Assembly: GCA_002898375.1 (NCBI GenBank) | Contig: BEIN01000020.1 | Coordinates: 1-47,648 of the forward strand | Length of the DNA stretch: 47,648 nucleotides | From: a bacterium HR37 | Lineage (GTDB): Bacteria > Desulfobacterota_D > UBA1144 > Nemesobacterales > CSP1-2 | Direction: 5' to 3' | Part shown: in pieces, positions 1-47,648 of the stretch | How positions within the stretch are numbered: the first letter of the stretch is position 1 | Layout: each line of letters opens with the position of its first letter | Translations under genes and position numbers: made by a program | Notes under the pieces: model-generated | Database searches by the model: none | What the model was told of the DNA's origin: nothing | What the model saw: the letters and a program-made list of their open reading frames with translations, nothing else

Positions 1-183
1 GAACTGTAGCAGATGTGGCACTAGAGTTCCAAAATTGCTTTCTGATAGGGTTCATATTTGCAATAAATGTCATATTGTTCTTGATAGAGACATTAATGCA
101 TCACGTAATATTTTAAGGCTAGGAACTAGCTTTCTTGGGCTTAGCCCAAGAGAAGCTCCCTGTGTAAGCTGGGAGTAGTTCAC
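1..183 (+). mobile_element. Right end of an IS200/IS605-family element
   Basis: The window opens inside a TnpB gene. Its stop (176-178) is followed directly by GTTCAC-like sequence and then host coding sequence. An inverted repeat CTCCC (155-159) / GGGAG (171-175) spans the end of tnpB, as is usual for the right-end hairpin of this family. The element end is placed near 183 by inference, because a different open frame resumes there. The left end and tnpA, if any, lie outside the window. By family knowledge, such elements transpose without target duplication, and the right end also forms the 3' part of the TnpB guide RNA. Confidence 0.7.
2..178 (+). CDS. tnpB: TnpB RNA-guided nuclease, C-terminal end (5' truncated by window)
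   Basis: The last 58 codons of a TnpB (IS200/IS605 accessory nuclease, Cas12 ancestor). The visible part has the C-terminal zinc ribbon CSRCG...CNKC followed by the signature DRDINASRNIL, whose aspartate belongs to the third RuvC-like catalytic motif. The tail ends ...REAPCVSWE then TAG. Everything upstream, including the first RuvC residues, is outside the window, so I cannot say whether the protein is intact. It lies in the same orientation as the cbb3 genes and ends a few bases before a frame resembling the end of ccoH. Confidence 0.9.
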   Translation, partial: NCSRCGTRVPKLLSDRVHICNKCHIVLDRDINASRNILRLGTSFLGLSPREAPCVSWE

Positions 184-185
184 AG

Positions 186-287
186 GCATATCAATGGGAG
201 GAAATCTATGAGCTAACAGTTTACTCTTACGATCCCGAAACCGGAAATACAGGAGTTGATAGAAAAACATTTAAGGTCTCCATATAA
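186..287 (+). pseudogene. ccoH: Probable 3' remnant of ccoH (FixH-like), cut by the IS end
   Basis: An open frame of 33 codons with no start codon runs from the IS right end to TAA at 285-287, four bases before ccoS. Its sequence ...WEEIYELTVYSYDPETG...RKTFKVSI has the beta-strand pattern of the extracytoplasmic FixH/CcoH domain end (G/Q-W-x-x-x-L-x-V-x-A ... F-x-V). Position directly upstream of ccoS and ccoN fits the ccoGHIS-type assembly genes. The assignment rests on context and a short match, so ccoG is a fallback. If correct, the insertion has removed most of an oxidase assembly gene, unless the rest is rejoined outside the window. Confidence 0.45.
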
Positions 288-291
288 AACA

Positions 292-522
292 ATGACTATT
301 CCGCTAGCAGGTGTTATACTGATTGCAGTTGCCATTATCGGTGGGGCAATAGCGATGGGTGCTTTTATCTGGGCCATACGCACAAAGCAATTTAAGGACC
401 TAAACACCGGTGCCTACGTAATATTTGATAAAGAAGAGCCTGTAGGAGAGATGACAGACACCACCTTTGGATATCCAGAGAAAAACAACCCTAAAAAAGA
501 GGAAAATAAAAATGAAGTCTGA
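292..522 (+). CDS. ccoS: CcoS/FixS cbb3-oxidase assembly protein
   Basis: A 76-residue small membrane protein needed for cofactor insertion into cbb3 oxidase in the organisms where it has been studied. One transmembrane segment (about residues 4-25) is followed by AFIWAIRTKQFKDLNTGAY, matching the family pattern A-F-x-W-A-x-R-x-x-Q-x-x-D-L. I start at 292 rather than at the in-frame ATG at 256, because the family begins just before its membrane helix and the upstream frame is occupied by the ccoH-like end. The C-terminal tail is unusually long and charged (to residue 76) and overlaps the start of ccoN by 11 bases. Confidence 0.9.
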   Translation: MTIPLAGVILIAVAIIGGAIAMGAFIWAIRTKQFKDLNTGAYVIFDKEEPVGEMTDTTFGYPEKNNPKKEENKNEV

Positions 523-1951
523 TCACTCTATACCCGGTACCGAAGAGGCTCCTGAACTCTCCTATCGAATCCTTAGTGATACCTCCTCTTCGGCTCCTGT
601 AATTGTCTTTTTTACCTCTGCGGTGGTTTGGCTACTTGTGGGAACAGTCTTTGGACTTATAGCCTCCTTTAAATTTAACTTCCCCGACTGGCTTGGGAAC
701 ATACCAGCTCTTACGTTTGGTAGGGTACGCCCTGCACACCTTAACTCGGTGATATACGGCTGGGCTTCCCTTGGAATCGCCGGTCTCTATGTATGGCTTA
801 CCGCCAGACTGTGCCAAACGGAGGTTCACTGGAGAAGGCTTCTTTACATATCTGCAATTCTCTGGAATGCAGGGGTTCTCTACGGAGTTGTCTCCATACT
901 AGGCGGACACAGTCAGGGAATAGAGTGGCTTGAGTTTCCAAAAGGTGCACAGACTTTGATTGCCATGGCCTCTGTTTTGCTTTCTCTTTCAATACTCCGT
1001 ACTTTTTACGGAAGACGGGTAAAGCACATATACGTTTCCCTCTGGTACATACTTGCCTCGGTAATATGGTTTCCTATCCTATACGTTATTGCAAACCTTC
1101 CATTTTACTCAGGGGTAACACAGGCAGCGGTAAACTGGTGGTATGCACACAATATTCTAACCGTATGGGTTACACCAGCAGGCCTTGCCGCAGCCTACTA
1201 CTTTATCCCAAAGGTTATAGGTCGTCCAATTCACAGCTACTATCTCTCGCTTCTTGGCTTCTGGTCATTTGCACTATTTTACAACTGGAACGGTATTCAC
1301 CACCTAATAGGGGGGCCACTTCCCACATGGCTTATAAGCGTTTCCATTGTTGCAAGCGTACTTATGTTCATTCCGGTAATAACTGTAGCAATTAACCACC
1401 ACCTGACCATGGTTGGGCACTTTGGCAAACTGCGTTACAGCCCAACCCTTAGGTTTGTGGTTTTCGGTGCTATGTGCTATACAGCCGTAAGCTTTCAGGG
1501 CTCTATTCAGGCTCTACGCTCATTTAACGAAATCACCCACTTTACCCACTACACAGTAGGGCACGCACACCTTGGACTGTATGCATTCTTTACCATGAGC
1601 ATTTTCGGAGCAATCTACTACATAATGCCCAGGCTTACAAAGTGGGAGTGGCCATATCCGGTTCTCATCAAGTTTCACTTCTGGCTCGTTGCCCTGGGTA
1701 TTACACTATACGTTATATCAATGACGGTAGGTGGGTTCATACAGGGGCTTTACATGAACGATCCAAGCCGCCCATTTATGGACTCGGTACAGGTAACAAA
1801 GCCCTATCTTATGGCACGTTCCATAGCAGGCGTGGTTATACTTATAGGGCATCTGTTTTTTATCTACCTCTTCTATTTAATGATAAAACGAAAGGGGGTA
1901 AAGAGGCTTACCCCACCCTGGTATGAGAAGGCTGAGGAGTACGCAAGATGA
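512..1951 (+). CDS. ccoN: cbb3-type cytochrome c oxidase subunit I (CcoN)
   Basis: Catalytic haem-copper subunit that reduces O2 to water at the inner membrane, 479 residues with about 12 membrane helices. Haem and CuB ligands are visible: RPAHLNSVIYGW (low-spin haem b histidine), WWYAHN (CuB histidine and helix-VI tyrosine region), GIHHL (CuB His pair) and THYTVGHAHLGLYAF (histidines for haem b3 and haem b). I start at 512, preceded by AAGAGG 9-14 bases upstream, not at the longer in-frame ATG at 467. The stop overlaps ccoO as ATGA, implying translational coupling. No missing ligand is seen. Confidence 0.97.
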   Translation: MKSDHSIPGTEEAPELSYRILSDTSSSAPVIVFFTSAVVWLLVGTVFGLIASFKFNFPDWLGNIPALTFGRVRPAHLNSVIYGWASLGIAGLYVWLTARLCQTEVHWRRLLYISAILWNAGVLYGVVSILGGHSQGIEWLEFPKGAQTLIAMASVLLSLSILRTFYGRRVKHIYVSLWYILASVIWFPILYVIANLPFYSGVTQAAVNWWYAHNILTVWVTPAGLAAAYYFIPKVIGRPIHSYYLSLLGFWSFALFYNWNGIHHLIGGPLPTWLISVSIVASVLMFIPVITVAINHHLTMVGHFGKLRYSPTLRFVVFGAMCYTAVSFQGSIQALRSFNEITHFTHYTVGHAHLGLYAFFTMSIFGAIYYIMPRLTKWEWPYPVLIKFHFWLVALGITLYVISMTVGGFIQGLYMNDPSRPFMDSVQVTKPYLMARSIAGVVILIGHLFFIYLFYLMIKRKGVKRLTPPWYEKAEEYAR

Positions 1952-2556
1952 TGTTTATAAGGGCCTATGTTTTTTTTCTGGGGGTGCTTGCAACCCTTTT
2001 TCTAGGGTGGGCAGCTTTGACGTTTATTCCAGGGATTCAGATAAAGGAGGTAAAACCCCTACCCGGGCTTAAACCGTATACAGAGCAGGAGCTTCGGGGA
2101 AGGGCCATTTACATTCGCGAAGGCTGTGTTTACTGCCATAGCCAACAGACCCGTCCCGATGGATTTGGGGTTGATCAGAGGCGTGGGTGGGGAAGGCCAT
2201 CTGTACCAGGAGACTACGTATACGACAGGCCCCACCTTCTGGGCACGATGCGAACCGGACCGGACCTCTTTAACATAGGGGCAAGGCAACCAAGTGAAGA
2301 CTGGCACCTGATTCACCTCTACAATCCAAGGGCAACATCCCCTGGCTCAATAATGCCACCTTATCCCTGGCTTTTTGAAGAGGCAGAGGAGGCACCCGAG
2401 GAGTTTTACAGAATGCAGGGTAAAAGGGTGGTTCCGGTACCGGAACAATTTAGACCCGAGGGAAAGGTTGTAATAGCAACCCAAGAAGCCCTGGACCTTG
2501 TGGCATACCTTTTAAGCCTTAACCACACATATCCGGTAAAGGCGGAGAAGAGATGA
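1948..2556 (+). CDS. ccoO: cbb3 oxidase mono-haem subunit II (CcoO)
   Basis: Membrane-anchored mono-haem cytochrome c of the cbb3 oxidase, 202 residues. An N-terminal membrane anchor (about residues 4-27) is followed by the haem motif C60-VY-C63-H64. The axial methionine is probably Met136 in GSIMPPYPWLF. The family signature HSQQTRP follows the haem motif. It overlaps ccoN and ccoP by four bases each (ATGA), so the three subunits form one coupled unit. Length is typical of the family. Confidence 0.96.
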   Translation: MMFIRAYVFFLGVLATLFLGWAALTFIPGIQIKEVKPLPGLKPYTEQELRGRAIYIREGCVYCHSQQTRPDGFGVDQRRGWGRPSVPGDYVYDRPHLLGTMRTGPDLFNIGARQPSEDWHLIHLYNPRATSPGSIMPPYPWLFEEAEEAPEEFYRMQGKRVVPVPEQFRPEGKVVIATQEALDLVAYLLSLNHTYPVKAEKR

Positions 2557-3212
2557 GTGATAAGAAAACGGATTCACGGTGGCGTTTTCGCCCTGAAGAA
2601 GAAAAACACGACATATACAGCCTTCACAGACAGGCTCTTCGAGAACCACCAGAACCTCAGGAGGGACTTGAACCACCTCCCTGGTGGTTATGGGTTATCT
2701 CGGTTCTGCTTATCTTCTGGGCAGGGTTCTATCTTGGACGATACGGAGGGGTCTTTGGACCCTACGTTCACGTGCTGGAAGAGGGGAGGAGAACCGAAAG
2801 AGAAACAGCCCTAGTCCCTAAGGAACCAGAGACAACCGTAAGTGGAGCAGAGGTATATGCACGTGTGTGTGCTGCATGCCATCAACCAAATGGCCAGGGT
2901 GTACCCGGGGTGTTTCCCCCGCTTGCAGGTTCAGAATGGGTGTTAAAAGACCCCGAAACCCCGATACTTATCGTCTTACACGGTCTTCAAGGCCCTATTG
3001 AGGTAAAGGGTACAGTATATAACAACGTTATGCCGGAATGGGGATCAAAGCTTTCAAATGAGGAGATCGCCGCGGTTCTTACCTACGTTAGAAACAGCTG
3101 GGGAAATCAGACAGCAGAGATTACACCCGATATGGTTGAAAAGGTGAGGAAAGAAACACAGGAACGTAAAACCCACTGGACACAGGAAGAGCTTCTTAAA
3201 CTCAAGAAATAA
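2553..3212 (+). CDS. ccoP: CcoP-like subunit III with a single haem c
   Basis: 219 residues: cytoplasmic N-terminus (1-43), one membrane helix (about 44-62), a linker and one cytochrome c domain with C106-AA-C109-H110. Met160 in NNVMPEWGSKLSNEEIAAVLTYVR is the likely axial ligand. Textbook CcoP carries two haem c domains; only one CxxCH is present here, and the protein is about one domain short. It is coupled to ccoO (ATGA). It should act as electron entry subunit of the oxidase. No gene follows for about 60 bases, so it closes the oxidase unit. Confidence 0.93.
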   Translation: MSDKKTDSRWRFRPEEEKHDIYSLHRQALREPPEPQEGLEPPPWWLWVISVLLIFWAGFYLGRYGGVFGPYVHVLEEGRRTERETALVPKEPETTVSGAEVYARVCAACHQPNGQGVPGVFPPLAGSEWVLKDPETPILIVLHGLQGPIEVKGTVYNNVMPEWGSKLSNEEIAAVLTYVRNSWGNQTAEITPDMVEKVRKETQERKTHWTQEELLKLKK

Positions 3213-3271
3213 ATGCCAAGCTGTCTTTTTTAACATATAATTAACTTTTACAAATCCCCGCATAGAAAGAA

Positions 3272-4990
3272 ATGATTAAATATACCTGGAGACTAATATT
3301 TGATTCTATTCTTATCGGACTAGTAGGAGCGCTTTCAGCACAGGTATTTAGATCAATGCTACACATATCCCAGAGTATTTTTTTAGGCTGGCTGGCCGGT
3401 TATAAACCCCCAACCTTACTGGAAGCAAGTGGTGAGCTTACAACACAGCTAATTGGAGAGCACGGTCTATGGTTGATCCCTGTTGCCACAACCCTTGGAG
3501 GGCTTATCTCAGGTATCATAGTGTTTAGCCTTGCCCCAGAAGCCGAGGGACATGGTACCGACACGGTTATAAAGGCATTTCACCATGCAGGTGGGTTTAT
3601 TAGAGCAAGACTGGCACCCATTAAATTAATTGCCTCGGCCATTACCATTGGATCAGGAGGAGCAGCAGGGAGAGAGGGCCCCATAGCTTTAATCACTGCC
3701 GGTCTTGCCTCCACATATGCAAGGCTTACCCGTCGTCCAGATGAGGAAAGACGCTTGCTTCTACTTATTGGTATGGCCGCTGGTCTCTCTGCTATATTTC
3801 GCTCCCCTATAGGTACTGCCATATTTGCCATTGAGGTTCTCTACAGGGAAATGGAGTTTGAAACAGGAGCACTCCTATATACCATGCTTGGCTCAATAGT
3901 GGCTTTCACAGTAGATGGCCTGTTTGTAGGCTGGAGTCCTCTTTTTCGTATCCCTTTAAACCTTGGCATCCCAAGCCTAACCGACTATTCCTGGTACATC
4001 ATGTTAGGAATAAGCAGTGGGGTAGTTGCAACTGCTTTACCTTTTGTGTTTTACAACACAAAAAGAGCCTTTGCTCTCATCCCCGTTCTGCCTCATTTTA
4101 AACCAGCTATAGGAGGGCTGGGAATAGGGCTTATAGCGATATTCCTACCCCAGGTACTCGGAGGTGGATACGGGTGGATACAAAAAGCCATTAACGGTGA
4201 ACTCTCCTATAAACTAATGCTAGCCCTGGTCTTTGCCAAGATGCTTGCTCTTAGCCTAACGGTCTCGTCCGGGGGATCAGGTGGCGTTTTTGCCCCAACC
4301 ATCTTTATAGGAGCTATGCTGGGAGGTTTTATGTCCAAGGTGTTTAACCAGACCCCTGCACCTTTTGTAATAGTGGGCATGGCAGCCGTTTTTGGTGGAG
4401 CTGCACGTGTCCCCATTGCCACGCTCCTTATGGTGGTAGAGATGACAGGGGGCTACAAACTGCTTGTACCGGCTGCACTTGCCGTTATGCTAAGCTACTT
4501 AACCCAGGTGAGGCTATCAGGGCTTATCCCGTATAAAAGCCTATACGAAGCCCAGGTTCCTACACGTATCGATTCACCGGCCCACCATCTTGAACACCTT
4601 CAATCAGCACTTCGGCTTATAGGTGAAAAAAGAGTTCCCGTACCACCTACAGTCAGCCATCTTAATCTATATGCACTTCTAACCGCTGGTATACCGGTTG
4701 ACCTGCCCGATGGAAAGCAGTTAAGTATAGGTGTGGTGGGAACACAAAGCCCCTGGATAGATAAATCTCTGGACTCAATCTCTCTATCAACTCCCGAGAT
4801 GAACAAAGAGGTAGAAATCATTGCCATTTTACGCAAGGGACAACTGCTTTTCCCCCACCCTGATAACAGGTTACAGAAAGGGGATCAGTTGCTTATAATA
4901 GCTTCACCACAATCATGGGAGTGGATAACCAGCTATCTCACGCCCATATCAAATGCAAAAGGCACCGGAGCAGTACACAATCCCTCATAA
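3272..4990 (+). CDS. ClC-family chloride channel/antiporter with TrkA-C domain
   Basis: 572 residues, ClC-type membrane core (about 1-430) followed by a RCK/TrkA-C-like regulatory domain (about 480-560, ...EIIAILRKGQLLFPHPDNRLQKGDQLLII). Anion-pore motifs are GHGTD (93-97, replacing the classical GSGIP), GREGP (133-137) with gating Glu135, and SGGSGGVFAPTIFIGAMLGG. The gating glutamate suggests a Cl-/H+ antiporter-like protein. A TrkA-C tail is more usual in cation transporters, but the combination is known in ClC proteins. There is no riboswitch upstream, so I do not call it a fluoride ClC. The ribosome site (GAAAGA) is weak. Confidence 0.9.
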   Translation: MIKYTWRLIFDSILIGLVGALSAQVFRSMLHISQSIFLGWLAGYKPPTLLEASGELTTQLIGEHGLWLIPVATTLGGLISGIIVFSLAPEAEGHGTDTVIKAFHHAGGFIRARLAPIKLIASAITIGSGGAAGREGPIALITAGLASTYARLTRRPDEERRLLLLIGMAAGLSAIFRSPIGTAIFAIEVLYREMEFETGALLYTMLGSIVAFTVDGLFVGWSPLFRIPLNLGIPSLTDYSWYIMLGISSGVVATALPFVFYNTKRAFALIPVLPHFKPAIGGLGIGLIAIFLPQVLGGGYGWIQKAINGELSYKLMLALVFAKMLALSLTVSSGGSGGVFAPTIFIGAMLGGFMSKVFNQTPAPFVIVGMAAVFGGAARVPIATLLMVVEMTGGYKLLVPAALAVMLSYLTQVRLSGLIPYKSLYEAQVPTRIDSPAHHLEHLQSALRLIGEKRVPVPPTVSHLNLYALLTAGIPVDLPDGKQLSIGVVGTQSPWIDKSLDSISLSTPEMNKEVEIIAILRKGQLLFPHPDNRLQKGDQLLIIASPQSWEWITSYLTPISNAKGTGAVHNPS

Positions 4991-5006
4991 GGTTTAAGTA
5001 AGCAAA

Positions 5007-5627
5007 CTATGTCCTTTCCCCTACAATCTCATCTACCCTTACAAACTCATAGCCAAGGGCTCTAAGAGATTCAACTATACCGGGAATGGCCTTAACCACC
5101 TCCATCCTATCCGCATGTTCCTTTGTTTCGTCTCCATCGTGAAGTAGAACAATAGAGCCCTCCTTCACATATCGCTTTACCCTCATTACGATATCCTCTG
5201 CCTTCACACCTTTTTTCCAGTCATATGCTATCACATCAAACGGAACGATCCTAAAACCCATTCTCTTAAGCCTTCTTATAAAAAATGGGTTTGATATCCC
5301 CCATGGAGGCCTAAAGAACCTCATGTCCTTACCCAGTATGTCCCTTAGCATTTCCTGGGTCTTTAATGTTTCTCCTAAAGCAAGACCGGTAAGGGTTAGA
5401 AGGAAAGAGTGGGAATAGGTATGATTGCCAACAATATGGCCTTCTTTATCTATCAGCTTTACAATACAGGGGCACCTTTTAACGTTTGCCCCACAGACAA
5501 AGAAAGCAGCCTTTATCCCATACCGTCCAAGTGCCTCAAGCACCCTTGGAGTTATTGTAGGGTTTGGGCCATCATCGAAACTCAAAGCCACCCTTTTAGG
5601 CTTCTCTGCTTTTGAACTCGTAAGCAT
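5007..5627 (-). CDS. Polysaccharide deacetylase (NodB/CE4 family)
   Basis: 206 residues. CE4 motifs are in order: motif 1 LSFDDGPNPTIT (catalytic base and metal aspartates), motif 2 GNHTYSH (metal histidines), motif 3 RPPWG, a Trp-containing segment AYDWKKG, and motif 5 IVLLHDGDE. It removes N- or O-acetyl groups from a polysaccharide, probably at the envelope, but no signal peptide is evident. It overlaps the upstream glycosyltransferase by 32 bases, so the pair is probably one transcript making a modified glycan. The start at 5627 has a weak ribosome site; an internal start nearer motif 1 cannot be excluded. Confidence 0.93.
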   Translation of the reverse strand: MLTSSKAEKPKRVALSFDDGPNPTITPRVLEALGRYGIKAAFFVCGANVKRCPCIVKLIDKEGHIVGNHTYSHSFLLTLTGLALGETLKTQEMLRDILGKDMRFFRPPWGISNPFFIRRLKRMGFRIVPFDVIAYDWKKGVKAEDIVMRVKRYVKEGSIVLLHDGDETKEHADRMEVVKAIPGIVESLRALGYEFVRVDEIVGERT

Positions 5628-7005
5628 TCTTAAAACACCCCGAGGTTTTTTTCGTTCTTATCTTATAGAGCAAGTCCCTTTCTTTTGTGGAAATGGCTTC
5701 TCTAATGCTAATTGCCCTTTCCTTTATTGGTCTGGTAAAAGCCTCTACCCTGGGGCTTCTTAAAGGAACCATCACAGCAAAGAGCAGAAGACAAAGAGCA
5801 ATCCAGGATAACCAGTACCCAACAGAAGAATACCCTTCTTCTCTAACCTTAGAGAGCCTGGAAAACCTTTCAGGGTTTCCAAGAAATATTCTGGCTAAAG
5901 CATTAGGAAAGTACTCAAACATAGCAAATAGAAGCCCCCACCTGTAACGACGTCCAGAGGTCCAGACACGAAACCCCATATCCAGCTTTACCTTTCCAAC
6001 ATGTTTAAGGCGCTGTGATAAATCAGCATCCTCACCAAGCTTGAGTTTGGTGTTAAATCCCCCTACACGGAAAAATGCATCCCTTCTTACAGCAAGGTTA
6101 GCACCTGGAAGAGACCAGCCACCGGAGAAAACACGGTCAAATGCCCAAGGAACAGCAATCAAATAACGAACAGCAAGGCGAGAGAGGAAAGGTCCGTTAT
6201 AAAGGTAGTATAGGCCTCCAAATGCAACAAGCTCCGGGTCGCTTTTAAACTCCTTTAGGATTCTTGAGACCCAGTTAGGAGGAAGTATGGTATCGGCATC
6301 TGTGGTAGCAACAACAGGGGCACGTGCAGCCATAAATCCGGACTGACGGCTGTAGCCAACACCCTGCCTGGGTTCAAATACCACTCTTGCCCCAAACTGT
6401 CTTGCTATCTCAGCGGTTCTATCGCTTGAGTTGTTGTCAACAACTATAATCTCAAACCCCTTGAAATCCTGGTTTAACAAACTGGTAAGGGTTCTCTCTA
6501 TAAACCCTTCCTCATCAAGGGCAGGGATAACCACCGATACTAGGGGATTATCAGGATTTCTGTGAAAGGCCCCTCTAACCCTTACAGCTACCGGTGGCCT
6601 GTATCCTCTTTTTACCTTTCGAATAAGGCCTCTAAGTGGCACAAGAAGATACATTCCAACAAATCCACCAAGCACCCAGAACAGGGGATCAATGATCCCA
6701 TCATGGATTATCTGGGAGCCGCTTATGCTGTTTTTATGGTAGTTGTAGCCAAAATCGTATATCTCCTTTACACCACCTGCTACCAGGGCAGCAACCCATG
6801 TATCAAACAGGTACCCACTTATAACACCCAGCAGAAAGTGTATGGCCTCATGCTCTGAGTTTTCTAATTTTTGCGTGGTTATTACCTGCTTCTGGGAAAA
6901 CCCCATGTAACCGTATATACTGAAATGGTCAAGAAGGTCTGTTCCAAGTGTAATGAGAACAAACAAAAGAATTAAAAAAGATTTTATAAGCCTGTCTCTT
7001 ACCAT
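5596..7005 (-). CDS. Membrane glycosyltransferase family 2 with N-terminal membrane domain
   Basis: 469 residues. The N-terminal part (about 1-135) has three to four membrane helices including SEHEAIHFLLGVISG and GGVKEIYDFGYNYH, resembling small VanZ/YdjM-like membrane domains. A GT-A glycosyltransferase domain follows (about 150-400) with VSVVIPALDEE, VVDNNSSDRT, the DxD-like TTDADT and the acceptor-side EDADLSQRL. C-terminal helices are near 410-440. I start at 7005 because AAAGGAGGGG lies just upstream, not at the longer frame opening at 7038. With the deacetylase it suggests an exported polysaccharide or glycolipid head-group pathway. Substrate unknown. Confidence 0.9.
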   Translation of the reverse strand: MVRDRLIKSFLILLFVLITLGTDLLDHFSIYGYMGFSQKQVITTQKLENSEHEAIHFLLGVISGYLFDTWVAALVAGGVKEIYDFGYNYHKNSISGSQIIHDGIIDPLFWVLGGFVGMYLLVPLRGLIRKVKRGYRPPVAVRVRGAFHRNPDNPLVSVVIPALDEEGFIERTLTSLLNQDFKGFEIIVVDNNSSDRTAEIARQFGARVVFEPRQGVGYSRQSGFMAARAPVVATTDADTILPPNWVSRILKEFKSDPELVAFGGLYYLYNGPFLSRLAVRYLIAVPWAFDRVFSGGWSLPGANLAVRRDAFFRVGGFNTKLKLGEDADLSQRLKHVGKVKLDMGFRVWTSGRRYRWGLLFAMFEYFPNALARIFLGNPERFSRLSKVREEGYSSVGYWLSWIALCLLLFAVMVPLRSPRVEAFTRPIKERAISIREAISTKERDLLYKIRTKKTSGCFKNAYEFKSREA

Positions 7006-7049
7006 GGCTTCCCCTCCTTTACAAACTGACTTTTCCAAACCGGATAAAA

Positions 7050-7415
7050 TCAGAGCACAGGAGGAGACCTTAAGGCAGGAATAGATCTGAATAACAGGGC
7101 AGGAAGGGAGAAAACCCCCTGATTTAAGCTGCCTATAAGAGGACCAGGGTAAAAAGCAGCCAATAAACCGAATCTCTTTAAAGGGAGAAAATACCCGTTA
7201 ATCTCTTTAAAACCGCTTTTATGTGAATCCTCACCTTCGAAAACAATAAAGTAGTTTCCCCCGACCCATCCGTTCTTAAGGTTCCAGACACATAAAGCCT
7301 TTTCCAAACCAACCAGGGTATTTCCACTGTATTCTTCAGAAGAAAAAGACAGGCTTAAGAAGCAAAGTAAGGCAAACGCAACAAGGTAGCCTAATTTATA
7401 GGTACGATACCACAT
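7050..7415 (-). CDS. Small exported hypothetical protein ending in RSPP motif
   Basis: 121 residues, not recognised as a named family. An N-terminal signal peptide or anchor (about 8-27, VAFALLCFLSLSFSS) is followed by a short domain, and the protein ends ...ALRSPPVL. Similar RSPP ends are seen in the small proteins at 29353-29742 and 30921-31307. By analogy with small proteins encoded beside copper/heavy-metal efflux operons, a metal-related role is possible, which is inference. An AGGA sits eight bases before the ATG, and a sigma-70-like promoter lies upstream (7470-7497). Confidence 0.6.
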   Translation of the reverse strand: MWYRTYKLGYLVAFALLCFLSLSFSSEEYSGNTLVGLEKALCVWNLKNGWVGGNYFIVFEGEDSHKSGFKEINGYFLPLKRFGLLAAFYPGPLIGSLNQGVFSLPALLFRSIPALRSPPVL

Positions 7416-7469
7416 TCCAAAGTCCTGTTTAATCTCACTTCGGAGAGAACCCTTTTAACCACAGTCTAT

Positions 7470-7497
7470 AAAATAGAACACTTAAATCAAATGTCAA
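7470..7497 (-). promoter_or_regulatory. Sigma-70-like promoter for the 7050-7415 gene
   Basis: On the minus strand a perfect -35 TTGACA (7492-7497) is followed after 16 bases by TATTTT (7470-7475). The predicted leader is about 50 bases. Confidence 0.5.
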
Positions 7498-7546
7498 TAC
7501 AAGCAAACACCCCGGAACCATAACATAGAACACACCCTTCTTCCAT

Positions 7547-8257
7547 ATGGTATCTTTAATAAGGATGATAGAGTATCTGCTCGTTTTTGCTGCTGGACTC
7601 ATCGGATCCTTTCACTGTGTGGGTATGTGTGGGGGGTTCCCAATAGCTGTAACCTCTTTTAGCACAACGAAAAAAACACTAATCCCTAGAAACCAAATTC
7701 TCTATAACTCCGGAAGGGTATTTACATATACCTTTCTTGGAGCAACGGCTGGCTACCTTGGACTTTCCCTAAGAGAAATAGAGCCGTTCTTAGGGTGGCA
7801 GGCAACAATCTCAACGGTTATGGGGGTGCTTATGGTTGTTGTAGGTCTTCAGATACTAGGCATCTTGGGGGAAAAAACACTTCCTGGTTTTAATCTCTAC
7901 TATAGCTTCCTAAAAAAGGCTATAGCCTCATTTATAAAACAAAAAGGCCCTAGTGCATCCTTTTATCTGGGGTTATTTAACGGATTTCTTCCCTGTCCAC
8001 TTATTTATGCATTCCTCTTTAAGGCAGCAGCATCTGGCTCTCCTGAAAAAGGAGCAACTATAATGCTCTCCCTTGGTCTTGGAACAATTCCTGCTATGTT
8101 TCTAATCGGCATATATGGGAGGATTATATCTTTAAAACTCCAGGGTAGCATAAGCCGGGCCTCAGGCCTTATAGTGGTAATGTTTGGGGTATTTACCATT
8201 ATACGGGGATTCCTCCCCTACTTCTTTAAGTTTGGCAACACCCACCTTTTACACTGA
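7547..8257 (+). CDS. TauE/SafE-like (sulfite exporter family) membrane protein of the cbb3/copper locus
   Basis: 236 residues with about six membrane helices. The signature GLIGSFHCVGMCGGFPIAV (C-x-x-M-C) near residue 25 and the repeat GFLPCPLIYAFLFKAA are typical of the small SafE-like family commonly found beside ccoI/ccoS genes. It is often thought to help copper or haem supply to the oxidase; the substrate is unproven. The stop is five bases before ccoI, so the two are almost certainly co-transcribed. Start is uncertain: ATG 7547 lacks a ribosome site and ATG 7565 has AAGG directly abutting it. Confidence 0.88.
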   Translation: MVSLIRMIEYLLVFAAGLIGSFHCVGMCGGFPIAVTSFSTTKKTLIPRNQILYNSGRVFTYTFLGATAGYLGLSLREIEPFLGWQATISTVMGVLMVVVGLQILGILGEKTLPGFNLYYSFLKKAIASFIKQKGPSASFYLGLFNGFLPCPLIYAFLFKAAASGSPEKGATIMLSLGLGTIPAMFLIGIYGRIISLKLQGSISRASGLIVVMFGVFTIIRGFLPYFFKFGNTHLLH

Positions 8258-8262
8258 CGAAA

Positions 8263-10323
8263 ATGGGCAAAATACCCCAGTTTTGCTATCACTGCAGGCT
8301 TCCCCTTCCAAAAAAGCCGTTTACGGCAAAAGGGCTGTCCTACTGCTGTTACGGATGCTTTCTTACACACGAAATAACCGGTGAAGAGGGGGAAGAAGGT
8401 GAAGCGCTCTGGTTGCTTATGAAACTCGGCTTAAGCACATTCTTTACAATGAACATCATGATACTAAGCTACGCAGACTACATATACAGGTTTGATGAGA
8501 ACGTCTCCCGTGTTCTAAACTACATCATGCTTGTACTTTCCACGCCTGTTATTGCGCTTCTTGGCCTGCCCTTTCTTATAAACTCCCTTAGAAGCATATC
8601 AAAACTCGTACTTAACATGGATACCTTAATTGCAATCGGTACCTTCTCTGCCTATATCCTCTCCATCATCTCAACGGTAAAATCACAGAAGCAGGTTTAC
8701 TTTGATACCGCTTCAATGATCCTTGTGCTTGTAACAGCAGGAAGGTTTCTTGAAGCAAACGCAAAGGCCAGGGCATCAAACGCAATTAAGGAGCTCCTTG
8801 AACTCACCCCAAAGGAGGCCAGGGTTATAAAGGATGGAGTGGAAGAACTGGTCTCCTTGGAGTTGATAAGGAAGGGAGACATGGTTAAAGTGCTTCCGGG
8901 TGAGAGCTTTGCTGTAGATGGAGAAGTGGTAGAAGGGGATAGCAGCGTTGATGAATCCATGCTAAGTGGAGAGTCAAAGCCTGTTTTTAAGACAAAGGGC
9001 AGCAAGGTGTTTTCGGGAACAATCAATATAGACGGAGTGCTTATATTTAGGGCTACAGGGGTTGGAGAAGAGAGCACCTTATCAAGGTTTATCAAACTCA
9101 TTGAAGAGGCAAGATCTCTAAAATCACCTGTTGAGAGGCTGGCAGATAGAATCTCGTCCATATTCATACCCGTTGTTGTATCCATCGCAGGTATAACGTT
9201 TGCATTCTGGTTTTTTAAGGAAGGAATAAATACGGCCATTTTGAATTCCCTATCCGTTCTTCTAATTTCATGCCCCTGTGCACTCGGAATTGCAGCACCC
9301 ATGGCGGTACAGGTTGCCCTTGGACGTGCAGCAAAAGAAGGAATACTTGTGAGAACAGGAGAAACCTTTGAGAGGCTTTCTCACGTCAGGAAGGTATTTC
9401 TGGATAAAACAGGAACCCTTACCAAAAGGGAAATGAGGCTTTCCTCTATCTTTGTGGTTCCCAACTCAAACCTTAATGAATCGGATTTAATATCAATATG
9501 TGCCTCCCTGGAATCCGTATCAGAACACCCGCTTGCCAAAAGCACCATCGAGTTTGCCTCCCAAAGAGGCTATCCACTTCTTAAGGTCTCTAAGCTCAAA
9601 GTAAGCCCCGGGATGGGAATTGAGGGAAAAGTAAACCACCTGGGTGAAACCGTTTACATAGGAAGCATGAGATTTATGAGAAAAAACGGTTTGGATCCCG
9701 ACAGAACAGTAACCCTTGAGAAGGAGAGACTGGAGTTAAAAGGGCAAACCCTCGTTTTCTGTGGCTGGGGAAAGAGAATAAAAGGTATTCTTGGTTTTTC
9801 TGAGGAACTAAGAGAAGATGCAAAAGAAGCCATCTTGAGATTAAAGGAGATAAACATAGATACAGTTATGCTAACAGGAGACAACAGGCACAGTGCAAAA
9901 GCTGTGGCCACAATCCTTGGGATCGAATCAAAGGGTGAGTTGACACCTGAAGATAAGGTCAGGGAAATAAAGAAGCACAAAGAGGTAAGCGTTATGGTAG
10001 GAGATGGAATAAACGATGTTCCCGCACTCTCAGCAGCAGATATAGGAATAGCCATTGGATGTGGTACGGATATTGCACGTGAATCAGCCGATATTAACCT
10101 GCTTGGGGAGAGACTGGAGAAGATTCCATGGGTTATCAAACTCTCCAGAGAAACACGAAAAAGGATAAAGGAAAACCTTTTCTGGGCCTTTTTCTACAAC
10201 ACAATTGGTATTGTGGTTGCAGCACTTGGCTTCTTAAAGCCAGTAGTTGCAGCACTTGCCATGATTGTAAGCAGTATCCTTGTTCTCGGGAACTCCCTTA
10301 GACTTCAGAAAGAAAGGATATAA
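8263..10323 (+). CDS. ccoI: CcoI/FixI-type copper-translocating P1B-ATPase
   Basis: 686 residues. Instead of a heavy-metal-associated domain the N-terminus has a Cys-rich metal-binding module C8-YH-C11 ... C28-CYG-C32, typical of CcoI. Then come membrane helices, actuator loop LSGES (234-238), CPC (337-339) in the ion pathway, phosphorylation site DKTGT (381-385), the P1B marker SEHPLA (420-425) and GDGIND (580-585). By family knowledge it exports Cu+ for assembly of the CuB centre of cbb3 oxidase. It follows the SafE-like gene by five bases and ends six bases before a convergent gene, with no clear terminator between. Confidence 0.94.
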   Translation: MGKIPQFCYHCRLPLPKKPFTAKGLSYCCYGCFLTHEITGEEGEEGEALWLLMKLGLSTFFTMNIMILSYADYIYRFDENVSRVLNYIMLVLSTPVIALLGLPFLINSLRSISKLVLNMDTLIAIGTFSAYILSIISTVKSQKQVYFDTASMILVLVTAGRFLEANAKARASNAIKELLELTPKEARVIKDGVEELVSLELIRKGDMVKVLPGESFAVDGEVVEGDSSVDESMLSGESKPVFKTKGSKVFSGTINIDGVLIFRATGVGEESTLSRFIKLIEEARSLKSPVERLADRISSIFIPVVVSIAGITFAFWFFKEGINTAILNSLSVLLISCPCALGIAAPMAVQVALGRAAKEGILVRTGETFERLSHVRKVFLDKTGTLTKREMRLSSIFVVPNSNLNESDLISICASLESVSEHPLAKSTIEFASQRGYPLLKVSKLKVSPGMGIEGKVNHLGETVYIGSMRFMRKNGLDPDRTVTLEKERLELKGQTLVFCGWGKRIKGILGFSEELREDAKEAILRLKEINIDTVMLTGDNRHSAKAVATILGIESKGELTPEDKVREIKKHKEVSVMVGDGINDVPALSAADIGIAIGCGTDIARESADINLLGERLEKIPWVIKLSRETRKRIKENLFWAFFYNTIGIVVAALGFLKPVVAALAMIVSSILVLGNSLRLQKERI

Positions 10324-10328
10324 GATTC

Positions 10329-12119
10329 CTACGGATTTCCCCTGTGCTCTGCAGGGCCAATGGCAAAGGTAAGATTAAAAGCGGTATTTATTAACCCAAC
10401 ATGCGATATCGCCTGTGGAAAGTTTCCCACAAGCCGTCCGGTATCCGGATCGTACTCTTCCGATAGCAAGCCAACATCGTTACGCAGATCCAGTAAGCGC
10501 TCAAAAATACTTCGTGCCTCTGCAAACCGTTTTTGAAGAACAAGGTTATCAGCAAGCCAGAACGTACACAGCAAAAACACCCCCTCACCTGAGGGCAGTC
10601 CATCCACAGTTGAGGTGGTAGAGTAGCGTTCAACAAGCCCATTCCTTACCAGCCTTTTCTGTATTGCATCTACCGTACCACGGATACGCGGGTCTCTAGC
10701 CGGCAAAAAACCAACAAGCGGCAGTACAAGCAAGCTGGCATCAAGTTCCTTTGAGCCGTAGTATTGTACAAACGAGTTAAGCTCTGGATCAAAGCCATTA
10801 CGACATATATCGTTGTGAATCTCTACTCTTAGCTTCCGCCACTTATCTACAGGGCCTTCAAGCCCAAATCTTTCGACCGCCTTAACCGCTCTATCTACTG
10901 CAACCCAAGCCATGACCTTTGAGTATGTAAAATGCCTTCTCGGACCACGCACCTCCCATATGCCCTCATCGGGTTCCCTCCACTTGGCTTCTACAAAATC
11001 CATTAAAACACGCTGTATCTGCCACGCATTCTCATCCGGTTCCATCCCGAAGCTTCTTGCGACGTGAAAAACATCCATAACCTCACCGTAGATATCCAGC
11101 TGGTATTGCTTATAGGCAGCATTTCCTATCCTTACAGGATATGCCCCCTCATAACCTGGAAGCCACTCAAGCTCTATCTCGGTTAACCTTCTCTCCCCAG
11201 CCAGACCGTACATGATCTGTATATCTGAGGGTTTTCCAGCAACGGTTTTGATCAGCCAATCACGCCAAGCACGTGCCTCCTCCATGTAACCGCCAAGCAT
11301 GAGTGCATAGAGTGCAAAGGTTGCATCACGAAGCCAGCAATAGCGATAATCCCAGTTTCTTACACCACCTAGTTTCTCCGGAAGAGAGGTGGTTGCAGCG
11401 GCAACCATACCACCTGTCGGAGCATAGGTAAGTGCTTTAAGGGTAATTAGGGACCTGAGCACAGCCTCTTTCCACTCACCATTGTATGTGCAATGCTCTG
11501 ACCATCTCCTCCACCAGGCCTCAGTATCCATAAGGCTCTTTTTTACATCTGCAGGTTGGGGAACAGAACCGTAGGTGTAGGACCAAACGAGGTCAAAAGA
11601 AACACTCTGGCCCTCTGAAACAACAAAATCGGCTACCGTATGGAAATTCTCCCCTCGTAAATTAACATCTGTGTAGCAATGCAGGGTATCAGGGCCCGCA
11701 ATAGCCCTGATACCATTTTCTATGCGTCTTACCCACGGGACCACCCATCCGTAATCAAAACGGATAATAAGCTCCATGCGCATCGGTACCTGACCACTCC
11801 TCCCCTCCACAATTCTAATCAGGTGGGGAACATCTGAACAGGGTGGCATAAAATCTATAATCGCAACAGAGCCACTTTCGGTTTCAAAAGTGGTTTCAAG
11901 TACCAGAGTCTCCCCGCGATAACGTCTCCTTATGGATCTTATACCCTTTGAAGGTGATAACAACCACCTTCCGTGTTCAGGTGTTCCAAGAAGTGCAGCA
12001 AAACAGGCTCCAGAATCGAATCTCGGAACACAGAACCAGTCAACGGAACCGCTACAGGATACAAGCGCTGCGGTTTTGCAATCTCCTATTAAGGCATAGT
12101 CTTCTATAGGTGATGGCAT
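10329..12119 (-). CDS. GH15 family glycoside hydrolase (glucoamylase/trehalase-like)
   Basis: 596 residues. An N-terminal beta-sandwich (about 1-200, opening with PIEDYALIGDCKTAALVSCSG and VDWFCVPRFDSGACFA) precedes an (alpha/alpha)6 barrel with NWDYRYCWLRDATFALYALM and a C-terminal SEEYDPDTGRLVGNFPQA containing the catalytic glutamate region. This architecture is shared by bacterial glucan glucosidases and the GH15 trehalases; I cannot choose. There is no signal peptide, so it is cytoplasmic. It is followed by a glucose dehydrogenase, so released glucose may be oxidised directly. An ATG-TGA start-stop lies eight bases after the GGAGG, upstream of the chosen ATG. Confidence 0.92.
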   Translation of the reverse strand: MPSPIEDYALIGDCKTAALVSCSGSVDWFCVPRFDSGACFAALLGTPEHGRWLLSPSKGIRSIRRRYRGETLVLETTFETESGSVAIIDFMPPCSDVPHLIRIVEGRSGQVPMRMELIIRFDYGWVVPWVRRIENGIRAIAGPDTLHCYTDVNLRGENFHTVADFVVSEGQSVSFDLVWSYTYGSVPQPADVKKSLMDTEAWWRRWSEHCTYNGEWKEAVLRSLITLKALTYAPTGGMVAAATTSLPEKLGGVRNWDYRYCWLRDATFALYALMLGGYMEEARAWRDWLIKTVAGKPSDIQIMYGLAGERRLTEIELEWLPGYEGAYPVRIGNAAYKQYQLDIYGEVMDVFHVARSFGMEPDENAWQIQRVLMDFVEAKWREPDEGIWEVRGPRRHFTYSKVMAWVAVDRAVKAVERFGLEGPVDKWRKLRVEIHNDICRNGFDPELNSFVQYYGSKELDASLLVLPLVGFLPARDPRIRGTVDAIQKRLVRNGLVERYSTTSTVDGLPSGEGVFLLCTFWLADNLVLQKRFAEARSIFERLLDLRNDVGLLSEEYDPDTGRLVGNFPQAISHVGLINTAFNLTFAIGPAEHRGNP

Positions 12120-12144
12120 GTCACATTGTATCCTCCTTTTAAAC

Positions 12145-13194
12145 TCACTCTATGGTAAAATCAACAACCACCTTCACATCGTCTGGCTGACGGGAAAGTG
12201 CTTCAGCCCACCTTCGAAAAGGTACACGTCTTGTTATCAAGCGCTCAAGCCACGCCCTATCAGCCATGGCCAAGCTGCTAGCAGCGGCCTTATAATGCCT
12301 TCGGTTTGCATTTACGGTTCCAAAAACCACCTCATTCCCAAGAACCATACCACGGTTAAGGGAAGTTACATCTACCTCAAGCAATCTCTTTCCGGAGGAG
12401 ATTCCAGTAAGACAAACGATCCCGTTTGGGGCAATACTCTGCATTACCTCAAAAACGAGTTTTCCCACCCCGGTACACTCCAAAACCACATCAGGTTTAA
12501 AACCTATATCATGGAGGTTTCCAGTATGATAGGTTCCACCAATCTCTTTAACCAGAACGGGCTTTAATCCCCCGGTTACTATATCAAAAACGTGAACATC
12601 AAGCCCTCTCTGTATCCCCATCATTGCCGCAAGCAAACCAATTGGCCCTGCACCTGTTACCAAGACCCTTCTGGGATTCCACCGTGCTCGTTTACCGATC
12701 CTCTCTATATGTTCCCATGCCTTTGCCACCACACTGGCAGGTTCAACCAGTACACCTACCCTATGCAGGGCAGGATCTATTTTTACCGCATACCTAGGTT
12801 CAATACAAAACCTTTCTGAACAGAAGCCATGTAGTTGCTTGATGCCATGCTCCGTATAGAGCCCGTTACTGCACATATCCCACTCCCCAACCGCACAGTT
12901 ACCACAGGGAACGGGGTCTGGATGCCTTACTATACCCACAACAAGGTCACCTGGATAAAATCCACTTCCCTCCGGTGCATAAAGCACCTTTCCCAAAGAT
13001 TCATGACCAAGTACAAGATAATCCTGGCCAGCAGGAGGAGAACCGTAGCTTCCCCCTACTATTTCCCTATCAGTACCACATATCCCGACCGCAAGTGTCT
13101 CAACCAGAAGAGAGCTGCTATCAGGTACCGGTTCTTCTATCTCTTCTATAGAGGCCGAATTCGGTATTCCGGGACGAACCACCAAAGCCCTCAT
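12145..13194 (-). CDS. Glucose 1-dehydrogenase, zinc MDR family (archaeal type)
   Basis: 349 residues, NAD(P)-dependent oxidation of glucose to gluconolactone. Catalytic zinc site Cys39 (GICGTDREIVGG), His64 and Glu65 (LGHESLG), and Glu151 (VEPASV). The Rossmann motif GAGPIGLLAA is at about 181-190. The signatures GEWDMCSNGLYTEHGI and HGF match the glucose dehydrogenases of Haloferax, Sulfolobus and Thermoplasma. The structural-zinc lobe has only C97, C100 and C108, lacking a fourth cysteine, as in haloarchaeal enzymes. It lies upstream of the GH15 gene (25-base gap) in one operon. The promoter at 13202-13230 predicts an almost leaderless mRNA. Confidence 0.88.
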   Translation of the reverse strand: MRALVVRPGIPNSASIEEIEEPVPDSSSLLVETLAVGICGTDREIVGGSYGSPPAGQDYLVLGHESLGKVLYAPEGSGFYPGDLVVGIVRHPDPVPCGNCAVGEWDMCSNGLYTEHGIKQLHGFCSERFCIEPRYAVKIDPALHRVGVLVEPASVVAKAWEHIERIGKRARWNPRRVLVTGAGPIGLLAAMMGIQRGLDVHVFDIVTGGLKPVLVKEIGGTYHTGNLHDIGFKPDVVLECTGVGKLVFEVMQSIAPNGIVCLTGISSGKRLLEVDVTSLNRGMVLGNEVVFGTVNANRRHYKAAASSLAMADRAWLERLITRRVPFRRWAEALSRQPDDVKVVVDFTIE

Positions 13195-13201
13195 GTTCCT
13201 A

Positions 13202-13230
13202 AGTATACTGATAACAAAATTCCATGTCTA
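13202..13230 (-). promoter_or_regulatory. Sigma-70-like promoter for glucose dehydrogenase, near leaderless
   Basis: Minus-strand TAGACA (13225-13230), 17-base spacer, TATACT (13202-13207). Only seven bases separate the -10 from the ATG at 13194, so transcription should begin at or within a base or two of the start codon. Confidence 0.55.
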
Positions 13231-13256
13231 TTGCCCAACAAAGCCCCAACTAACTC

Positions 13257-13285
13257 TTGACAGCAGTTTAGGAAGAAAATATAAT
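13257..13285 (+). promoter_or_regulatory. Perfect-consensus sigma-70 promoter of the NnrS-like operon
   Basis: TTGACA (13257-13262), 17-base spacer, TATAAT (13280-13285). Both hexamers and the spacing are the exact consensus, so the promoter should be very strong unless repressed. The palindrome starting at 13286 sits exactly on the expected transcription start. Confidence 0.8.
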
Positions 13286-13303
13286 AGTGAGTGAATACTC
13301 ACT
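13286..13303 (+). promoter_or_regulatory. Palindromic operator overlapping the transcription start
   Basis: AGTGAGT-GAAT-ACTCACT: perfect seven-base arms around a four-base centre, immediately after the -10 box. Size and form are typical of TetR-family operators. A bound repressor would block the strong promoter. No regulator gene is adjacent, so its identity is unknown. Confidence 0.65.
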
Positions 13304-13324
13304 TGCTAAATGCGATTCTAGGAA

Positions 13325-15106
13325 ATGCGTATCACAAAAGAGATGCTGATACCGGATATAGTAGAGAACTTCCCTTCAACAAGGGATGTATTTGCAAAAT
13401 ACGGTATCTATGGAGAGACCATACCTAGGGAAACACTGGAGTTTTTTGCACGTGCACATCGGATAAATCTTAAAGAACTCCTTAGAGAGTTAAACAATGC
13501 TTCCCTGGAACCACCCACTACCGAAACCAAACGTATAACCCCTCGAGAAAGCATAGGTGAGATTCTCTGGAGAAGGTTTTTTAAGTCTGGAATCCTGTTT
13601 GGTCTTACCGGATGGATATTTGGAACGCTAAACCTAGCTTACATATCATTTAAGCACTCTTACTTTTCACTTCCAATTCCCCTTATTCTCTCCCATGCCC
13701 ACATACAGGTTTTGGGATGGGTAGGGCTTTTTATAATGGGATTTGCCTATCAGGCTTTCCCACGCTTTAAGTTTACCTCTCTTTGGAAACCACGGCTTGC
13801 AGCTCTCTCTCTCTGGATAGCAATACCTGGTATTGCTATAACAACGGTTTCATGGGCGTTTCTTCCACTAAGCGGTTTCTTAATCCCTGGAATCATAGGC
13901 TCCATTTTAGAGTCCATATCTGCCCTTATCTTTGCAGTTGTCATCACGCAAACACTAAGGCAGGCTGTAGGAAAAAGAGAGCTCTGGGAAAAGTATGCAC
14001 TTACATCTGTATTTTTCTTTGTTCTCCAGTCCTTCCTGGCTCCCTTTCTATTCTACATGTTGGGAGAGGCGTATATAAAATCCGATATGTCACTTCTAAT
14101 AAACAGGGTAGCCGGGTTTATAGCTCCTTACCAAGATATCGAGCTTTTTGGTTTTATTGTAATGATGATTTTCGGTGTAAGCCAGAGATTTATACCATTT
14201 GTTTTTAACACAAAGGAGCCGTCTGGGAAACTGGGAGAATTCTCATTTTACGTTTTTCTTATCTCACTGCTATTAGCCGTTTCTGCACATATTGCCATTC
14301 GCTTCTATGGTTTTGAATCTATAAGACCTCTTACCGTAATTCCATATGCAGGACTCTTTTTATCTTCCTTAGGGGTAATATACAACACAGGGGTATTTAA
14401 AAAGGCAAAATCCCACTCAAGAGAGTTTAAGTTCATCAGGGCCGCATACATGTGGCTGGTTTTCTCAATGGTACTCCTGCTTCTCCTGCCAGTTTACAGC
14501 CATTATGTGTTTGGCAGTTTCTCACATAACTATTTCGGAGCGTATAGACACGCTCTCACGGTAGGGTTTATAAGCCTTATGATTATTGGTGTTTCAAGCA
14601 GAGTAACACCAATAATGTCAGGTGTTGAGCCAAAGAGCTCCCTTATCATCCCATTTGCCCTTATCAACACAGGAAATACATTAAGGGTTGTATTCCAAAT
14701 ACTGGGTGATTTTGAAGCCCATACAACCTATCCTCTTACACTTCTTAGCCAGATCTTCCTTACAACCAGCGGATTTGCTCAGGTCATCGGATTCTCGTTT
14801 TGGGCTTACGATATCTGGAGTACGGCTAACGAAGGTATTAAACGCCAAAGAGAGAAGGAGTTATCTGGAAAAAAACCATTGGGTATCGGGAGATGGACAA
14901 AGGTTGGGGAAATAATTGAGCACTACCCTGAAACCAGGGATCTATTTATAAAGCTGGGGTTTAAAGAGATTAACAACCCAGCCATACGTGAAACCTTAAA
15001 AACCACTCCAGTTGAAATGGTATGTAAATTGTACTCCTTAAATGAAGAAGAATTTTTAAAGGAACTAAATTCCTACATAAAGAGGAGGGGAAAATGGCAT
15101 ACGTAA
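13325..15106 (+). CDS. NnrS-like membrane protein flanked by two DUF1858/ScdA-N-like domains
   Basis: 593 residues. An N-terminal domain of about 60 residues ([19 protein letters not shown]) resembles the DUF1858/ScdA-N fold. About 12 membrane helices follow (about 85-510) with [26 protein letters not shown], as in NnrS/haem-copper-like proteins. A C-terminal copy of the small domain ([20 protein letters not shown]) is at about 525-590. NnrS proteins protect against nitric oxide stress. The downstream Ric and hemerythrin genes support this. The ribosome site AGGAA is close to ATG 13325, and a three-codon ORF precedes it. The stop overlaps the ferredoxin gene by 13 bases. Confidence 0.85.
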
Positions 15107-15369
15107 TTGCTGAACCATGTATAGGGGTAAAGGATAGAGCATGTGTAGATGCCTGTCCCGTAGATTGCATTTATGAAGGTGAGGATCAGCTCTACATAAA
15201 TCCAGAGGAATGCATAGATTGTGGAGCCTGTGTTGATCCATGCCCGGTAGATGCTATCTTCCACGAAGATGAGCTCCCTGAAAAATGGAAGTGGTATAAA
15301 GAAAAAAACGCAAAGTTCTTTGAGGGTAAAACAGGGCTTTCCCCGGCTCAAGGAAAAGGATACAAGTAG
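15094..15369 (+). CDS. fdxA: Seven-iron-type ferredoxin (FdxA-like)
   Basis: 91 residues. Cys9, Cys17, Cys21-P, Cys25 and Cys39-xx-Cys42-xx-Cys45-xxx-Cys49-P are arranged like the [3Fe-4S]/[4Fe-4S] ferredoxins of Mycobacterium and Thermus ([21 protein letters not shown]). A C-terminal extension of about 35 residues is also typical. It overlaps the preceding gene, with GAGGGG just before the ATG, and is 22 bases before ric. Likely an electron donor for the adjacent NO or iron-repair proteins; the direct partner is inference. Confidence 0.93.
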
Positions 15370-15391
15370 TTTAAACAGGAGGGTTAAGGCT

Positions 15392-16144
15392 ATGGAGAAA
15401 AAAACAGAAGATGTTATGTGGTCAGAAAGAACAGTTGCTGAAATTGTTACAGAAAACCATCTTACGACAGAGATCTTCGAAAAATACGGGATTGACTTTT
15501 GCTGTGGTGGTAACAAAACGCTTAAGCAGGCCTGTAAAGAACGTGGTATCAACATAGAGGAAATAGAGAAAGAGCTAAAGCAGGTACATCAGAAAACAGA
15601 AGAGCCTAAGGATTTAAACCAATACGATAAGTGGGAATTGGATTTTCTGGCCGACTACATAATCAATCAATTTCACAGCTACACAAAAGACACGATTTAC
15701 AGATTACGCGAGATAATTGATAAGGTTGCAAATGTTCACGGAGAAAGGCATCCTGAAACCCTTAAGATCCGCCAGATATGGCATGAGCTAAGTGGGGAAC
15801 TTATAAAACACATGCAGAAGGAAGAGCTACTTCTCTTCCCCTATATAAGGCAACTTGTACGAGCCAAGAGAGAAGGCACAAAACCAAAGCCTCCTGTTTT
15901 TGGTTCAATTAACAACCCTGTTAAGGTAATGGAAGCAGAACACAAACACACAGGAGATTGTCTTGGTGAAATAAGTACCCTAAGCAACGGGTTTAATCCC
16001 CCGGAAGATGCCTGTCCAACATACCGAACCATGTATGAGTACCTTAAGGAGTTTGATAGAATCACAAAGATGCACATACACCTTGAAAACAACATCTTAT
16101 TTCCCAGGGCCATAAGATTAGAAGAAGAGCTTGGAAACACATAG
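15392..16144 (+). CDS. ric: Ric/ScdA/YtfE iron-sulfur cluster repair di-iron protein
   Basis: 250 residues. N-terminal ScdA-N (DUF542) domain (about 8-60) with the hallmark GIDFCCGG, then a hemerythrin-like four-helix domain with di-iron ligands in NQFHSYT, VHGERHPE, HMQKEELLLFP, EAEHKHTG and HIHLENNILFP. By family knowledge it repairs Fe-S clusters damaged by NO or peroxide. I start at 15392 because AGGAGGG sits nine bases upstream; the frame is open much further. Position after the NnrS-like protein and ferredoxin makes a coherent nitrosative-stress operon. Confidence 0.95.
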   Translation: MEKKTEDVMWSERTVAEIVTENHLTTEIFEKYGIDFCCGGNKTLKQACKERGINIEEIEKELKQVHQKTEEPKDLNQYDKWELDFLADYIINQFHSYTKDTIYRLREIIDKVANVHGERHPETLKIRQIWHELSGELIKHMQKEELLLFPYIRQLVRAKREGTKPKPPVFGSINNPVKVMEAEHKHTGDCLGEISTLSNGFNPPEDACPTYRTMYEYLKEFDRITKMHIHLENNILFPRAIRLEEELGNT

Positions 16145-16156
16145 ACAGGAGGGGTT

Positions 16157-16639
16157 ATGATGAGCATACAGGAAAAATTCATAAAAGCATTTAAACAGGA
16201 ACATCAACAGATCCTAGATAGATTACTGGCGCTAAAGGATGCAATCGAGAAAACAGATACAGACCTAGCATCAAACCTAGTAGAGGAGCTTGACCAGATA
16301 ATGGGACCGCATTTTCGCGTTGAAGAAGAAGCACTGTATCCAATGCTCGTTGAATACTTAGGGGATGAAAACGTTAAAGAGTTACTTAGCGAACATCAAA
16401 GAGCTGTAGAAACACTTTACAACTTCAAAAAATGTATAAATAATAGAACCTGGTTATCCCAGCACAGGGAAGAAGCACTTAAAAAACTTCAGGGATTCTT
16501 TATGCATGTAACCGGTTGTGATGGACTCTCCATAATCATTGAGCGCTTTTCAGAGCAACAAAAAGCAAAGCTGGCAAATCATCTAGACATTGTTCATTCC
16601 GAGGCTAAGCCCCTAACCCAATGGAAATCCATATACTAA
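16157..16639 (+). CDS. Hemerythrin-like domain protein
   Basis: 160 residues, a second hemerythrin-type four-helix protein. Candidate iron ligands are in FKQEHQQILDRL, MGPHFRVEEEALYPMLVEYL and LSEHQRAVETL, with MHVTGCDG replacing part of the usual C-terminal histidine/aspartate pattern. It may bind O2 or NO or act as an iron sensor. GGAGGGG precedes two tandem ATGs at 16157 and 16160; the second has the better spacing. It follows ric by 12 bases in the same operon. Confidence 0.85.
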   Translation: MMSIQEKFIKAFKQEHQQILDRLLALKDAIEKTDTDLASNLVEELDQIMGPHFRVEEEALYPMLVEYLGDENVKELLSEHQRAVETLYNFKKCINNRTWLSQHREEALKKLQGFFMHVTGCDGLSIIIERFSEQQKAKLANHLDIVHSEAKPLTQWKSIY

Positions 16640-16724
16640 TATACGGTATTTACTATTTGCTGTTTTTGATAAAAATCAATTCCAAATTTATTCCCCAGAG
16701 AAATCTCAGATTATCAACATAGCC

Positions 16725-17093
16725 ATGATAAAGATAAAACGAGTTTATGATTTACCGAGCAAAGATGATGGTGAACGCTTCCTAGTAGAAAGACTGTGGC
16801 CTCGCGGAATAAGGAAGGAGGCACTTTGCATAACAGGTTGGTTAAAGGACTTGGCTCCAAGTCATGATCTGCGCAAATGGTTCTCCCATGATTTAAAAAA
16901 ATGGGAAGAATTCAAAAAACGATATGAACTAGAGTTAGAAGAACCCGAAAAGCAGAACCTACTTAAGCAACTGGCTCAAAAAGCATTAAACCAGAACATA
17001 ACGCTGCTCTATTCAGCAAGAGACACAAAACACAACAGTGCAGTGGTTTTAAAACAGATTCTGGAAAAATACATTCACGGTGAAAGGCCCTAG
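16725..17093 (+). CDS. DUF488 family protein (YeaO-like)
   Basis: 122 residues. Family signatures are KRVYD(L)PSKDDGERFLVERLWPRGI, the WF-x-H-D-x-x-K-W-x-x-F segment (RKWFSHDLKKWEEFKKRY) and LLYSARDTKHNSAVVL. The function of DUF488 is unsettled; members often sit with hemerythrin, NO or redox stress genes, as here. The gap from the preceding gene is 85 bases and no good ribosome site is seen, so it may have its own weak start. It converges on the RND operon with a ten-base gap. Confidence 0.88.
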   Translation: MIKIKRVYDLPSKDDGERFLVERLWPRGIRKEALCITGWLKDLAPSHDLRKWFSHDLKKWEEFKKRYELELEEPEKQNLLKQLAQKALNQNITLLYSARDTKHNSAVVLKQILEKYIHGERP

Positions 17094-17102
17094 CTTACTT
17101 GA

Positions 17103-20100
17103 TTACGAAAATCTGCTCTTATACATGTAGTAAAGAACCGGAACCATTGTCCTTGAAAGAAGCGTTGCAGCCACCTCTCCTGCCATAAGTGAGATTGCCA
17201 TTCCCTGAAATATAGGGTCAAAGAGTATAACCGATGAACCCACTACAACTGCAGAGGCGGTAAGAAGCATCGGTCTAAACCTTATTACCCCAGCCTCAAC
17301 AACCGCCTCTTTAAGAGGCTTTCCTTCGGAGAGTTTAAGCTCGATAAAGTCCACAAGGATTATGGAATTTCTTACAACTATACCTGCCCCTGCTATAAAC
17401 CCTATCATTGAGGTTGCAGTAAAGAACGCCCCCATTAGAGCGTGCCCGGGAATTATACCTATAAGGGAAAGAGGAATGGGAGCCATAATAACAAAAGGAA
17501 CCATAAAAGACCTGAACCATCCCACAACCATAACGTATATCAGAATCATAACCCCTACAAAGGCAAAACCGAGATCCCTAAACACCTCATAGGTAATCTG
17601 CCACTCCCCATCCCACTTAATAGAATATCTGTCCTCAAACCTGGGCTGTTCCCTGAAATGCTGCTTCAACTCATAACCCTCAGGCAGTTTGAGTTTCTTT
17701 ATTTTCTCCTTCATCTTTAATATGGCATACACAGGGCTTTCTTCTTTTCCGGCAACATCACCAACAACATAAACCACACGCCTTAGATTCTTACCGTAAA
17801 TGGTTTTATCCTCCAGAGTCTCCCCTACCCTAACAAGCTCAGAAAGTGGGACCAAAAGACCAGAATCCGAGCTCAGAGTTACCTGTTTTAAACTCTCAAC
17901 ACCTGCCCTCTCAAAGAGAGGGGCTCTTAGAAAGAGCTCTACAGGCTCTTTGTCTTTCTCAATGTGTACCAGTCCAACAGACACTCCGTCAAGTATCATC
18001 CTCAGTGTCTTTGATACAGAGTCCGTACTAATTCCATTGTATGCAGCCTTTTCCTTATCAACCTCAAAAAACACCTTCTTCTGATCATCTTCCACATACC
18101 AGTCAACATCCACCACACCTTCAGTTTCCTCAAAAATATCCATAACCTGCCTTGCTATCTCAATCTGCCTGTTAAAGTCAGGCCCGTATATCTCAGCAAC
18201 TAGGGTACTTAAGACAGGTGGTCCTGGAGGAACTTCAACAATCTTTACCCTTGCATTGTACTTATCAGCAATCTTTTTTATATCCGGCCTTATTCTCCTG
18301 GCTATATCGTGACTTTGAGCCTCCCTCTGTCCCTTGGGAACAAAATTGACCTGAATATCAGAAACGTTACTGCCACTTCTCAGGAAATAGTGTCTTACAA
18401 GGCCATTAAAGTTAAATGGAGCCGCCGTACCGATGTAGAGCTGGTAATTCGTAACCTCGGAAACGGTCTCAAGGTACTTTCCTATCTCCATGGATAAAGC
18501 GGCTGTCTCTTCAAGGGTTGTACCCTCCGGCATATCAACAATAACCTGAAGTTCGCTTTTATTATCAAAGGGAAGCATCTTTACCGTAACTACCTTAAAC
18601 AGTATCAAGAGCAGAGAACCTCCTAGGAGAAAGGCAACAAGGATAAAAGCAACTGCCCTTTTTCTTCCGCTTTCAAGGAGCCCCCTTAGATTCCGCTCAT
18701 ACACCCTGTTAAGAACCCCCATCAACCTGCTTTCTTCCTCCCTATCCTCACCCTTCTTTATTCCCCTAAGCACTATATAGCTAAGCCATGGGCTTATAAT
18801 AAAGGCAATAAAAAGCGAGAGAAGCATTGCAGCAGATGCCCCAACGGGAATGGGACGCATATAAGGACCCATAAGACCTGAGACAAACGCCATGGGAAGA
18901 AGGGCAGCAATAACGGTAAAAGTTGCAAGTATCGTGGGGTTTCCCACCTCATCTACAGCCCTTACAGCCGTTTCAACACTAACCCCACTCATCCTGAAAT
19001 GACGATATATGTTCTCAACCACAACAATTGCATCGTCGACAAGTATTCCTATGGAGAAGATTAGGGCAAAAAGTGTAACCCTGTTTAGGGTGTAACCGTA
19101 CAAATAGCTTACAAAGATCGTTAGAGCCAGGGTCACGGGTATGGCAACAAGCACCACTATGGACTCCCTCCATCCAAGCGCAATAGCAATAAGAAGTGTT
19201 ACGGAAAAGGCGGCAATAAACATGTGCTTAAGTAACTCATCGGCCTTCTCTTTTGCAGTCTCCCCATAGTTTCTGGTTACCGTTACCTCAACCCCAGATG
19301 GGATAACATCCCCCTTAAGAGCCTCCACTTTCTCTATGAGTCTCTCTGCAAGGTAGGTTGCGTTTGTCCCTTTCTTCTTTGCTATTGCAATGGTTACCGC
19401 CTCATATAACCCCCTTCTTTTTTCACCCGAAGAAGGACCAAACCCCATAAACACATAGTTTGAAGGCTCCTCAGGTCCATCCACTATACGGGCAACATCC
19501 CCCAGATAAACCGGCTTACCGTTAAAGACACCAACTACCAGTTTCCCCACATCCTCTGCATCCTTCAGGAATCCACCGGTCTCCACAACAAACTCCCTGT
19601 TAAGTGAGGGAAATGCCCCAGACCTTATAAGGAAATTGGCCTGCTCAAGGATACCAGCTATCCTTAATGGGGAAGTATGGTATGCCCTTAGCCTCTCTGG
19701 CTCAAGCACTATCCTTACCTGTCTTCTCTGTCCACCTATAATGTGGAACTCAGAAACATCTCTGTCCTTTTTTAGTTCATCGGCAACCTCAAGAGCAACC
19801 CTCCTTAACTCATAACCGCTGTACTTATCGCTCCAGAGGGTAAAGGTTATAACGGGAACATCGTCTATTGATTTGGGTTTTACAAGTGGTTCTGACACAC
19901 CGGGAGGTATCCTGTCATAGTTGGAAAGGAGTTTGTTATAGAGCTTAACGATACTCTCTTCCATATCCTCGCCCACATAGAATCGCACTATTGCAACACT
20001 CATGCCGGGTTTTGACATCGTGTATATGTACTCAACACCCTTTATTTCCCAGAGCAATTTTCCCATAGGCTTTGTAACCCGTTCTTCCACCTCCCTAGCA

Positions 20101-20282
20101 GAGGCACCTGGATAGAAGACAAAGACATCTATCATTGGTACCCTGATCTGTGGCTCTTCTTCCCGTGGAATAACTATTACGGCAAATAGACCCAAAACCA
20201 GGGAAGCAATCACTATAAGAGGGGTGAGTTTAGACCTGATAAAGGCATTTGCTATTCTTCCGGCTACTCCCATACCCATCAC
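17103..20282 (-). CDS. RND-family inner-membrane efflux pump
   Basis: 1059 residues, full-length RND permease driven by protons. The membrane relay Asp416-Asp417 lies in [20 protein letters not shown], and the two large periplasmic loops are present. The sequence lacks the methionine cluster and metal residues I would expect for CusA, and resembles general HAE-type pumps. It forms a tripartite system with the next two genes. The start may be GTG 20282 or ATG 20279; both overlap the adaptor stop. The substrate cannot be read, but the operon partners (haem c protein, DUF302, PhaC-like hydrolase) are unusual. Confidence 0.93.
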
Positions 20283-21382
20283 TGTCTAACAACTCCACCG
20301 TCAACCACTTTCTCCAGACCATCAACAACCACCCTCTCTCCACCACTTAGCCCCGAGAGAATCTCTACCATTCCGTTATACTTTTTTCCGGTTCTTACAA
20401 GCCTGTAACTTAGGATTCCCTTATCATCAACGGTGTAAACACCTACAAGCTGTCCCCTCTCAACGAGGGCTTCTTCAGGAACAAGTATGGCTTCCTTCCT
20501 GCCCTCGGGTATCAACACCCTTCCGTAAAGACCACTTCTTAGGTGCTCCTCTCCCCTTATATAAACCTTTACAACAAACGTCCTCGTTTTTGGGTCCACA
20601 GCAGGAACAATCTCAGATATCCTCCCCCTTACCCTTTTACCCGTTGCATCTATAAAAACCTCAACCGGCATACCTATTCCAAGTTCATCCAAAAACCTCT
20701 CATCCACATTCACTACCAGTTCAAAAGAAGAATGATCCTCCACTGTAATAAGTGGCACTCCTGGAACTGCCATATCACCAACCTCGATGTTTTTCCCTGT
20801 TACAATCCCTGAAACAGGAGAGGTTATCCTTGTGAATCCATGGCTTACCTGTGCCTCAAGAAGCGAAGCCTTTGCCCTTTTTAATGCTGCCTGAGCACGC
20901 TCGTATTCAATGGAAGCAATCTTTTTCCTGGTTTCCATCTCATCCATCTCCTGCTCCGTTATAACCCTCTCATCGTAGAGCCTTTTGTACCTCCTGTACG
21001 TCGTATCTACAAGGTTCTTATTCTGCTTTGCAAGCTCAAGTGCCTTTATGGCTTCTTTGTACGACTCCCTTGCAGCCTCCACCCTTTGCAACAGGTCTCT
21101 ATCATCTATGGTAAGAAGCAAATCACCCGCACTTACTCTATCCGCTTCTTTAACCCTTACGGATGTAACCGTACCCATTACCCTGCTTGCAACAGAGGTT
21201 ATGGTCTTTGCCTTTACGGTACCCGATGTTTCATAGTAAACCTCCACAGTGGTTGGACGGATCTCTTTTACCTCCACACCTGAAATTACCTGCCTTTCCG
21301 TCTCCACCCTTTCTGGCCTTACCTTATCCCTGCACCCAGAAAGCACTAGGATACAAGCTATAGCGAATACAAGTCCCCTCAT
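20279..21382 (-). CDS. RND periplasmic adaptor (membrane fusion protein), lipoprotein
   Basis: 367 residues. A lipobox LVLSGC (Cys17) indicates inner-membrane lipid anchoring. Barrel-sandwich/lipoyl halves ([19 protein letters not shown] and [21 protein letters not shown]) surround an alpha-helical hairpin (about 105-190, charged, coiled). Beta-barrel and membrane-proximal domains follow. It links the RND pump to TolC. An AAGG-type ribosome site lies seven bases before ATG 21382. It overlaps the pump gene by about four bases. Confidence 0.93.
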
Positions 21383-21393
21383 TCCCGTATCCT

Positions 21394-22761
21394 TTAAAAC
21401 ACCTCTCCTATACCAAGGTCTTTTAGTATAGTTCCACTCTCAAAGCTTAGTCTAGCTAAAGCAACTATATACTCATTGCTTCTTGCAACAAGATTTGCCC
21501 TTGCCCTATCCAGGTTCACTTGGGCATCAAGCAGGTCCACAAGAGGTGATAGGGAGTTCTCATACCTTTTCTTTACAAGCCTTCTACCCTCTTCAGCCGT
21601 CTTTAACGCAGCCTGAGCAAGTTCAAGGTTCTTTCTTGCCTCTTCAACCCCGAGGTATGCATCGTAAACTGCAAAGTGAACCGCCTTCTTTAAACCCTCC
21701 AGACTCTCTTCCGCCTCCTCTGCCTTATACTTTGCCTTTACCATCTCATACTCTCTCCTTCCACCATCAAATAAATTCCACCTAAGGATACCCATTATGC
21801 TCCAGCTCCTACCCTCCGAACCGAACACCGTGTTGTGATCATTTAGCTGATATACTCCCCTAATTGCAATCTCCGGGAGATAACCAGATTTAGCAATTCT
21901 TATACTGTTTTTTGTGTTTTCGTATCTTAACTCAAGAGATCTTATATCACTCCTAGACATTGAGCTATCAACATAGTAGCCAAGTTCCCTTAAAGGAATT
22001 TCAGGGAGCTTATCTTCCTTTGTATCAACTGAGTCATACAAACCAAGTAGTAGCCCCAGTGCCCTCTTTGCTACATTCAAATCCTTCTTAGCACTTACAA
22101 CTCTTTGCTCCGCCTCGGCCAGAGCAGTTGATGCTCTTAGGACATCTGAGTAAAGCCCAACACCCGTTTTAAACCTCTCCTTTGCTATCCTAAGATGCTC
22201 CTTTGCGTTCTCAACCGATTTCTCTGCAACCTCTACAAAACCTTTTGCTGTGTTAACCATTAGATAGGATTTAACCACATTAAACACCAATTTTTCTTTA
22301 CGCCTTACATACTCTTCCTCTCCTGCCATATACTCATTTCTAGCCGTCTTTAAACCAAGAATAGATCTTACCGCCAGAATGGGTTGTTCGAATGAAAAAG
22401 CTGTCTGGAAATCGCTTAAAGGCTCGGGATCGTTTAGCGATGATATCTCAAAGTCTGATTGAGAAAACCTCTCCTGATTCAGCTTAAAAGAGAAAACACT
22501 TGTGGGATTGTTGGTGCGTGTAAACCTCTCCTCAAAGTTTATCCTTGGCATAAGAAAGCTGCGGGCAATCCCTATATCCTGCTTTCTAGCCTGAAGGGAG
22601 TTTCTAAGCGATTTTAACTCATGGTTATTTTGAAGAGCAAGTTCAATGGCCTCTTTAAGTGAAAGCCTTCTTTCAACTGCAGACGCTCTTACCGAAAAAG
22701 CCAGGGCAAACACAAGCATGCATACTGCATATCTAGACACCACTAACTTTCCAGAAAACAT
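21394..22761 (-). CDS. TolC-family outer-membrane efflux protein
   Basis: 455 residues with a signal peptide (about 1-28, ending VRASA) and two outer-membrane-efflux repeats, each with a long helical hairpin (RLSLKEAIELALQNN, then a second copy ending in ARANLVARSNEYIVALARL). I start at 22761, preceded by CGGAG at good spacing. The open frame extends to 22884, but that overlaps the upstream gene and would bury the signal peptide. The outer-membrane channel of the tripartite pump. Confidence 0.92.
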   Translation of the reverse strand: MFSGKLVVSRYAVCMLVFALAFSVRASAVERRLSLKEAIELALQNNHELKSLRNSLQARKQDIGIARSFLMPRINFEERFTRTNNPTSVFSFKLNQERFSQSDFEISSLNDPEPLSDFQTAFSFEQPILAVRSILGLKTARNEYMAGEEEYVRRKEKLVFNVVKSYLMVNTAKGFVEVAEKSVENAKEHLRIAKERFKTGVGLYSDVLRASTALAEAEQRVVSAKKDLNVAKRALGLLLGLYDSVDTKEDKLPEIPLRELGYYVDSSMSRSDIRSLELRYENTKNSIRIAKSGYLPEIAIRGVYQLNDHNTVFGSEGRSWSIMGILRWNLFDGGRREYEMVKAKYKAEEAEESLEGLKKAVHFAVYDAYLGVEEARKNLELAQAALKTAEEGRRLVKKRYENSLSPLVDLLDAQVNLDRARANLVARSNEYIVALARLSFESGTILKDLGIGEVF

Positions 22762-22795
22762 GCACACGCTCCGTAAAGACCGTTTTTCCCCAGAC

Positions 22796-23926
22796 CTACA
22801 AAGAGTTATCCTTAATCCACCTTGCAATCTTTGGCCAGTTTTCCCCAAGGGGCTTTGTTCCCATAAAAAGTCCAATATGTCCACCTCTGGCCATATCCTT
22901 TACTATCTTATCCTTTGGGGTACCAAGGTGGAGCTCTGCATTAAATACCTGCTCAGGAGGAGTAATATCATCCCGTTCTCCAGCCAGAAGATAAACCGGA
23001 CACCTTATGTTTTTAAGACTCAGCTTCTTTCCCAATCCCACAAACTCTCCCTTAACCAGCCTGTTTTCCTTAAATAGCTCCTTAACAACCTGCAGATACC
23101 ACCTTCCCGGAAGGTCAATGGTGTACTCATACCATCTCTCAAACTCCTCAAACCTTTTTACATATGCCGGATCATCTATATGCTCACATAACTCCACAAA
23201 CTTCTCAAAGTAGTGTTTTTCGGGGTTTAAGCTCTTAAAGCCCTGAAGCATAAACTCTCCTTTTAACACACCACCTCCCATTGCAACAAGCTCCTCAAAA
23301 AACTCCATGGGTAAGGTGTGGGCATACTCTTTTATCTTACCCTCTCCTGCATCTGTATCTATGGGAGCTCCTGCAAGAACAAGTGTGTTTACCTTACTGG
23401 GGAATCTTGAGGCGTACATGGCTGATAACCATCCACCCTGACACAAACCTATAAGGTTTACCTTTCCATCCAGATCATCAACACACACGTTTAGCTCAGA
23501 AAGGTAGTTATCTATGTCGTAGTACTTCGTCTCCTCAGTTGCACTCTTCCAGTCGGTTACACACACCCTGTCCACTCCATTGGCCATAAGGGTTTCAACC
23601 AGACTTTGCCCTCTAGAGAAGTCAGCAATGGTTGAGGTATGCCCGGCGTATGGGGCAACAACAAGGGTGTATATTCCACCCTTGTTGTCTCCTGAGAAAT
23701 CCCTTACCCTCATTGTGTGGAGATCCAGAATAACCCTGTTTTCACTGGCCCAGGCAGGCTCCTTTCTTTCAAACTGGGTTTTCTCTATCTCCCTTAAACA
23801 CTCAAGGCTCTTTCGTGCAGTCTCTATAGTTTGCTGACCAAGGTCAACAAAAAAGGCAAATGGCCACAAAAACGGAACACCAACCTCGGGAAACCCGAAC
23901 TCAAGCTTCTTGTGTTTCATAACCAC
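22796..23926 (-). CDS. PhaC-like alpha/beta hydrolase (polyhydroxyalkanoate synthase family)
   Basis: 376 residues. The nucleophile elbow is GLCQGG (160-165) with Cys162 instead of serine, the hallmark of PHA synthases. Asp320 (GERDDITPPEQ) and His350 (GGHIGLF) complete the triad. Length is near that of class III PhaC. No phaE, phaA or phaB gene is visible, and the location inside an RND operon is unusual, so polymer synthesis is unproven; an acyltransferase or depolymerase-like role is possible. A GTG start is chosen at 23926, two bases after the DUF302 stop with GAAGG seven bases upstream. Confidence 0.75.
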   Translation of the reverse strand: MVMKHKKLEFGFPEVGVPFLWPFAFFVDLGQQTIETARKSLECLREIEKTQFERKEPAWASENRVILDLHTMRVRDFSGDNKGGIYTLVVAPYAGHTSTIADFSRGQSLVETLMANGVDRVCVTDWKSATEETKYYDIDNYLSELNVCVDDLDGKVNLIGLCQGGWLSAMYASRFPSKVNTLVLAGAPIDTDAGEGKIKEYAHTLPMEFFEELVAMGGGVLKGEFMLQGFKSLNPEKHYFEKFVELCEHIDDPAYVKRFEEFERWYEYTIDLPGRWYLQVVKELFKENRLVKGEFVGLGKKLSLKNIRCPVYLLAGERDDITPPEQVFNAELHLGTPKDKIVKDMARGGHIGLFMGTKPLGENWPKIARWIKDNSL

Positions 23927-23928
23927 TG

Positions 23929-24339
23929 CTATACCTTCTCCAGAGCCTTCTCTATTCTACTTCGTACTTCTTTGGCTATCTCCTCTATAGCTGGGTTACC
24001 AACAAGCTTCAAAGCAGCTTCAGGATCCATTGCTGAAACAACCACTTTTCCATCCTCTCTCTCATAGACCAGGATGTTACAGGGAAGAAGCGTTCCAAGC
24101 TCCGGTTCGATCTCTATTGCCCTGTGAGCGAAATGAGGGTTACAGGCTCCAAGTATCTTATAAGGTCGTCTCTCAAGCCCTAGCTTCTCCTTAAGCACCC
24201 TCTTTGCATCGATCTCCGTTAGAATGCCAAAACCCTGTTCTTTAAGGGCTTCACTTACCCTCTTTATAGCCTCATCAAATCCAATCTCGGTCTCGCCTCC
24301 AAAAGAGTAGTTGCTAAGCCTCCTTACCTCCATAGCCAT
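23929..24339 (-). CDS. DUF302 family protein
   Basis: 136 residues. The pattern S-F-x-E-A-x-x-R-x-x-E-A-L-x-E-x-G-F-G-x-L-T-E-I-D, then KILGACNPHFAHRAIEIEPELGTLLPCNILVYE, is the DUF302 fold. A conserved Cys (GACNP) and LLPCN may bind a ligand or metal. Function unknown; members commonly sit with redox and metal genes. A strong AGGAGG precedes ATG 24339. It is directly coupled to the PhaC-like gene. Confidence 0.9.
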   Translation of the reverse strand: MAMEVRRLSNYSFGGETEIGFDEAIKRVSEALKEQGFGILTEIDAKRVLKEKLGLERRPYKILGACNPHFAHRAIEIEPELGTLLPCNILVYEREDGKVVVSAMDPEAALKLVGNPAIEEIAKEVRSRIEKALEKV

Positions 24340-24398
24340 TTAACCTCCTGTTAGTTTGCTGCTTTTAATAAATGCAGCGAGACCACCAAAGGTTACAA

Positions 24399-25010
24399 TC
24401 ACTTACTGAGGAGTACACTTTCCGGGATGGAAACCCTTACAAGGCCCCTGAAATCACCCTCCGAATAGCCAGTGGCCCTGTCCTCAGGATAAAGCTCTCT
24501 TAGCTTTTCCAGAAGCTCTCTCTGCATGGACTCAGGGTTACCATGACAGAGAAGACAAAATGATTCAACCCTTATAGGCTTGTAGTACCTGTAATAAACT
24601 TGACCCTCAAGGTTTACTTTCTGTATCAGATAGGGAGGTAAATCCTTACCCCTTTTTATCAGATCCTCAAAGTACCCTAAAGCCAAAGCCTCGTACCTAT
24701 CAGGTGCGTTTTTTCGGTTTCTGTATCTGAAAGTGGTTCTTTTTACATCAATACCGTTACCTGTAGATCGGGATACCTGCTCTGTTAATTCCTGTGCTCT
24801 TTCCGAACAAACCAAAACCGCACCAACCGGCCCACCTTTAGAAAGTGCCCTCTTTAACTCTTTTTTTAGAGTTCCAACAAGCTCCATAGCAACCTTATCA
24901 CCTATACTTATTATGGCTTCCTCATACTTCTTAGATACTTCATCATCCGGGTAAGTGGAAAAAGCAAACACGGTAGAGGCAAAAAAAAGAAGCACAAAGA
25001 ACCTACACAT
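24399..25010 (-). CDS. DUF3365 (Tll0287-like) haem c sensor/periplasmic protein
   Basis: 203 residues with signal peptide (1-16, ending VFA), an alpha/beta sensor-like fold and one haem-attachment motif C-LL-C-H in VESFCLLCHGNPESMQ. The YYKPIRV just before it is characteristic of the DUF3365 family. Probably exported and haem-loaded; may sense redox or small ligands. It is first in the operon with DUF302, PhaC-like and the RND pump. A GCTGC-N11-GCAGC hairpin in the 60-base gap to DUF302 could attenuate or process the message. The promoter at 25020-25048 predicts a near-leaderless start. Confidence 0.9.
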   Translation of the reverse strand: MCRFFVLLFFASTVFAFSTYPDDEVSKKYEEAIISIGDKVAMELVGTLKKELKRALSKGGPVGAVLVCSERAQELTEQVSRSTGNGIDVKRTTFRYRNRKNAPDRYEALALGYFEDLIKRGKDLPPYLIQKVNLEGQVYYRYYKPIRVESFCLLCHGNPESMQRELLEKLRELYPEDRATGYSEGDFRGLVRVSIPESVLLSK

Positions 25011-25019
25011 GTTAAACAG

Positions 25020-25048
25020 AGTATATAACAGAGAATAAAACCATTCAA
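25020..25048 (-). promoter_or_regulatory. Sigma-70-like promoter of the DUF3365-RND operon
   Basis: Minus-strand TTGAAT (25043-25048), 17-base spacer, TATACT (25020-25025). Nine bases separate the -10 from ATG 25010, and no ribosome site is present. Confidence 0.5.
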
Positions 25049-25095
25049 ACAGAAGGAAGAACTTTAAGAATTATCCCCGACAATCAGATACAAAG

Positions 25096-25112
25096 TGTCC
25101 TAAAACCTGACA
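25096..25112 (+). promoter_or_regulatory. Candidate activator site, TGTCCT-type palindrome
   Basis: TGTCCTAAAACCTGACA has TGTC/GACA arms around nine bases. It lies 63 bases upstream of the -24 GG of the sigma-54 site at 25166. A closely similar site is at 34561-34577 ahead of another sigma-54 promoter. Confidence 0.5.
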
Positions 25113-25165
25113 GTTACACCTTCCTCAGATAATCTAACATCTCAGAGTTATTGTACAATCCTTGC

Positions 25166-25181
25166 TGGCATAAGTTTTGCA
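25166..25181 (+). promoter_or_regulatory. Sigma-54 promoter (-24/-12) of the P-type ATPase
   Basis: TGGCATAAGTTTTGCA; GG and GC are 12 bases apart as in the consensus. The predicted start near 25192 leaves only about eight bases before ATG 25200 and no ribosome site. Confidence 0.7.
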
Positions 25182-25199
25182 AATGAGGTTACCGACTAG

Positions 25200-27860
25200 A
25201 TGGAACCAATTAAAGAAGAAATCTATAAAACACCCCCGGATACGGGATTAAGTAGTGAAGAAGCCAGAAAGAGGTTAAAGCTCTTTGGCCCCAACCGACT
25301 CAAGGAGAAAAAAAAGAAAGGTGCACTCCTTATACTTATAGATCAATTTAAAAGCCTTATACTGTTACTCCTTGCTACTGCTGCTTTCCTATCTTTTATC
25401 TTTAAGGACTGGATAGAGGGTATGGCAATACTTGCGGTTATAGTTCTTAACTCGGGTATCGGGTTCTTTATGGAGATCAAGGCCATACGCTCTATGGAAG
25501 CACTGCACCGGCTCGTTCGCATAACAACAAGGGTTAGACGTGAAGGAAAGGTCCAGGTACTGCCGGCAGAGGAGCTTGTTCCGGGAGATATAGTATTGCT
25601 TGAAGGTGGTGACATAGTTCCTGCCGATATAAGGTTAATTAACTCCTCCAAACTCCGGGTTGATGAATCCCTCTTAACGGGGGAATCTGCTCCTGTAGGT
25701 AAAGGGGTAAAACCGTTTAAAGAGGGAATACCCTCAACAGAACGTCCGGATATGATCTTTATGGGTACAGCAATAACCCAGGGGTCGTGTGAGGGTGTGG
25801 TTGTTGCAACGGGAATGAACACGGAACTAGGCAGAATATCCTCACTTGTAGAAGAAGCAAGGGAAGAAAGGACTCCTCTTGAGAAACGACTTAACCAGTT
25901 AGGGCACAAACTCATCTGGGCAACGCTTGGGCTTACAGCAGCTATTGCCTTTTTAGGAACACTTCGTGGAAAAGAACCAATTCTTATGATTGAAACAGCT
26001 ATTGCCCTTGCGGTAGCAGCCATACCTGAGGGATTACCCATTGTAGCAACAATAACCCTGGCACGTGGCATGCTACGTATGGCACAAAAGAACGCCCTTA
26101 TCAACCGTCTTTCTGCTGTTGAAACCCTTGGGGCAACAAACGTTATCTGTGTTGATAAAACCGGAACGCTTACAGAAAACCGTATGACGGTTACACGTCT
26201 GGTTGTCGGAACCAGAAGCTTTGAGCTAAAGGAGAGCAGAGACGGGAAAAACGGTTTTTTCTGTAATGGGCAAGCTGTTGATCCCCTATCCAACCAGCTT
26301 TTAAGACAAGCACTTGAAATCGGTGTTCTATGCAATAACGCATCCATACAGGAAAGAGCTGAAGGTATAACCAGAACCTCAGGAGATCCGCTTGAGGTTG
26401 CACTTCTAATTGCAGGAGCAAGGGCAGGCATATACAGGGAAAACCTTCTTAAAACCCTGCCAGAAGTAAGAGAGGAGGCTTTTGATCCTGCTTTTAACAT
26501 GATGGCCACCTTTCACAAAGCGGATGGATTCTATACTGTTGCTGTAAAGGGAGCACCCGAATCGGTAATTGAGGTCTGCTCCCACGTACTTGAACCTGAT
26601 GGGAGGAGAGAGCTTTCTCCTTCCCTTCGAAACAGGTGGATTGAGAAAACAAAAGAGCTTGCAGAGGAAGGGTTTCGTGTTATTGCCCTTGCAGCAAAAA
26701 CCGAAGATAGTCTGGATTCCAACCCGTACGAGAACCTTACACTTATCGGTCTTGTAGGTCTTATTGATCCACCACGCCTGGATGTTAGGGAGTCAGTACT
26801 TAAGTGCAAGGAGGCTGGGATTCGAGTTGTTATGGTTACAGGGGATCACCCATCCACAGCACTTAACATTGCGCTAGCAGTCGGGCTGGTTAAGGATAAA
26901 AACACCGAGGTAATACACGGTAAAGACCTAAAGAGCATAAGCTGTTTATCCGAAAAAGAACGCATTCGCATTATAAGAGCAAGCATATTTGCAAGGGTAA
27001 ACCCCAAACAGAAACTGGACATTATCACACTCCATCAGAAAAACGGCTCCATAGTTGCCATGACGGGTGATGGGGTAAACGATGCCCCCGCTCTTAAAAA
27101 GGCTGATATAGGAATTGCAATGGGAATGAGGGGAACCCAGGTAGCGTGTGAGGCCGCTGATATGGTTCTTAAAGATGACTCCTTTTCAACAATCGTTATA
27201 GCTATTGAGCAGGGACGAATAATCTTTAACAACATCCGCAGTTTTGTTCGCTACCTGATTTCATGCAATATCAGCGAAATCATGGTTGTTTCCCTTGCAT
27301 CAATTGCAACCATTCCCCTTCCAATTCTTCCGCTTCAAATCCTCTTCCTAAATCTTGTTACAGATGTATTTCCGGCACTTGCTCTTGGTATGGGTGAAGG
27401 CACCTCCCAGGTAATGAAACAACCTCCCCGTAATCCAGGAGAACCTATAATCAAAAGAAAACACTGGGCAGAAATCTTTGGATACGGAATTCTTATAACA
27501 ATTGCGGTTATAGGGGCTTTAATGATATCTCTTAACTGGCTAGGGATAGAAGAAAAACGGGCAGTTACCGTATCATTTCTTACCCTGTCCTTTGCACAAC
27601 TTTGGCATGTCTTTAACATGCGCGAAAGCAGAGCCAGCTTCCTCTACAATGAGATTACCCTTAATCCCTTCATATGGTATGCGCTTGGGCTATGTAGCGT
27701 CTTAATCCTTCTTGTTGTCTACATTCCTGGTCTTGCTGACATACTTAACCTCTCACAACCAACCAGAAAAGAGTGGGCACTTGTAATGCTTATGAGCATA
27801 ATACCCTGGGTAACAGGACAGGCTATAAAACTCTTAAGAAGAAACCCATCCTCAGGTTAA
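25200..27860 (+). CDS. P2-type cation-transporting ATPase (calcium-pump-like)
   Basis: 886 residues. Order: N-terminal cation-ATPase domain (DTGLSSEEARKRL), actuator TGES (160-163), M4 motif AAIPEGLP (273-280), phosphorylation site DKTGT (319-323), TGDGVNDAPAL hinge, and C-terminal helices with NLVTDVFPALALGMGEG. This is the SERCA/PMR1-like P2A pattern; Ca2+ is the usual substrate, but Mn2+ or other ions are possible. A sigma-54 promoter stands upstream, which is unusual for such pumps. A small Cys-containing protein follows 73 bases downstream. Confidence 0.92.
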   Translation: MEPIKEEIYKTPPDTGLSSEEARKRLKLFGPNRLKEKKKKGALLILIDQFKSLILLLLATAAFLSFIFKDWIEGMAILAVIVLNSGIGFFMEIKAIRSMEALHRLVRITTRVRREGKVQVLPAEELVPGDIVLLEGGDIVPADIRLINSSKLRVDESLLTGESAPVGKGVKPFKEGIPSTERPDMIFMGTAITQGSCEGVVVATGMNTELGRISSLVEEAREERTPLEKRLNQLGHKLIWATLGLTAAIAFLGTLRGKEPILMIETAIALAVAAIPEGLPIVATITLARGMLRMAQKNALINRLSAVETLGATNVICVDKTGTLTENRMTVTRLVVGTRSFELKESRDGKNGFFCNGQAVDPLSNQLLRQALEIGVLCNNASIQERAEGITRTSGDPLEVALLIAGARAGIYRENLLKTLPEVREEAFDPAFNMMATFHKADGFYTVAVKGAPESVIEVCSHVLEPDGRRELSPSLRNRWIEKTKELAEEGFRVIALAAKTEDSLDSNPYENLTLIGLVGLIDPPRLDVRESVLKCKEAGIRVVMVTGDHPSTALNIALAVGLVKDKNTEVIHGKDLKSISCLSEKERIRIIRASIFARVNPKQKLDIITLHQKNGSIVAMTGDGVNDAPALKKADIGIAMGMRGTQVACEAADMVLKDDSFSTIVIAIEQGRIIFNNIRSFVRYLISCNISEIMVVSLASIATIPLPILPLQILFLNLVTDVFPALALGMGEGTSQVMKQPPRNPGEPIIKRKHWAEIFGYGILITIAVIGALMISLNWLGIEEKRAVTVSFLTLSFAQLWHVFNMRESRASFLYNEITLNPFIWYALGLCSVLILLVVYIPGLADILNLSQPTRKEWALVMLMSIIPWVTGQAIKLLRRNPSSG

Positions 27861-27933
27861 TCTATTCCCGGAGCCACCAAAACACTTTAAATATCCCCTT
27901 TAATGGTTACCTTACCTATAGGAGGTGATTTAG

Positions 27934-28191
27934 ATGAGAAAAGAAGACCTCAAAGAAGTAACCAGAGAAACCTCCCCACGTATGGAGTGGTACTTCGATG
28001 AGATAAGCGAGAGACATCCGTTTATCTGCCCTGTTACAGGGAAAAAGGTATGGGTTGAGTTCATAAGAAAAGCAGGGATAGGAGAGACTCCCTTTATAGA
28101 TGTTTCATACTGCTCCATATTCGAAGGCTCACCAACATGCAGTAAGGCGTGTATTGCCTTTATGAACCATCTAAGGCACTTTAAGAAATAG
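27934..28191 (+). CDS. Small conserved-looking cysteine-containing protein
   Basis: 85 residues, family not recognised. Hydrophilic, no signal peptide. Cysteines are at HPFICPVTGK, DVSYCSIF and SPTCSKACIAFMNH, suggesting a metal or Fe-S site. A strong AGGAGGTGAT precedes the ATG, so it is very probably translated. It follows the P2-type ATPase without a terminator and ends before a bidirectional hairpin. A role with the pump is possible from position alone. Confidence 0.75.
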   Translation: MRKEDLKEVTRETSPRMEWYFDEISERHPFICPVTGKKVWVEFIRKAGIGETPFIDVSYCSIFEGSPTCSKACIAFMNHLRHFKK

Positions 28192-28205
28192 GAATCCTTA
28201 CGAGA

Positions 28206-28231
28206 GAGGACACCCCTTAAGAGGTGCCCTC
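28206..28231. terminator. Bidirectional hairpin between convergent genes
   Basis: GAGGACACC ... GGTGCCCTC with one internal A-C mismatch and an eight-base loop, between genes ending at 28191 (+) and 28244 (-). No long T-run on either side. Confidence 0.55.
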
Positions 28232-28243
28232 CCCACATTCACC

Positions 28244-29293
28244 TTAAAAAGACCACGCGTACTGCCATCCAAAGGTTATGTTCCAGTCCGTTTCAAGTTG
28301 AGGACCATCAAGGTTCTGATAGATAGGGAAACCAACCTCCACTGCAAGCCTCTGCCCCCTGATCAGCCTCGAGCCCTTAGGAACATAGAAGTTTATACCG
28401 AACAGAGAATCAACCCGACTTCCTCCTTGCCTATCTGGATCTGCAGTGGGAACCATTTGAGGATTTAAAACCGGATCCTCTCCCTTTATGTTACCCCACA
28501 CCTGGTACCTAAACCGCAAAGAGGTACTAAACCAGTTAAACCAGTTTCTAGCTCCCCATAGGGTTGAATCAAGCCGATTCCCAAGCCTGTAGTCTCTATC
28601 GTTTTTTCCAAGCCTTATGGTACCAACCATCTGTGCACCCCATGACCAATTCCCATACTGTCCCAGATAGGTTACCCCCGGAAGAAGATCCACCGTTCCA
28701 GAGCCAGTTTGCATCGGGTACGGAAGTTGTTGGTCTTCCCCCATTGGAGTGGTATCTTTCTTGTCAATGGATCCCGATGGCAGGCTTATACCCCCATTAA
28801 AATGAAGCCTATGCCCACCCTTGTCGAAGAATTTGTAAAGAGCTGTTAACCTTATATCACTTATGCCTTCTGATTTTGTCTTAAAGCGAGATCCATCCCT
28901 GGTTACATGATTCATGGTTTTTCGAACGTATTGAATCATTCCCATAAGTGTCAGGTTATCTGTAGGTGCAAACATAATCCCAAACATGTGTACTTCAACA
29001 TCCATATCCAGGGGGGATACCATAAAATTTCCCAGTACCTCATCCGTACTCAGATCATCTGTTCCATCCCTGTTCCCATCCATACTCATAAACATAAATC
29101 TGTATGAAATCATCCACTCCCCGGCATTGTGTGTGTGTTCCCCCATAACCCCAACAGGAATACGAGCACTCCAATGCCCATGATGATCAACTGCAAAGGA
29201 ATTGATATCATGTGTCCAAGCCACTCTTAAAGAAATTAAAAAGAATGCCACTAAACCCGTAAGCTTAATTAAAATAGAACCCTTTTTACACAC
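28244..29293 (-). CDS. Copper-locus outer-membrane 'transporter' family beta-barrel
   Basis: 349 residues with signal peptide (about 1-27) and a beta-barrel rich in alternating aromatic strands, ending in ...FGWQYAWSF as an outer-membrane terminal strand. Met/His-rich segments (GVMGEHTHNAGEWMISYRFM, MDVEVHMFGIMFAPTDNLTLM) match the phenol-degradation MetA-like family members found in copper-resistance clusters. It probably binds or passes metal at the outer membrane; this is family context, not proof. A GTG start at 29293 is chosen because AAAGGAGG is six bases upstream. The next gene upstream is a Cys-rich exported protein. Confidence 0.85.
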   Translation of the reverse strand: MCKKGSILIKLTGLVAFFLISLRVAWTHDINSFAVDHHGHWSARIPVGVMGEHTHNAGEWMISYRFMFMSMDGNRDGTDDLSTDEVLGNFMVSPLDMDVEVHMFGIMFAPTDNLTLMGMIQYVRKTMNHVTRDGSRFKTKSEGISDIRLTALYKFFDKGGHRLHFNGGISLPSGSIDKKDTTPMGEDQQLPYPMQTGSGTVDLLPGVTYLGQYGNWSWGAQMVGTIRLGKNDRDYRLGNRLDSTLWGARNWFNWFSTSLRFRYQVWGNIKGEDPVLNPQMVPTADPDRQGGSRVDSLFGINFYVPKGSRLIRGQRLAVEVGFPIYQNLDGPQLETDWNITFGWQYAWSF

Positions 29294-29352
29294 TGCTCTC
29301 CTCCTTTTTTTAAAAGTCTCCCAAACGGGTTTTTAGAGGAACAAAATAGATG

Positions 29353-29742
29353 TTAAGACAGAAAGGAAGCACCAAGCGGAGGAGAGCGATTTTGAAAAAC
29401 GCAAAAATCTTTTTCCGGGAAAACAGAGTCTCTGCTTAAAGATACATAAACTGCGTAATCGTACAATAAACGTATAAAAGGCCTTAAAAAAACAGCAGAA
29501 AACCTCTTATGACAGCAACACTCAAAACGGCAACAACAGTTTTTGTTATCTTCTTTATTTTTCTCTTTTACTATGGGAATGGCTAAGTAATGTGCCAGCA
29601 GATAGGGATTTGCCGGACATAGCTCAGCCTGAGATATGAAAGCACCATGCTTATAAAATGGAAAGTAATGACCTGGTAGAGAGCAGATAAGGCCAAGAGA
29701 AAAAAAGACTGGAAGTAGAAAACCAAATGCTTTCTTTCTCAA
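29353..29742 (-). CDS. Small exported Cys/His-rich protein with RSPP end
   Basis: 129 residues. N-terminal signal or anchor (about 4-23), then a cluster NCCCRFECCCHKR near residue 68 that should bind soft metal, and the end ...FQNRSPPLGASFLS. It resembles the small proteins encoded ahead of heavy-metal efflux operons but I cannot name the family. Same strand as the outer-membrane protein 59 bases downstream, so likely one operon. No clear ribosome site; a TTGACA (minus strand, near 29797) could be part of its promoter. Confidence 0.6.
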   Translation of the reverse strand: MRKKAFGFLLPVFFSLGLICSLPGHYFPFYKHGAFISQAELCPANPYLLAHYLAIPIVKEKNKEDNKNCCCRFECCCHKRFSAVFLRPFIRLLYDYAVYVSLSRDSVFPEKDFCVFQNRSPPLGASFLS

Positions 29743-29842
29743 CGTGTAAAAGAAATTAAGGAATTGAAGCTATCTTTTACCACAGATACTTAGGATGTCA
29801 ATAGCCAGAAAATCAAAATCCATTCTCCGGTAACCTCCTCTG

Positions 29843-29851
29843 TGCTATAAT
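29843..29851 (+). promoter_or_regulatory. Extended -10 promoter of the lipoprotein gene
   Basis: TGCTATAAT, an extended -10 box with a perfect TATAAT; no good -35. It gives a leader of about 18 bases containing AAAGGAGGT. Confidence 0.55.
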
Positions 29852-29875
29852 CCACCTTCTAAAGGAGGTAGAAAC

Positions 29876-30724
29876 ATGGTAAATAAAGCCGGGCTTCTAT
29901 TTCTGTTTTTTTGCTTTCTTCTTACAACTACATCATGCAATGAGGGGAACAATGGAGAGCTGGGTTCAGGTATAGGGAAATCCTGTAGAGGTCAATTTGC
30001 AGGCTTCTGGGGTGGCATTCAAAGGGGATCTGTATGCTTATGTGAGGGCGAATTAAGAGGAGAATTCAGATTAAACCTGAGCCCTGGCCTTCCCGTAAAT
30101 GATTGCCCTATCATTATAAGGATTGGGAAAACACTCTTTGGTGTGGAGAAAAAAGATGAAACCACTGCATACGTTTTTAATCTTGAGAAAAATCCAGGAG
30201 AATGCGGAAGCTATGCCCCTTTTGGCCCTCCCATAGGGGAAATTGAGAATATAACCGTTGGGCCCAGTTCTCTTGAATTTATGATCAGGTTAGGCGATAC
30301 GGCCCCGGAGAGAGTGGTTTGTCCTGCATGTTTTTCAGGGCCAATGCCACAGAGATGCGATATAGAAAGCGAGATTGACGAACCAAAATGCATTGATACC
30401 AATGATTTAGAAATTACGGGCTCAATTTGTCCTGCAGATTCGATAGTAAGGGCATGTAAACCCTTTATATGCAGAGGGGAGTTGTTTAACGAAGAAACGG
30501 GAGAGTCCTTTTCAATGGAGGGATTCCCTTTTCCCTCTGATGGGCTTGCAGTTGGATGTAACACAATAGTTGATTCAATTCCCCTACCCGTTCCCCCTGA
30601 GGACTCTTTTACGTTTACGGATATAGAGGAAATCCCACCTTCTGGAACTATAAGTGGACCTATACCACGGGATGGAGCTGGAAATGGAAACTTTGAGTGC
30701 TTGTTTGAGGAAGAAAGCTTTTAG
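29876..30724 (+). CDS. Cysteine-rich lipoprotein with internal duplication
   Basis: 282 residues, family not recognised. Signal peptide with lipobox TTTSC (Cys21). The mature part has about 16 cysteines. Two similar segments occur: VCLCEGELRGEF...GLPVNDCPIII (about 53-83) and FICRGELFNEET...GLAVGCNTIVD (about 198-230), pointing to two copies of one disulfide-rich domain. The C-terminus is acidic. It is preceded by AAAGGAGGT and an extended -10 promoter, so it is well expressed in principle. Presumably an envelope protein; function unknown. Confidence 0.8.
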   Translation: MVNKAGLLFLFFCFLLTTTSCNEGNNGELGSGIGKSCRGQFAGFWGGIQRGSVCLCEGELRGEFRLNLSPGLPVNDCPIIIRIGKTLFGVEKKDETTAYVFNLEKNPGECGSYAPFGPPIGEIENITVGPSSLEFMIRLGDTAPERVVCPACFSGPMPQRCDIESEIDEPKCIDTNDLEITGSICPADSIVRACKPFICRGELFNEETGESFSMEGFPFPSDGLAVGCNTIVDSIPLPVPPEDSFTFTDIEEIPPSGTISGPIPRDGAGNGNFECLFEEESF

Positions 30725-30767
30725 CAGTATCATTTTTATCAGAGCTCAAAAGTCAATGATCAGATTC

Positions 30768-30807
30768 TGTGTAATACCACACACTTATAACAGTGTATAA
30801 ATACGCA
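30768..30807 (+). promoter_or_regulatory. Paired activator sites, TGTGTA-N4-TACACA type
   Basis: Site 1 TGTGTAATACCACACA (30768-30783) and site 2 AGTGTATAAATACGCA (30792-30807); centres are 24 bases apart. The same arrangement occurs at 36504-36543. They lie 81 bases (nearest centre) upstream of the sigma-54 -24 element at 30880. Confidence 0.6.
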
Positions 30808-30879
30808 GTTAAAAAAAAATACAAAAAACTTTGTTTATAACCTCTTGCAAATATTAGATTCATTGTAAGTAGAAAATTT

Positions 30880-30895
30880 TGGCAAATCTTTTGCT
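30880..30895 (+). promoter_or_regulatory. Sigma-54 promoter upstream of the 30921-31629 genes
   Basis: TGGCAAATCTTTTGCT with GG and GC 12 bases apart. The predicted transcription start is about 30906, 15 bases before ATG 30921. Confidence 0.65.
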
Positions 30896-30920
30896 TCTAA
30901 AAGAGCCGTAGAGCTAACCA

Positions 30921-31307
30921 ATGAAACTCTTTCCACATCCTATCAAGGAAAGTTATCAAGTAAAAATCAAGATATATATTTTAATAATCCTCTCTACCTT
31001 GGGAATCTTTGGAATCTTTTCTCCACCTAATAAGCAAACCCAGAAGCTATGTTGGTTAGTTGGTTCCGATTTTTCTTCACATTCATTAAAATCACTATAC
31101 CTGGGATCTAGCACAAACGACGATGATTACAATACATTGATTCCAATAGAACTTTTATTAACGATACTTAATATTCCTTTTGCTGATACTAGCTCCTTAT
31201 TTTGGAAACGACTTTTAATCAAGATTTCCAATCCTCACTATATCTTACTCTTTTTATCTTTCCACTTAAGGTCACCACCTTACACCATCCTTTATCACGT
31301 ACAATAG
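30921..31307 (+). CDS. Small membrane-anchored protein with RSPP end
   Basis: 128 residues, not recognised. One membrane helix (about 17-35), then a polar stretch and a C-terminal hydrophobic part ending SFHLRSPPYTILYHVQ. The RSPP element recurs in two other small proteins in the window. The ribosome site is poor (GAGCT), but the sigma-54 promoter with a predicted 15-base leader supports the frame. It is followed after 34 bases by a small exported OB-like protein, so the two probably form one unit. Confidence 0.5.
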   Translation: MKLFPHPIKESYQVKIKIYILIILSTLGIFGIFSPPNKQTQKLCWLVGSDFSSHSLKSLYLGSSTNDDDYNTLIPIELLLTILNIPFADTSSLFWKRLLIKISNPHYILLFLSFHLRSPPYTILYHVQ

Positions 31308-31341
31308 TCTCCCTTATATTACAAAAAGGAGGTATTAAGAC

Positions 31342-31629
31342 ATGAAAAATATAATTAGGACAGCATTAATAGCATTTGCTCTTACTTTTGGTGGTATAAC
31401 ATCTTTTGCTACCACAAAACACAGTATGAAACAAGTAGCTACTGCTCAGGCTGAGTTTAAAGGAAAGGTAACTAAAATCGGAGGCAACCGTGTAACAATT
31501 AAAGATGAAAAAGGCAAGTTTCATATCGTTAGAGTTACCAATTCAAACATCCTAAAAGGGATTAAAATCGGAGACGAAGTTGATGTAAAGGTAGCAAAGG
31601 GTAAATCTATCACCATACATAAGCTATAA
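31342..31629 (+). CDS. Small periplasmic OB-fold-like protein
   Basis: 95 residues. Signal peptide (about 1-24, ending SFA), then a compact beta-rich domain, AEFKGKVTKIGGNRVTIKDEKGKFHIV...GIKIGDEVDVKVAKGKSITIHKL, resembling small OB-like periplasmic domains (DUF5666/CusF-like in outline, without CusF metal ligands). AAAAGGAGGT precedes the ATG. It lies in the sigma-54-driven unit and is followed by a perfect ten-base-pair hairpin. Confidence 0.8.
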   Translation: MKNIIRTALIAFALTFGGITSFATTKHSMKQVATAQAEFKGKVTKIGGNRVTIKDEKGKFHIVRVTNSNILKGIKIGDEVDVKVAKGKSITIHKL

Positions 31630-31667
31630 AAGCTACACCAACTTTCAAAGACAAACCAACTAAAGTA

Positions 31668-31694
31668 GGAAGCAGGTTAAAGCCACCTGCTTCC
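31668..31694 (+). terminator. Hairpin after the OB-like gene
   Basis: GGAAGCAGGT and ACCTGCTTCC, ten perfect base pairs with a seven-base loop. It lacks a T-run, so it may be a 3'-end stabiliser or a factor-dependent terminator. Confidence 0.55.
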
Positions 31695-31782
31695 CTAAAT
31701 AAAACAAACCTTTATCTATGATGGATAATCTAAAGTCTCAAAGTTTCCTTTATCCATAGAAGGTATTTTTTAAGAAATACGC

Positions 31783-31812
31783 TTGACCTACTGTGTTTTT
31801 GTACTTTAAAAT
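31783..31812 (+). promoter_or_regulatory. Sigma-70-like promoter of the fluoride riboswitch
   Basis: TTGACC (31783-31788), 18-base spacer, TAAAAT (31807-31812). The predicted start near 31819 falls right at the 5' edge of the aptamer. Confidence 0.55.
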
Positions 31813-31820
31813 TATGTTAA

Positions 31821-31879
31821 AGGTGATGGAGTTCACCTCTAATTACTGTCCCTCCAGGGATAGTTGATAACTCCTACCC
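31821..31879 (+). ncRNA. Fluoride riboswitch (crcB motif)
   Basis: The segment carries the conserved crcB-motif blocks in order: GGTGATGGAGTTCACC (first stem and pseudoknot loop), TCTAATTA, a CTGTCCC/GGGATAG stem and TTGATAACTCCTACC. These match the fluoride riboswitch consensus closely. The 3' strand CTCCTACCC (31871-31879) is perfectly complementary to GGGTAGGAG (31941-31949), which abuts the ATG at 31950. When fluoride holds the aptamer together, this pairing should be prevented and translation allowed. A weak CCTT/AAGG hairpin with five Ts (31920-31936) may add transcription control. Confidence 0.88.
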
Positions 31880-31949
31880 ATAAATCCTAAAGTGAGGTTA
31901 ATGTGATATGTCCTAATAGCCTTTCTAAAGGTTTTTAAAGGGGTAGGAG

Positions 31950-32144
31950 ATGAGTTACTTAAACAGCCATCCAATTACCGGATATTCCTCACGCTTTATA
32001 ACAACTATAGAGCTATACTGTAAATCTGCTAGAAGAAACAGATACAATCTTCCCAGCTTATTAGTAGAGTACGGATTCCCCAAACAAAAGATGGGAGAAC
32101 CAAAGATATGGAGGACTATAAAATGGACCTACAAAATTGCTTAG
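31950..32144 (+). CDS. Unknown 64-residue protein under the fluoride riboswitch
   Basis: 64 residues, basic and aromatic, no membrane segment, no recognised family. GGGGTAGGAG directly precedes the ATG and is the sequence masked by the riboswitch, so this ORF is the direct translational target, either as a functional protein or as a leader peptide. Its 3' end contains the GGAGG ribosome site of the next gene and overlaps that gene by 22 bases, implying coupling. Confidence 0.5.
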   Translation: MSYLNSHPITGYSSRFITTIELYCKSARRNRYNLPSLLVEYGFPKQKMGEPKIWRTIKWTYKIA

Positions 32145-32584
32145 AAATACCTAAGAACCATAGAACTTACCTCTCTATAACCATGCAGGTTCTTGAAGAT
32201 ACAATTTTAGAAGTTGAAAGAATCTTAACAAACAATCCAAGTTGTACCAAGATAATGACCGAGACATTAAATGATATCTCCCATTGCGAGACAACCCTAA
32301 TCTTACAACATATGGCAGAGATAAAGAAGCTAATAAGCCACATAGCTATTAAGCTAAAACTTGAAAAGCAGTTAAGAAAAACTAGAAACGCTATACTAGG
32401 ATCCATGACTGTTCAGAGGATAAATCTGGAGGAGATAAAGTCAAAAAAACTAAGTGGTTATGGAAGCATGCCAGATCAACTTAAAGAATACCTAGATCCC
32501 CAAGTGGATAGAATCATAAACCTGATTGAGGAAATCTGTAAGATTTTGCGGTCAGAAAAGGTAAAGGAATTTAAGGGTAAATAG
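32123..32584 (+). CDS. Helical hypothetical protein in fluoride-riboswitch operon
   Basis: 153 residues, almost entirely helical and charged (for example IAIKLKLEKQLRKTRNAI), with no membrane segment and no recognised family. I start at 32123 because GGAGG lies eight bases upstream; an ATG at 32108 is also in frame. It overlaps the preceding small ORF and ends two bases before the HEAT-repeat gene, so the three are one operon. None of the known fluoride exporters or sensitive enzymes resembles it. Confidence 0.7.
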   Translation: MDLQNCLEIPKNHRTYLSITMQVLEDTILEVERILTNNPSCTKIMTETLNDISHCETTLILQHMAEIKKLISHIAIKLKLEKQLRKTRNAILGSMTVQRINLEEIKSKKLSGYGSMPDQLKEYLDPQVDRIINLIEEICKILRSEKVKEFKGK

Positions 32585-32585
32585 C

Positions 32586-33068
32586 ATGATCCGCTACTTT
32601 TGCCCATCTTGCTGGGCTGAGGTTTCAAAAACGGAAAAAATCTGTCCTTACTGTAAGGAGAGCATTGAAAAATGGGATGAGAAAAGCTTTGTTGAAAAAC
32701 TTATAAGCTCTCTAACCCACTCCGAACGCTCCATAGTCTACAGGGCTTGTTATATTCTAGGTGAGAGACGTGAAAAAACAGCAGTTGAACTCCTTATACA
32801 TCTACTTAATAGCACTAATGACCATTTTCTTAAGGAAGAAATAGTTGAGGCTCTAGGCAAAATTGGAGATGAAAGGGCACTACCTGTATTAATTAACGAA
32901 TTGTTAAACAACCCCTCATTTCTAGTAAGAGGGAAAGCTGCCACCGCTCTTGAAAACTTTAAAGGAAGCAAAGAGGTAATTGAGGCTCTTAAAAGAGCAA
33001 TGGGAGACTGTAGCCGTTATGTTAAAGAATCTGCTCTTAAATCTCTCGATAAATTAAGAAGCAGATAA
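32586..33068 (+). CDS. Zinc-ribbon plus HEAT-repeat protein
   Basis: 160 residues. An N-terminal double zinc knuckle (C6-PS-C9 ... C20-PY-C23) is followed by HEAT/PBS-lyase-like repeats from about residue 40 (SIVYRACYILGERREKTAVELLIHLL; EEIVEALGKIGDERALPVLINELL; VRGKAATALENFKGSKEVIEALKRAM; VKESALKSLDKL). Such proteins usually bind proteins or act as scaffolds. Third gene of the riboswitch operon, two bases after the preceding stop, with no separate ribosome site. Confidence 0.85.
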   Translation: MIRYFCPSCWAEVSKTEKICPYCKESIEKWDEKSFVEKLISSLTHSERSIVYRACYILGERREKTAVELLIHLLNSTNDHFLKEEIVEALGKIGDERALPVLINELLNNPSFLVRGKAATALENFKGSKEVIEALKRAMGDCSRYVKESALKSLDKLRSR

Positions 33069-33252
33069 TGCACAGAACCCAGAATACTTGAAAATTTGTA
33101 GAAGGCCTTAACAGCTCAATAAATACCACACATATGCTTACTGAAATTGGTTTCTTAGATTCTAAGGAAGAAAAGCTCATTGGAATTTGGAACAAGCCCA
33201 GAAATTGAGGCTAAACAGATTTAAAAGATAACCCTAGTAAAAAGAGCTGGAT

Positions 33253-34452
33253 ATGGCATTAACATGGAAAAGAGCGTCGTTGGCATTTGTAGTCCTAATG
33301 GGCATAGTAAGCCTATTTTCTGATATGACGTATGAAGGGGCTCGCAGTATAACTGGACAATTCCTTGCTCTACTTGGAGCTAGTGGAGCAACTATAGGAT
33401 TCATATCGGGATTTGGGGAGTTCATAGGCTATGCAATTCGCCTTGTCTCCGGATACATAGGGGATCGAACTAAGAGATATTGGACAATAATTTTTTTTGG
33501 TTATGCAGTGAATCTAATCTCGGTTCCTCTTTTAGCACTTACAAAACACTGGAAGACAGCAGCTCTGCTAATATTTACAGAACGATTAGGAAAAGCCATA
33601 CGCACACCCATTAGAGATGCAATGCTTTCAAACGCCACTCAGGAAATCGGACATGGATGGGGTTTTGGGCTACATGAATTTCTTGATCAACTTGGTGCAT
33701 TGCTTGGTCCACTAGCAGTTTCGTTAGTACTTTATTTTAAATATAAATACCGCATCTGTTTTCTTTTTCTATTTATACCAGCTATCTCGGCACTTAGTGC
33801 ACTTACCCTATTACGATTACAATATCCAAATCCTAGAGAGTTAGAGAAAACCTCAACTGAATTAGAGATTAAGGGATTTTCCAGAACATTTTGGTTCTAT
33901 TTATTCGCAGTTGCTTTAATTGCTATAAGCTATATTGACTTTCCCTTAATTGCCTACCATCTGGATAGAATCAATATAGCTTCTAGAGAACAAATACCTA
34001 TATTCTATGCAGCTGCTATGGGAGTTAGTTCTGTTTCAGCACTCTCATTCGGATATCTATTTGATCGAATAGGATTTTTTACAACAATTATTGGTTTTCT
34101 TATGCCTATACCCTTTGCTCCTTTGATTTTTCTAGGGAACTTTTACTCTGCTCTTATAGGAGTAGTGATTTGGGGTATAGGTATTGGTGCACAAGAATCA
34201 ATTATGAGGGCAACCGTAGCAAAGATGAGTCCAATTTATAAAAGGGGCTCTGCTTATGGCATATTTCATGCATGGTATGGGCTATTCTGGTTTTTAGGAA
34301 GCACGTTAATGGGAGTTCTTTACGATACCTCAACTTTCATTCTTACTACGTTATCTGTACTAATACAACTCACCTCCATATTTGTGCTTGCTTTTATCTT
34401 CTATGTAACTCAAAAAACCAAAAACAATAGAGTTCAATCTTTTCAAGTATAG
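33253..34452 (+). CDS. MFS transporter
   Basis: 399 residues, about 12 membrane helices. The cytoplasmic loop 2-3 motif GYIGDRTKRYW and the helix-4 segment ERLGKAIRTPIRDAMLS are typical of the MFS group often annotated as multidrug or sugar-phosphate permeases. Substrate unknown. It begins 185 bases after the HEAT-repeat gene, with no clear terminator in the gap, so read-through from the fluoride riboswitch operon is possible. Base composition looks more AT-rich than in the cbb3 region. Confidence 0.85.
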   Translation: MALTWKRASLAFVVLMGIVSLFSDMTYEGARSITGQFLALLGASGATIGFISGFGEFIGYAIRLVSGYIGDRTKRYWTIIFFGYAVNLISVPLLALTKHWKTAALLIFTERLGKAIRTPIRDAMLSNATQEIGHGWGFGLHEFLDQLGALLGPLAVSLVLYFKYKYRICFLFLFIPAISALSALTLLRLQYPNPRELEKTSTELEIKGFSRTFWFYLFAVALIAISYIDFPLIAYHLDRINIASREQIPIFYAAAMGVSSVSALSFGYLFDRIGFFTTIIGFLMPIPFAPLIFLGNFYSALIGVVIWGIGIGAQESIMRATVAKMSPIYKRGSAYGIFHAWYGLFWFLGSTLMGVLYDTSTFILTTLSVLIQLTSIFVLAFIFYVTQKTKNNRVQSFQV

Positions 34453-34560
34453 AGTTTGCTATATGGTTCTTTCTCAGCAAAGTGCATATAAGCTCTGTTT
34501 ACTTTTGTGTACAGCGCATAAGGTATAAACAGCCCATCTTTGGTAAGAAATACTCTATAT

Positions 34561-34577
34561 TGTCCTGTAATCTGACA
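34561..34577 (+). promoter_or_regulatory. Candidate activator site, TGTCCT-type palindrome
   Basis: TGTCCTGTAATCTGACA, flanked so that TTGTC/GACAA pair symmetrically. It matches the site at 25096-25112 at 14 of 17 positions and lies 71 bases (centre) before the sigma-54 -24 GG. Confidence 0.55.
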
Positions 34578-34638
34578 ATCTGACAGGTTTCGTTTAATAC
34601 CACTTACGCAACCTGCTTAAACTGTTTACAATAATGAC

Positions 34639-34654
34639 TGGCACATAATTTGCC
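34639..34654 (+). promoter_or_regulatory. Sigma-54 promoter of the DUF2231-AhpD operon
   Basis: TGGCACATAATTTGCC, a near-perfect -24/-12 element. The predicted start is about 34665, with a 21-base leader carrying AGGAGGA. Confidence 0.8.
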
Positions 34655-34685
34655 TAAAATAAAAAACTAGAGGAGGACCATACAC

Positions 34686-35174
34686 ATGAACTGGGCTCAT
34701 ATTCACCTTATGTTAAACCACATACCGGTAGTAGGTACCGGGCTGGTAATACTTCTTCTAATTGTAGCCCTGGCAAGAAAAAGCAAAGAGCTTACAAACG
34801 TAACCTTGATTTTTACAATCCTTATATCTCTGGCAACAATACCCGTTTACCTGACAGGAGAGCCGGCAGAAGAGGTTATAGAAGATATGCCCGGTATACG
34901 GGAAGAACTAATCGAGGAACACGAGGAACAGGCAGAGATAGCATTTATATTTATCGAGGTTACAGGATTTTTAGCACTTATAGCCTTGGTTACAAATATC
35001 TACTCTCAGAAAATAGCCCAGAGGATGGCTCTGCTAACACTGCTAGCCCTTATAGTAAGTGGGGGGCTTATGGCCTGGACTGCAAACCTTGGAGGGAAAA
35101 TACAACACGAAGAGATACGTTCTGATTCAACCCTCCAGATTCAATTAAAAAACAGAGAAAATGAAAACGACTAA
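34686..35174 (+). CDS. DUF2231-like four-helix membrane protein
   Basis: 162 residues. MNWAHIHLMLNHIPVVGTGLVILLL with histidines in helix 1, and three more helices (about 40-60, 88-110, 112-130), resemble the DUF2231/cytochrome b-like membrane proteins that may bind haem through histidines. A Glu-rich loop (EEVIEDMPGIREELIEEHEEQ) lies between helices 2 and 3. First gene of a sigma-54 operon, with AGGAGGA upstream. Confidence 0.75.
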   Translation: MNWAHIHLMLNHIPVVGTGLVILLLIVALARKSKELTNVTLIFTILISLATIPVYLTGEPAEEVIEDMPGIREELIEEHEEQAEIAFIFIEVTGFLALIALVTNIYSQKIAQRMALLTLLALIVSGGLMAWTANLGGKIQHEEIRSDSTLQIQLKNRENEND

Positions 35175-35190
35175 ATGGGAGGGGTAGATT

Positions 35191-35721
35191 ATGGCCCGGG
35201 TTAAATACATTGAAGAAGATGAGGTTAAAGACCCAAGGGTAAAAGAGGCCTATGAACGTATGCGCAAAAAGAGGGGGAAGGTAACCAACATATATAAAGC
35301 ACTTGCACACAAGCCATCCATAATATCAACAATAGGTCCATTTGTAGCGGCCGTTCAGGAACCAGATGAGCTTGATCCAAAGCTAAAGGAAAAGGTTATA
35401 TTAAGGGTATCGAGGATAAACAGGTCTTCATACTGCTATCATGCGCACATTCAGATAAGCAAAAAAATGGGTTTTACCGATAACGAGATACTGGAGATAG
35501 AAAACCCAGAAGCCAGCACCATTTCGGAGTCTGAAAAGGTTGCACTACAATATGCAGAAGCAATGACGACAAACCCAGGGGATGTTCCAGATACCCTTTT
35601 TAACGAACTAAAAAAGCACTTTAGTGACTCTCAGATAGTTGAGCTTACCGCTTTAGTGGCCCTTTATAACATGATCAATCGATTTAACGAAGCTCTAAAG
35701 CTGGATCCGGAAGATTACTAA
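35191..35721 (+). CDS. AhpD-like carboxymuconolactone decarboxylase-family protein
   Basis: 176 residues. Core motif SSYCYHAHIQISKKMGFTDNEI, with C-x-x-H in place of the CxxC of true AhpD, followed by the usual helical bundle. Proteins of this family act as peroxidases or lactone decarboxylases. The single cysteine suggests a one-Cys variant, as in many uncharacterised members. It follows the DUF2231-like gene by 16 bases with GGGAGGGG just upstream. Confidence 0.88.
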   Translation: MARVKYIEEDEVKDPRVKEAYERMRKKRGKVTNIYKALAHKPSIISTIGPFVAAVQEPDELDPKLKEKVILRVSRINRSSYCYHAHIQISKKMGFTDNEILEIENPEASTISESEKVALQYAEAMTTNPGDVPDTLFNELKKHFSDSQIVELTALVALYNMINRFNEALKLDPEDY

Positions 35722-35741
35722 AGACAGAGGAGAGAATCAAA

Positions 35742-36188
35742 ATGAAAGAAAAAACCGATAGCGTACTGACCCTTGATGAGTGGAAAGACCTTTACAGACA
35801 GATAGATGACCTGTTAAAGCTTACATGGAAGTGTGCACAGTCAAAAGCAGAAGAAAAGATGCTTGAACTCAGGAAGCTATATATAGACAAAGTAGAAATG
35901 CTTGTTGAGAGTGGAGAAACCTATTTAGAACTTGATGTCAGACTAAAAGAGATTGCAAAGAGACTTAAACCTCCCCTTGATAAACATGCAATATGGGAAG
36001 CAATAAAGCCTGAAGTAGAGCCCAGATTAAAAGAGACCTACGAAAAGGTATTTAAACTCCATAGAAGAAACGGCTTCGATAAGGTTGCAACCGTTCTTAG
36101 ATATATGGAAAAGTTAGGTTTGCCCAGAGAAGCAAGGGAATCAACCCCTAAATGGCTGGAGGAAGAGCTAAAGTTATCTGACCTTTAG
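35742..36188 (+). CDS. Helical hypothetical protein of the sigma-54 operon
   Basis: 148 residues, all-helical and charged, no membrane segment. Possible ligand residues are few (one Cys near residue 31, and a few His). Not recognised. It follows the AhpD-like gene by 20 bases with AGAGGAGAG upstream and should be co-expressed from the sigma-54 promoter at 34639. The name of no family can be supported from sequence alone. Confidence 0.75.
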   Translation: MKEKTDSVLTLDEWKDLYRQIDDLLKLTWKCAQSKAEEKMLELRKLYIDKVEMLVESGETYLELDVRLKEIAKRLKPPLDKHAIWEAIKPEVEPRLKETYEKVFKLHRRNGFDKVATVLRYMEKLGLPREARESTPKWLEEELKLSDL

Positions 36189-36214
36189 TTGGTAGATACT
36201 GTCTTAAGCCAGCA

Positions 36215-36379
36215 CTAGATAAAAAGCGGTGCCAGAACAAGTGTAATGGTAGAGAGGAGTTTTATAAGAACATGTAGCGATGGTCCAGCAGTGTCTTTGA
36301 ATGGATCACCTACCGTGTCTCCTACAACAGCCGCTTTATGGGTTTCAGAACCCTTTCCACCATACATCCCGGTTTCTTT
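36215..36379 (-). pseudogene. hppA: 3' fragment of membrane-bound pyrophosphatase (hppA)
   Basis: Minus-strand frame ending at 36215 reads [20 protein letters not shown] then [17 protein letters not shown]..., the highly conserved C-terminal end of H+/Na+-translocating pyrophosphatases, with a natural stop. Upstream, the frame is lost: TAG closes it at 36380-36382, while KLIE-like residues continue in another frame. The remaining 90% of the gene (about 650 codons) is absent. It is therefore a relic left after deletion, between the sigma-54 operon and the small exported proteins. Confidence 0.85.
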
Positions 36380-36503
36380 CTATAAGCTTTGCAGCAAAAA
36401 CGCTAAACATTATTACTATGGTTGAGTACTACCTTCGTAAGAAAGCCTTAGTATCCTCCTTTCTGAGATAGGAAGATTAAAACCACAAAAAAGGAGTTTG
36501 CAA

Positions 36504-36543
36504 TGTGTATTATTGCACAGCTTTTACTGTGTAACTATACACA
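36504..36543 (+). promoter_or_regulatory. Paired activator sites, TGTGTA-N4-TACACA type
   Basis: Site 1 TGTGTATTATTGCACA (36504-36519); site 2 TGTGTAACTATACACA (36528-36543) is a perfect palindrome. Centres are 24 bases apart, and site 2 is 48 bases from the -24 GG. Both fit TGT-N10-ACA, the classical NifA-type enhancer form. Confidence 0.65.
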
Positions 36544-36582
36544 TTGTTTTTGGAACCGCCTGATATTCATTGTCTTTTTATC

Positions 36583-36598
36583 TGGCATACAATTTGCA
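36583..36598 (+). promoter_or_regulatory. Sigma-54 promoter of the small exported-protein genes
   Basis: TGGCATACAATTTGCA with consensus 12-base GG-GC spacing. The predicted start is about 36609, 19 bases before ATG 36628, with GGGAGGTGAT between. Confidence 0.8.
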
Positions 36599-36627
36599 AT
36601 TTTTAGTATTTAGGGAGGTGATGTAAC

Positions 36628-36750
36628 ATGAAAAAAATAGTAACCCTGCTTTTAATTGCGTTGTTTTCACTCTCTGTAGCAAGCTCAACTTATGCTGCAA
36701 AGAAACCAGAGCCCACCCCAACACCAACCCCTCCAGCTTCGGTTGAGTAA
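36628..36750 (+). CDS. 40-residue exported Pro/Thr-rich peptide
   Basis: Signal peptide (about 1-22, ending TYA) leaves a mature peptide of roughly 18 residues, AKKPEPTPTPTPPASVE. It is below usual annotation length limits, but a GGGAGGTGAT ribosome site and a consensus sigma-54 promoter stand directly upstream, so I consider it real. Function unknown; a small periplasmic or secreted Pro-rich peptide. The next gene encodes a second exported Pro-rich protein. Confidence 0.65.
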   Translation: MKKIVTLLLIALFSLSVASSTYAAKKPEPTPTPTPPASVE

Positions 36751-36764
36751 ATAGAGAAAACAAG

Positions 36765-36794
36765 GCTGCAGGCAAGGGTTTTCTTGCCTGCAGC
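36765..36794 (+). terminator. Perfect 12-bp hairpin between the two exported-protein genes
   Basis: GCTGCAGGCAAG and CTTGCCTGCAGC with a six-base loop. No T-run follows, so it could act as a partial terminator, RNA stabiliser or processing site that sets the ratio of the two proteins. Confidence 0.6.
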
Positions 36795-36815
36795 AACATA
36801 ACAGAGGTGATAGAA

Positions 36816-37118
36816 ATGAAAGAAGCACTTCTAACAGCCTTTTTAAGCCTGCTTCTTTTCTTTTTTGTACCAACTGACTCAATGGCAAAGACAGATGTCT
36901 TTTTTAGCTTTGGTGTGGGGCTCCCCACCCCTGTTTTTGTAGCCCCCACTCCTGTTTTTGTTGTACCTCCTGCTGTTATAACCCTGCCTCCACCTGTTAT
37001 TGTGCAGCCTGCTCCTATATTTCCATGCCCCCCTGGATGGTATCACAGCAACCCATATGGATGGTACAGGGGTAAGCACAAAGGATGGTATAAACACGAA
37101 ATAGAGTTTGAGGATTAA
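36816..37118 (+). CDS. Exported proline/valine-rich protein with GWY repeats
   Basis: 100 residues. Signal peptide (about 1-25, ending SMA), a repeat region of PxPVFV/PPxV type (about 38-70), then CPPGWYHSNPYGWYRGKHKGWYKH with three GWY units and a short acidic tail. Resembles small periplasmic or cell-surface Pro-rich proteins of unknown function. ATG 36816 is chosen because GAGGTG lies seven bases upstream. It probably belongs to the sigma-54 transcript that starts near 36609. Confidence 0.7.
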   Translation: MKEALLTAFLSLLLFFFVPTDSMAKTDVFFSFGVGLPTPVFVAPTPVFVVPPAVITLPPPVIVQPAPIFPCPPGWYHSNPYGWYRGKHKGWYKHEIEFED

Positions 37119-37297
37119 GCTAAAGAATGTGATAGGGTATCTATAAAGCTTTTCAAGACACCATAGCAATTTCCGTAGCAGTAAAACATGGCTATTGCAC
37201 TTTTCCTGCAATTCCACGATTACGGAATAACTACTTCCTTTACTTTCTAAGCCTTTCCTTTTATCCCTACTCCACTTAAAAGCCCGTTGCGCAATAA

Positions 37298-37402
37298 GTC
37301 ATAGAGAAATACCTTGGTTTAGGTCTTATAAAGGGGATAGGTCCTGTTACTGCAAAAAGGATAGTTTCCCACTTTGGACTTGAAACCCTAATATGGGGTT
37401 AA
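37298..37402 (+). pseudogene. Fragment of RecD2-like helicase (helix-hairpin-helix region)
   Basis: A 34-codon frame without a start reads [20 protein letters not shown] then [14 protein letters not shown] and stops. YLGSG(L/M)IKGIGPV-x-AKRIV-x-x-FG-x-x-TL is the diagnostic helix-hairpin-helix of RecD2/TraA-type helicases. Nothing of the ATPase domains is present. The frame fades directly into the nucleotidyltransferase fragment that starts at 37404. Confidence 0.75.
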
Positions 37403-37403
37403 G

Positions 37404-37823
37404 GAAATCGGTATATTTGGCTCTTATGTTGAGGGCAGGTAGAAAGAGGATAGCGACATAGATATTCTTGTTGATTTTGAGAGAAACATAGGACTAATAA
37501 AATTTATCGAACTTGAAAACTATCTAAGTGATATTTTTGGAATTAAAGTTTATCTTGTAATGAGAGATGCTCTAAAACCCAGAATAGGGAAGCAAATATT
37601 AAAAGATGATAAAGTTATCTTCGCCGTTATAAGGGTTTTAGAAACCGTAGGAGAGGCTACAAAGAAAATCCCTTATAAAATAAGAGCAAAATATCCGGAG
37701 ATTCCATGGAAAGAAATCGCAGATTTACCTTCCTCAACTGAAAAGCCTGGCTACAAATTTGTAAGAAAGCATACAAAATTGTCTCTAAACCAACATTTAT
37801 GTAATTCCTTAGATACTGGATAG
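37404..37823 (+). pseudogene. Mosaic relic of mntA-hepT (and hicA-like) toxin-antitoxin genes
   Basis: From 37404 the frame reads EIGIFGSYVEGR, TAG (37440-37442), KEDSDIDILVDFE..., the GS-x10-DxD core of MNT-type nucleotidyltransferase antitoxins with one amber codon. It continues (KPRIGKQILKDDKVI) into AVIRVLETVGEATKKIPYKI and KYPEIPWKEIA, the middle of a HEPN toxin (HepT), so an internal deletion has joined the two. The last part, LPSSTEK-PGYKFVRKHTK, resembles the start of HicA with a gap. None of the pieces keeps a full domain. Confidence 0.7.
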
Positions 37824-37828
37824 ATCAG

Positions 37829-37868
37829 GTTACTGGTTCTTAAAAGCTGTTTTTTTTTAAGAGGTAAC
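37829..37868 (+). terminator. Hairpin with T-run before glnK
   Basis: TCTTAAAA (37838-37845) pairs with TTTTAAGA (37855-37862); outer GTTAC/GTAAC arms add to the stem after small bulges. An eight-T run lies at 37851-37858. It may end transcripts entering the glnK region. Confidence 0.4.
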
Positions 37869-37903
37869 AACTTCTAATACAGGTTTGTCAAAAAATACTG
37901 AGT

Positions 37904-37919
37904 TGGCACACCTTTTGCA
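37904..37919 (+). promoter_or_regulatory. Sigma-54 promoter of glnK-amtB
   Basis: TGGCACACCTTTTGCA, close to the ideal consensus. The predicted start is about 37930, 18 bases before ATG 37948, with AAGGGGG between. Confidence 0.85.
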
Positions 37920-37944
37920 AACCTCACAATCAAGGGGGTTTTAG

Positions 37945-38286
<342 letters not shown>

Positions 38287-38317
38287 GAAGAATAAGTTCT
38301 TCAAAGGGAGGCGGAAG

Positions 38318-39796
38318 ATGAAGGTGTTACTACTCAGTAATATGAGATTAAACAAATTAACACTTATCCTATCTTCTGTTTTGGTATCTACCCTGCTTAT
38401 ATCTGTATCAGTTTATGCACTGGATGGAAAGGTGCTAAATCCCGAGACGGGACAGATGGAAGCAGTAGCGGAAGCAAAATTTTTGGCTGACACCATCTGG
38501 ACCGTTTTGACGGCGATGCTGGTTTTTTTCATGCAGGCTGGCTTTGCTATGCTCGAAGGTGGTTTTACAAGGGCAAAGAACACAGTCAACATTATGGCAA
38601 AGAACCTGCTCGATTTCTGCATAGCATCAATTGCATTCTGGCTACTTGGGTTTGGAATCATGTTTGGCAACGGCAATCCCTTTTTCGGTACCACCGGATT
38701 TATGGTCAAACCAGGAACGGGTGATCTTTACAATTCACTCTCCTGGACCAGCGTACCTACATTAGTTGCCTGGTTTTTCCAGCTTGTATTTGCCGGAACA
38801 GCCGCAACTATTGTTTCAGGTGCAATGGCAGAGCGAACAAAATTTACAGGTTACCTATTATACAGCTTTTTTATTTCGCTAATCTTTTATCCTGTGGTAG
38901 GACACTGGATCTGGGGTGGTGGATGGTTAGCTCAACTTGGCATGCTTGATTTTGCCGGCTCAACAGTGGTTCACTCAGTTGGAGGATGGTTTGCTCTGGC
39001 TGGTGCAATAGTTTTAGGCCCAAGAATCGGTAAATACGATCGTACCGGTAAACCCATAGCTATTCCAGGTCATAACCTTGCCCTTGCAACACTTGGTGTT
39101 TTTATCCTATGGTTTGGGTGGTTTGGTTTTAATCCTGGTAGCACTATGGGAGCAGATGTCGAACTTATTGCAAAGACCGCTACAAATACCAACCTGGCAG
39201 CAGCGGCGGGCGGTATAAGTGCTTTAATTACCGCATGGATAATGTTTGGCAAGCCCGACCTGGCAATGACGCTTAACGGAGTGGTGGCTGGGCTTGTAGC
39301 TATTACCTGCTCATGTGCCTTTGTTGATACCTGGGCAGCAATTGTTTTCTTTGGGTTGCTTCCCGGTGCTATAGTGGTATTTTCAGTTCGGATACTTGAT
39401 AGCCTCGGCATTGATGATCCAGTAGGTGCTATCTCCGCACACGCAACAGCAGGGGTTCTTGGAACAATCCTTCTCGGTCTGTTTCACACTGAAAAGGGTC
39501 TTCTCTACGGAGGTGGGTCCAAGCTTTTAATTGCACAAGCAGTGGGTGCAGTAAGCGTGTTTGTATTCTGCATGGTTAGCGGGCTTATTCTCTTCAAACT
39601 AATCCAAGCTACCATAGGGTTAAGGGTAATAAAAGAAGAAGAGATAGAAGGCCTTGATCTCAGCGAGCATGGTATATCGGCCTATCCAGATTTTCAGTTA
39701 ACAGCAGTTGCAAGCTCTGTATCTGGTGGTGGAAGTGGCCAGAGAACAACAAAACAGTCTCAGTCATTTAGCCTTAGTGAGGAAAACAAGATTTGA
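38318..39796 (+). CDS. amtB: Ammonium transporter AmtB
   Basis: 492 residues with signal-like N-terminus and 11 membrane helices. The twin pore histidines are in VVHSVGGWFALAG and ISAHATAGVLGT, and the phenylalanine gate region and AERTKF are present. Start 38318 is taken because GGGAGGCGG is just upstream; the frame is open to 38261 within glnK. A Ser/Gln-rich cytoplasmic tail of about 50 residues is present. Transports ammonium under GlnK control. Confidence 0.95.
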   Translation: MKVLLLSNMRLNKLTLILSSVLVSTLLISVSVYALDGKVLNPETGQMEAVAEAKFLADTIWTVLTAMLVFFMQAGFAMLEGGFTRAKNTVNIMAKNLLDFCIASIAFWLLGFGIMFGNGNPFFGTTGFMVKPGTGDLYNSLSWTSVPTLVAWFFQLVFAGTAATIVSGAMAERTKFTGYLLYSFFISLIFYPVVGHWIWGGGWLAQLGMLDFAGSTVVHSVGGWFALAGAIVLGPRIGKYDRTGKPIAIPGHNLALATLGVFILWFGWFGFNPGSTMGADVELIAKTATNTNLAAAAGGISALITAWIMFGKPDLAMTLNGVVAGLVAITCSCAFVDTWAAIVFFGLLPGAIVVFSVRILDSLGIDDPVGAISAHATAGVLGTILLGLFHTEKGLLYGGGSKLLIAQAVGAVSVFVFCMVSGLILFKLIQATIGLRVIKEEEIEGLDLSEHGISAYPDFQLTAVASSVSGGGSGQRTTKQSQSFSLSEENKI

Positions 39797-39862
39797 GTAT
39801 AAGAAACAGGAGGTAATAAGGTAGTTCTGCAGGGAATAGAAGTCATAAGACTCCCCTTTGGC

Positions 39863-39910
39863 AAGCAGGGCAGCTTTTGTGAGTGGAGAGTATGTTAAGC
39901 TGCCCTGCTT
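39863..39910 (+). terminator. Perfect 14-bp inverted repeat with 20-base loop after amtB
   Basis: AAGCAGGGCAGCTT (39863-39876) and AAGCTGCCCTGCTT (39897-39910) are perfect complements around the 20-base loop 39877-39896. It probably ends or stabilises the glnK-amtB message; only a weak T-rich tail follows. The region 39911-40095 holds no supported gene. Confidence 0.55.
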
Positions 39911-40095
39911 ATTGTATTTTCACCCCTCCCAGACGAAAATCTCGTTGTATATTATCTCAGAGCTTCATACATCTGTTTGGGATTCTCCAACACGGTGCTT
40001 AATCTGGAAGCACAAAGAGCCTGGTTAACAAGCATAAAGAAGAGTTTAAATCGGCTAGAGGTTAAACAATCCAATAGCTTGGGTATTTTTAATCC

Positions 40096-40111
40096 TGGCA
40101 TGTTATTTGCA
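40096..40111 (+). promoter_or_regulatory. Sigma-54 promoter of the NifA-like activator gene
   Basis: TGGCATGTTATTTGCA, GG-GC spacing 12. The predicted start is about 40122. This places the start codon at or after 40140 and suggests the activator gene itself depends on sigma-54. Confidence 0.7.
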
Positions 40112-40139
40112 AATTTACATGAAAGACACCTTAAGCCAG

Positions 40140-41717
40140 ATGCAAAAAGTGAAATCCGAAACCAGTACAAAAGCTCTGGAACTTACCACTATTTATGAAA
40201 TAAGCAAGGTTCTTACATCCACTCTTGACCTCAAAAAATCTTTAAATTCCGTAATGAATATATTAGACAAGTTTATGGATATGAAATACGGCACAATCAC
40301 TCTATTTAACCCTGAAACACAGGAACTCTTTACCTTTGTTTCCCTTGGGATAAAAGAGGAAGAGAAAAAACTAAGAACATACAGACCCGGAGAGAGCATA
40401 GTAGGTAAAGTTTTTAAAACCGGTTCCCCAATGTTTATTCCAAATATCAAGGAGGAACCGGTTTTATGGAACCAATTCAGATTCTATAACAGAAATCAAA
40501 GTCCTTCATACATATGTGTTCCGATCAAAGGACGCAACAAGGTAATAGGAACACTTGGTGCTGCTTTTTTTCAAGGGGAAGTTTCTTTTTCTATAGAAGA
40601 AGGACTTAGAATTCTTATTATGATTGCCTCTCTAATAGGCCAGACCGTAGAACTCAGTCAAATGGTCTACAAAGAAAAGCAAAAACTGATAGAGGAAAAA
40701 ACCCAACTGCAACGGGAACTAAAGGTAAAGTACAGTCTGAACAATGTAGTTGGACAAAGCGAGATAATGAAAGAAATATTTGAAACCGTACACCGTGTAG
40801 CTCCTACAAATGCCACAGTGCTTATTAGGGGTGAAAGTGGAACTGGCAAAGAGCTTATAGCACGCGCTATACACTACAACAGCCCCAGAGCAAAGGGGCC
40901 TTTTATTAAGGTTAACTGCACAGCACTTCCAGAGACACTACTTGAATCTGAGCTCTTTGGACACGAAAAGGGAGCATTTACAGGAGCCATATACGAACGC
41001 AAAGGAAGATTTGAACTTGCAAATGGGGGTACAATCTTTCTTGACGAGATTGGGGATATTCCTGTATCCACCCAGATGAAACTTCTTCATGTTCTTCAAG
41101 AAAGAAAGTTTGAAAGACTTGGTGGCTCAAAAACAATTTCAGTGGATGTACGCATTATTGCTGCAACCAGCCGAGACCTGGAGAAAGCCATAACAGAGAG
41201 GAGTTTCCGGGATGACCTGTACTACCGTCTTAACGTAATACAGATATTTCTCCCTCCCCTGAGGGAGAGAAAAGATGACATCCCAATTTTAATAGAGCAC
41301 TTCTTACAAAGGTTTAACAAAGAAAATCAAAAGAAAGTAAGGATTTCAGATGAGGTAATGAGTTTAATGCTTGAATACCCATGGCCTGGAAACGTAAGAC
41401 AACTTGAAAACTGTATAGAAAGACTTGTAATTATGGCCGATGAAGAGGTTGTTGGAATAGAGGATCTACCCTATGAAATAAGAACATTTAGAAAACAACT
41501 ACCTGATGAGAAACAGATAGAGTTTAAAAACATATCCAAACACTCCCTTAGAAAGACTGTTGAGGAAATAGAGAAAGAACGTATAGTAGAAGCCCTTAAA
41601 AAATGTGGTTGGATTAAATCACATGCAGCAACACTTCTGGGAATTACCCCACGCCAGCTTGACTACAGAATAAATAAGTACGGAATCAGAATTAGAAAAC
41701 CCTGGGAGGAACTTTGA
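40140..41717 (+). CDS. NifA-like sigma-54 enhancer-binding activator (GAF-AAA-HTH)
   Basis: 525 residues. GAF sensor (about 15-170), linker coiled coil (172-198), AAA+ domain with Walker A GESGTGKE (231-238), sigma-54 contact GAFTGA (278-283), Walker [12 protein letters not shown], arginine-finger region [14 protein letters not shown], and a Fis-type helix-turn-helix (about 485-515, [23 protein letters not shown]). No receiver domain, so it responds to a ligand or partner through GAF. The TTG at 40107 and ATG at 40119 lie before the predicted transcription start; I therefore choose ATG 40140. It may control glnK-amtB and other sigma-54 units here. Confidence 0.93.
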
Positions 41718-41754
41718 TTTAACCCCTCTGATAGTATCACTCCTTATTTCCCCT

Positions 41755-41922
41755 TAACAACTCCCTAACCTCCTCAAGACACGTCCCACAGGTAACCCCA
41801 ACCCCTAGACTCTGCTGCAGAACCTCAATGCTTTCTGCACCTTCTTTTATTGCCCTCTGAATTTCCTCCCTTGTTACCCCTACACATTCCAATGAGAGAA
41901 TACATGCTACTTTGATACTCTC
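41755..41922 (-). pseudogene. Bfd-like [2Fe-2S] small protein without a start codon
   Basis: Minus-strand frame reads VACILSLECVGVTREEIQRA, then IKEGAESIEVLQQSLGVG and VTCGTCLEEVREC, matching the BFD domain (C-x-x-V-T-x-x-E-I-x-x-A-I ... LGVG-x-x-CG-x-C). No ATG, GTG or well-placed TTG opens the frame; it begins AGGAGAGT-ATC-AAA, where an ATG may have mutated to ATC. The usual first C-x-C pair is also altered (L-E-C). I treat it as decaying, though a rare start codon is possible. Confidence 0.55.
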
Positions 41923-41945
41923 CTAACTCAAGTCAAGGAGGTTCC

Positions 41946-41983
41946 CAGGTATTAACCTTGCCTTGTTGCAAGGTTAATACCTG
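41946..41983. repeat. Perfect 16-bp inverted repeat with six-base loop
   Basis: CAGGTATTAACCTTGC (41946-41961), loop CTTGTT, GCAAGGTTAATACCTG (41968-41983). There is no T-run, so it is not a standard terminator. It could be an IS200/IS605 end hairpin, a phage or integration site, or an operator for a dimeric regulator. Confidence 0.6.
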
Positions 41984-42260
41984 AAGGCTCTGCCCGATCC
42001 CGTGAAGCTTTTTATAGAGAGAAGTCTTATTATGAGCAAGCACTTAGAGTTTAACCCGACCCTGCCAATAGAGAGGATAAGCTTCAACCTCATCATCTTA
42101 GAGACCCACAAAGATTTTACGAACCTTTGGTTTTCTTGGCAGGACTCAACCCTCTATCTTTGTACCAGCTTGTCAAAGAGCCAGTGAAACAAACTCAAGT
42201 TTTCTGTATCTCCAAATTAAAACTCTGGAGTTTTAGTTGAAGCCAAAACGTGATAGGTAG
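41984..42260. other. Gap without a supported gene
   Basis: I see no coding frame with a ribosome site. The + frame after the hairpin (PEGSARSREAFYREKSYYEQ...) faintly resembles tails of TnpB proteins, which would fit an IS relic, but the match is too short to call. A small AAAACTC/GAGTTTT hairpin occurs at the end of the interval. Confidence 0.4.
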
Positions 42261-42275
42261 TTAAAGCAGGTGGTG

Positions 42276-42584
42276 ATGGCAAAGAACTTTGAGTGGCTTA
42301 AGCAACTTATAGAAGTTGACAAAGTAGACCCTGATGAAGTAATCAAGGGGGATGCACGCCTTATTGCAAAGTACTGCGGTGTTGATACACTGATTAAGAT
42401 TCTTCAGCATCTTACATCCATGCAGCTCTACATATCGGAGCAGCAGATAAAGAATGCCTACAGGTACTACGTTCAGAAGCACTATGACGGTACAAATATT
42501 AAGGAGCTTGCCGTACAGCTTGGGGTAAGTGAGATGTTTATAAGAGAGATTGTGAGGGAGCTGCTTGAGGAGGATAAAAGGTAG
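42276..42584 (+). CDS. Mor-family (Mu middle-operon regulator-like) DNA-binding protein
   Basis: About 102 residues. The order acidic N-terminus, IAKYCGVDTLIKILQHL, MQLYISEQQIK and a C-terminal helix-turn-helix GTNIKELAVQLGVSEMFIREIVREL follows the Mor/C transcription activator family of Mu-like phages. The start is uncertain among GTG 42270, GTG 42273 and ATG 42276, all near AGGTGG. With the gpG-like gene at 43297 it suggests relics of a Mu-like prophage. The host function, if any, is unknown. Confidence 0.7.
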   Translation: MAKNFEWLKQLIEVDKVDPDEVIKGDARLIAKYCGVDTLIKILQHLTSMQLYISEQQIKNAYRYYVQKHYDGTNIKELAVQLGVSEMFIREIVRELLEEDKR

Positions 42585-42776
42585 CAAGGCTGTCAATCAG
42601 GGTGGATTAAACCCTGTGCTGGTTCAGATAAAAATATAAGAAGTGCAGGCAGATATCTTATCTAACGCATAATTACTCTTAAAAAGGTTAAAGCAGATTG
42701 TTAAGAATTGTTGATAGGTGCCTTTAAGTTAACACTGGGCTTTAAGAACTGTGGAAAGCCCGGCAACCTGGTTTTA

Positions 42777-43232
42777 TCAGTCAGAGGACAATTGCTTGTT
42801 GTAGCAGTAGTTTAAGAACCAATCAATATGCTCCTCCATAACAAAAACCGGCTCTACCGTAGAGTCACTCATAAATCTAATAACATCGATTGCTTCCAGA
42901 TCTGAGGGGTCAGCCATTGCTACAACCAGTTTTTTTGTTTTCCCCTCCGTTTTAAACCTTATGGGAACTGCCCTGTATTTTCTGGCACAGGCCTCGGATA
43001 TTGAATTAACAGCCTCATCATCTACAACTTCTTTAAAAGGATCTATACCTTGAGTACCATGCTGCTTGCTAAGAAACTCAAGAAGAGTATTTGCGGTTAT
43101 GTATCCCAGCCTGATAAGAATCTGGCCCAGTTTTTCTCCGGTTTCCCTCTGTACCTTTAGTGCCTGATCAAGCTGTCTTTCATCAATAATTCCTGCTTCA
43201 AGGAGCATCTCCCCCAGACGTTTTCTATCCAT
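42777..43232 (-). CDS. Stand-alone MshEN (type II secretion ATPase N-terminal) domain protein
   Basis: 151 residues. RLGEMLLEAGIIDERQLDQAL...TGEKLGQILIRLGYITANTLLEFLSKQHG carries the two tandem motifs of the MshEN domain, which in other proteins binds cyclic di-GMP. The second half, RAVPIRFKTEGKTKKLVVAMADPSDLEAIDVIRF, is also as in GspE/PilB N-termini. No ATPase domain follows; the protein stops naturally. It might be a c-di-GMP receptor. Flanked by phage relics. Confidence 0.88.
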   Translation of the reverse strand: MDRKRLGEMLLEAGIIDERQLDQALKVQRETGEKLGQILIRLGYITANTLLEFLSKQHGTQGIDPFKEVVDDEAVNSISEACARKYRAVPIRFKTEGKTKKLVVAMADPSDLEAIDVIRFMSDSTVEPVFVMEEHIDWFLNYCYNKQLSSD

Positions 43233-43296
43233 TACTCTACTCCTCTACTTAAAGGGTAACGCAGTTTTGTTTGATAGCAACAGTAAATTAATAGAC

Positions 43297-43737
43297 CTAA
43301 AGCGAATCAAGAAACTCTCTGAGTACCTCAACTATCCCATCTTTGTCTTCTTCTGTTAGAGAAAGAAATGGCCTTGCCGGAATTCTTGCCCTGTGTCCCT
43401 TCCCACTACGCCCTCCAAACTGATGTATCGGGGCGTATTTTATGTTTGTTCCAACAAGCGCATAAAGAGGCCCATGGTCTTCAGATATGCTTCCTGCAAG
43501 GGTTCCCTCTCTTTGAAGGATTTTCCCGGGCCAGAATCCCTTCCTCTGCCTTTCTTTTATTGTTGATGGAGAAAGTGGAGGCCAGGAGGGTCTTCCCTCC
43601 TCTTCAAAGTTTTTCTCAACCGCATCAAGCATTATATCTGCTATGTCTTTCATTGCGGGGCTCATATCATTTGATTTCTTAAGGATTCTCTTAAGAAGCT
43701 CTTTTATTTCTCTGTCATCCACCTTGATTTCAATCAT
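43297..43737 (-). CDS. Mu gpG-like phage virion morphogenesis (tail completion) protein
   Basis: 146 residues. IKELLKRILKKSNDMSPAMKDIADIMLDAVEKNFEEEGRPSW followed by WPPLSPSTIKERQRKG and APIHQFGGRSGKGHRARIPARPFLSLTEED is the gpG family signature (F...G-x-P-x-W-x-x-L; HQFGG; IPARPFL). The start at 43737 is set by family length. The frame is open to 43881 but would overlap the divergent gene. It appears intact although no capsid or tail genes surround it. Confidence 0.85.
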   Translation of the reverse strand: MIEIKVDDREIKELLKRILKKSNDMSPAMKDIADIMLDAVEKNFEEEGRPSWPPLSPSTIKERQRKGFWPGKILQREGTLAGSISEDHGPLYALVGTNIKYAPIHQFGGRSGKGHRARIPARPFLSLTEEDKDGIVEVLREFLDSL

Positions 43738-43761
43738 TACAGGGAATATTATAGATGTGTT

Positions 43762-44016
43762 ATGGCTGAAGCAAAAGAGGTAGAAAAGATAGAGACTATT
43801 TTTGACCACGGGGTTAGTGAGGAGGAGCTTGAACTCCTTTTCATGGAGAAGTTTTCCAGGCAGTATTATACAGATACCCATATAAAGTCAAATCAGGAGC
43901 TTGCCACTATCGACATTGTAAAGCTATATCTTTTGAGGGGAGATAGAAAAACTGCAGAGAAATACGCTAAGAAACTTGACCCTCGAACTGCTTTTAGCCT
44001 TCTTGTCCACGATTAG
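43762..44016 (+). CDS. Hypothetical helical protein beside phage relic
   Basis: 84 residues, acidic, helical, no recognised family. It begins 24 bases from the start of the divergent gpG-like gene and is followed by another small gene after nine bases. AELELLF...SNQELATIDIVKLYLLRGDRKTAEKYAKKLD has a TPR-like helical look but is too short to call. Ribosome site weak. Confidence 0.5.
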   Translation: MAEAKEVEKIETIFDHGVSEEELELLFMEKFSRQYYTDTHIKSNQELATIDIVKLYLLRGDRKTAEKYAKKLDPRTAFSLLVHD

Positions 44017-44025
44017 CTGTTAGAG

Positions 44026-44274
44026 ATGGCAAGGAAGAGAAACCTTCTTGTAGATGCTTTCAAATGGAAGCGCAGAGCCCATGTTATAAGAAGACGGGGG
44101 TTTTTCCCATTTCTTGTCTTCCAGATGCTTTTTAGGTTGCTACCGGGAAAAGCAAAGAGGCCGGTTGTAGAGGGGTTAAGGGTTAGAAGGAAATACTACC
44201 TTGCAAAGAGAATGGGATTCTGGTTTATCCTTGGGGCTCTTGTTTTTATGCTGGCAAGAGTATGCAGGGTGTAA
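44026..44274 (+). CDS. Small basic protein with C-terminal membrane helix
   Basis: 82 residues, very basic N-terminal part (MARKRNLLVDAFKWKRRAHVIRRRG), hydrophobic stretch (about 27-40) and a clear C-terminal membrane helix (about 64-80). Not recognised. It follows the preceding small gene by nine bases, so they are probably co-transcribed. Confidence 0.5.
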   Translation: MARKRNLLVDAFKWKRRAHVIRRRGFFPFLVFQMLFRLLPGKAKRPVVEGLRVRRKYYLAKRMGFWFILGALVFMLARVCRV

Positions 44275-44534
44275 GAAATATGCTCTGTTGCAAACATCAT
44301 TTTTAATTGATTTAATGAGAGGATTATACTTTGGAGCAATTGCTTGCCAAATTGAATTGAACGGGTTTAATTAAAAACATGCTGTACAACTAACTTTGCT
44401 TCATATTGGGTTTCATACACTCTCTCTTCAAGTAATATAACAAGCTGAGAACAAATTGAAGATCAATTTTTTATGAGCTTAATCTACTTCATCTCAACTT
44501 CTTGCGCTACCATAAAAGAGTCCTGGGTACAAAA
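44275..44534. other. Gap without a supported gene
   Basis: AT-rich, no coding frame with support on either strand, no terminator with a T-run. Probably degenerate sequence between phage relic and toxin-antitoxin genes. Confidence 0.5.
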
Positions 44535-44828
44535 CTAAGAGAGTTGCTTCAATGTTTCTAGCCCCTCAAGATAGTCATCATATGAGATAGGAGATGTAAC
44601 ACCATATTCAGCAAGAAGATCTATAGTTTCACTTACACTAAGCTCAAGTTCCTTAGCCAGTGTTTCAAGAGAAATCTTACCCTCTTTATATCTCTTTAGA
44701 TTCAAAAAGATCCAACCATAAGAAAGAAGAGAACGAGCAACTTCTCCTTTTTTCTTATTCTCCTTCCTTGCGATTTCTTCAATCTTCTCAACCTCTTTCT
44801 TGGATAATCTTAGGCTAAGTACTGCCAT
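44535..44828 (-). CDS. UPF0175-family ribbon-helix-helix antitoxin
   Basis: 97 residues. An N-terminal ribbon-helix-helix-like segment (MAVLSLRLSKKEVEKIEEIA) is followed by the UPF0175 part GKISLETLAKELELSVSETIDLLAEYGV. ATG 44828 is chosen because GGGAGG lies eight bases upstream. The frame is open further upstream, where it encodes the C-terminal part of the PIN toxin, so toxin and antitoxin are joined in frame. The antitoxin looks intact. Confidence 0.75.
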   Translation of the reverse strand: MAVLSLRLSKKEVEKIEEIARKENKKKGEVARSLLSYGWIFLNLKRYKEGKISLETLAKELELSVSETIDLLAEYGVTSPISYDDYLEGLETLKQLS

Positions 44829-45329
44829 CTTATCTTCCCTCCCCTCCCCTATTTTCCTTAAAACGTCCCTTATTATATCTGGATGGTAACGACCAACTCT
44901 TTCCAGGATTTTAACCTTTGCAAAGGCTAATTCATAACCTATTACTTCTTTCTCATAGAGCCTGAGCAGGAAATGAATAGCAGTCAAAAATGGTATCTAT
45001 AATATCTTGCATGCCTTTATAGCTTGTTTGTCATCAGTTGCAAGTATATACCCTCTTCTCCTTGCAAGAAGTAGAGAAGAAACCTCGCCTGTCTCCATGT
45101 TAAAATCTTTTTTTATCTTTCTTCCTTCTTTTCCTATATCATAGTTTTCAACTTTTATCTTTCCCTCGTTAACAAATCTTGTAATAAGCTTGACATCAAT
45201 GAATTCCTGCCTTCTTGTGGATTCTTCCTTAACTGTATCTGTTATTACTATTTGAGTATCTTCAAGCACCCTTGTTAGAATTTCTGTTTTCGCCGGAAGT
45301 ATCAAAGTTGAAGAATCAAATACTATCAT
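44829..45329 (-). pseudogene. PIN-domain toxin interrupted by an amber codon
   Basis: The first 110 codons (45329 to 45000) encode MIVFDSSTLIL...GEVSSLLLARRRGYILATDDKQAIKACKIL with PIN acidic residues Asp5, Glu (TGE) and the ATDD pair. TAG at 44997-44999 stops it. In the same frame the sequence continues IPFLTAIHFLLRLYEK...VGRYHPDIIRDVLRKIGEG, the normal C-terminal end of this PIN group (where ..L-x-IPF-x-TAIHFLL is expected). So one nonsense change splits the toxin, and its own stop is lost into the antitoxin. Confidence 0.8.
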
Positions 45330-45458
45330 GCTTACAATTTACTACACTTGTAAACAATTATACAAATTAGTCAAGGCACATCCTAAGAACCCACTGCACC
45401 CTGTGTTTTTTAACCAGAGAAAGAAAAACACTTTCTAACCTTCCTGTAGAAGGGGTTA

Positions 45459-45914
45459 TGCCAAAAGAGGCAGAGCTGATTGACATAGTGAAAAGAGAAA
45501 AACAGGAAGGCGGGTTTTGAGGTTGTAAAAACCGGACTTGACCTCTATGAGTTCCCAACAGTTATTCTCTATGAAACAGGCTACAGCATCTACACCCTTA
45601 GGCAGGTAAGCCGCAGATCATGGAGAATAGGACAGACAAAACCTGTAAGGGTATTTTACCTCTGCTACAAAGACACAATGCAGGAAAAAGCACTAAGGCT
45701 TATTGCAGGAAAGCTAGAGACTTACCTTGTTGTAGAAGGTGAACTCTCAGATAAGGGTCTTCAGGCACTATCTCAGGCAGAAGGCTCAATGGTTGTTGAA
45801 CTTGCCCGTGCACTTGTTGAAGGGCTTCCTGAGAAAGAGTCCCTTACCGCTCTATGGTCAAGGACAAGAAAGCTTGAAATAGAAGCTGACCTTCTGCCCT
45901 GTTTTAAAACCTAA
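45459..45914 (+). pseudogene. C-terminal relic of an SNF2-type DEAD/DEAH helicase
   Basis: The main frame reads VVKTGLDLYEFPTVILYETG, YSIYTLRQVSRRSWRIGQTK, PVRVFYLCYKDTMQEKALRL, IAGKLETYLVVEGELSDKGL..., the helicase motifs V-VI and tail of the SNF2-like helicases carried by integrative elements. Upstream, PKEAELIDIVKREKQEGGF ends in TGA in another frame and looks like a preceding segment with a deletion/frameshift. All ATP-binding motifs are missing. It ends 29 bases before a strong terminator. Confidence 0.8.
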
Positions 45915-45943
45915 AACCCTGTCCTTTGAGATGGGGTTTCCAG

Positions 45944-45967
45944 GCGGGCCGAAAGGTCCGCTTTTTT
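45944..45967 (+). terminator. Rho-independent terminator
   Basis: GCGGGCC-GAAA-GGTCCGC followed by six Ts, a seven-pair stem with a GNRA tetraloop. Confidence 0.9.
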
Positions 45968-45983
45968 GTTTCCAGTTATTCTT

Positions 45984-46009
45984 TTGACAAAATAAATTCA
46001 TGGTATAAA
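45984..46009 (+). promoter_or_regulatory. Possible promoter of the vapBC operon
   Basis: TTGACA (45984-45989) and TATAAA (46004-46009), with a short 14-base spacer. Nine bases separate the -10 from ATG 46019, so the message would be nearly leaderless, and no ribosome site is seen. Confidence 0.4.
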
Positions 46010-46018
46010 CTAAGCTTT

Positions 46019-46270
46019 ATGGAAGAAAAAAGAATTCTGGTAAAATTAGACAATCAGGGAAGATTATTTGTTCCATCCCATGTAAGGAAAGCTCTTGGAA
46101 TAAAAGCAGGAGATATGCTTGTTTTAGATGTAAAGGACAAGCAAATAGAAATCAGCACTGTGGAATACGCAATAGAAAAGGCTAAAGAAGTCGTTAAAGA
46201 GTATGCAAAGGGAAGAAAACTCTGGAAAGAGCTTATAGAAGAAAGAAGAAAAGAAGCAAAAAATGAGTAA
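46019..46270 (+). CDS. vapB: AbrB/MazE-type antitoxin (VapB)
   Basis: 83 residues. The swapped-hairpin DNA-binding motif VKLDNQGRLFVPSHVRKALGIKAGDMLVLDV covers the N-terminal half; a helical toxin-binding tail (VEYAIEKAKEVVKEYAKGRKLWKEL) follows. It overlaps vapC by eight bases. The frame opens at 45926 inside the terminator region, so I start at 46019. Probably autoregulates its own promoter with VapC. Confidence 0.88.
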   Translation: MEEKRILVKLDNQGRLFVPSHVRKALGIKAGDMLVLDVKDKQIEISTVEYAIEKAKEVVKEYAKGRKLWKELIEERRKEAKNE

Positions 46271-46646
46271 ATTGGTTATTGATGCTTCTGCTCTACTTGC
46301 CGTACTTCTAGGGAAAGAACCTGCTAAGGAAATAGAAAAGCTAATTCCTTCATCAGTAATAAGCTCTGTTAACTTTTCTGAAGTGGTAACTAAACTTACA
46401 GATATTGATATGCCTGAAAGCAAGATAAGAGAAGTTTTAGAGAGCCTTCCGATAGAAGTTTATCCGTTTAATAAAAAGCAAGCTTATATAGCAGGGCTTT
46501 TACGACCTCTAACAAAATCTAAAGGGCTGTCCTTTGGAGATAGAGCTTGTTTATCTTTAGGCATGCTTCTTAAAGCTCCGGTTGTAACTATGGATAGAGT
46601 ATGGAAGAACTTGAATATTGGAATAGAAATCAGAGTTCTAAGATAA
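46263..46646 (+). CDS. vapC: PIN-domain ribonuclease toxin (VapC)
   Basis: 127 residues. PIN acidic residues are visible: Asp7 (VIDASALLA), Glu40 (NFSEVV), Asp93 (SFGDRACL) and Asp110 (TMDRVW). All look intact. It is a probable tRNA/rRNA-cleaving nuclease neutralised by the VapB just upstream. It ends 39 bases before a strong terminator. Confidence 0.92.
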   Translation: MSKLVIDASALLAVLLGKEPAKEIEKLIPSSVISSVNFSEVVTKLTDIDMPESKIREVLESLPIEVYPFNKKQAYIAGLLRPLTKSKGLSFGDRACLSLGMLLKAPVVTMDRVWKNLNIGIEIRVLR

Positions 46647-46685
46647 ATGGTTTTTTTCACACTGAGCAAAGCATGAGAGTTTTTT

Positions 46686-46711
46686 AAGCTTCCCGAAAGG
46701 GAGGCTTTTTG
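46686..46711 (+). terminator. Rho-independent terminator after vapBC
   Basis: AAGCTTCCC-GAAA-GGGAGGCTT with a following T-run, nine pairs including one G-U. Same GAAA tetraloop as the terminator at 45944. Confidence 0.9.
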
Positions 46712-46714
46712 TTT

Positions 46715-46848
46715 CTACATACCAAGGTGTATAAGGAGTGCTTTCTCTATTTCTTTAATCTTATCCTGAGACAGTAGTCTCCCATTCCATAAGGTTCTTC
46801 CCCTCTTTCCTGTAACCCTCTTCAAGCAACTTCCTTCAATAATTTAAC
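46715..46848 (-). pseudogene. Degenerate mazEF-like relic
   Basis: Minus-strand frames read VKLLKEVA, then after a one-base shift EEGYRKEGKNLMEWETT (like the C-terminal part of MazE-type antitoxins), and then GRLLSQDKIKEIEKALLIHLGM with a stop, the typical end of MazF/PemK toxins. The pieces are in different frames with most of both genes missing, so neither can work. The remainder up to 46990 shows no further gene. Confidence 0.45.
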
Positions 46849-46990
46849 CCATTAAGAGTTTTCTTATACAAATATAGACAACAATGGTGTTGACTCTGTA
46901 TATTTTTTTGTTTGCAAAACTTACACAGGTACCAATAAACTATCATCTAAAAGAATTCCAGCAAACTGTAACCAAGGGGGGAACTCAAAC

Positions 46991-47410
46991 ATGATTAATA
47001 AAAGGAGAGCTTTTGCTCTAGTAGCTATATTTCTAATATTTGGATGTGCAAGTGCTGCTCAGCATCAGCAGAAATTACACTCATCTCAGGAAAGAGAAAC
47101 TACAGTAGGTATTGTTCAAAAGGAAATCCGCACTGGAATGTCTCAAGATCAAGTAGCTACAATCTTAGGCTCACCTAACATTGTTACCAGAGATAGCAGT
47201 GGAAAGGAAACATGGATTTATGACAAGATTGCCACAGAGGCCTCATACTCCAGAGATAGTGGAGGTACAGGTTTGATTCTGAGCCTCATAGGTGTTTATT
47301 CCCGTGAAGCTGGAGCTTTTAGCACTACACAAAAGACCCTCACGGTAATCGTAAAATTCAATAAGGATGGGTTGGTAGAATCCTTCTCATATCATGCAAG
47401 TAAGTTTTAG
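46991..47410 (+). CDS. SmpA/OmlA (BamE-like) domain lipoprotein
   Basis: 139 residues. Lipobox LIFGC (Cys19), then a BamE-like fold: VQKEIRTGMSQDQVATILGSPNIVTRD...KETWIYDKI. A flexible middle segment (about 88-110) and a C-terminal beta pair TLTVIVKFNKDGLVESFSY complete it. The motif G-M-x-x-x-x-V-x-x-x-L-G-x-P is the family hallmark. It is likely an outer-membrane lipoprotein, but not necessarily BamE itself. GGGGGGAA sequence precedes the ATG. The next gene is a second lipoprotein. Confidence 0.85.
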   Translation: MINKRRAFALVAIFLIFGCASAAQHQQKLHSSQERETTVGIVQKEIRTGMSQDQVATILGSPNIVTRDSSGKETWIYDKIATEASYSRDSGGTGLILSLIGVYSREAGAFSTTQKTLTVIVKFNKDGLVESFSYHASKF

Positions 47411-47432
47411 TAAAATCGGAGGGCAAACGTTA

Positions 47433-47648
47433 ATGAAAGTTAGAGTAAAATCATTACTCTTAATTACCTTAATTCTTTCATTTGGTTGTGCTCCAGCAGG
47501 TGTTTCACCTCAAAAAACCCAACTTCAGATAAGAGAGTTTCAAACCAGAACATATAACACCAAAGATACCAAAATGGTTATGAAAGCTCTCCTAAACGTT
47601 CTACAGGATGAGGGATTCATAGTGAAAAATGCAGTTGTTGACCTGGGT
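47433..47648 (+). CDS. Lipoprotein, 5' part (continues beyond window)
   Basis: The first 72 codons. Signal peptide with lipobox LSFGC (Cys19), then QLQIREFQTRTYNTKDTKMVMKALLNVLQDEGFIVKNAVVDLG, a conserved segment I recognise from uncharacterised bacterial lipoproteins often paired with BamE-like lipoproteins. GGAGGG precedes ATG 47433. Gene end is outside the window. Probably one operon with the previous gene (22-base gap). Confidence 0.8.
   Translation, partial: MKVRVKSLLLITLILSFGCAPAGVSPQKTQLQIREFQTRTYNTKDTKMVMKALLNVLQDEGFIVKNAVVDLG

Follow-up and report, generated by a model that had tools for sequence, protein, structure and literature searches.

We report that the window, by which we mean the whole stretch of 47,648 nucleotides of bacterial DNA that was analysed, carries a genuine fluoride riboswitch and that this is probably a working ON switch governing a shortened fluoride-stress operon. 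The riboswitch itself is ordinary and the interest lies in the genes behind it. Two of these, a helical protein (HEL) and a zinc-ribbon/HEAT-repeat protein (ZH), also accompany fluoride switches in bacteria of only distant kinship, and are therefore probably new proteins of the fluoride-stress response and not chance neighbours of the switch. The features on which the argument rests are the following.

31783-31812, forward strand: promoter-like site, TTGACC-18-TAAAAT, matching at 10 of 12 positions, which would place the RNA start near 31819, on the aptamer's edge
31813-31883, forward strand: fluoride riboswitch aptamer (RF01734, crcB motif), an end-to-end match to the Rfam covariance model
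31871-31879, forward strand: CUCCUACCC, the 3' strand of the aptamer and putative OFF-state partner of the ribosome-binding region
31941-31949, forward strand: GGGUAGGAG, the ribosome-binding region immediately 5' of the leader ATG
31950-32144, forward strand: leader open reading frame of 64 codons, overlapping the start of HEL
32123-32584 (alternative start 32108), forward strand: HEL, a helical protein of 153 residues, whose family is unnamed and turns up repeatedly in fluoride-riboswitch clusters
32586-33068, forward strand: ZH, a protein of 160 residues with a zinc ribbon (CxxCW...CxxC) and HEAT repeats (HEAT_2, E = 8e-21)
33253-34452, forward strand: MFS transporter (MFS_1, E = 3e-28), 184 bases beyond ZH

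An earlier note, made by reading the sequence, had proposed a crcB-motif aptamer here, and the covariance-model check bears it out: RF01734 matches over its full length at 46.1 bits against a gathering threshold of 34 (E = 1e-9) and is the sole RNA family to score above gathering in the window. The conserved core is present (GAUGGAGU ... ACUCCU) and the two pseudoknot strands, GGAGU (31829-31833) and ACUCC (31870-31874), are complementary to each other and align to the consensus. The sigma-70-like promoter of the same note fares less well. The site exists and its position suits the aptamer, but five such sites were found against 4.4 expected from shuffles, no excess, and so the match alone is weak evidence. 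Roughly 4 kb 5' of the switch there is a P-type cation ATPase gene (25200-27860), and similar-looking ATPases adjoin fluoride clusters in two other loci (L046, 14583-17303; L122, 9056-11719).

The expression platform appears to act on translation. CUCCUACCC is complementary to GGGUAGGAG over 9 bp with no mismatch, and this pairing with the start region of the leader and that in the pseudoknot are mutually exclusive. Equivalent start-site pairings are seen in two genomes of the same family, over 8 bp in G005 and over 9 bp including a G-U pair in G004, where the pairing sequence is altered and the pairing is retained. Each pairing length by itself is matched in 1-13% of shuffles, so that the argument rests on the recurrence of the pairing exactly at the start codon. 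In the minimum-energy fold, which cannot hold a pseudoknot, the start-site helix coexists with both aptamer stems, and this modelled fold is expected to represent the OFF state. Because CUCCUACCC can pair with GGGUAGGAG, fluoride should open translation. A transcription terminator was considered for the window platform (CCUUU/AAAGG with a U run) and rejected, as the stem holds only two G-C pairs and is not common to both relatives. Platforms differ between loci and the ON logic is common to them: in the Bacteroidota loci L012 and L047 the 3' strand of the aptamer is part of a terminator-like hairpin with a U run behind it, whereas the crcB start codon is what this strand covers in L046.

The genes downstream are as the earlier note had described them, judged by open reading frames and domain matches: a 64-residue frame, a helical protein, a zinc-ribbon/HEAT protein and, after a gap, an MFS gene. 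The note had counted all three of the first as possible new fluoride-response proteins, which is supported for HEL and ZH, found in switch clusters of other genera and of another phylum, and not for the 64-residue frame. The latter shows no codon-position bias in the window, and its length varies among the three genomes (64, 88 and 77 codons) with little likeness past the first codons; poorly conserved and lacking a coding signal, it was rejected as a fluoride protein and is probably a leader that couples the switch to the translation of HEL.

HEL probably starts at 32123, since a GGAGG stands at 32110-32114 and its relatives begin at the same point. It is 52% identical to the copy in the corresponding operon of G005 and 51% to that of G004, its best-conserved stretches being an N-terminal NHxRxLSxTxxxxE-like segment and a C-terminal one around LxxSxxLxxYG. 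No relative of note was found in Pfam, NCBIfam or the PDB. AlphaFold2 gives a helical bundle of low confidence (pLDDT 66), a second run on an Ignavibacteria HEL brought no improvement (pLDDT 65.5), and a Foldseek search of the PDB returned no significant match, the ferritin/Dps-like ones being weak. ZH is 68% identical to the operon copy of G005, 56% to that of G004 and 31-38% to the HEL-adjacent copies of the Ignavibacteria; the ribbon CxxCWxE...CxxC is invariant, the scores of the zinc-ribbon models fall short of their cut-offs, and the HEAT part, long in the family of the window, is short in copies from the Ignavibacteria. The MFS transporter is probably the last gene of the operon, a placing against whose certainty the 184-base gap counts. 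No terminator-like site was found on the forward strand between ZH and MFS, and no convincing relics of deleted genes were seen there. The transporter is 61-63% identical to those at the operon ends of G004 and G005 (G004, 61%) and 46% identical to one within the fluoride operon of L046.

As the earlier note had observed, no known fluoride target lies in the operon: crcB, a fluoride-type CLC, enolase and pyrophosphatase are all missing from it. A CLC gene elsewhere in the window (3272-4990) bears the motifs GREGP and GGVFAP, which we take to be those of the chloride type, and it lacks the character of a CLC-F. The genome of the window (G000) has a second fluoride riboswitch, of 55 bits, which leads crcB and a DUF190 gene, so export is covered elsewhere in the genome. 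A single pyrophosphatase gene and a single enolase gene are also found elsewhere in G000.

The two relatives supply a fuller form of the operon, with the order switch-HEL-ZH identical. In G004 the switch and leader are followed by pyrophosphatase, HEL, ZH, a HEAT protein, HEL2, enolase and two coiled-coil proteins, and then by two DUF6062-like proteins, a phosphoesterase, a dynamin-like GTPase, a hemerythrin-like protein and an MFS transporter. G005 has the same order, but with an added DUF47 (PhoU-like) protein and without the hemerythrin-like gene at that spot; its MFS (L008:7582-8764) is seemingly split into two overlapping frames, by a frameshift or an assembly error. In both, a second switch on the opposite strand leads a Na+/H+ exchanger and a universal stress protein. 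Pyrophosphatase and enolase are classical fluoride-inhibited enzymes; a fluoride-resistance operon is expected to hold an exporter and/or inhibited enzymes under the switch, as those of G004 and G005 do and that of the window does not. In the window's lineage pyrophosphatase, enolase, the phosphoesterase and the GTPase are all missing from the operon. For the GTPase, no ortholog was found anywhere in G000, only a distant paralog. Given the identity of its MFS to those of the relatives, the window form resembles the long operon minus its middle. From these sequences, it reads as a trimmed version of the larger fluoride operon, and we infer the short form to be derived. The earlier note had offered, as an alternative, that the original exporter gene was lost and the switch captured new genes. 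The loss of an original gene is supported in a changed form: pyrophosphatase is the first real gene in G004 and survives in G005 as a remnant between the leader and HEL (L008:18077-18206) with its start and a short C-terminal stretch kept and its middle missing, and enolase is also absent here, but the lost gene was not evidently an exporter, none being seen in the HEL/ZH operon of the three genomes. The capture of new genes by the switch is not supported, as HEL, ZH and MFS all belong to the relatives' larger operon.

The same proteins recur in another phylum. On an Ignavibacteria chromosome (CP054675.1) a fluoride riboswitch is followed by a dynamin-like GTPase with a HEL relative directly behind it. 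HEL profile searches covered the phylum of this genome (396 genomes) and its class (294 genomes), and strong matches were found in 18 genomes in all, 15 of them Bacteroidota. RF01734 scores above gathering within about 10 kb of HEL in 12 of the 18 (G000, G004, G005, G061, G068, G241, G506, G648, G618, G630, G615 and G627); a further genome, G647 (L069), not counted in the 12, has a sub-threshold match of 33.2 bits immediately 5' of a phosphoesterase-ZH-HEL operon, and G615 (L072) has, besides its crcB switch, a sub-threshold copy of 30.4 bits 5' of the same three genes. The arrangements vary: switch-GTPase-HEL (L012, L047, L066), switch-GTPase-phosphoesterase-ZH-HEL (L073), switch-phosphoesterase-ZH-HEL (L071) and switch-CrcB-...-HEL (L046, L067). 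The HEL-ZH pair of the window is also found behind a switch in G004 and G005, and in several Ignavibacteria genomes. No switch was found near HEL in five of the 18 genomes, whose surroundings hold crcB (G158), an antiporter with UspA (G496), phosphoesterase-ZH (G621), the end of a contig (G180) or none of crcB, antiporter, UspA and phosphoesterase-ZH (G566). Among the 294 genomes, 15 have HEL and 11 of these carry RF01734 anywhere, while of the 279 without HEL 47 do so (Fisher p = 5e-6, kinship ignored). HEL relatives are absent from the plasmids searched, which yielded only distant dynamins, and the profile gave no match in very small samples of the phyla of G060 (17 genomes) and G058 (one genome).

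ZH also stands behind switches in G503, G522 and G525, in which HEL was not found. These three genomes have single clusters (L118-L121, with L118-L120 read for their genes) of at least four serial fluoride riboswitches, each at the head of a small operon of its own, and in G503 and G522 the switches lead, one after another, a GTPase, a run from DUF6062 to ZH, crcB with DUF190 (in G503 fused or frameshifted) and NADH-dehydrogenase-type membrane subunits. In several genomes DUF6062 (PF19538) proteins are encoded inside fluoride-riboswitch operons or immediately after them (L107:1622-2380, L108:690-1532, L112:644-1438 and L118-L120), often beside crcB, and DUF6062 is a candidate fluoride-linked domain of unknown function. 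In the fluoride operon of L046 a CYTH-domain protein (PF01928; 9243-9785) separates DUF190 from HEL. MutS-domain proteins are found behind fluoride switches at L046:1820-3148 and L071:2404-5510, which agrees with the mutS link of PMC2864571.

Other accounts of the window operon can be given. With its true target gone, the switch might have been stranded before genes of no relation to it, HEL and ZH having nothing to do with fluoride, as the missing known targets and the loss of pyrophosphatase in one relative would suggest. This is largely refuted by recurrence: HEL and ZH stand behind switches in varied gene orders, both in many genomes of the Bacteroidota and in three genera of the window's family, when any one gene would be expected to have a fluoride switch within 10 kb in about 1-2% of cases, and we give such an accident almost no credence. 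It could also be held that the switch still folds and that the remaining genes are irrelevant to tolerance, which would depend on the crcB copy elsewhere. That the operon is shortened, that its leader has no coding signal, that the switch-crcB locus is separate and that the GTPase and phosphoesterase are missing all fit such decay; against it, HEL, ZH and MFS remain intact, with identities of 51-68% to the relatives' copies, and both the aptamer core and the start-site pairing are preserved, so we think it distinctly improbable.

A broader role carries rather more weight with us, though we still judge it unlikely: HEL, ZH and the dynamin-like GTPase may serve envelope or acid stress, with the fluoride switch as one input among several. 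HEL copies without a nearby switch exist (L048, L068, L074, L075), both dynamin-like proteins and YfcE-type phosphoesterases belong to general families, and the GTPase is weakly similar to LeoA/LeoBC models. Most of the switch-less copies nevertheless adjoin crcB, an antiporter with UspA, or phosphoesterase-ZH, and no other regulatory RNA recurs directly 5' of HEL operons.

Under the preferred reading, a fluoride-controlled and shortened stress operon, fluoride and Mg2+ would fold the aptamer and lock the ACUCC part of CUCCUACCC in the pseudoknot, which would free the ribosome site at 31941-31949. The leader would then be translated, with translation continuing into HEL and ZH, and the transcript probably includes the MFS gene. 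Fluoride would be expelled by CrcB, which has a separate switch at another place in the genome, and HEL and ZH would help the cell to tolerate what remains. The binding of partners is common among HEAT repeats and zinc ribbons, and we therefore suggest, tentatively and with a good deal less than even confidence, that HEL and ZH form a cytosolic adaptor or scaffold pair for other members of the fluoride regulon, a proposal based on domain type and neighbours, for which the partners in the relatives may be the dynamin-like GTPase and the phosphoesterase. A wider proposal, to which we come only a little short of even belief, is that HEL, ZH, the dynamin-like GTPases, the YfcE-type phosphoesterase and DUF6062 make up an unrecognised fluoride module of at least two phyla, protecting or repairing a damaged structure such as the membrane, and acting alongside ion export and the replacement of inhibited enzymes.

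In its full-length aptamer above threshold, its 5' leader and its platform overlapping the 3' end of the aptamer, the window switch is like the known members of RF01734. Its downstream genes, however, lie outside the recorded targets, which are exporters, Na+/H+ antiporters, pyrophosphatase and enolase (PMC11139923), UspA (PMC5533749) and, from a 2010 report, mutS and formate hydrogen lyase genes under the crcB motif (PMC2864571). The best tested parallel is the fluoride-resistance operon of Enterobacter cloacae FRM, ppaC-uspA-eno-gpmA-crcB (PMC5533749). There too one switch leads many genes, and the relatives' long form shares pyrophosphatase and enolase with it and has UspA and an antiporter under the neighbouring switch; it differs in the addition of HEL, ZH, the HEAT protein, DUF6062 proteins, the phosphoesterase and the dynamin-like GTPase, and the window form differs further in having none of the classical enzymes and no crcB. 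The switch-led GTPases of the relatives carry the Dynamin_N domain, as do bacterial dynamin-like proteins (PF00350), and the operon GTPase gives a weak, distant match to the PADLOC LeoA/LeoBC models; unlike such proteins, they stand under fluoride switches with HEL, and the window operon lacks them. Literature linking HEL-type, HEAT, DUF6062 or dynamin-like GTPase proteins to the fluoride switch was not found, and the supplement of the primary list (Baker et al. 2012) may mention them.

The genes under fluoride riboswitches may be read as an inventory of the damage that fluoride does and of how the cell copes with it. Export is understood, as is the replacement of inhibited enzymes; the other parts of the regulon are not. 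Recurring unnamed proteins under these switches, including a membrane-type GTPase in the relatives, would point to a further fluoride target or defence. HEL, ZH and the operon GTPase group are, on their genomic context, candidate new fluoride-response families, whose biochemical role we infer; HEL, ZH and DUF6062 thereby gain a first functional clue, and the long operon would bring a dynamin-like GTPase into the fluoride response.

Follow-up and report, generated by a model that had tools for sequence, protein, structure and literature searches.

A fluoride riboswitch predicted to mask the ribosome site of a leader ORF ahead of an operon in bacterium HR37

General features of the locus

The window (the whole stretch of 47,648 nucleotides of contig BEIN01000020.1 of bacterium HR37 that was analyzed) contains a sole match to the fluoride riboswitch family RF01734, located at 31813-31883 and scoring 46.1 bits (E 1e-9), where the gathering score is 34. 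The genome carries two fluoride aptamers in all, the other copy lying ahead of crcB. On the strength of this match, the RNA of the window was classified as a putative fluoride-binding switch. GGAGTT (31828-31833) pairs with AACTCC (31869-31874), which we take, from the architecture of this class, to be the pseudoknot of the aptamer. The following features were distinguished:

31783-31812, + strand: promoter-like TTGACC-18-TAAAAT (consensus scan, 10 of 12 matches)
31813-31883, + strand: fluoride riboswitch aptamer (RF01734 match)
31828-31833, + strand: GGAGTT, pseudoknot loop strand of the aptamer (Rfam alignment)
31869-31874, + strand: AACTCC, pseudoknot 3' strand of the aptamer (Rfam alignment)
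31871-31879, + strand: CTCCTACCC, anti-Shine-Dalgarno (anti-SD) strand, having CUCC in common with the pseudoknot strand
31880-31940, + strand: linker folding into an inner hairpin (z -2.3)
31940-31949, + strand: GGGGTAGGAG, counterpart of the anti-SD strand, made up of SD-like GGGGT and a 5-base spacer (SD assignment putative)
31950-32144, + strand: leader ORF of 64 codons, no family match
32110-32114, + strand: GGAGG within the leader ORF, likely SD for ATG 32123 (from sequence)
32123-32584, + strand: first operon gene, no known family (ORF open also from ATG 32108)
32586-33068, + strand: second operon gene, zinc-ribbon and HEAT-repeat protein (same order in the related genomes G003 and G005)
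33253-34452, + strand: MFS transporter, possibly of the same operon (184-base gap)

The promoter-like site would place the RNA start near 31819, at the aptamer; since the scan returned five promoter-like sites against 4.4 expected, the site is weak when taken alone. Upstream of the riboswitch (31342-31629) lies a gene for a small secreted-looking protein, resembling ExtJ of selenite/tellurite operons (30.3 of 52.5 bits, below the curated cutoff). A CLC-type channel is encoded elsewhere in the window (3272-4990), where no RF01734 match precedes it; the best match of this channel is ClcB-like and well below the cutoff.

The product of the first operon gene is 51-52% identical to that of the matching gene in the two relatives. 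It was modeled as an all-helical protein, with low confidence (pLDDT 73, pTM 0.54; five sequences), and no fold was assigned (best PDB match E 0.23). The SD proposed for ATG 32123 was assessed with a generic anti-SD sequence, which may differ from the tail of the host 16S rRNA. The MFS transporter shares 61% identity with one encoded in the G003 cluster and is a candidate fluoride-stress transporter.

The G003 and G005 clusters contain genes for a pyrophosphatase, an enolase, a Usp protein and a Na/H exchanger; the pyrophosphatase stands behind this type of riboswitch and the enolase follows further along the cluster. Several other protein types were observed behind fluoride riboswitches: (i) MFS proteins, 25-28% identical to that of the window, in Rhizobiales and Sumerlaeota (L020:2965-4170, L024:3-929, L138:194-1402 and L140:199-1404); (ii) DUF6062 (PF19538) in the G005 cluster (L010:224-934), with DUF6062-like proteins, recognized by eye, in Sumerlaeota (L154:1757-2404, and L020 after the MFS gene); and (iii) dynamin-like GTPases directly behind the riboswitch in Atribacteria, Nitrospirae and Sumerlaeota records (L013:4393-6174, L044:2-1486 and L156:2-1477). 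The latter three are 32-44% identical to a dynamin-like GTPase encoded inside the G003 fluoride cluster (L011:4268-6055), and that of L013 matches PF00350.

Pairing of the aptamer strand with the start region

The 3' strand CTCCTACCC (31871-31879) is perfectly complementary, over nine bases, to GGGTAGGAG (31941-31949), which ATG 31950 abuts without a gap, as the earlier note had observed. The helix has a predicted energy of -17.3 kcal/mol, and CUCC, four bases of this repressing helix, also takes part in the aptamer pseudoknot. Judged by its spacing, the GGAG touching ATG 31950 lies too near the start codon to be used as an SD in the normal way, and GGGGT (31940-31944) is the more likely functional SD, with AGGAG serving as a 5-base spacer; both relatives have GAGGT at the SD position, also with a 5-base spacer before ATG. 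The masking helix spans both the SD and the spacer.

It could be argued that the complementarity is incidental, as any SD has GGAG-like bases able to pair with CUCC. This we regard as very improbable. A CUCC/GGAG match alone is indeed trivially frequent, and the pairing is weak in four of the seven aptamers of the family, but shuffling the 80 bases after the aptamer 20,000 times, with dinucleotides preserved, gave the 9-base match in only 33 cases (8 bases in 203). None of 111 control upstream regions contained at least 8 bases of GGGTAGGAG and one contained 7, the controls being regions upstream of ORFs of at least 150 aa in the window and the family loci, a few of them counted twice as two loci overlap, and many of these ORFs may not be genes. 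Helices of 9, 8 and 9 pairs across three genera, and a strand-specific fit in the unselected planctomycete phylum (both described below), also argue against coincidence.

The 79-base hairpin of the window is more stable than its shuffles (z -4.7; 0 of 200 equally stable), as are the matching hairpins of the two relatives (z -4.5 and -5.4). The 61-base linker between the strands also folds alone, with z -2.3 for the window and z -1.5 and -3.1 for the relatives, and is less striking than the full hairpin. The earlier note had held that the switch requires no separate expression platform; this description does not suit a locus with a hairpin-forming linker of 61 bases between its two strands.

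No terminator-like site was found on the + strand in 31600-33300, and so none between the aptamer and the start codon; an intrinsic terminator acting instead of SD masking was rejected on these grounds. The window thus has an aptamer strand shared with an SD-masking helix and lacks a terminator in this interval. Given that the pairing is also kept in the two relatives sharing the operon, the proposal that the aptamer strand is itself the anti-SD is supported, and a translational ON-switch is the natural reading of the element.

The predicted effect of aptamer folding was estimated with a crude model, in which holding the pseudoknot region unpaired raised SD accessibility from 0.06 to 0.22 in the window, from 0.20 to 0.45 in G005 and from 0.12 to 0.18 in G003. 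In the same model, excluding every other partner of the pseudoknot bases carried a cost of 9 kcal/mol in the window and 13 kcal/mol in both relatives, before the pseudoknot and ligand are counted. Because of this 9 kcal/mol cost and the modest rise in accessibility, the switch is probably under kinetic control: the aptamer would fold ahead of the masking helix while the RNA is being transcribed, as in the fluoride riboswitch of Bacillus cereus.

Conservation within the family

Seven fluoride aptamers were found in four of the seven genomes of the family. Among 57 genomes of the phylum, these four were the only ones with an RF01734 match, none occurring outside the family. Representatives of two other genera, G005 (L003 and L010) and G003 (L007 and L011), keep the layout of the window: an aptamer, a linker of 55-60 bases, the masking helix, an ATG directly after it, and a small ORF. 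Their helices comprise 8 and 9 pairs, respectively, against 9 in the window, with energies of -14.1 (G005) and -14.0 (G003) kcal/mol. The G003 helix occupies a shifted position and has no outermost C-G pair; a U-A pair is replaced by U-G, and the C-G pair at the inner end by U-A. The partner strand of G005 fits the aptamer strand of G003 better than its own.

The long helix is present in only three of the seven aptamers. In the crcB riboswitch of the window genome, the helix consists of 5+4 pairs interrupted by a mismatch (-11.3); the pairing of the remaining three is limited to -7.1 to -8.6. Two of these four weakly pairing aptamers lie ahead of crcB and two ahead of a Na/H exchanger gene, the G003 exchanger copy being confirmed behind its aptamer. 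The pairing is therefore kept in the two relatives sharing the operon and is weak in the four other aptamers, and a family-wide rule of aptamer/SD pairing is not supported by these sequences.

The leader ORF and its relation to the operon

The small ORF has 64 codons in the window, 88 in G005 and 77 in G003. Comparison of the window ORF with Pfam and NCBIfam gave no match, and its identification as a known protein was rejected. In G003, the ORF ends on an intact pyrophosphatase gene (PF00719), its stop codon and the start codon of that gene overlapping as ATGA. The same ATGA overlap in G005 leads into a 32-codon remnant of this gene, with both ends present and the interior gone, placed between the small ORF and a 149-codon gene (L010). 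Two uncharacterized genes come next after the pyrophosphatase in the relatives. The pyrophosphatase is absent from the window operon, the sole match of the genome being located on another contig. The helix, the ATG and an ORF have persisted after pyrophosphatase loss in two genera. In the window, the leader overlaps the next gene by 22 bases if that gene starts at 32123, and by 37 bases if it starts at 32108.

Homology of the window leader to those of the relatives was not supported: 292 and 872 of 1,000 shuffles scored as well in local alignment, and 702 and 586 of 1,000 were as good in global alignment. The G003 and G005 leaders are weakly similar to each other (shuffles as good in 5 of 1,000 global and 29 of 1,000 local alignments) and share short stretches; in the nine N-terminal codons, six of ten base changes fall at position 3.

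These data bear on the possibility that the small ORF is itself the main target and its product a functional fluoride-stress protein, the downstream genes being ordinary operon members with ribosome sites of their own. An open frame is maintained in all three genera (64, 88 and 77 codons), and the G003 and G005 leaders have in common stretches with silent third-position differences and align better than shuffles. The window leader, on the other hand, aligns no better than shuffles with either relative, no family is matched, and the lengths differ, so that we consider a functional product unlikely. A conserved position combined with a drifting product fits a relay leader better, and the small ORF is most likely, from its arrangement, a leader handing ribosomes to the operon rather than the final product. 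The earlier view of this ORF as the direct target may hold in the sense that it would be the first thing translated; as to its product, the protein is not detectably conserved and the stop codon in the relatives overlaps the pyrophosphatase start.

Control could alternatively be exerted at the level of transcription, with SD masking as the trigger: an untranslated leader would let Rho stop the RNA without fluoride, and coupling of the leader to the next gene would be unneeded. Rho is known to act on the untranslated leaders of translational riboswitches, no intrinsic terminator is present, and the 32123 gene has its own GGAGG; the ATGA overlaps of the relatives nevertheless suggest direct coupling, and Rho-dependent control appears about as improbable as a functional small protein. 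Translational coupling through the leader remains the preferred reading, although it is not forced, as the 32123 gene appears to have a good SD of its own.

Strand-specific fit and leader ORFs in other phyla

Since no riboswitch of this type was found in the phylum outside the family, co-variation of the aptamer strand with the SD was tested in other phyla. An unselected planctomycete panel provided 49 above-threshold aptamers (51 minus two of the seed genome), of which 47 had a located pseudoknot strand (all except L118 and L119) and 45 sufficient downstream sequence. In these 45 loci, which mix terminators and ribosome sites, the strand paired with its own downstream region at -12.58 kcal/mol, against -10.33 when swapped (0 of 5,000 permutations as good). 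For the 22 loci with an SD-like partner and a start codon nearby, the values were -12.42 and -10.53, and for the SD region alone -10.30 and -8.49 (0 of 20,000 permutations in both cases); kinship among the planctomycete genomes inflates all of these permutation results, and the counts are too strong to be read as probabilities. In line with the co-variation proposed as a check in the earlier note, aptamer strands in this panel pair better with the ribosome site of their own locus than do strands exchanged between loci.

When 84,980 species were scanned for an aptamer end followed by GTAGGAG and then ATG, 37 stretches matched; Infernal detected the aptamer in 12 of the 12 genomes tested out of these matches. 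A simple rule found no T-run in 20 of the 37, of which 18 were counted, as L019 and L022 have a later T-run. The T-run-free stretches include Phycisphaerae, Atribacteria, Sumerlaeota, Rhizobiales and Acidimicrobiaceae, and several, inspected by eye, run straight into CrcB-like proteins. The layout in which the aptamer strand would pair with the SD occurs, by these sequence matches, in several phyla.

The Rhizobiales panel took in 33 of its 37 above-threshold aptamers (3 not located) and the Sumerlaeota panel all 13 (2 not located). Leader ORFs with an ATGA overlap were found ahead of (i) a CLC gene (25 codons; L077/L017, Rhizobiales), (ii) a MutS-domain gene (37 codons; L149, Rhizobiales), (iii) an NADHdh-family gene (23-25 codons; L069, Rhizobiales) and (iv) an MFS transporter gene (61 codons; L066/L024, Sumerlaeota; family tested on the MFS protein of L020). 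L020 has a similar arrangement, with a 12-base gap instead of the overlap. Such cases were chosen by eye, those of L149, L069, L077, L066 and G003 being convincing. One of the Rhizobiales genomes (G068, the source of L017) carries nine fluoride riboswitches, eight of which form four pairs in head-to-head orientation with about 80-130 bases between the members (contigs C18, C24 and C32).

The leader stop overlapped the next start in 9 of 25 cases, against 25 of 154 other short ORFs of the same leaders (Fisher p 0.024), a test of little weight: L081 and L145 look like a wrong helix or start, the helices of L124 and L078 are weak, and internal start codons inflate the controls. Under stricter helix rules, 91 aptamers yielded 38 SD helices, 25 of which lead into a short ORF, a tally that keeps visible artefacts (e.g., G003nha and L081). 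We tentatively propose, at somewhat less than even odds, that fluoride riboswitches of several phyla use a relay in which the aptamer strand hides the SD of a dispensable leader ORF, and the stop codon of this ORF overlaps the start codon of the resistance gene. That gene would be the pyrophosphatase in G003, an MFS transporter in Sumerlaeota, and a CLC, MutS or NADHdh-family gene in Rhizobiales, so that one standard anti-SD module would suit any gene.

Comparison with known systems

Translational control by fluoride riboswitches is assumed for Pseudomonas syringae and Burkholderia pseudomallei in PMC13273304, where the two serve as translational controls. The element of the window has the same aptamer class and ON logic, and likewise lacks an intrinsic terminator; its first ORF is a short non-conserved leader rather than a resistance gene. 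Terminators overlapping the crcB motif were noted by Weinberg 2010 (PMC2864571), and overlap of the pseudoknot with the terminator was studied in a fluoride riboswitch (PMC11077080). The transcriptional switches of B. cereus and Thermotoga petrophila use the same aptamer strand in an alternative hairpin, with strand displacement deciding the outcome; their partner strand belongs to a terminator with a U run, a place taken in the window by the SD region ahead of ATG 31950. Both translational fluoride riboswitches and a strand shared with a terminator are already on record, and the switch is of a known kind.

The nearest precedent for the leader-ORF relay is Mycobacterium tuberculosis ppe2, where, according to PMC11260477, a B12 riboswitch controls a translated leader ORF with an AUGA overlap with the main gene, and termination-reinitiation was shown. 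That system differs from the window in its aptamer and OFF logic, the window combining a fluoride aptamer with ON logic and a putative coupling. A leader ORF overlapping the start of the main gene, as in ppe2, is found in the window, G003 and the G005 remnant; AUGA occurs in the relatives, whereas the overlap of the window is 22 bases long. The FRM operon of Enterobacter cloacae places a fluoride riboswitch ahead of genes for pyrophosphatase, UspA, enolase and crcB (PMC5533749). Pyrophosphatase, enolase and Usp are common to this operon and the G003/G005 clusters, while the window keeps only uncharacterized genes and the MFS transporter; a leader ORF is not described in the passages of that paper that were consulted. 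In the literature searched, which covered few subscription papers, no fluoride riboswitch acting through a leader ORF was found.

Proposed mechanism and its significance

We consider it probable, by roughly two chances to one, that the locus is a translational ON fluoride riboswitch with a relay through the leader ORF into a fluoride-stress operon; the aptamer, the pairing and its conservation, the lack of a terminator, the leader and the overlaps can be read from the sequence, and fluoride binding, SD masking in cells, translation of the leader and its coupling to the 32123 gene are what we infer from it. Without fluoride, the aptamer 3' strand (31871-31879) would pair with 31941-31949, so that the start region at ATG 31950, SD included, would be hidden. 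When fluoride and Mg are present, CUCCU would be held by the pseudoknot together with a neighboring U, the helix would lose at least its five outer pairs, and ribosomes could load. These would translate the short leader ORF, whose product is probably unimportant, and its translation would open the 32123 gene, or deliver ribosomes to it, at the GGAGG inside the leader. Leader translation would also protect the message, and the downstream fluoride-stress operon would be expressed.

The switch itself is real, well supported and ordinary in kind, the leader-ORF relay being the unusual part. It provides a clean further case of one strand common to an aptamer and to ribosome control, and it makes the 32123 product, the HEAT-repeat protein and the MFS transporter candidates for a role in fluoride stress. 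If the leader relay is true, it would explain how a fluoride module can be moved ahead of unrelated genes without redesigning their ribosome sites.
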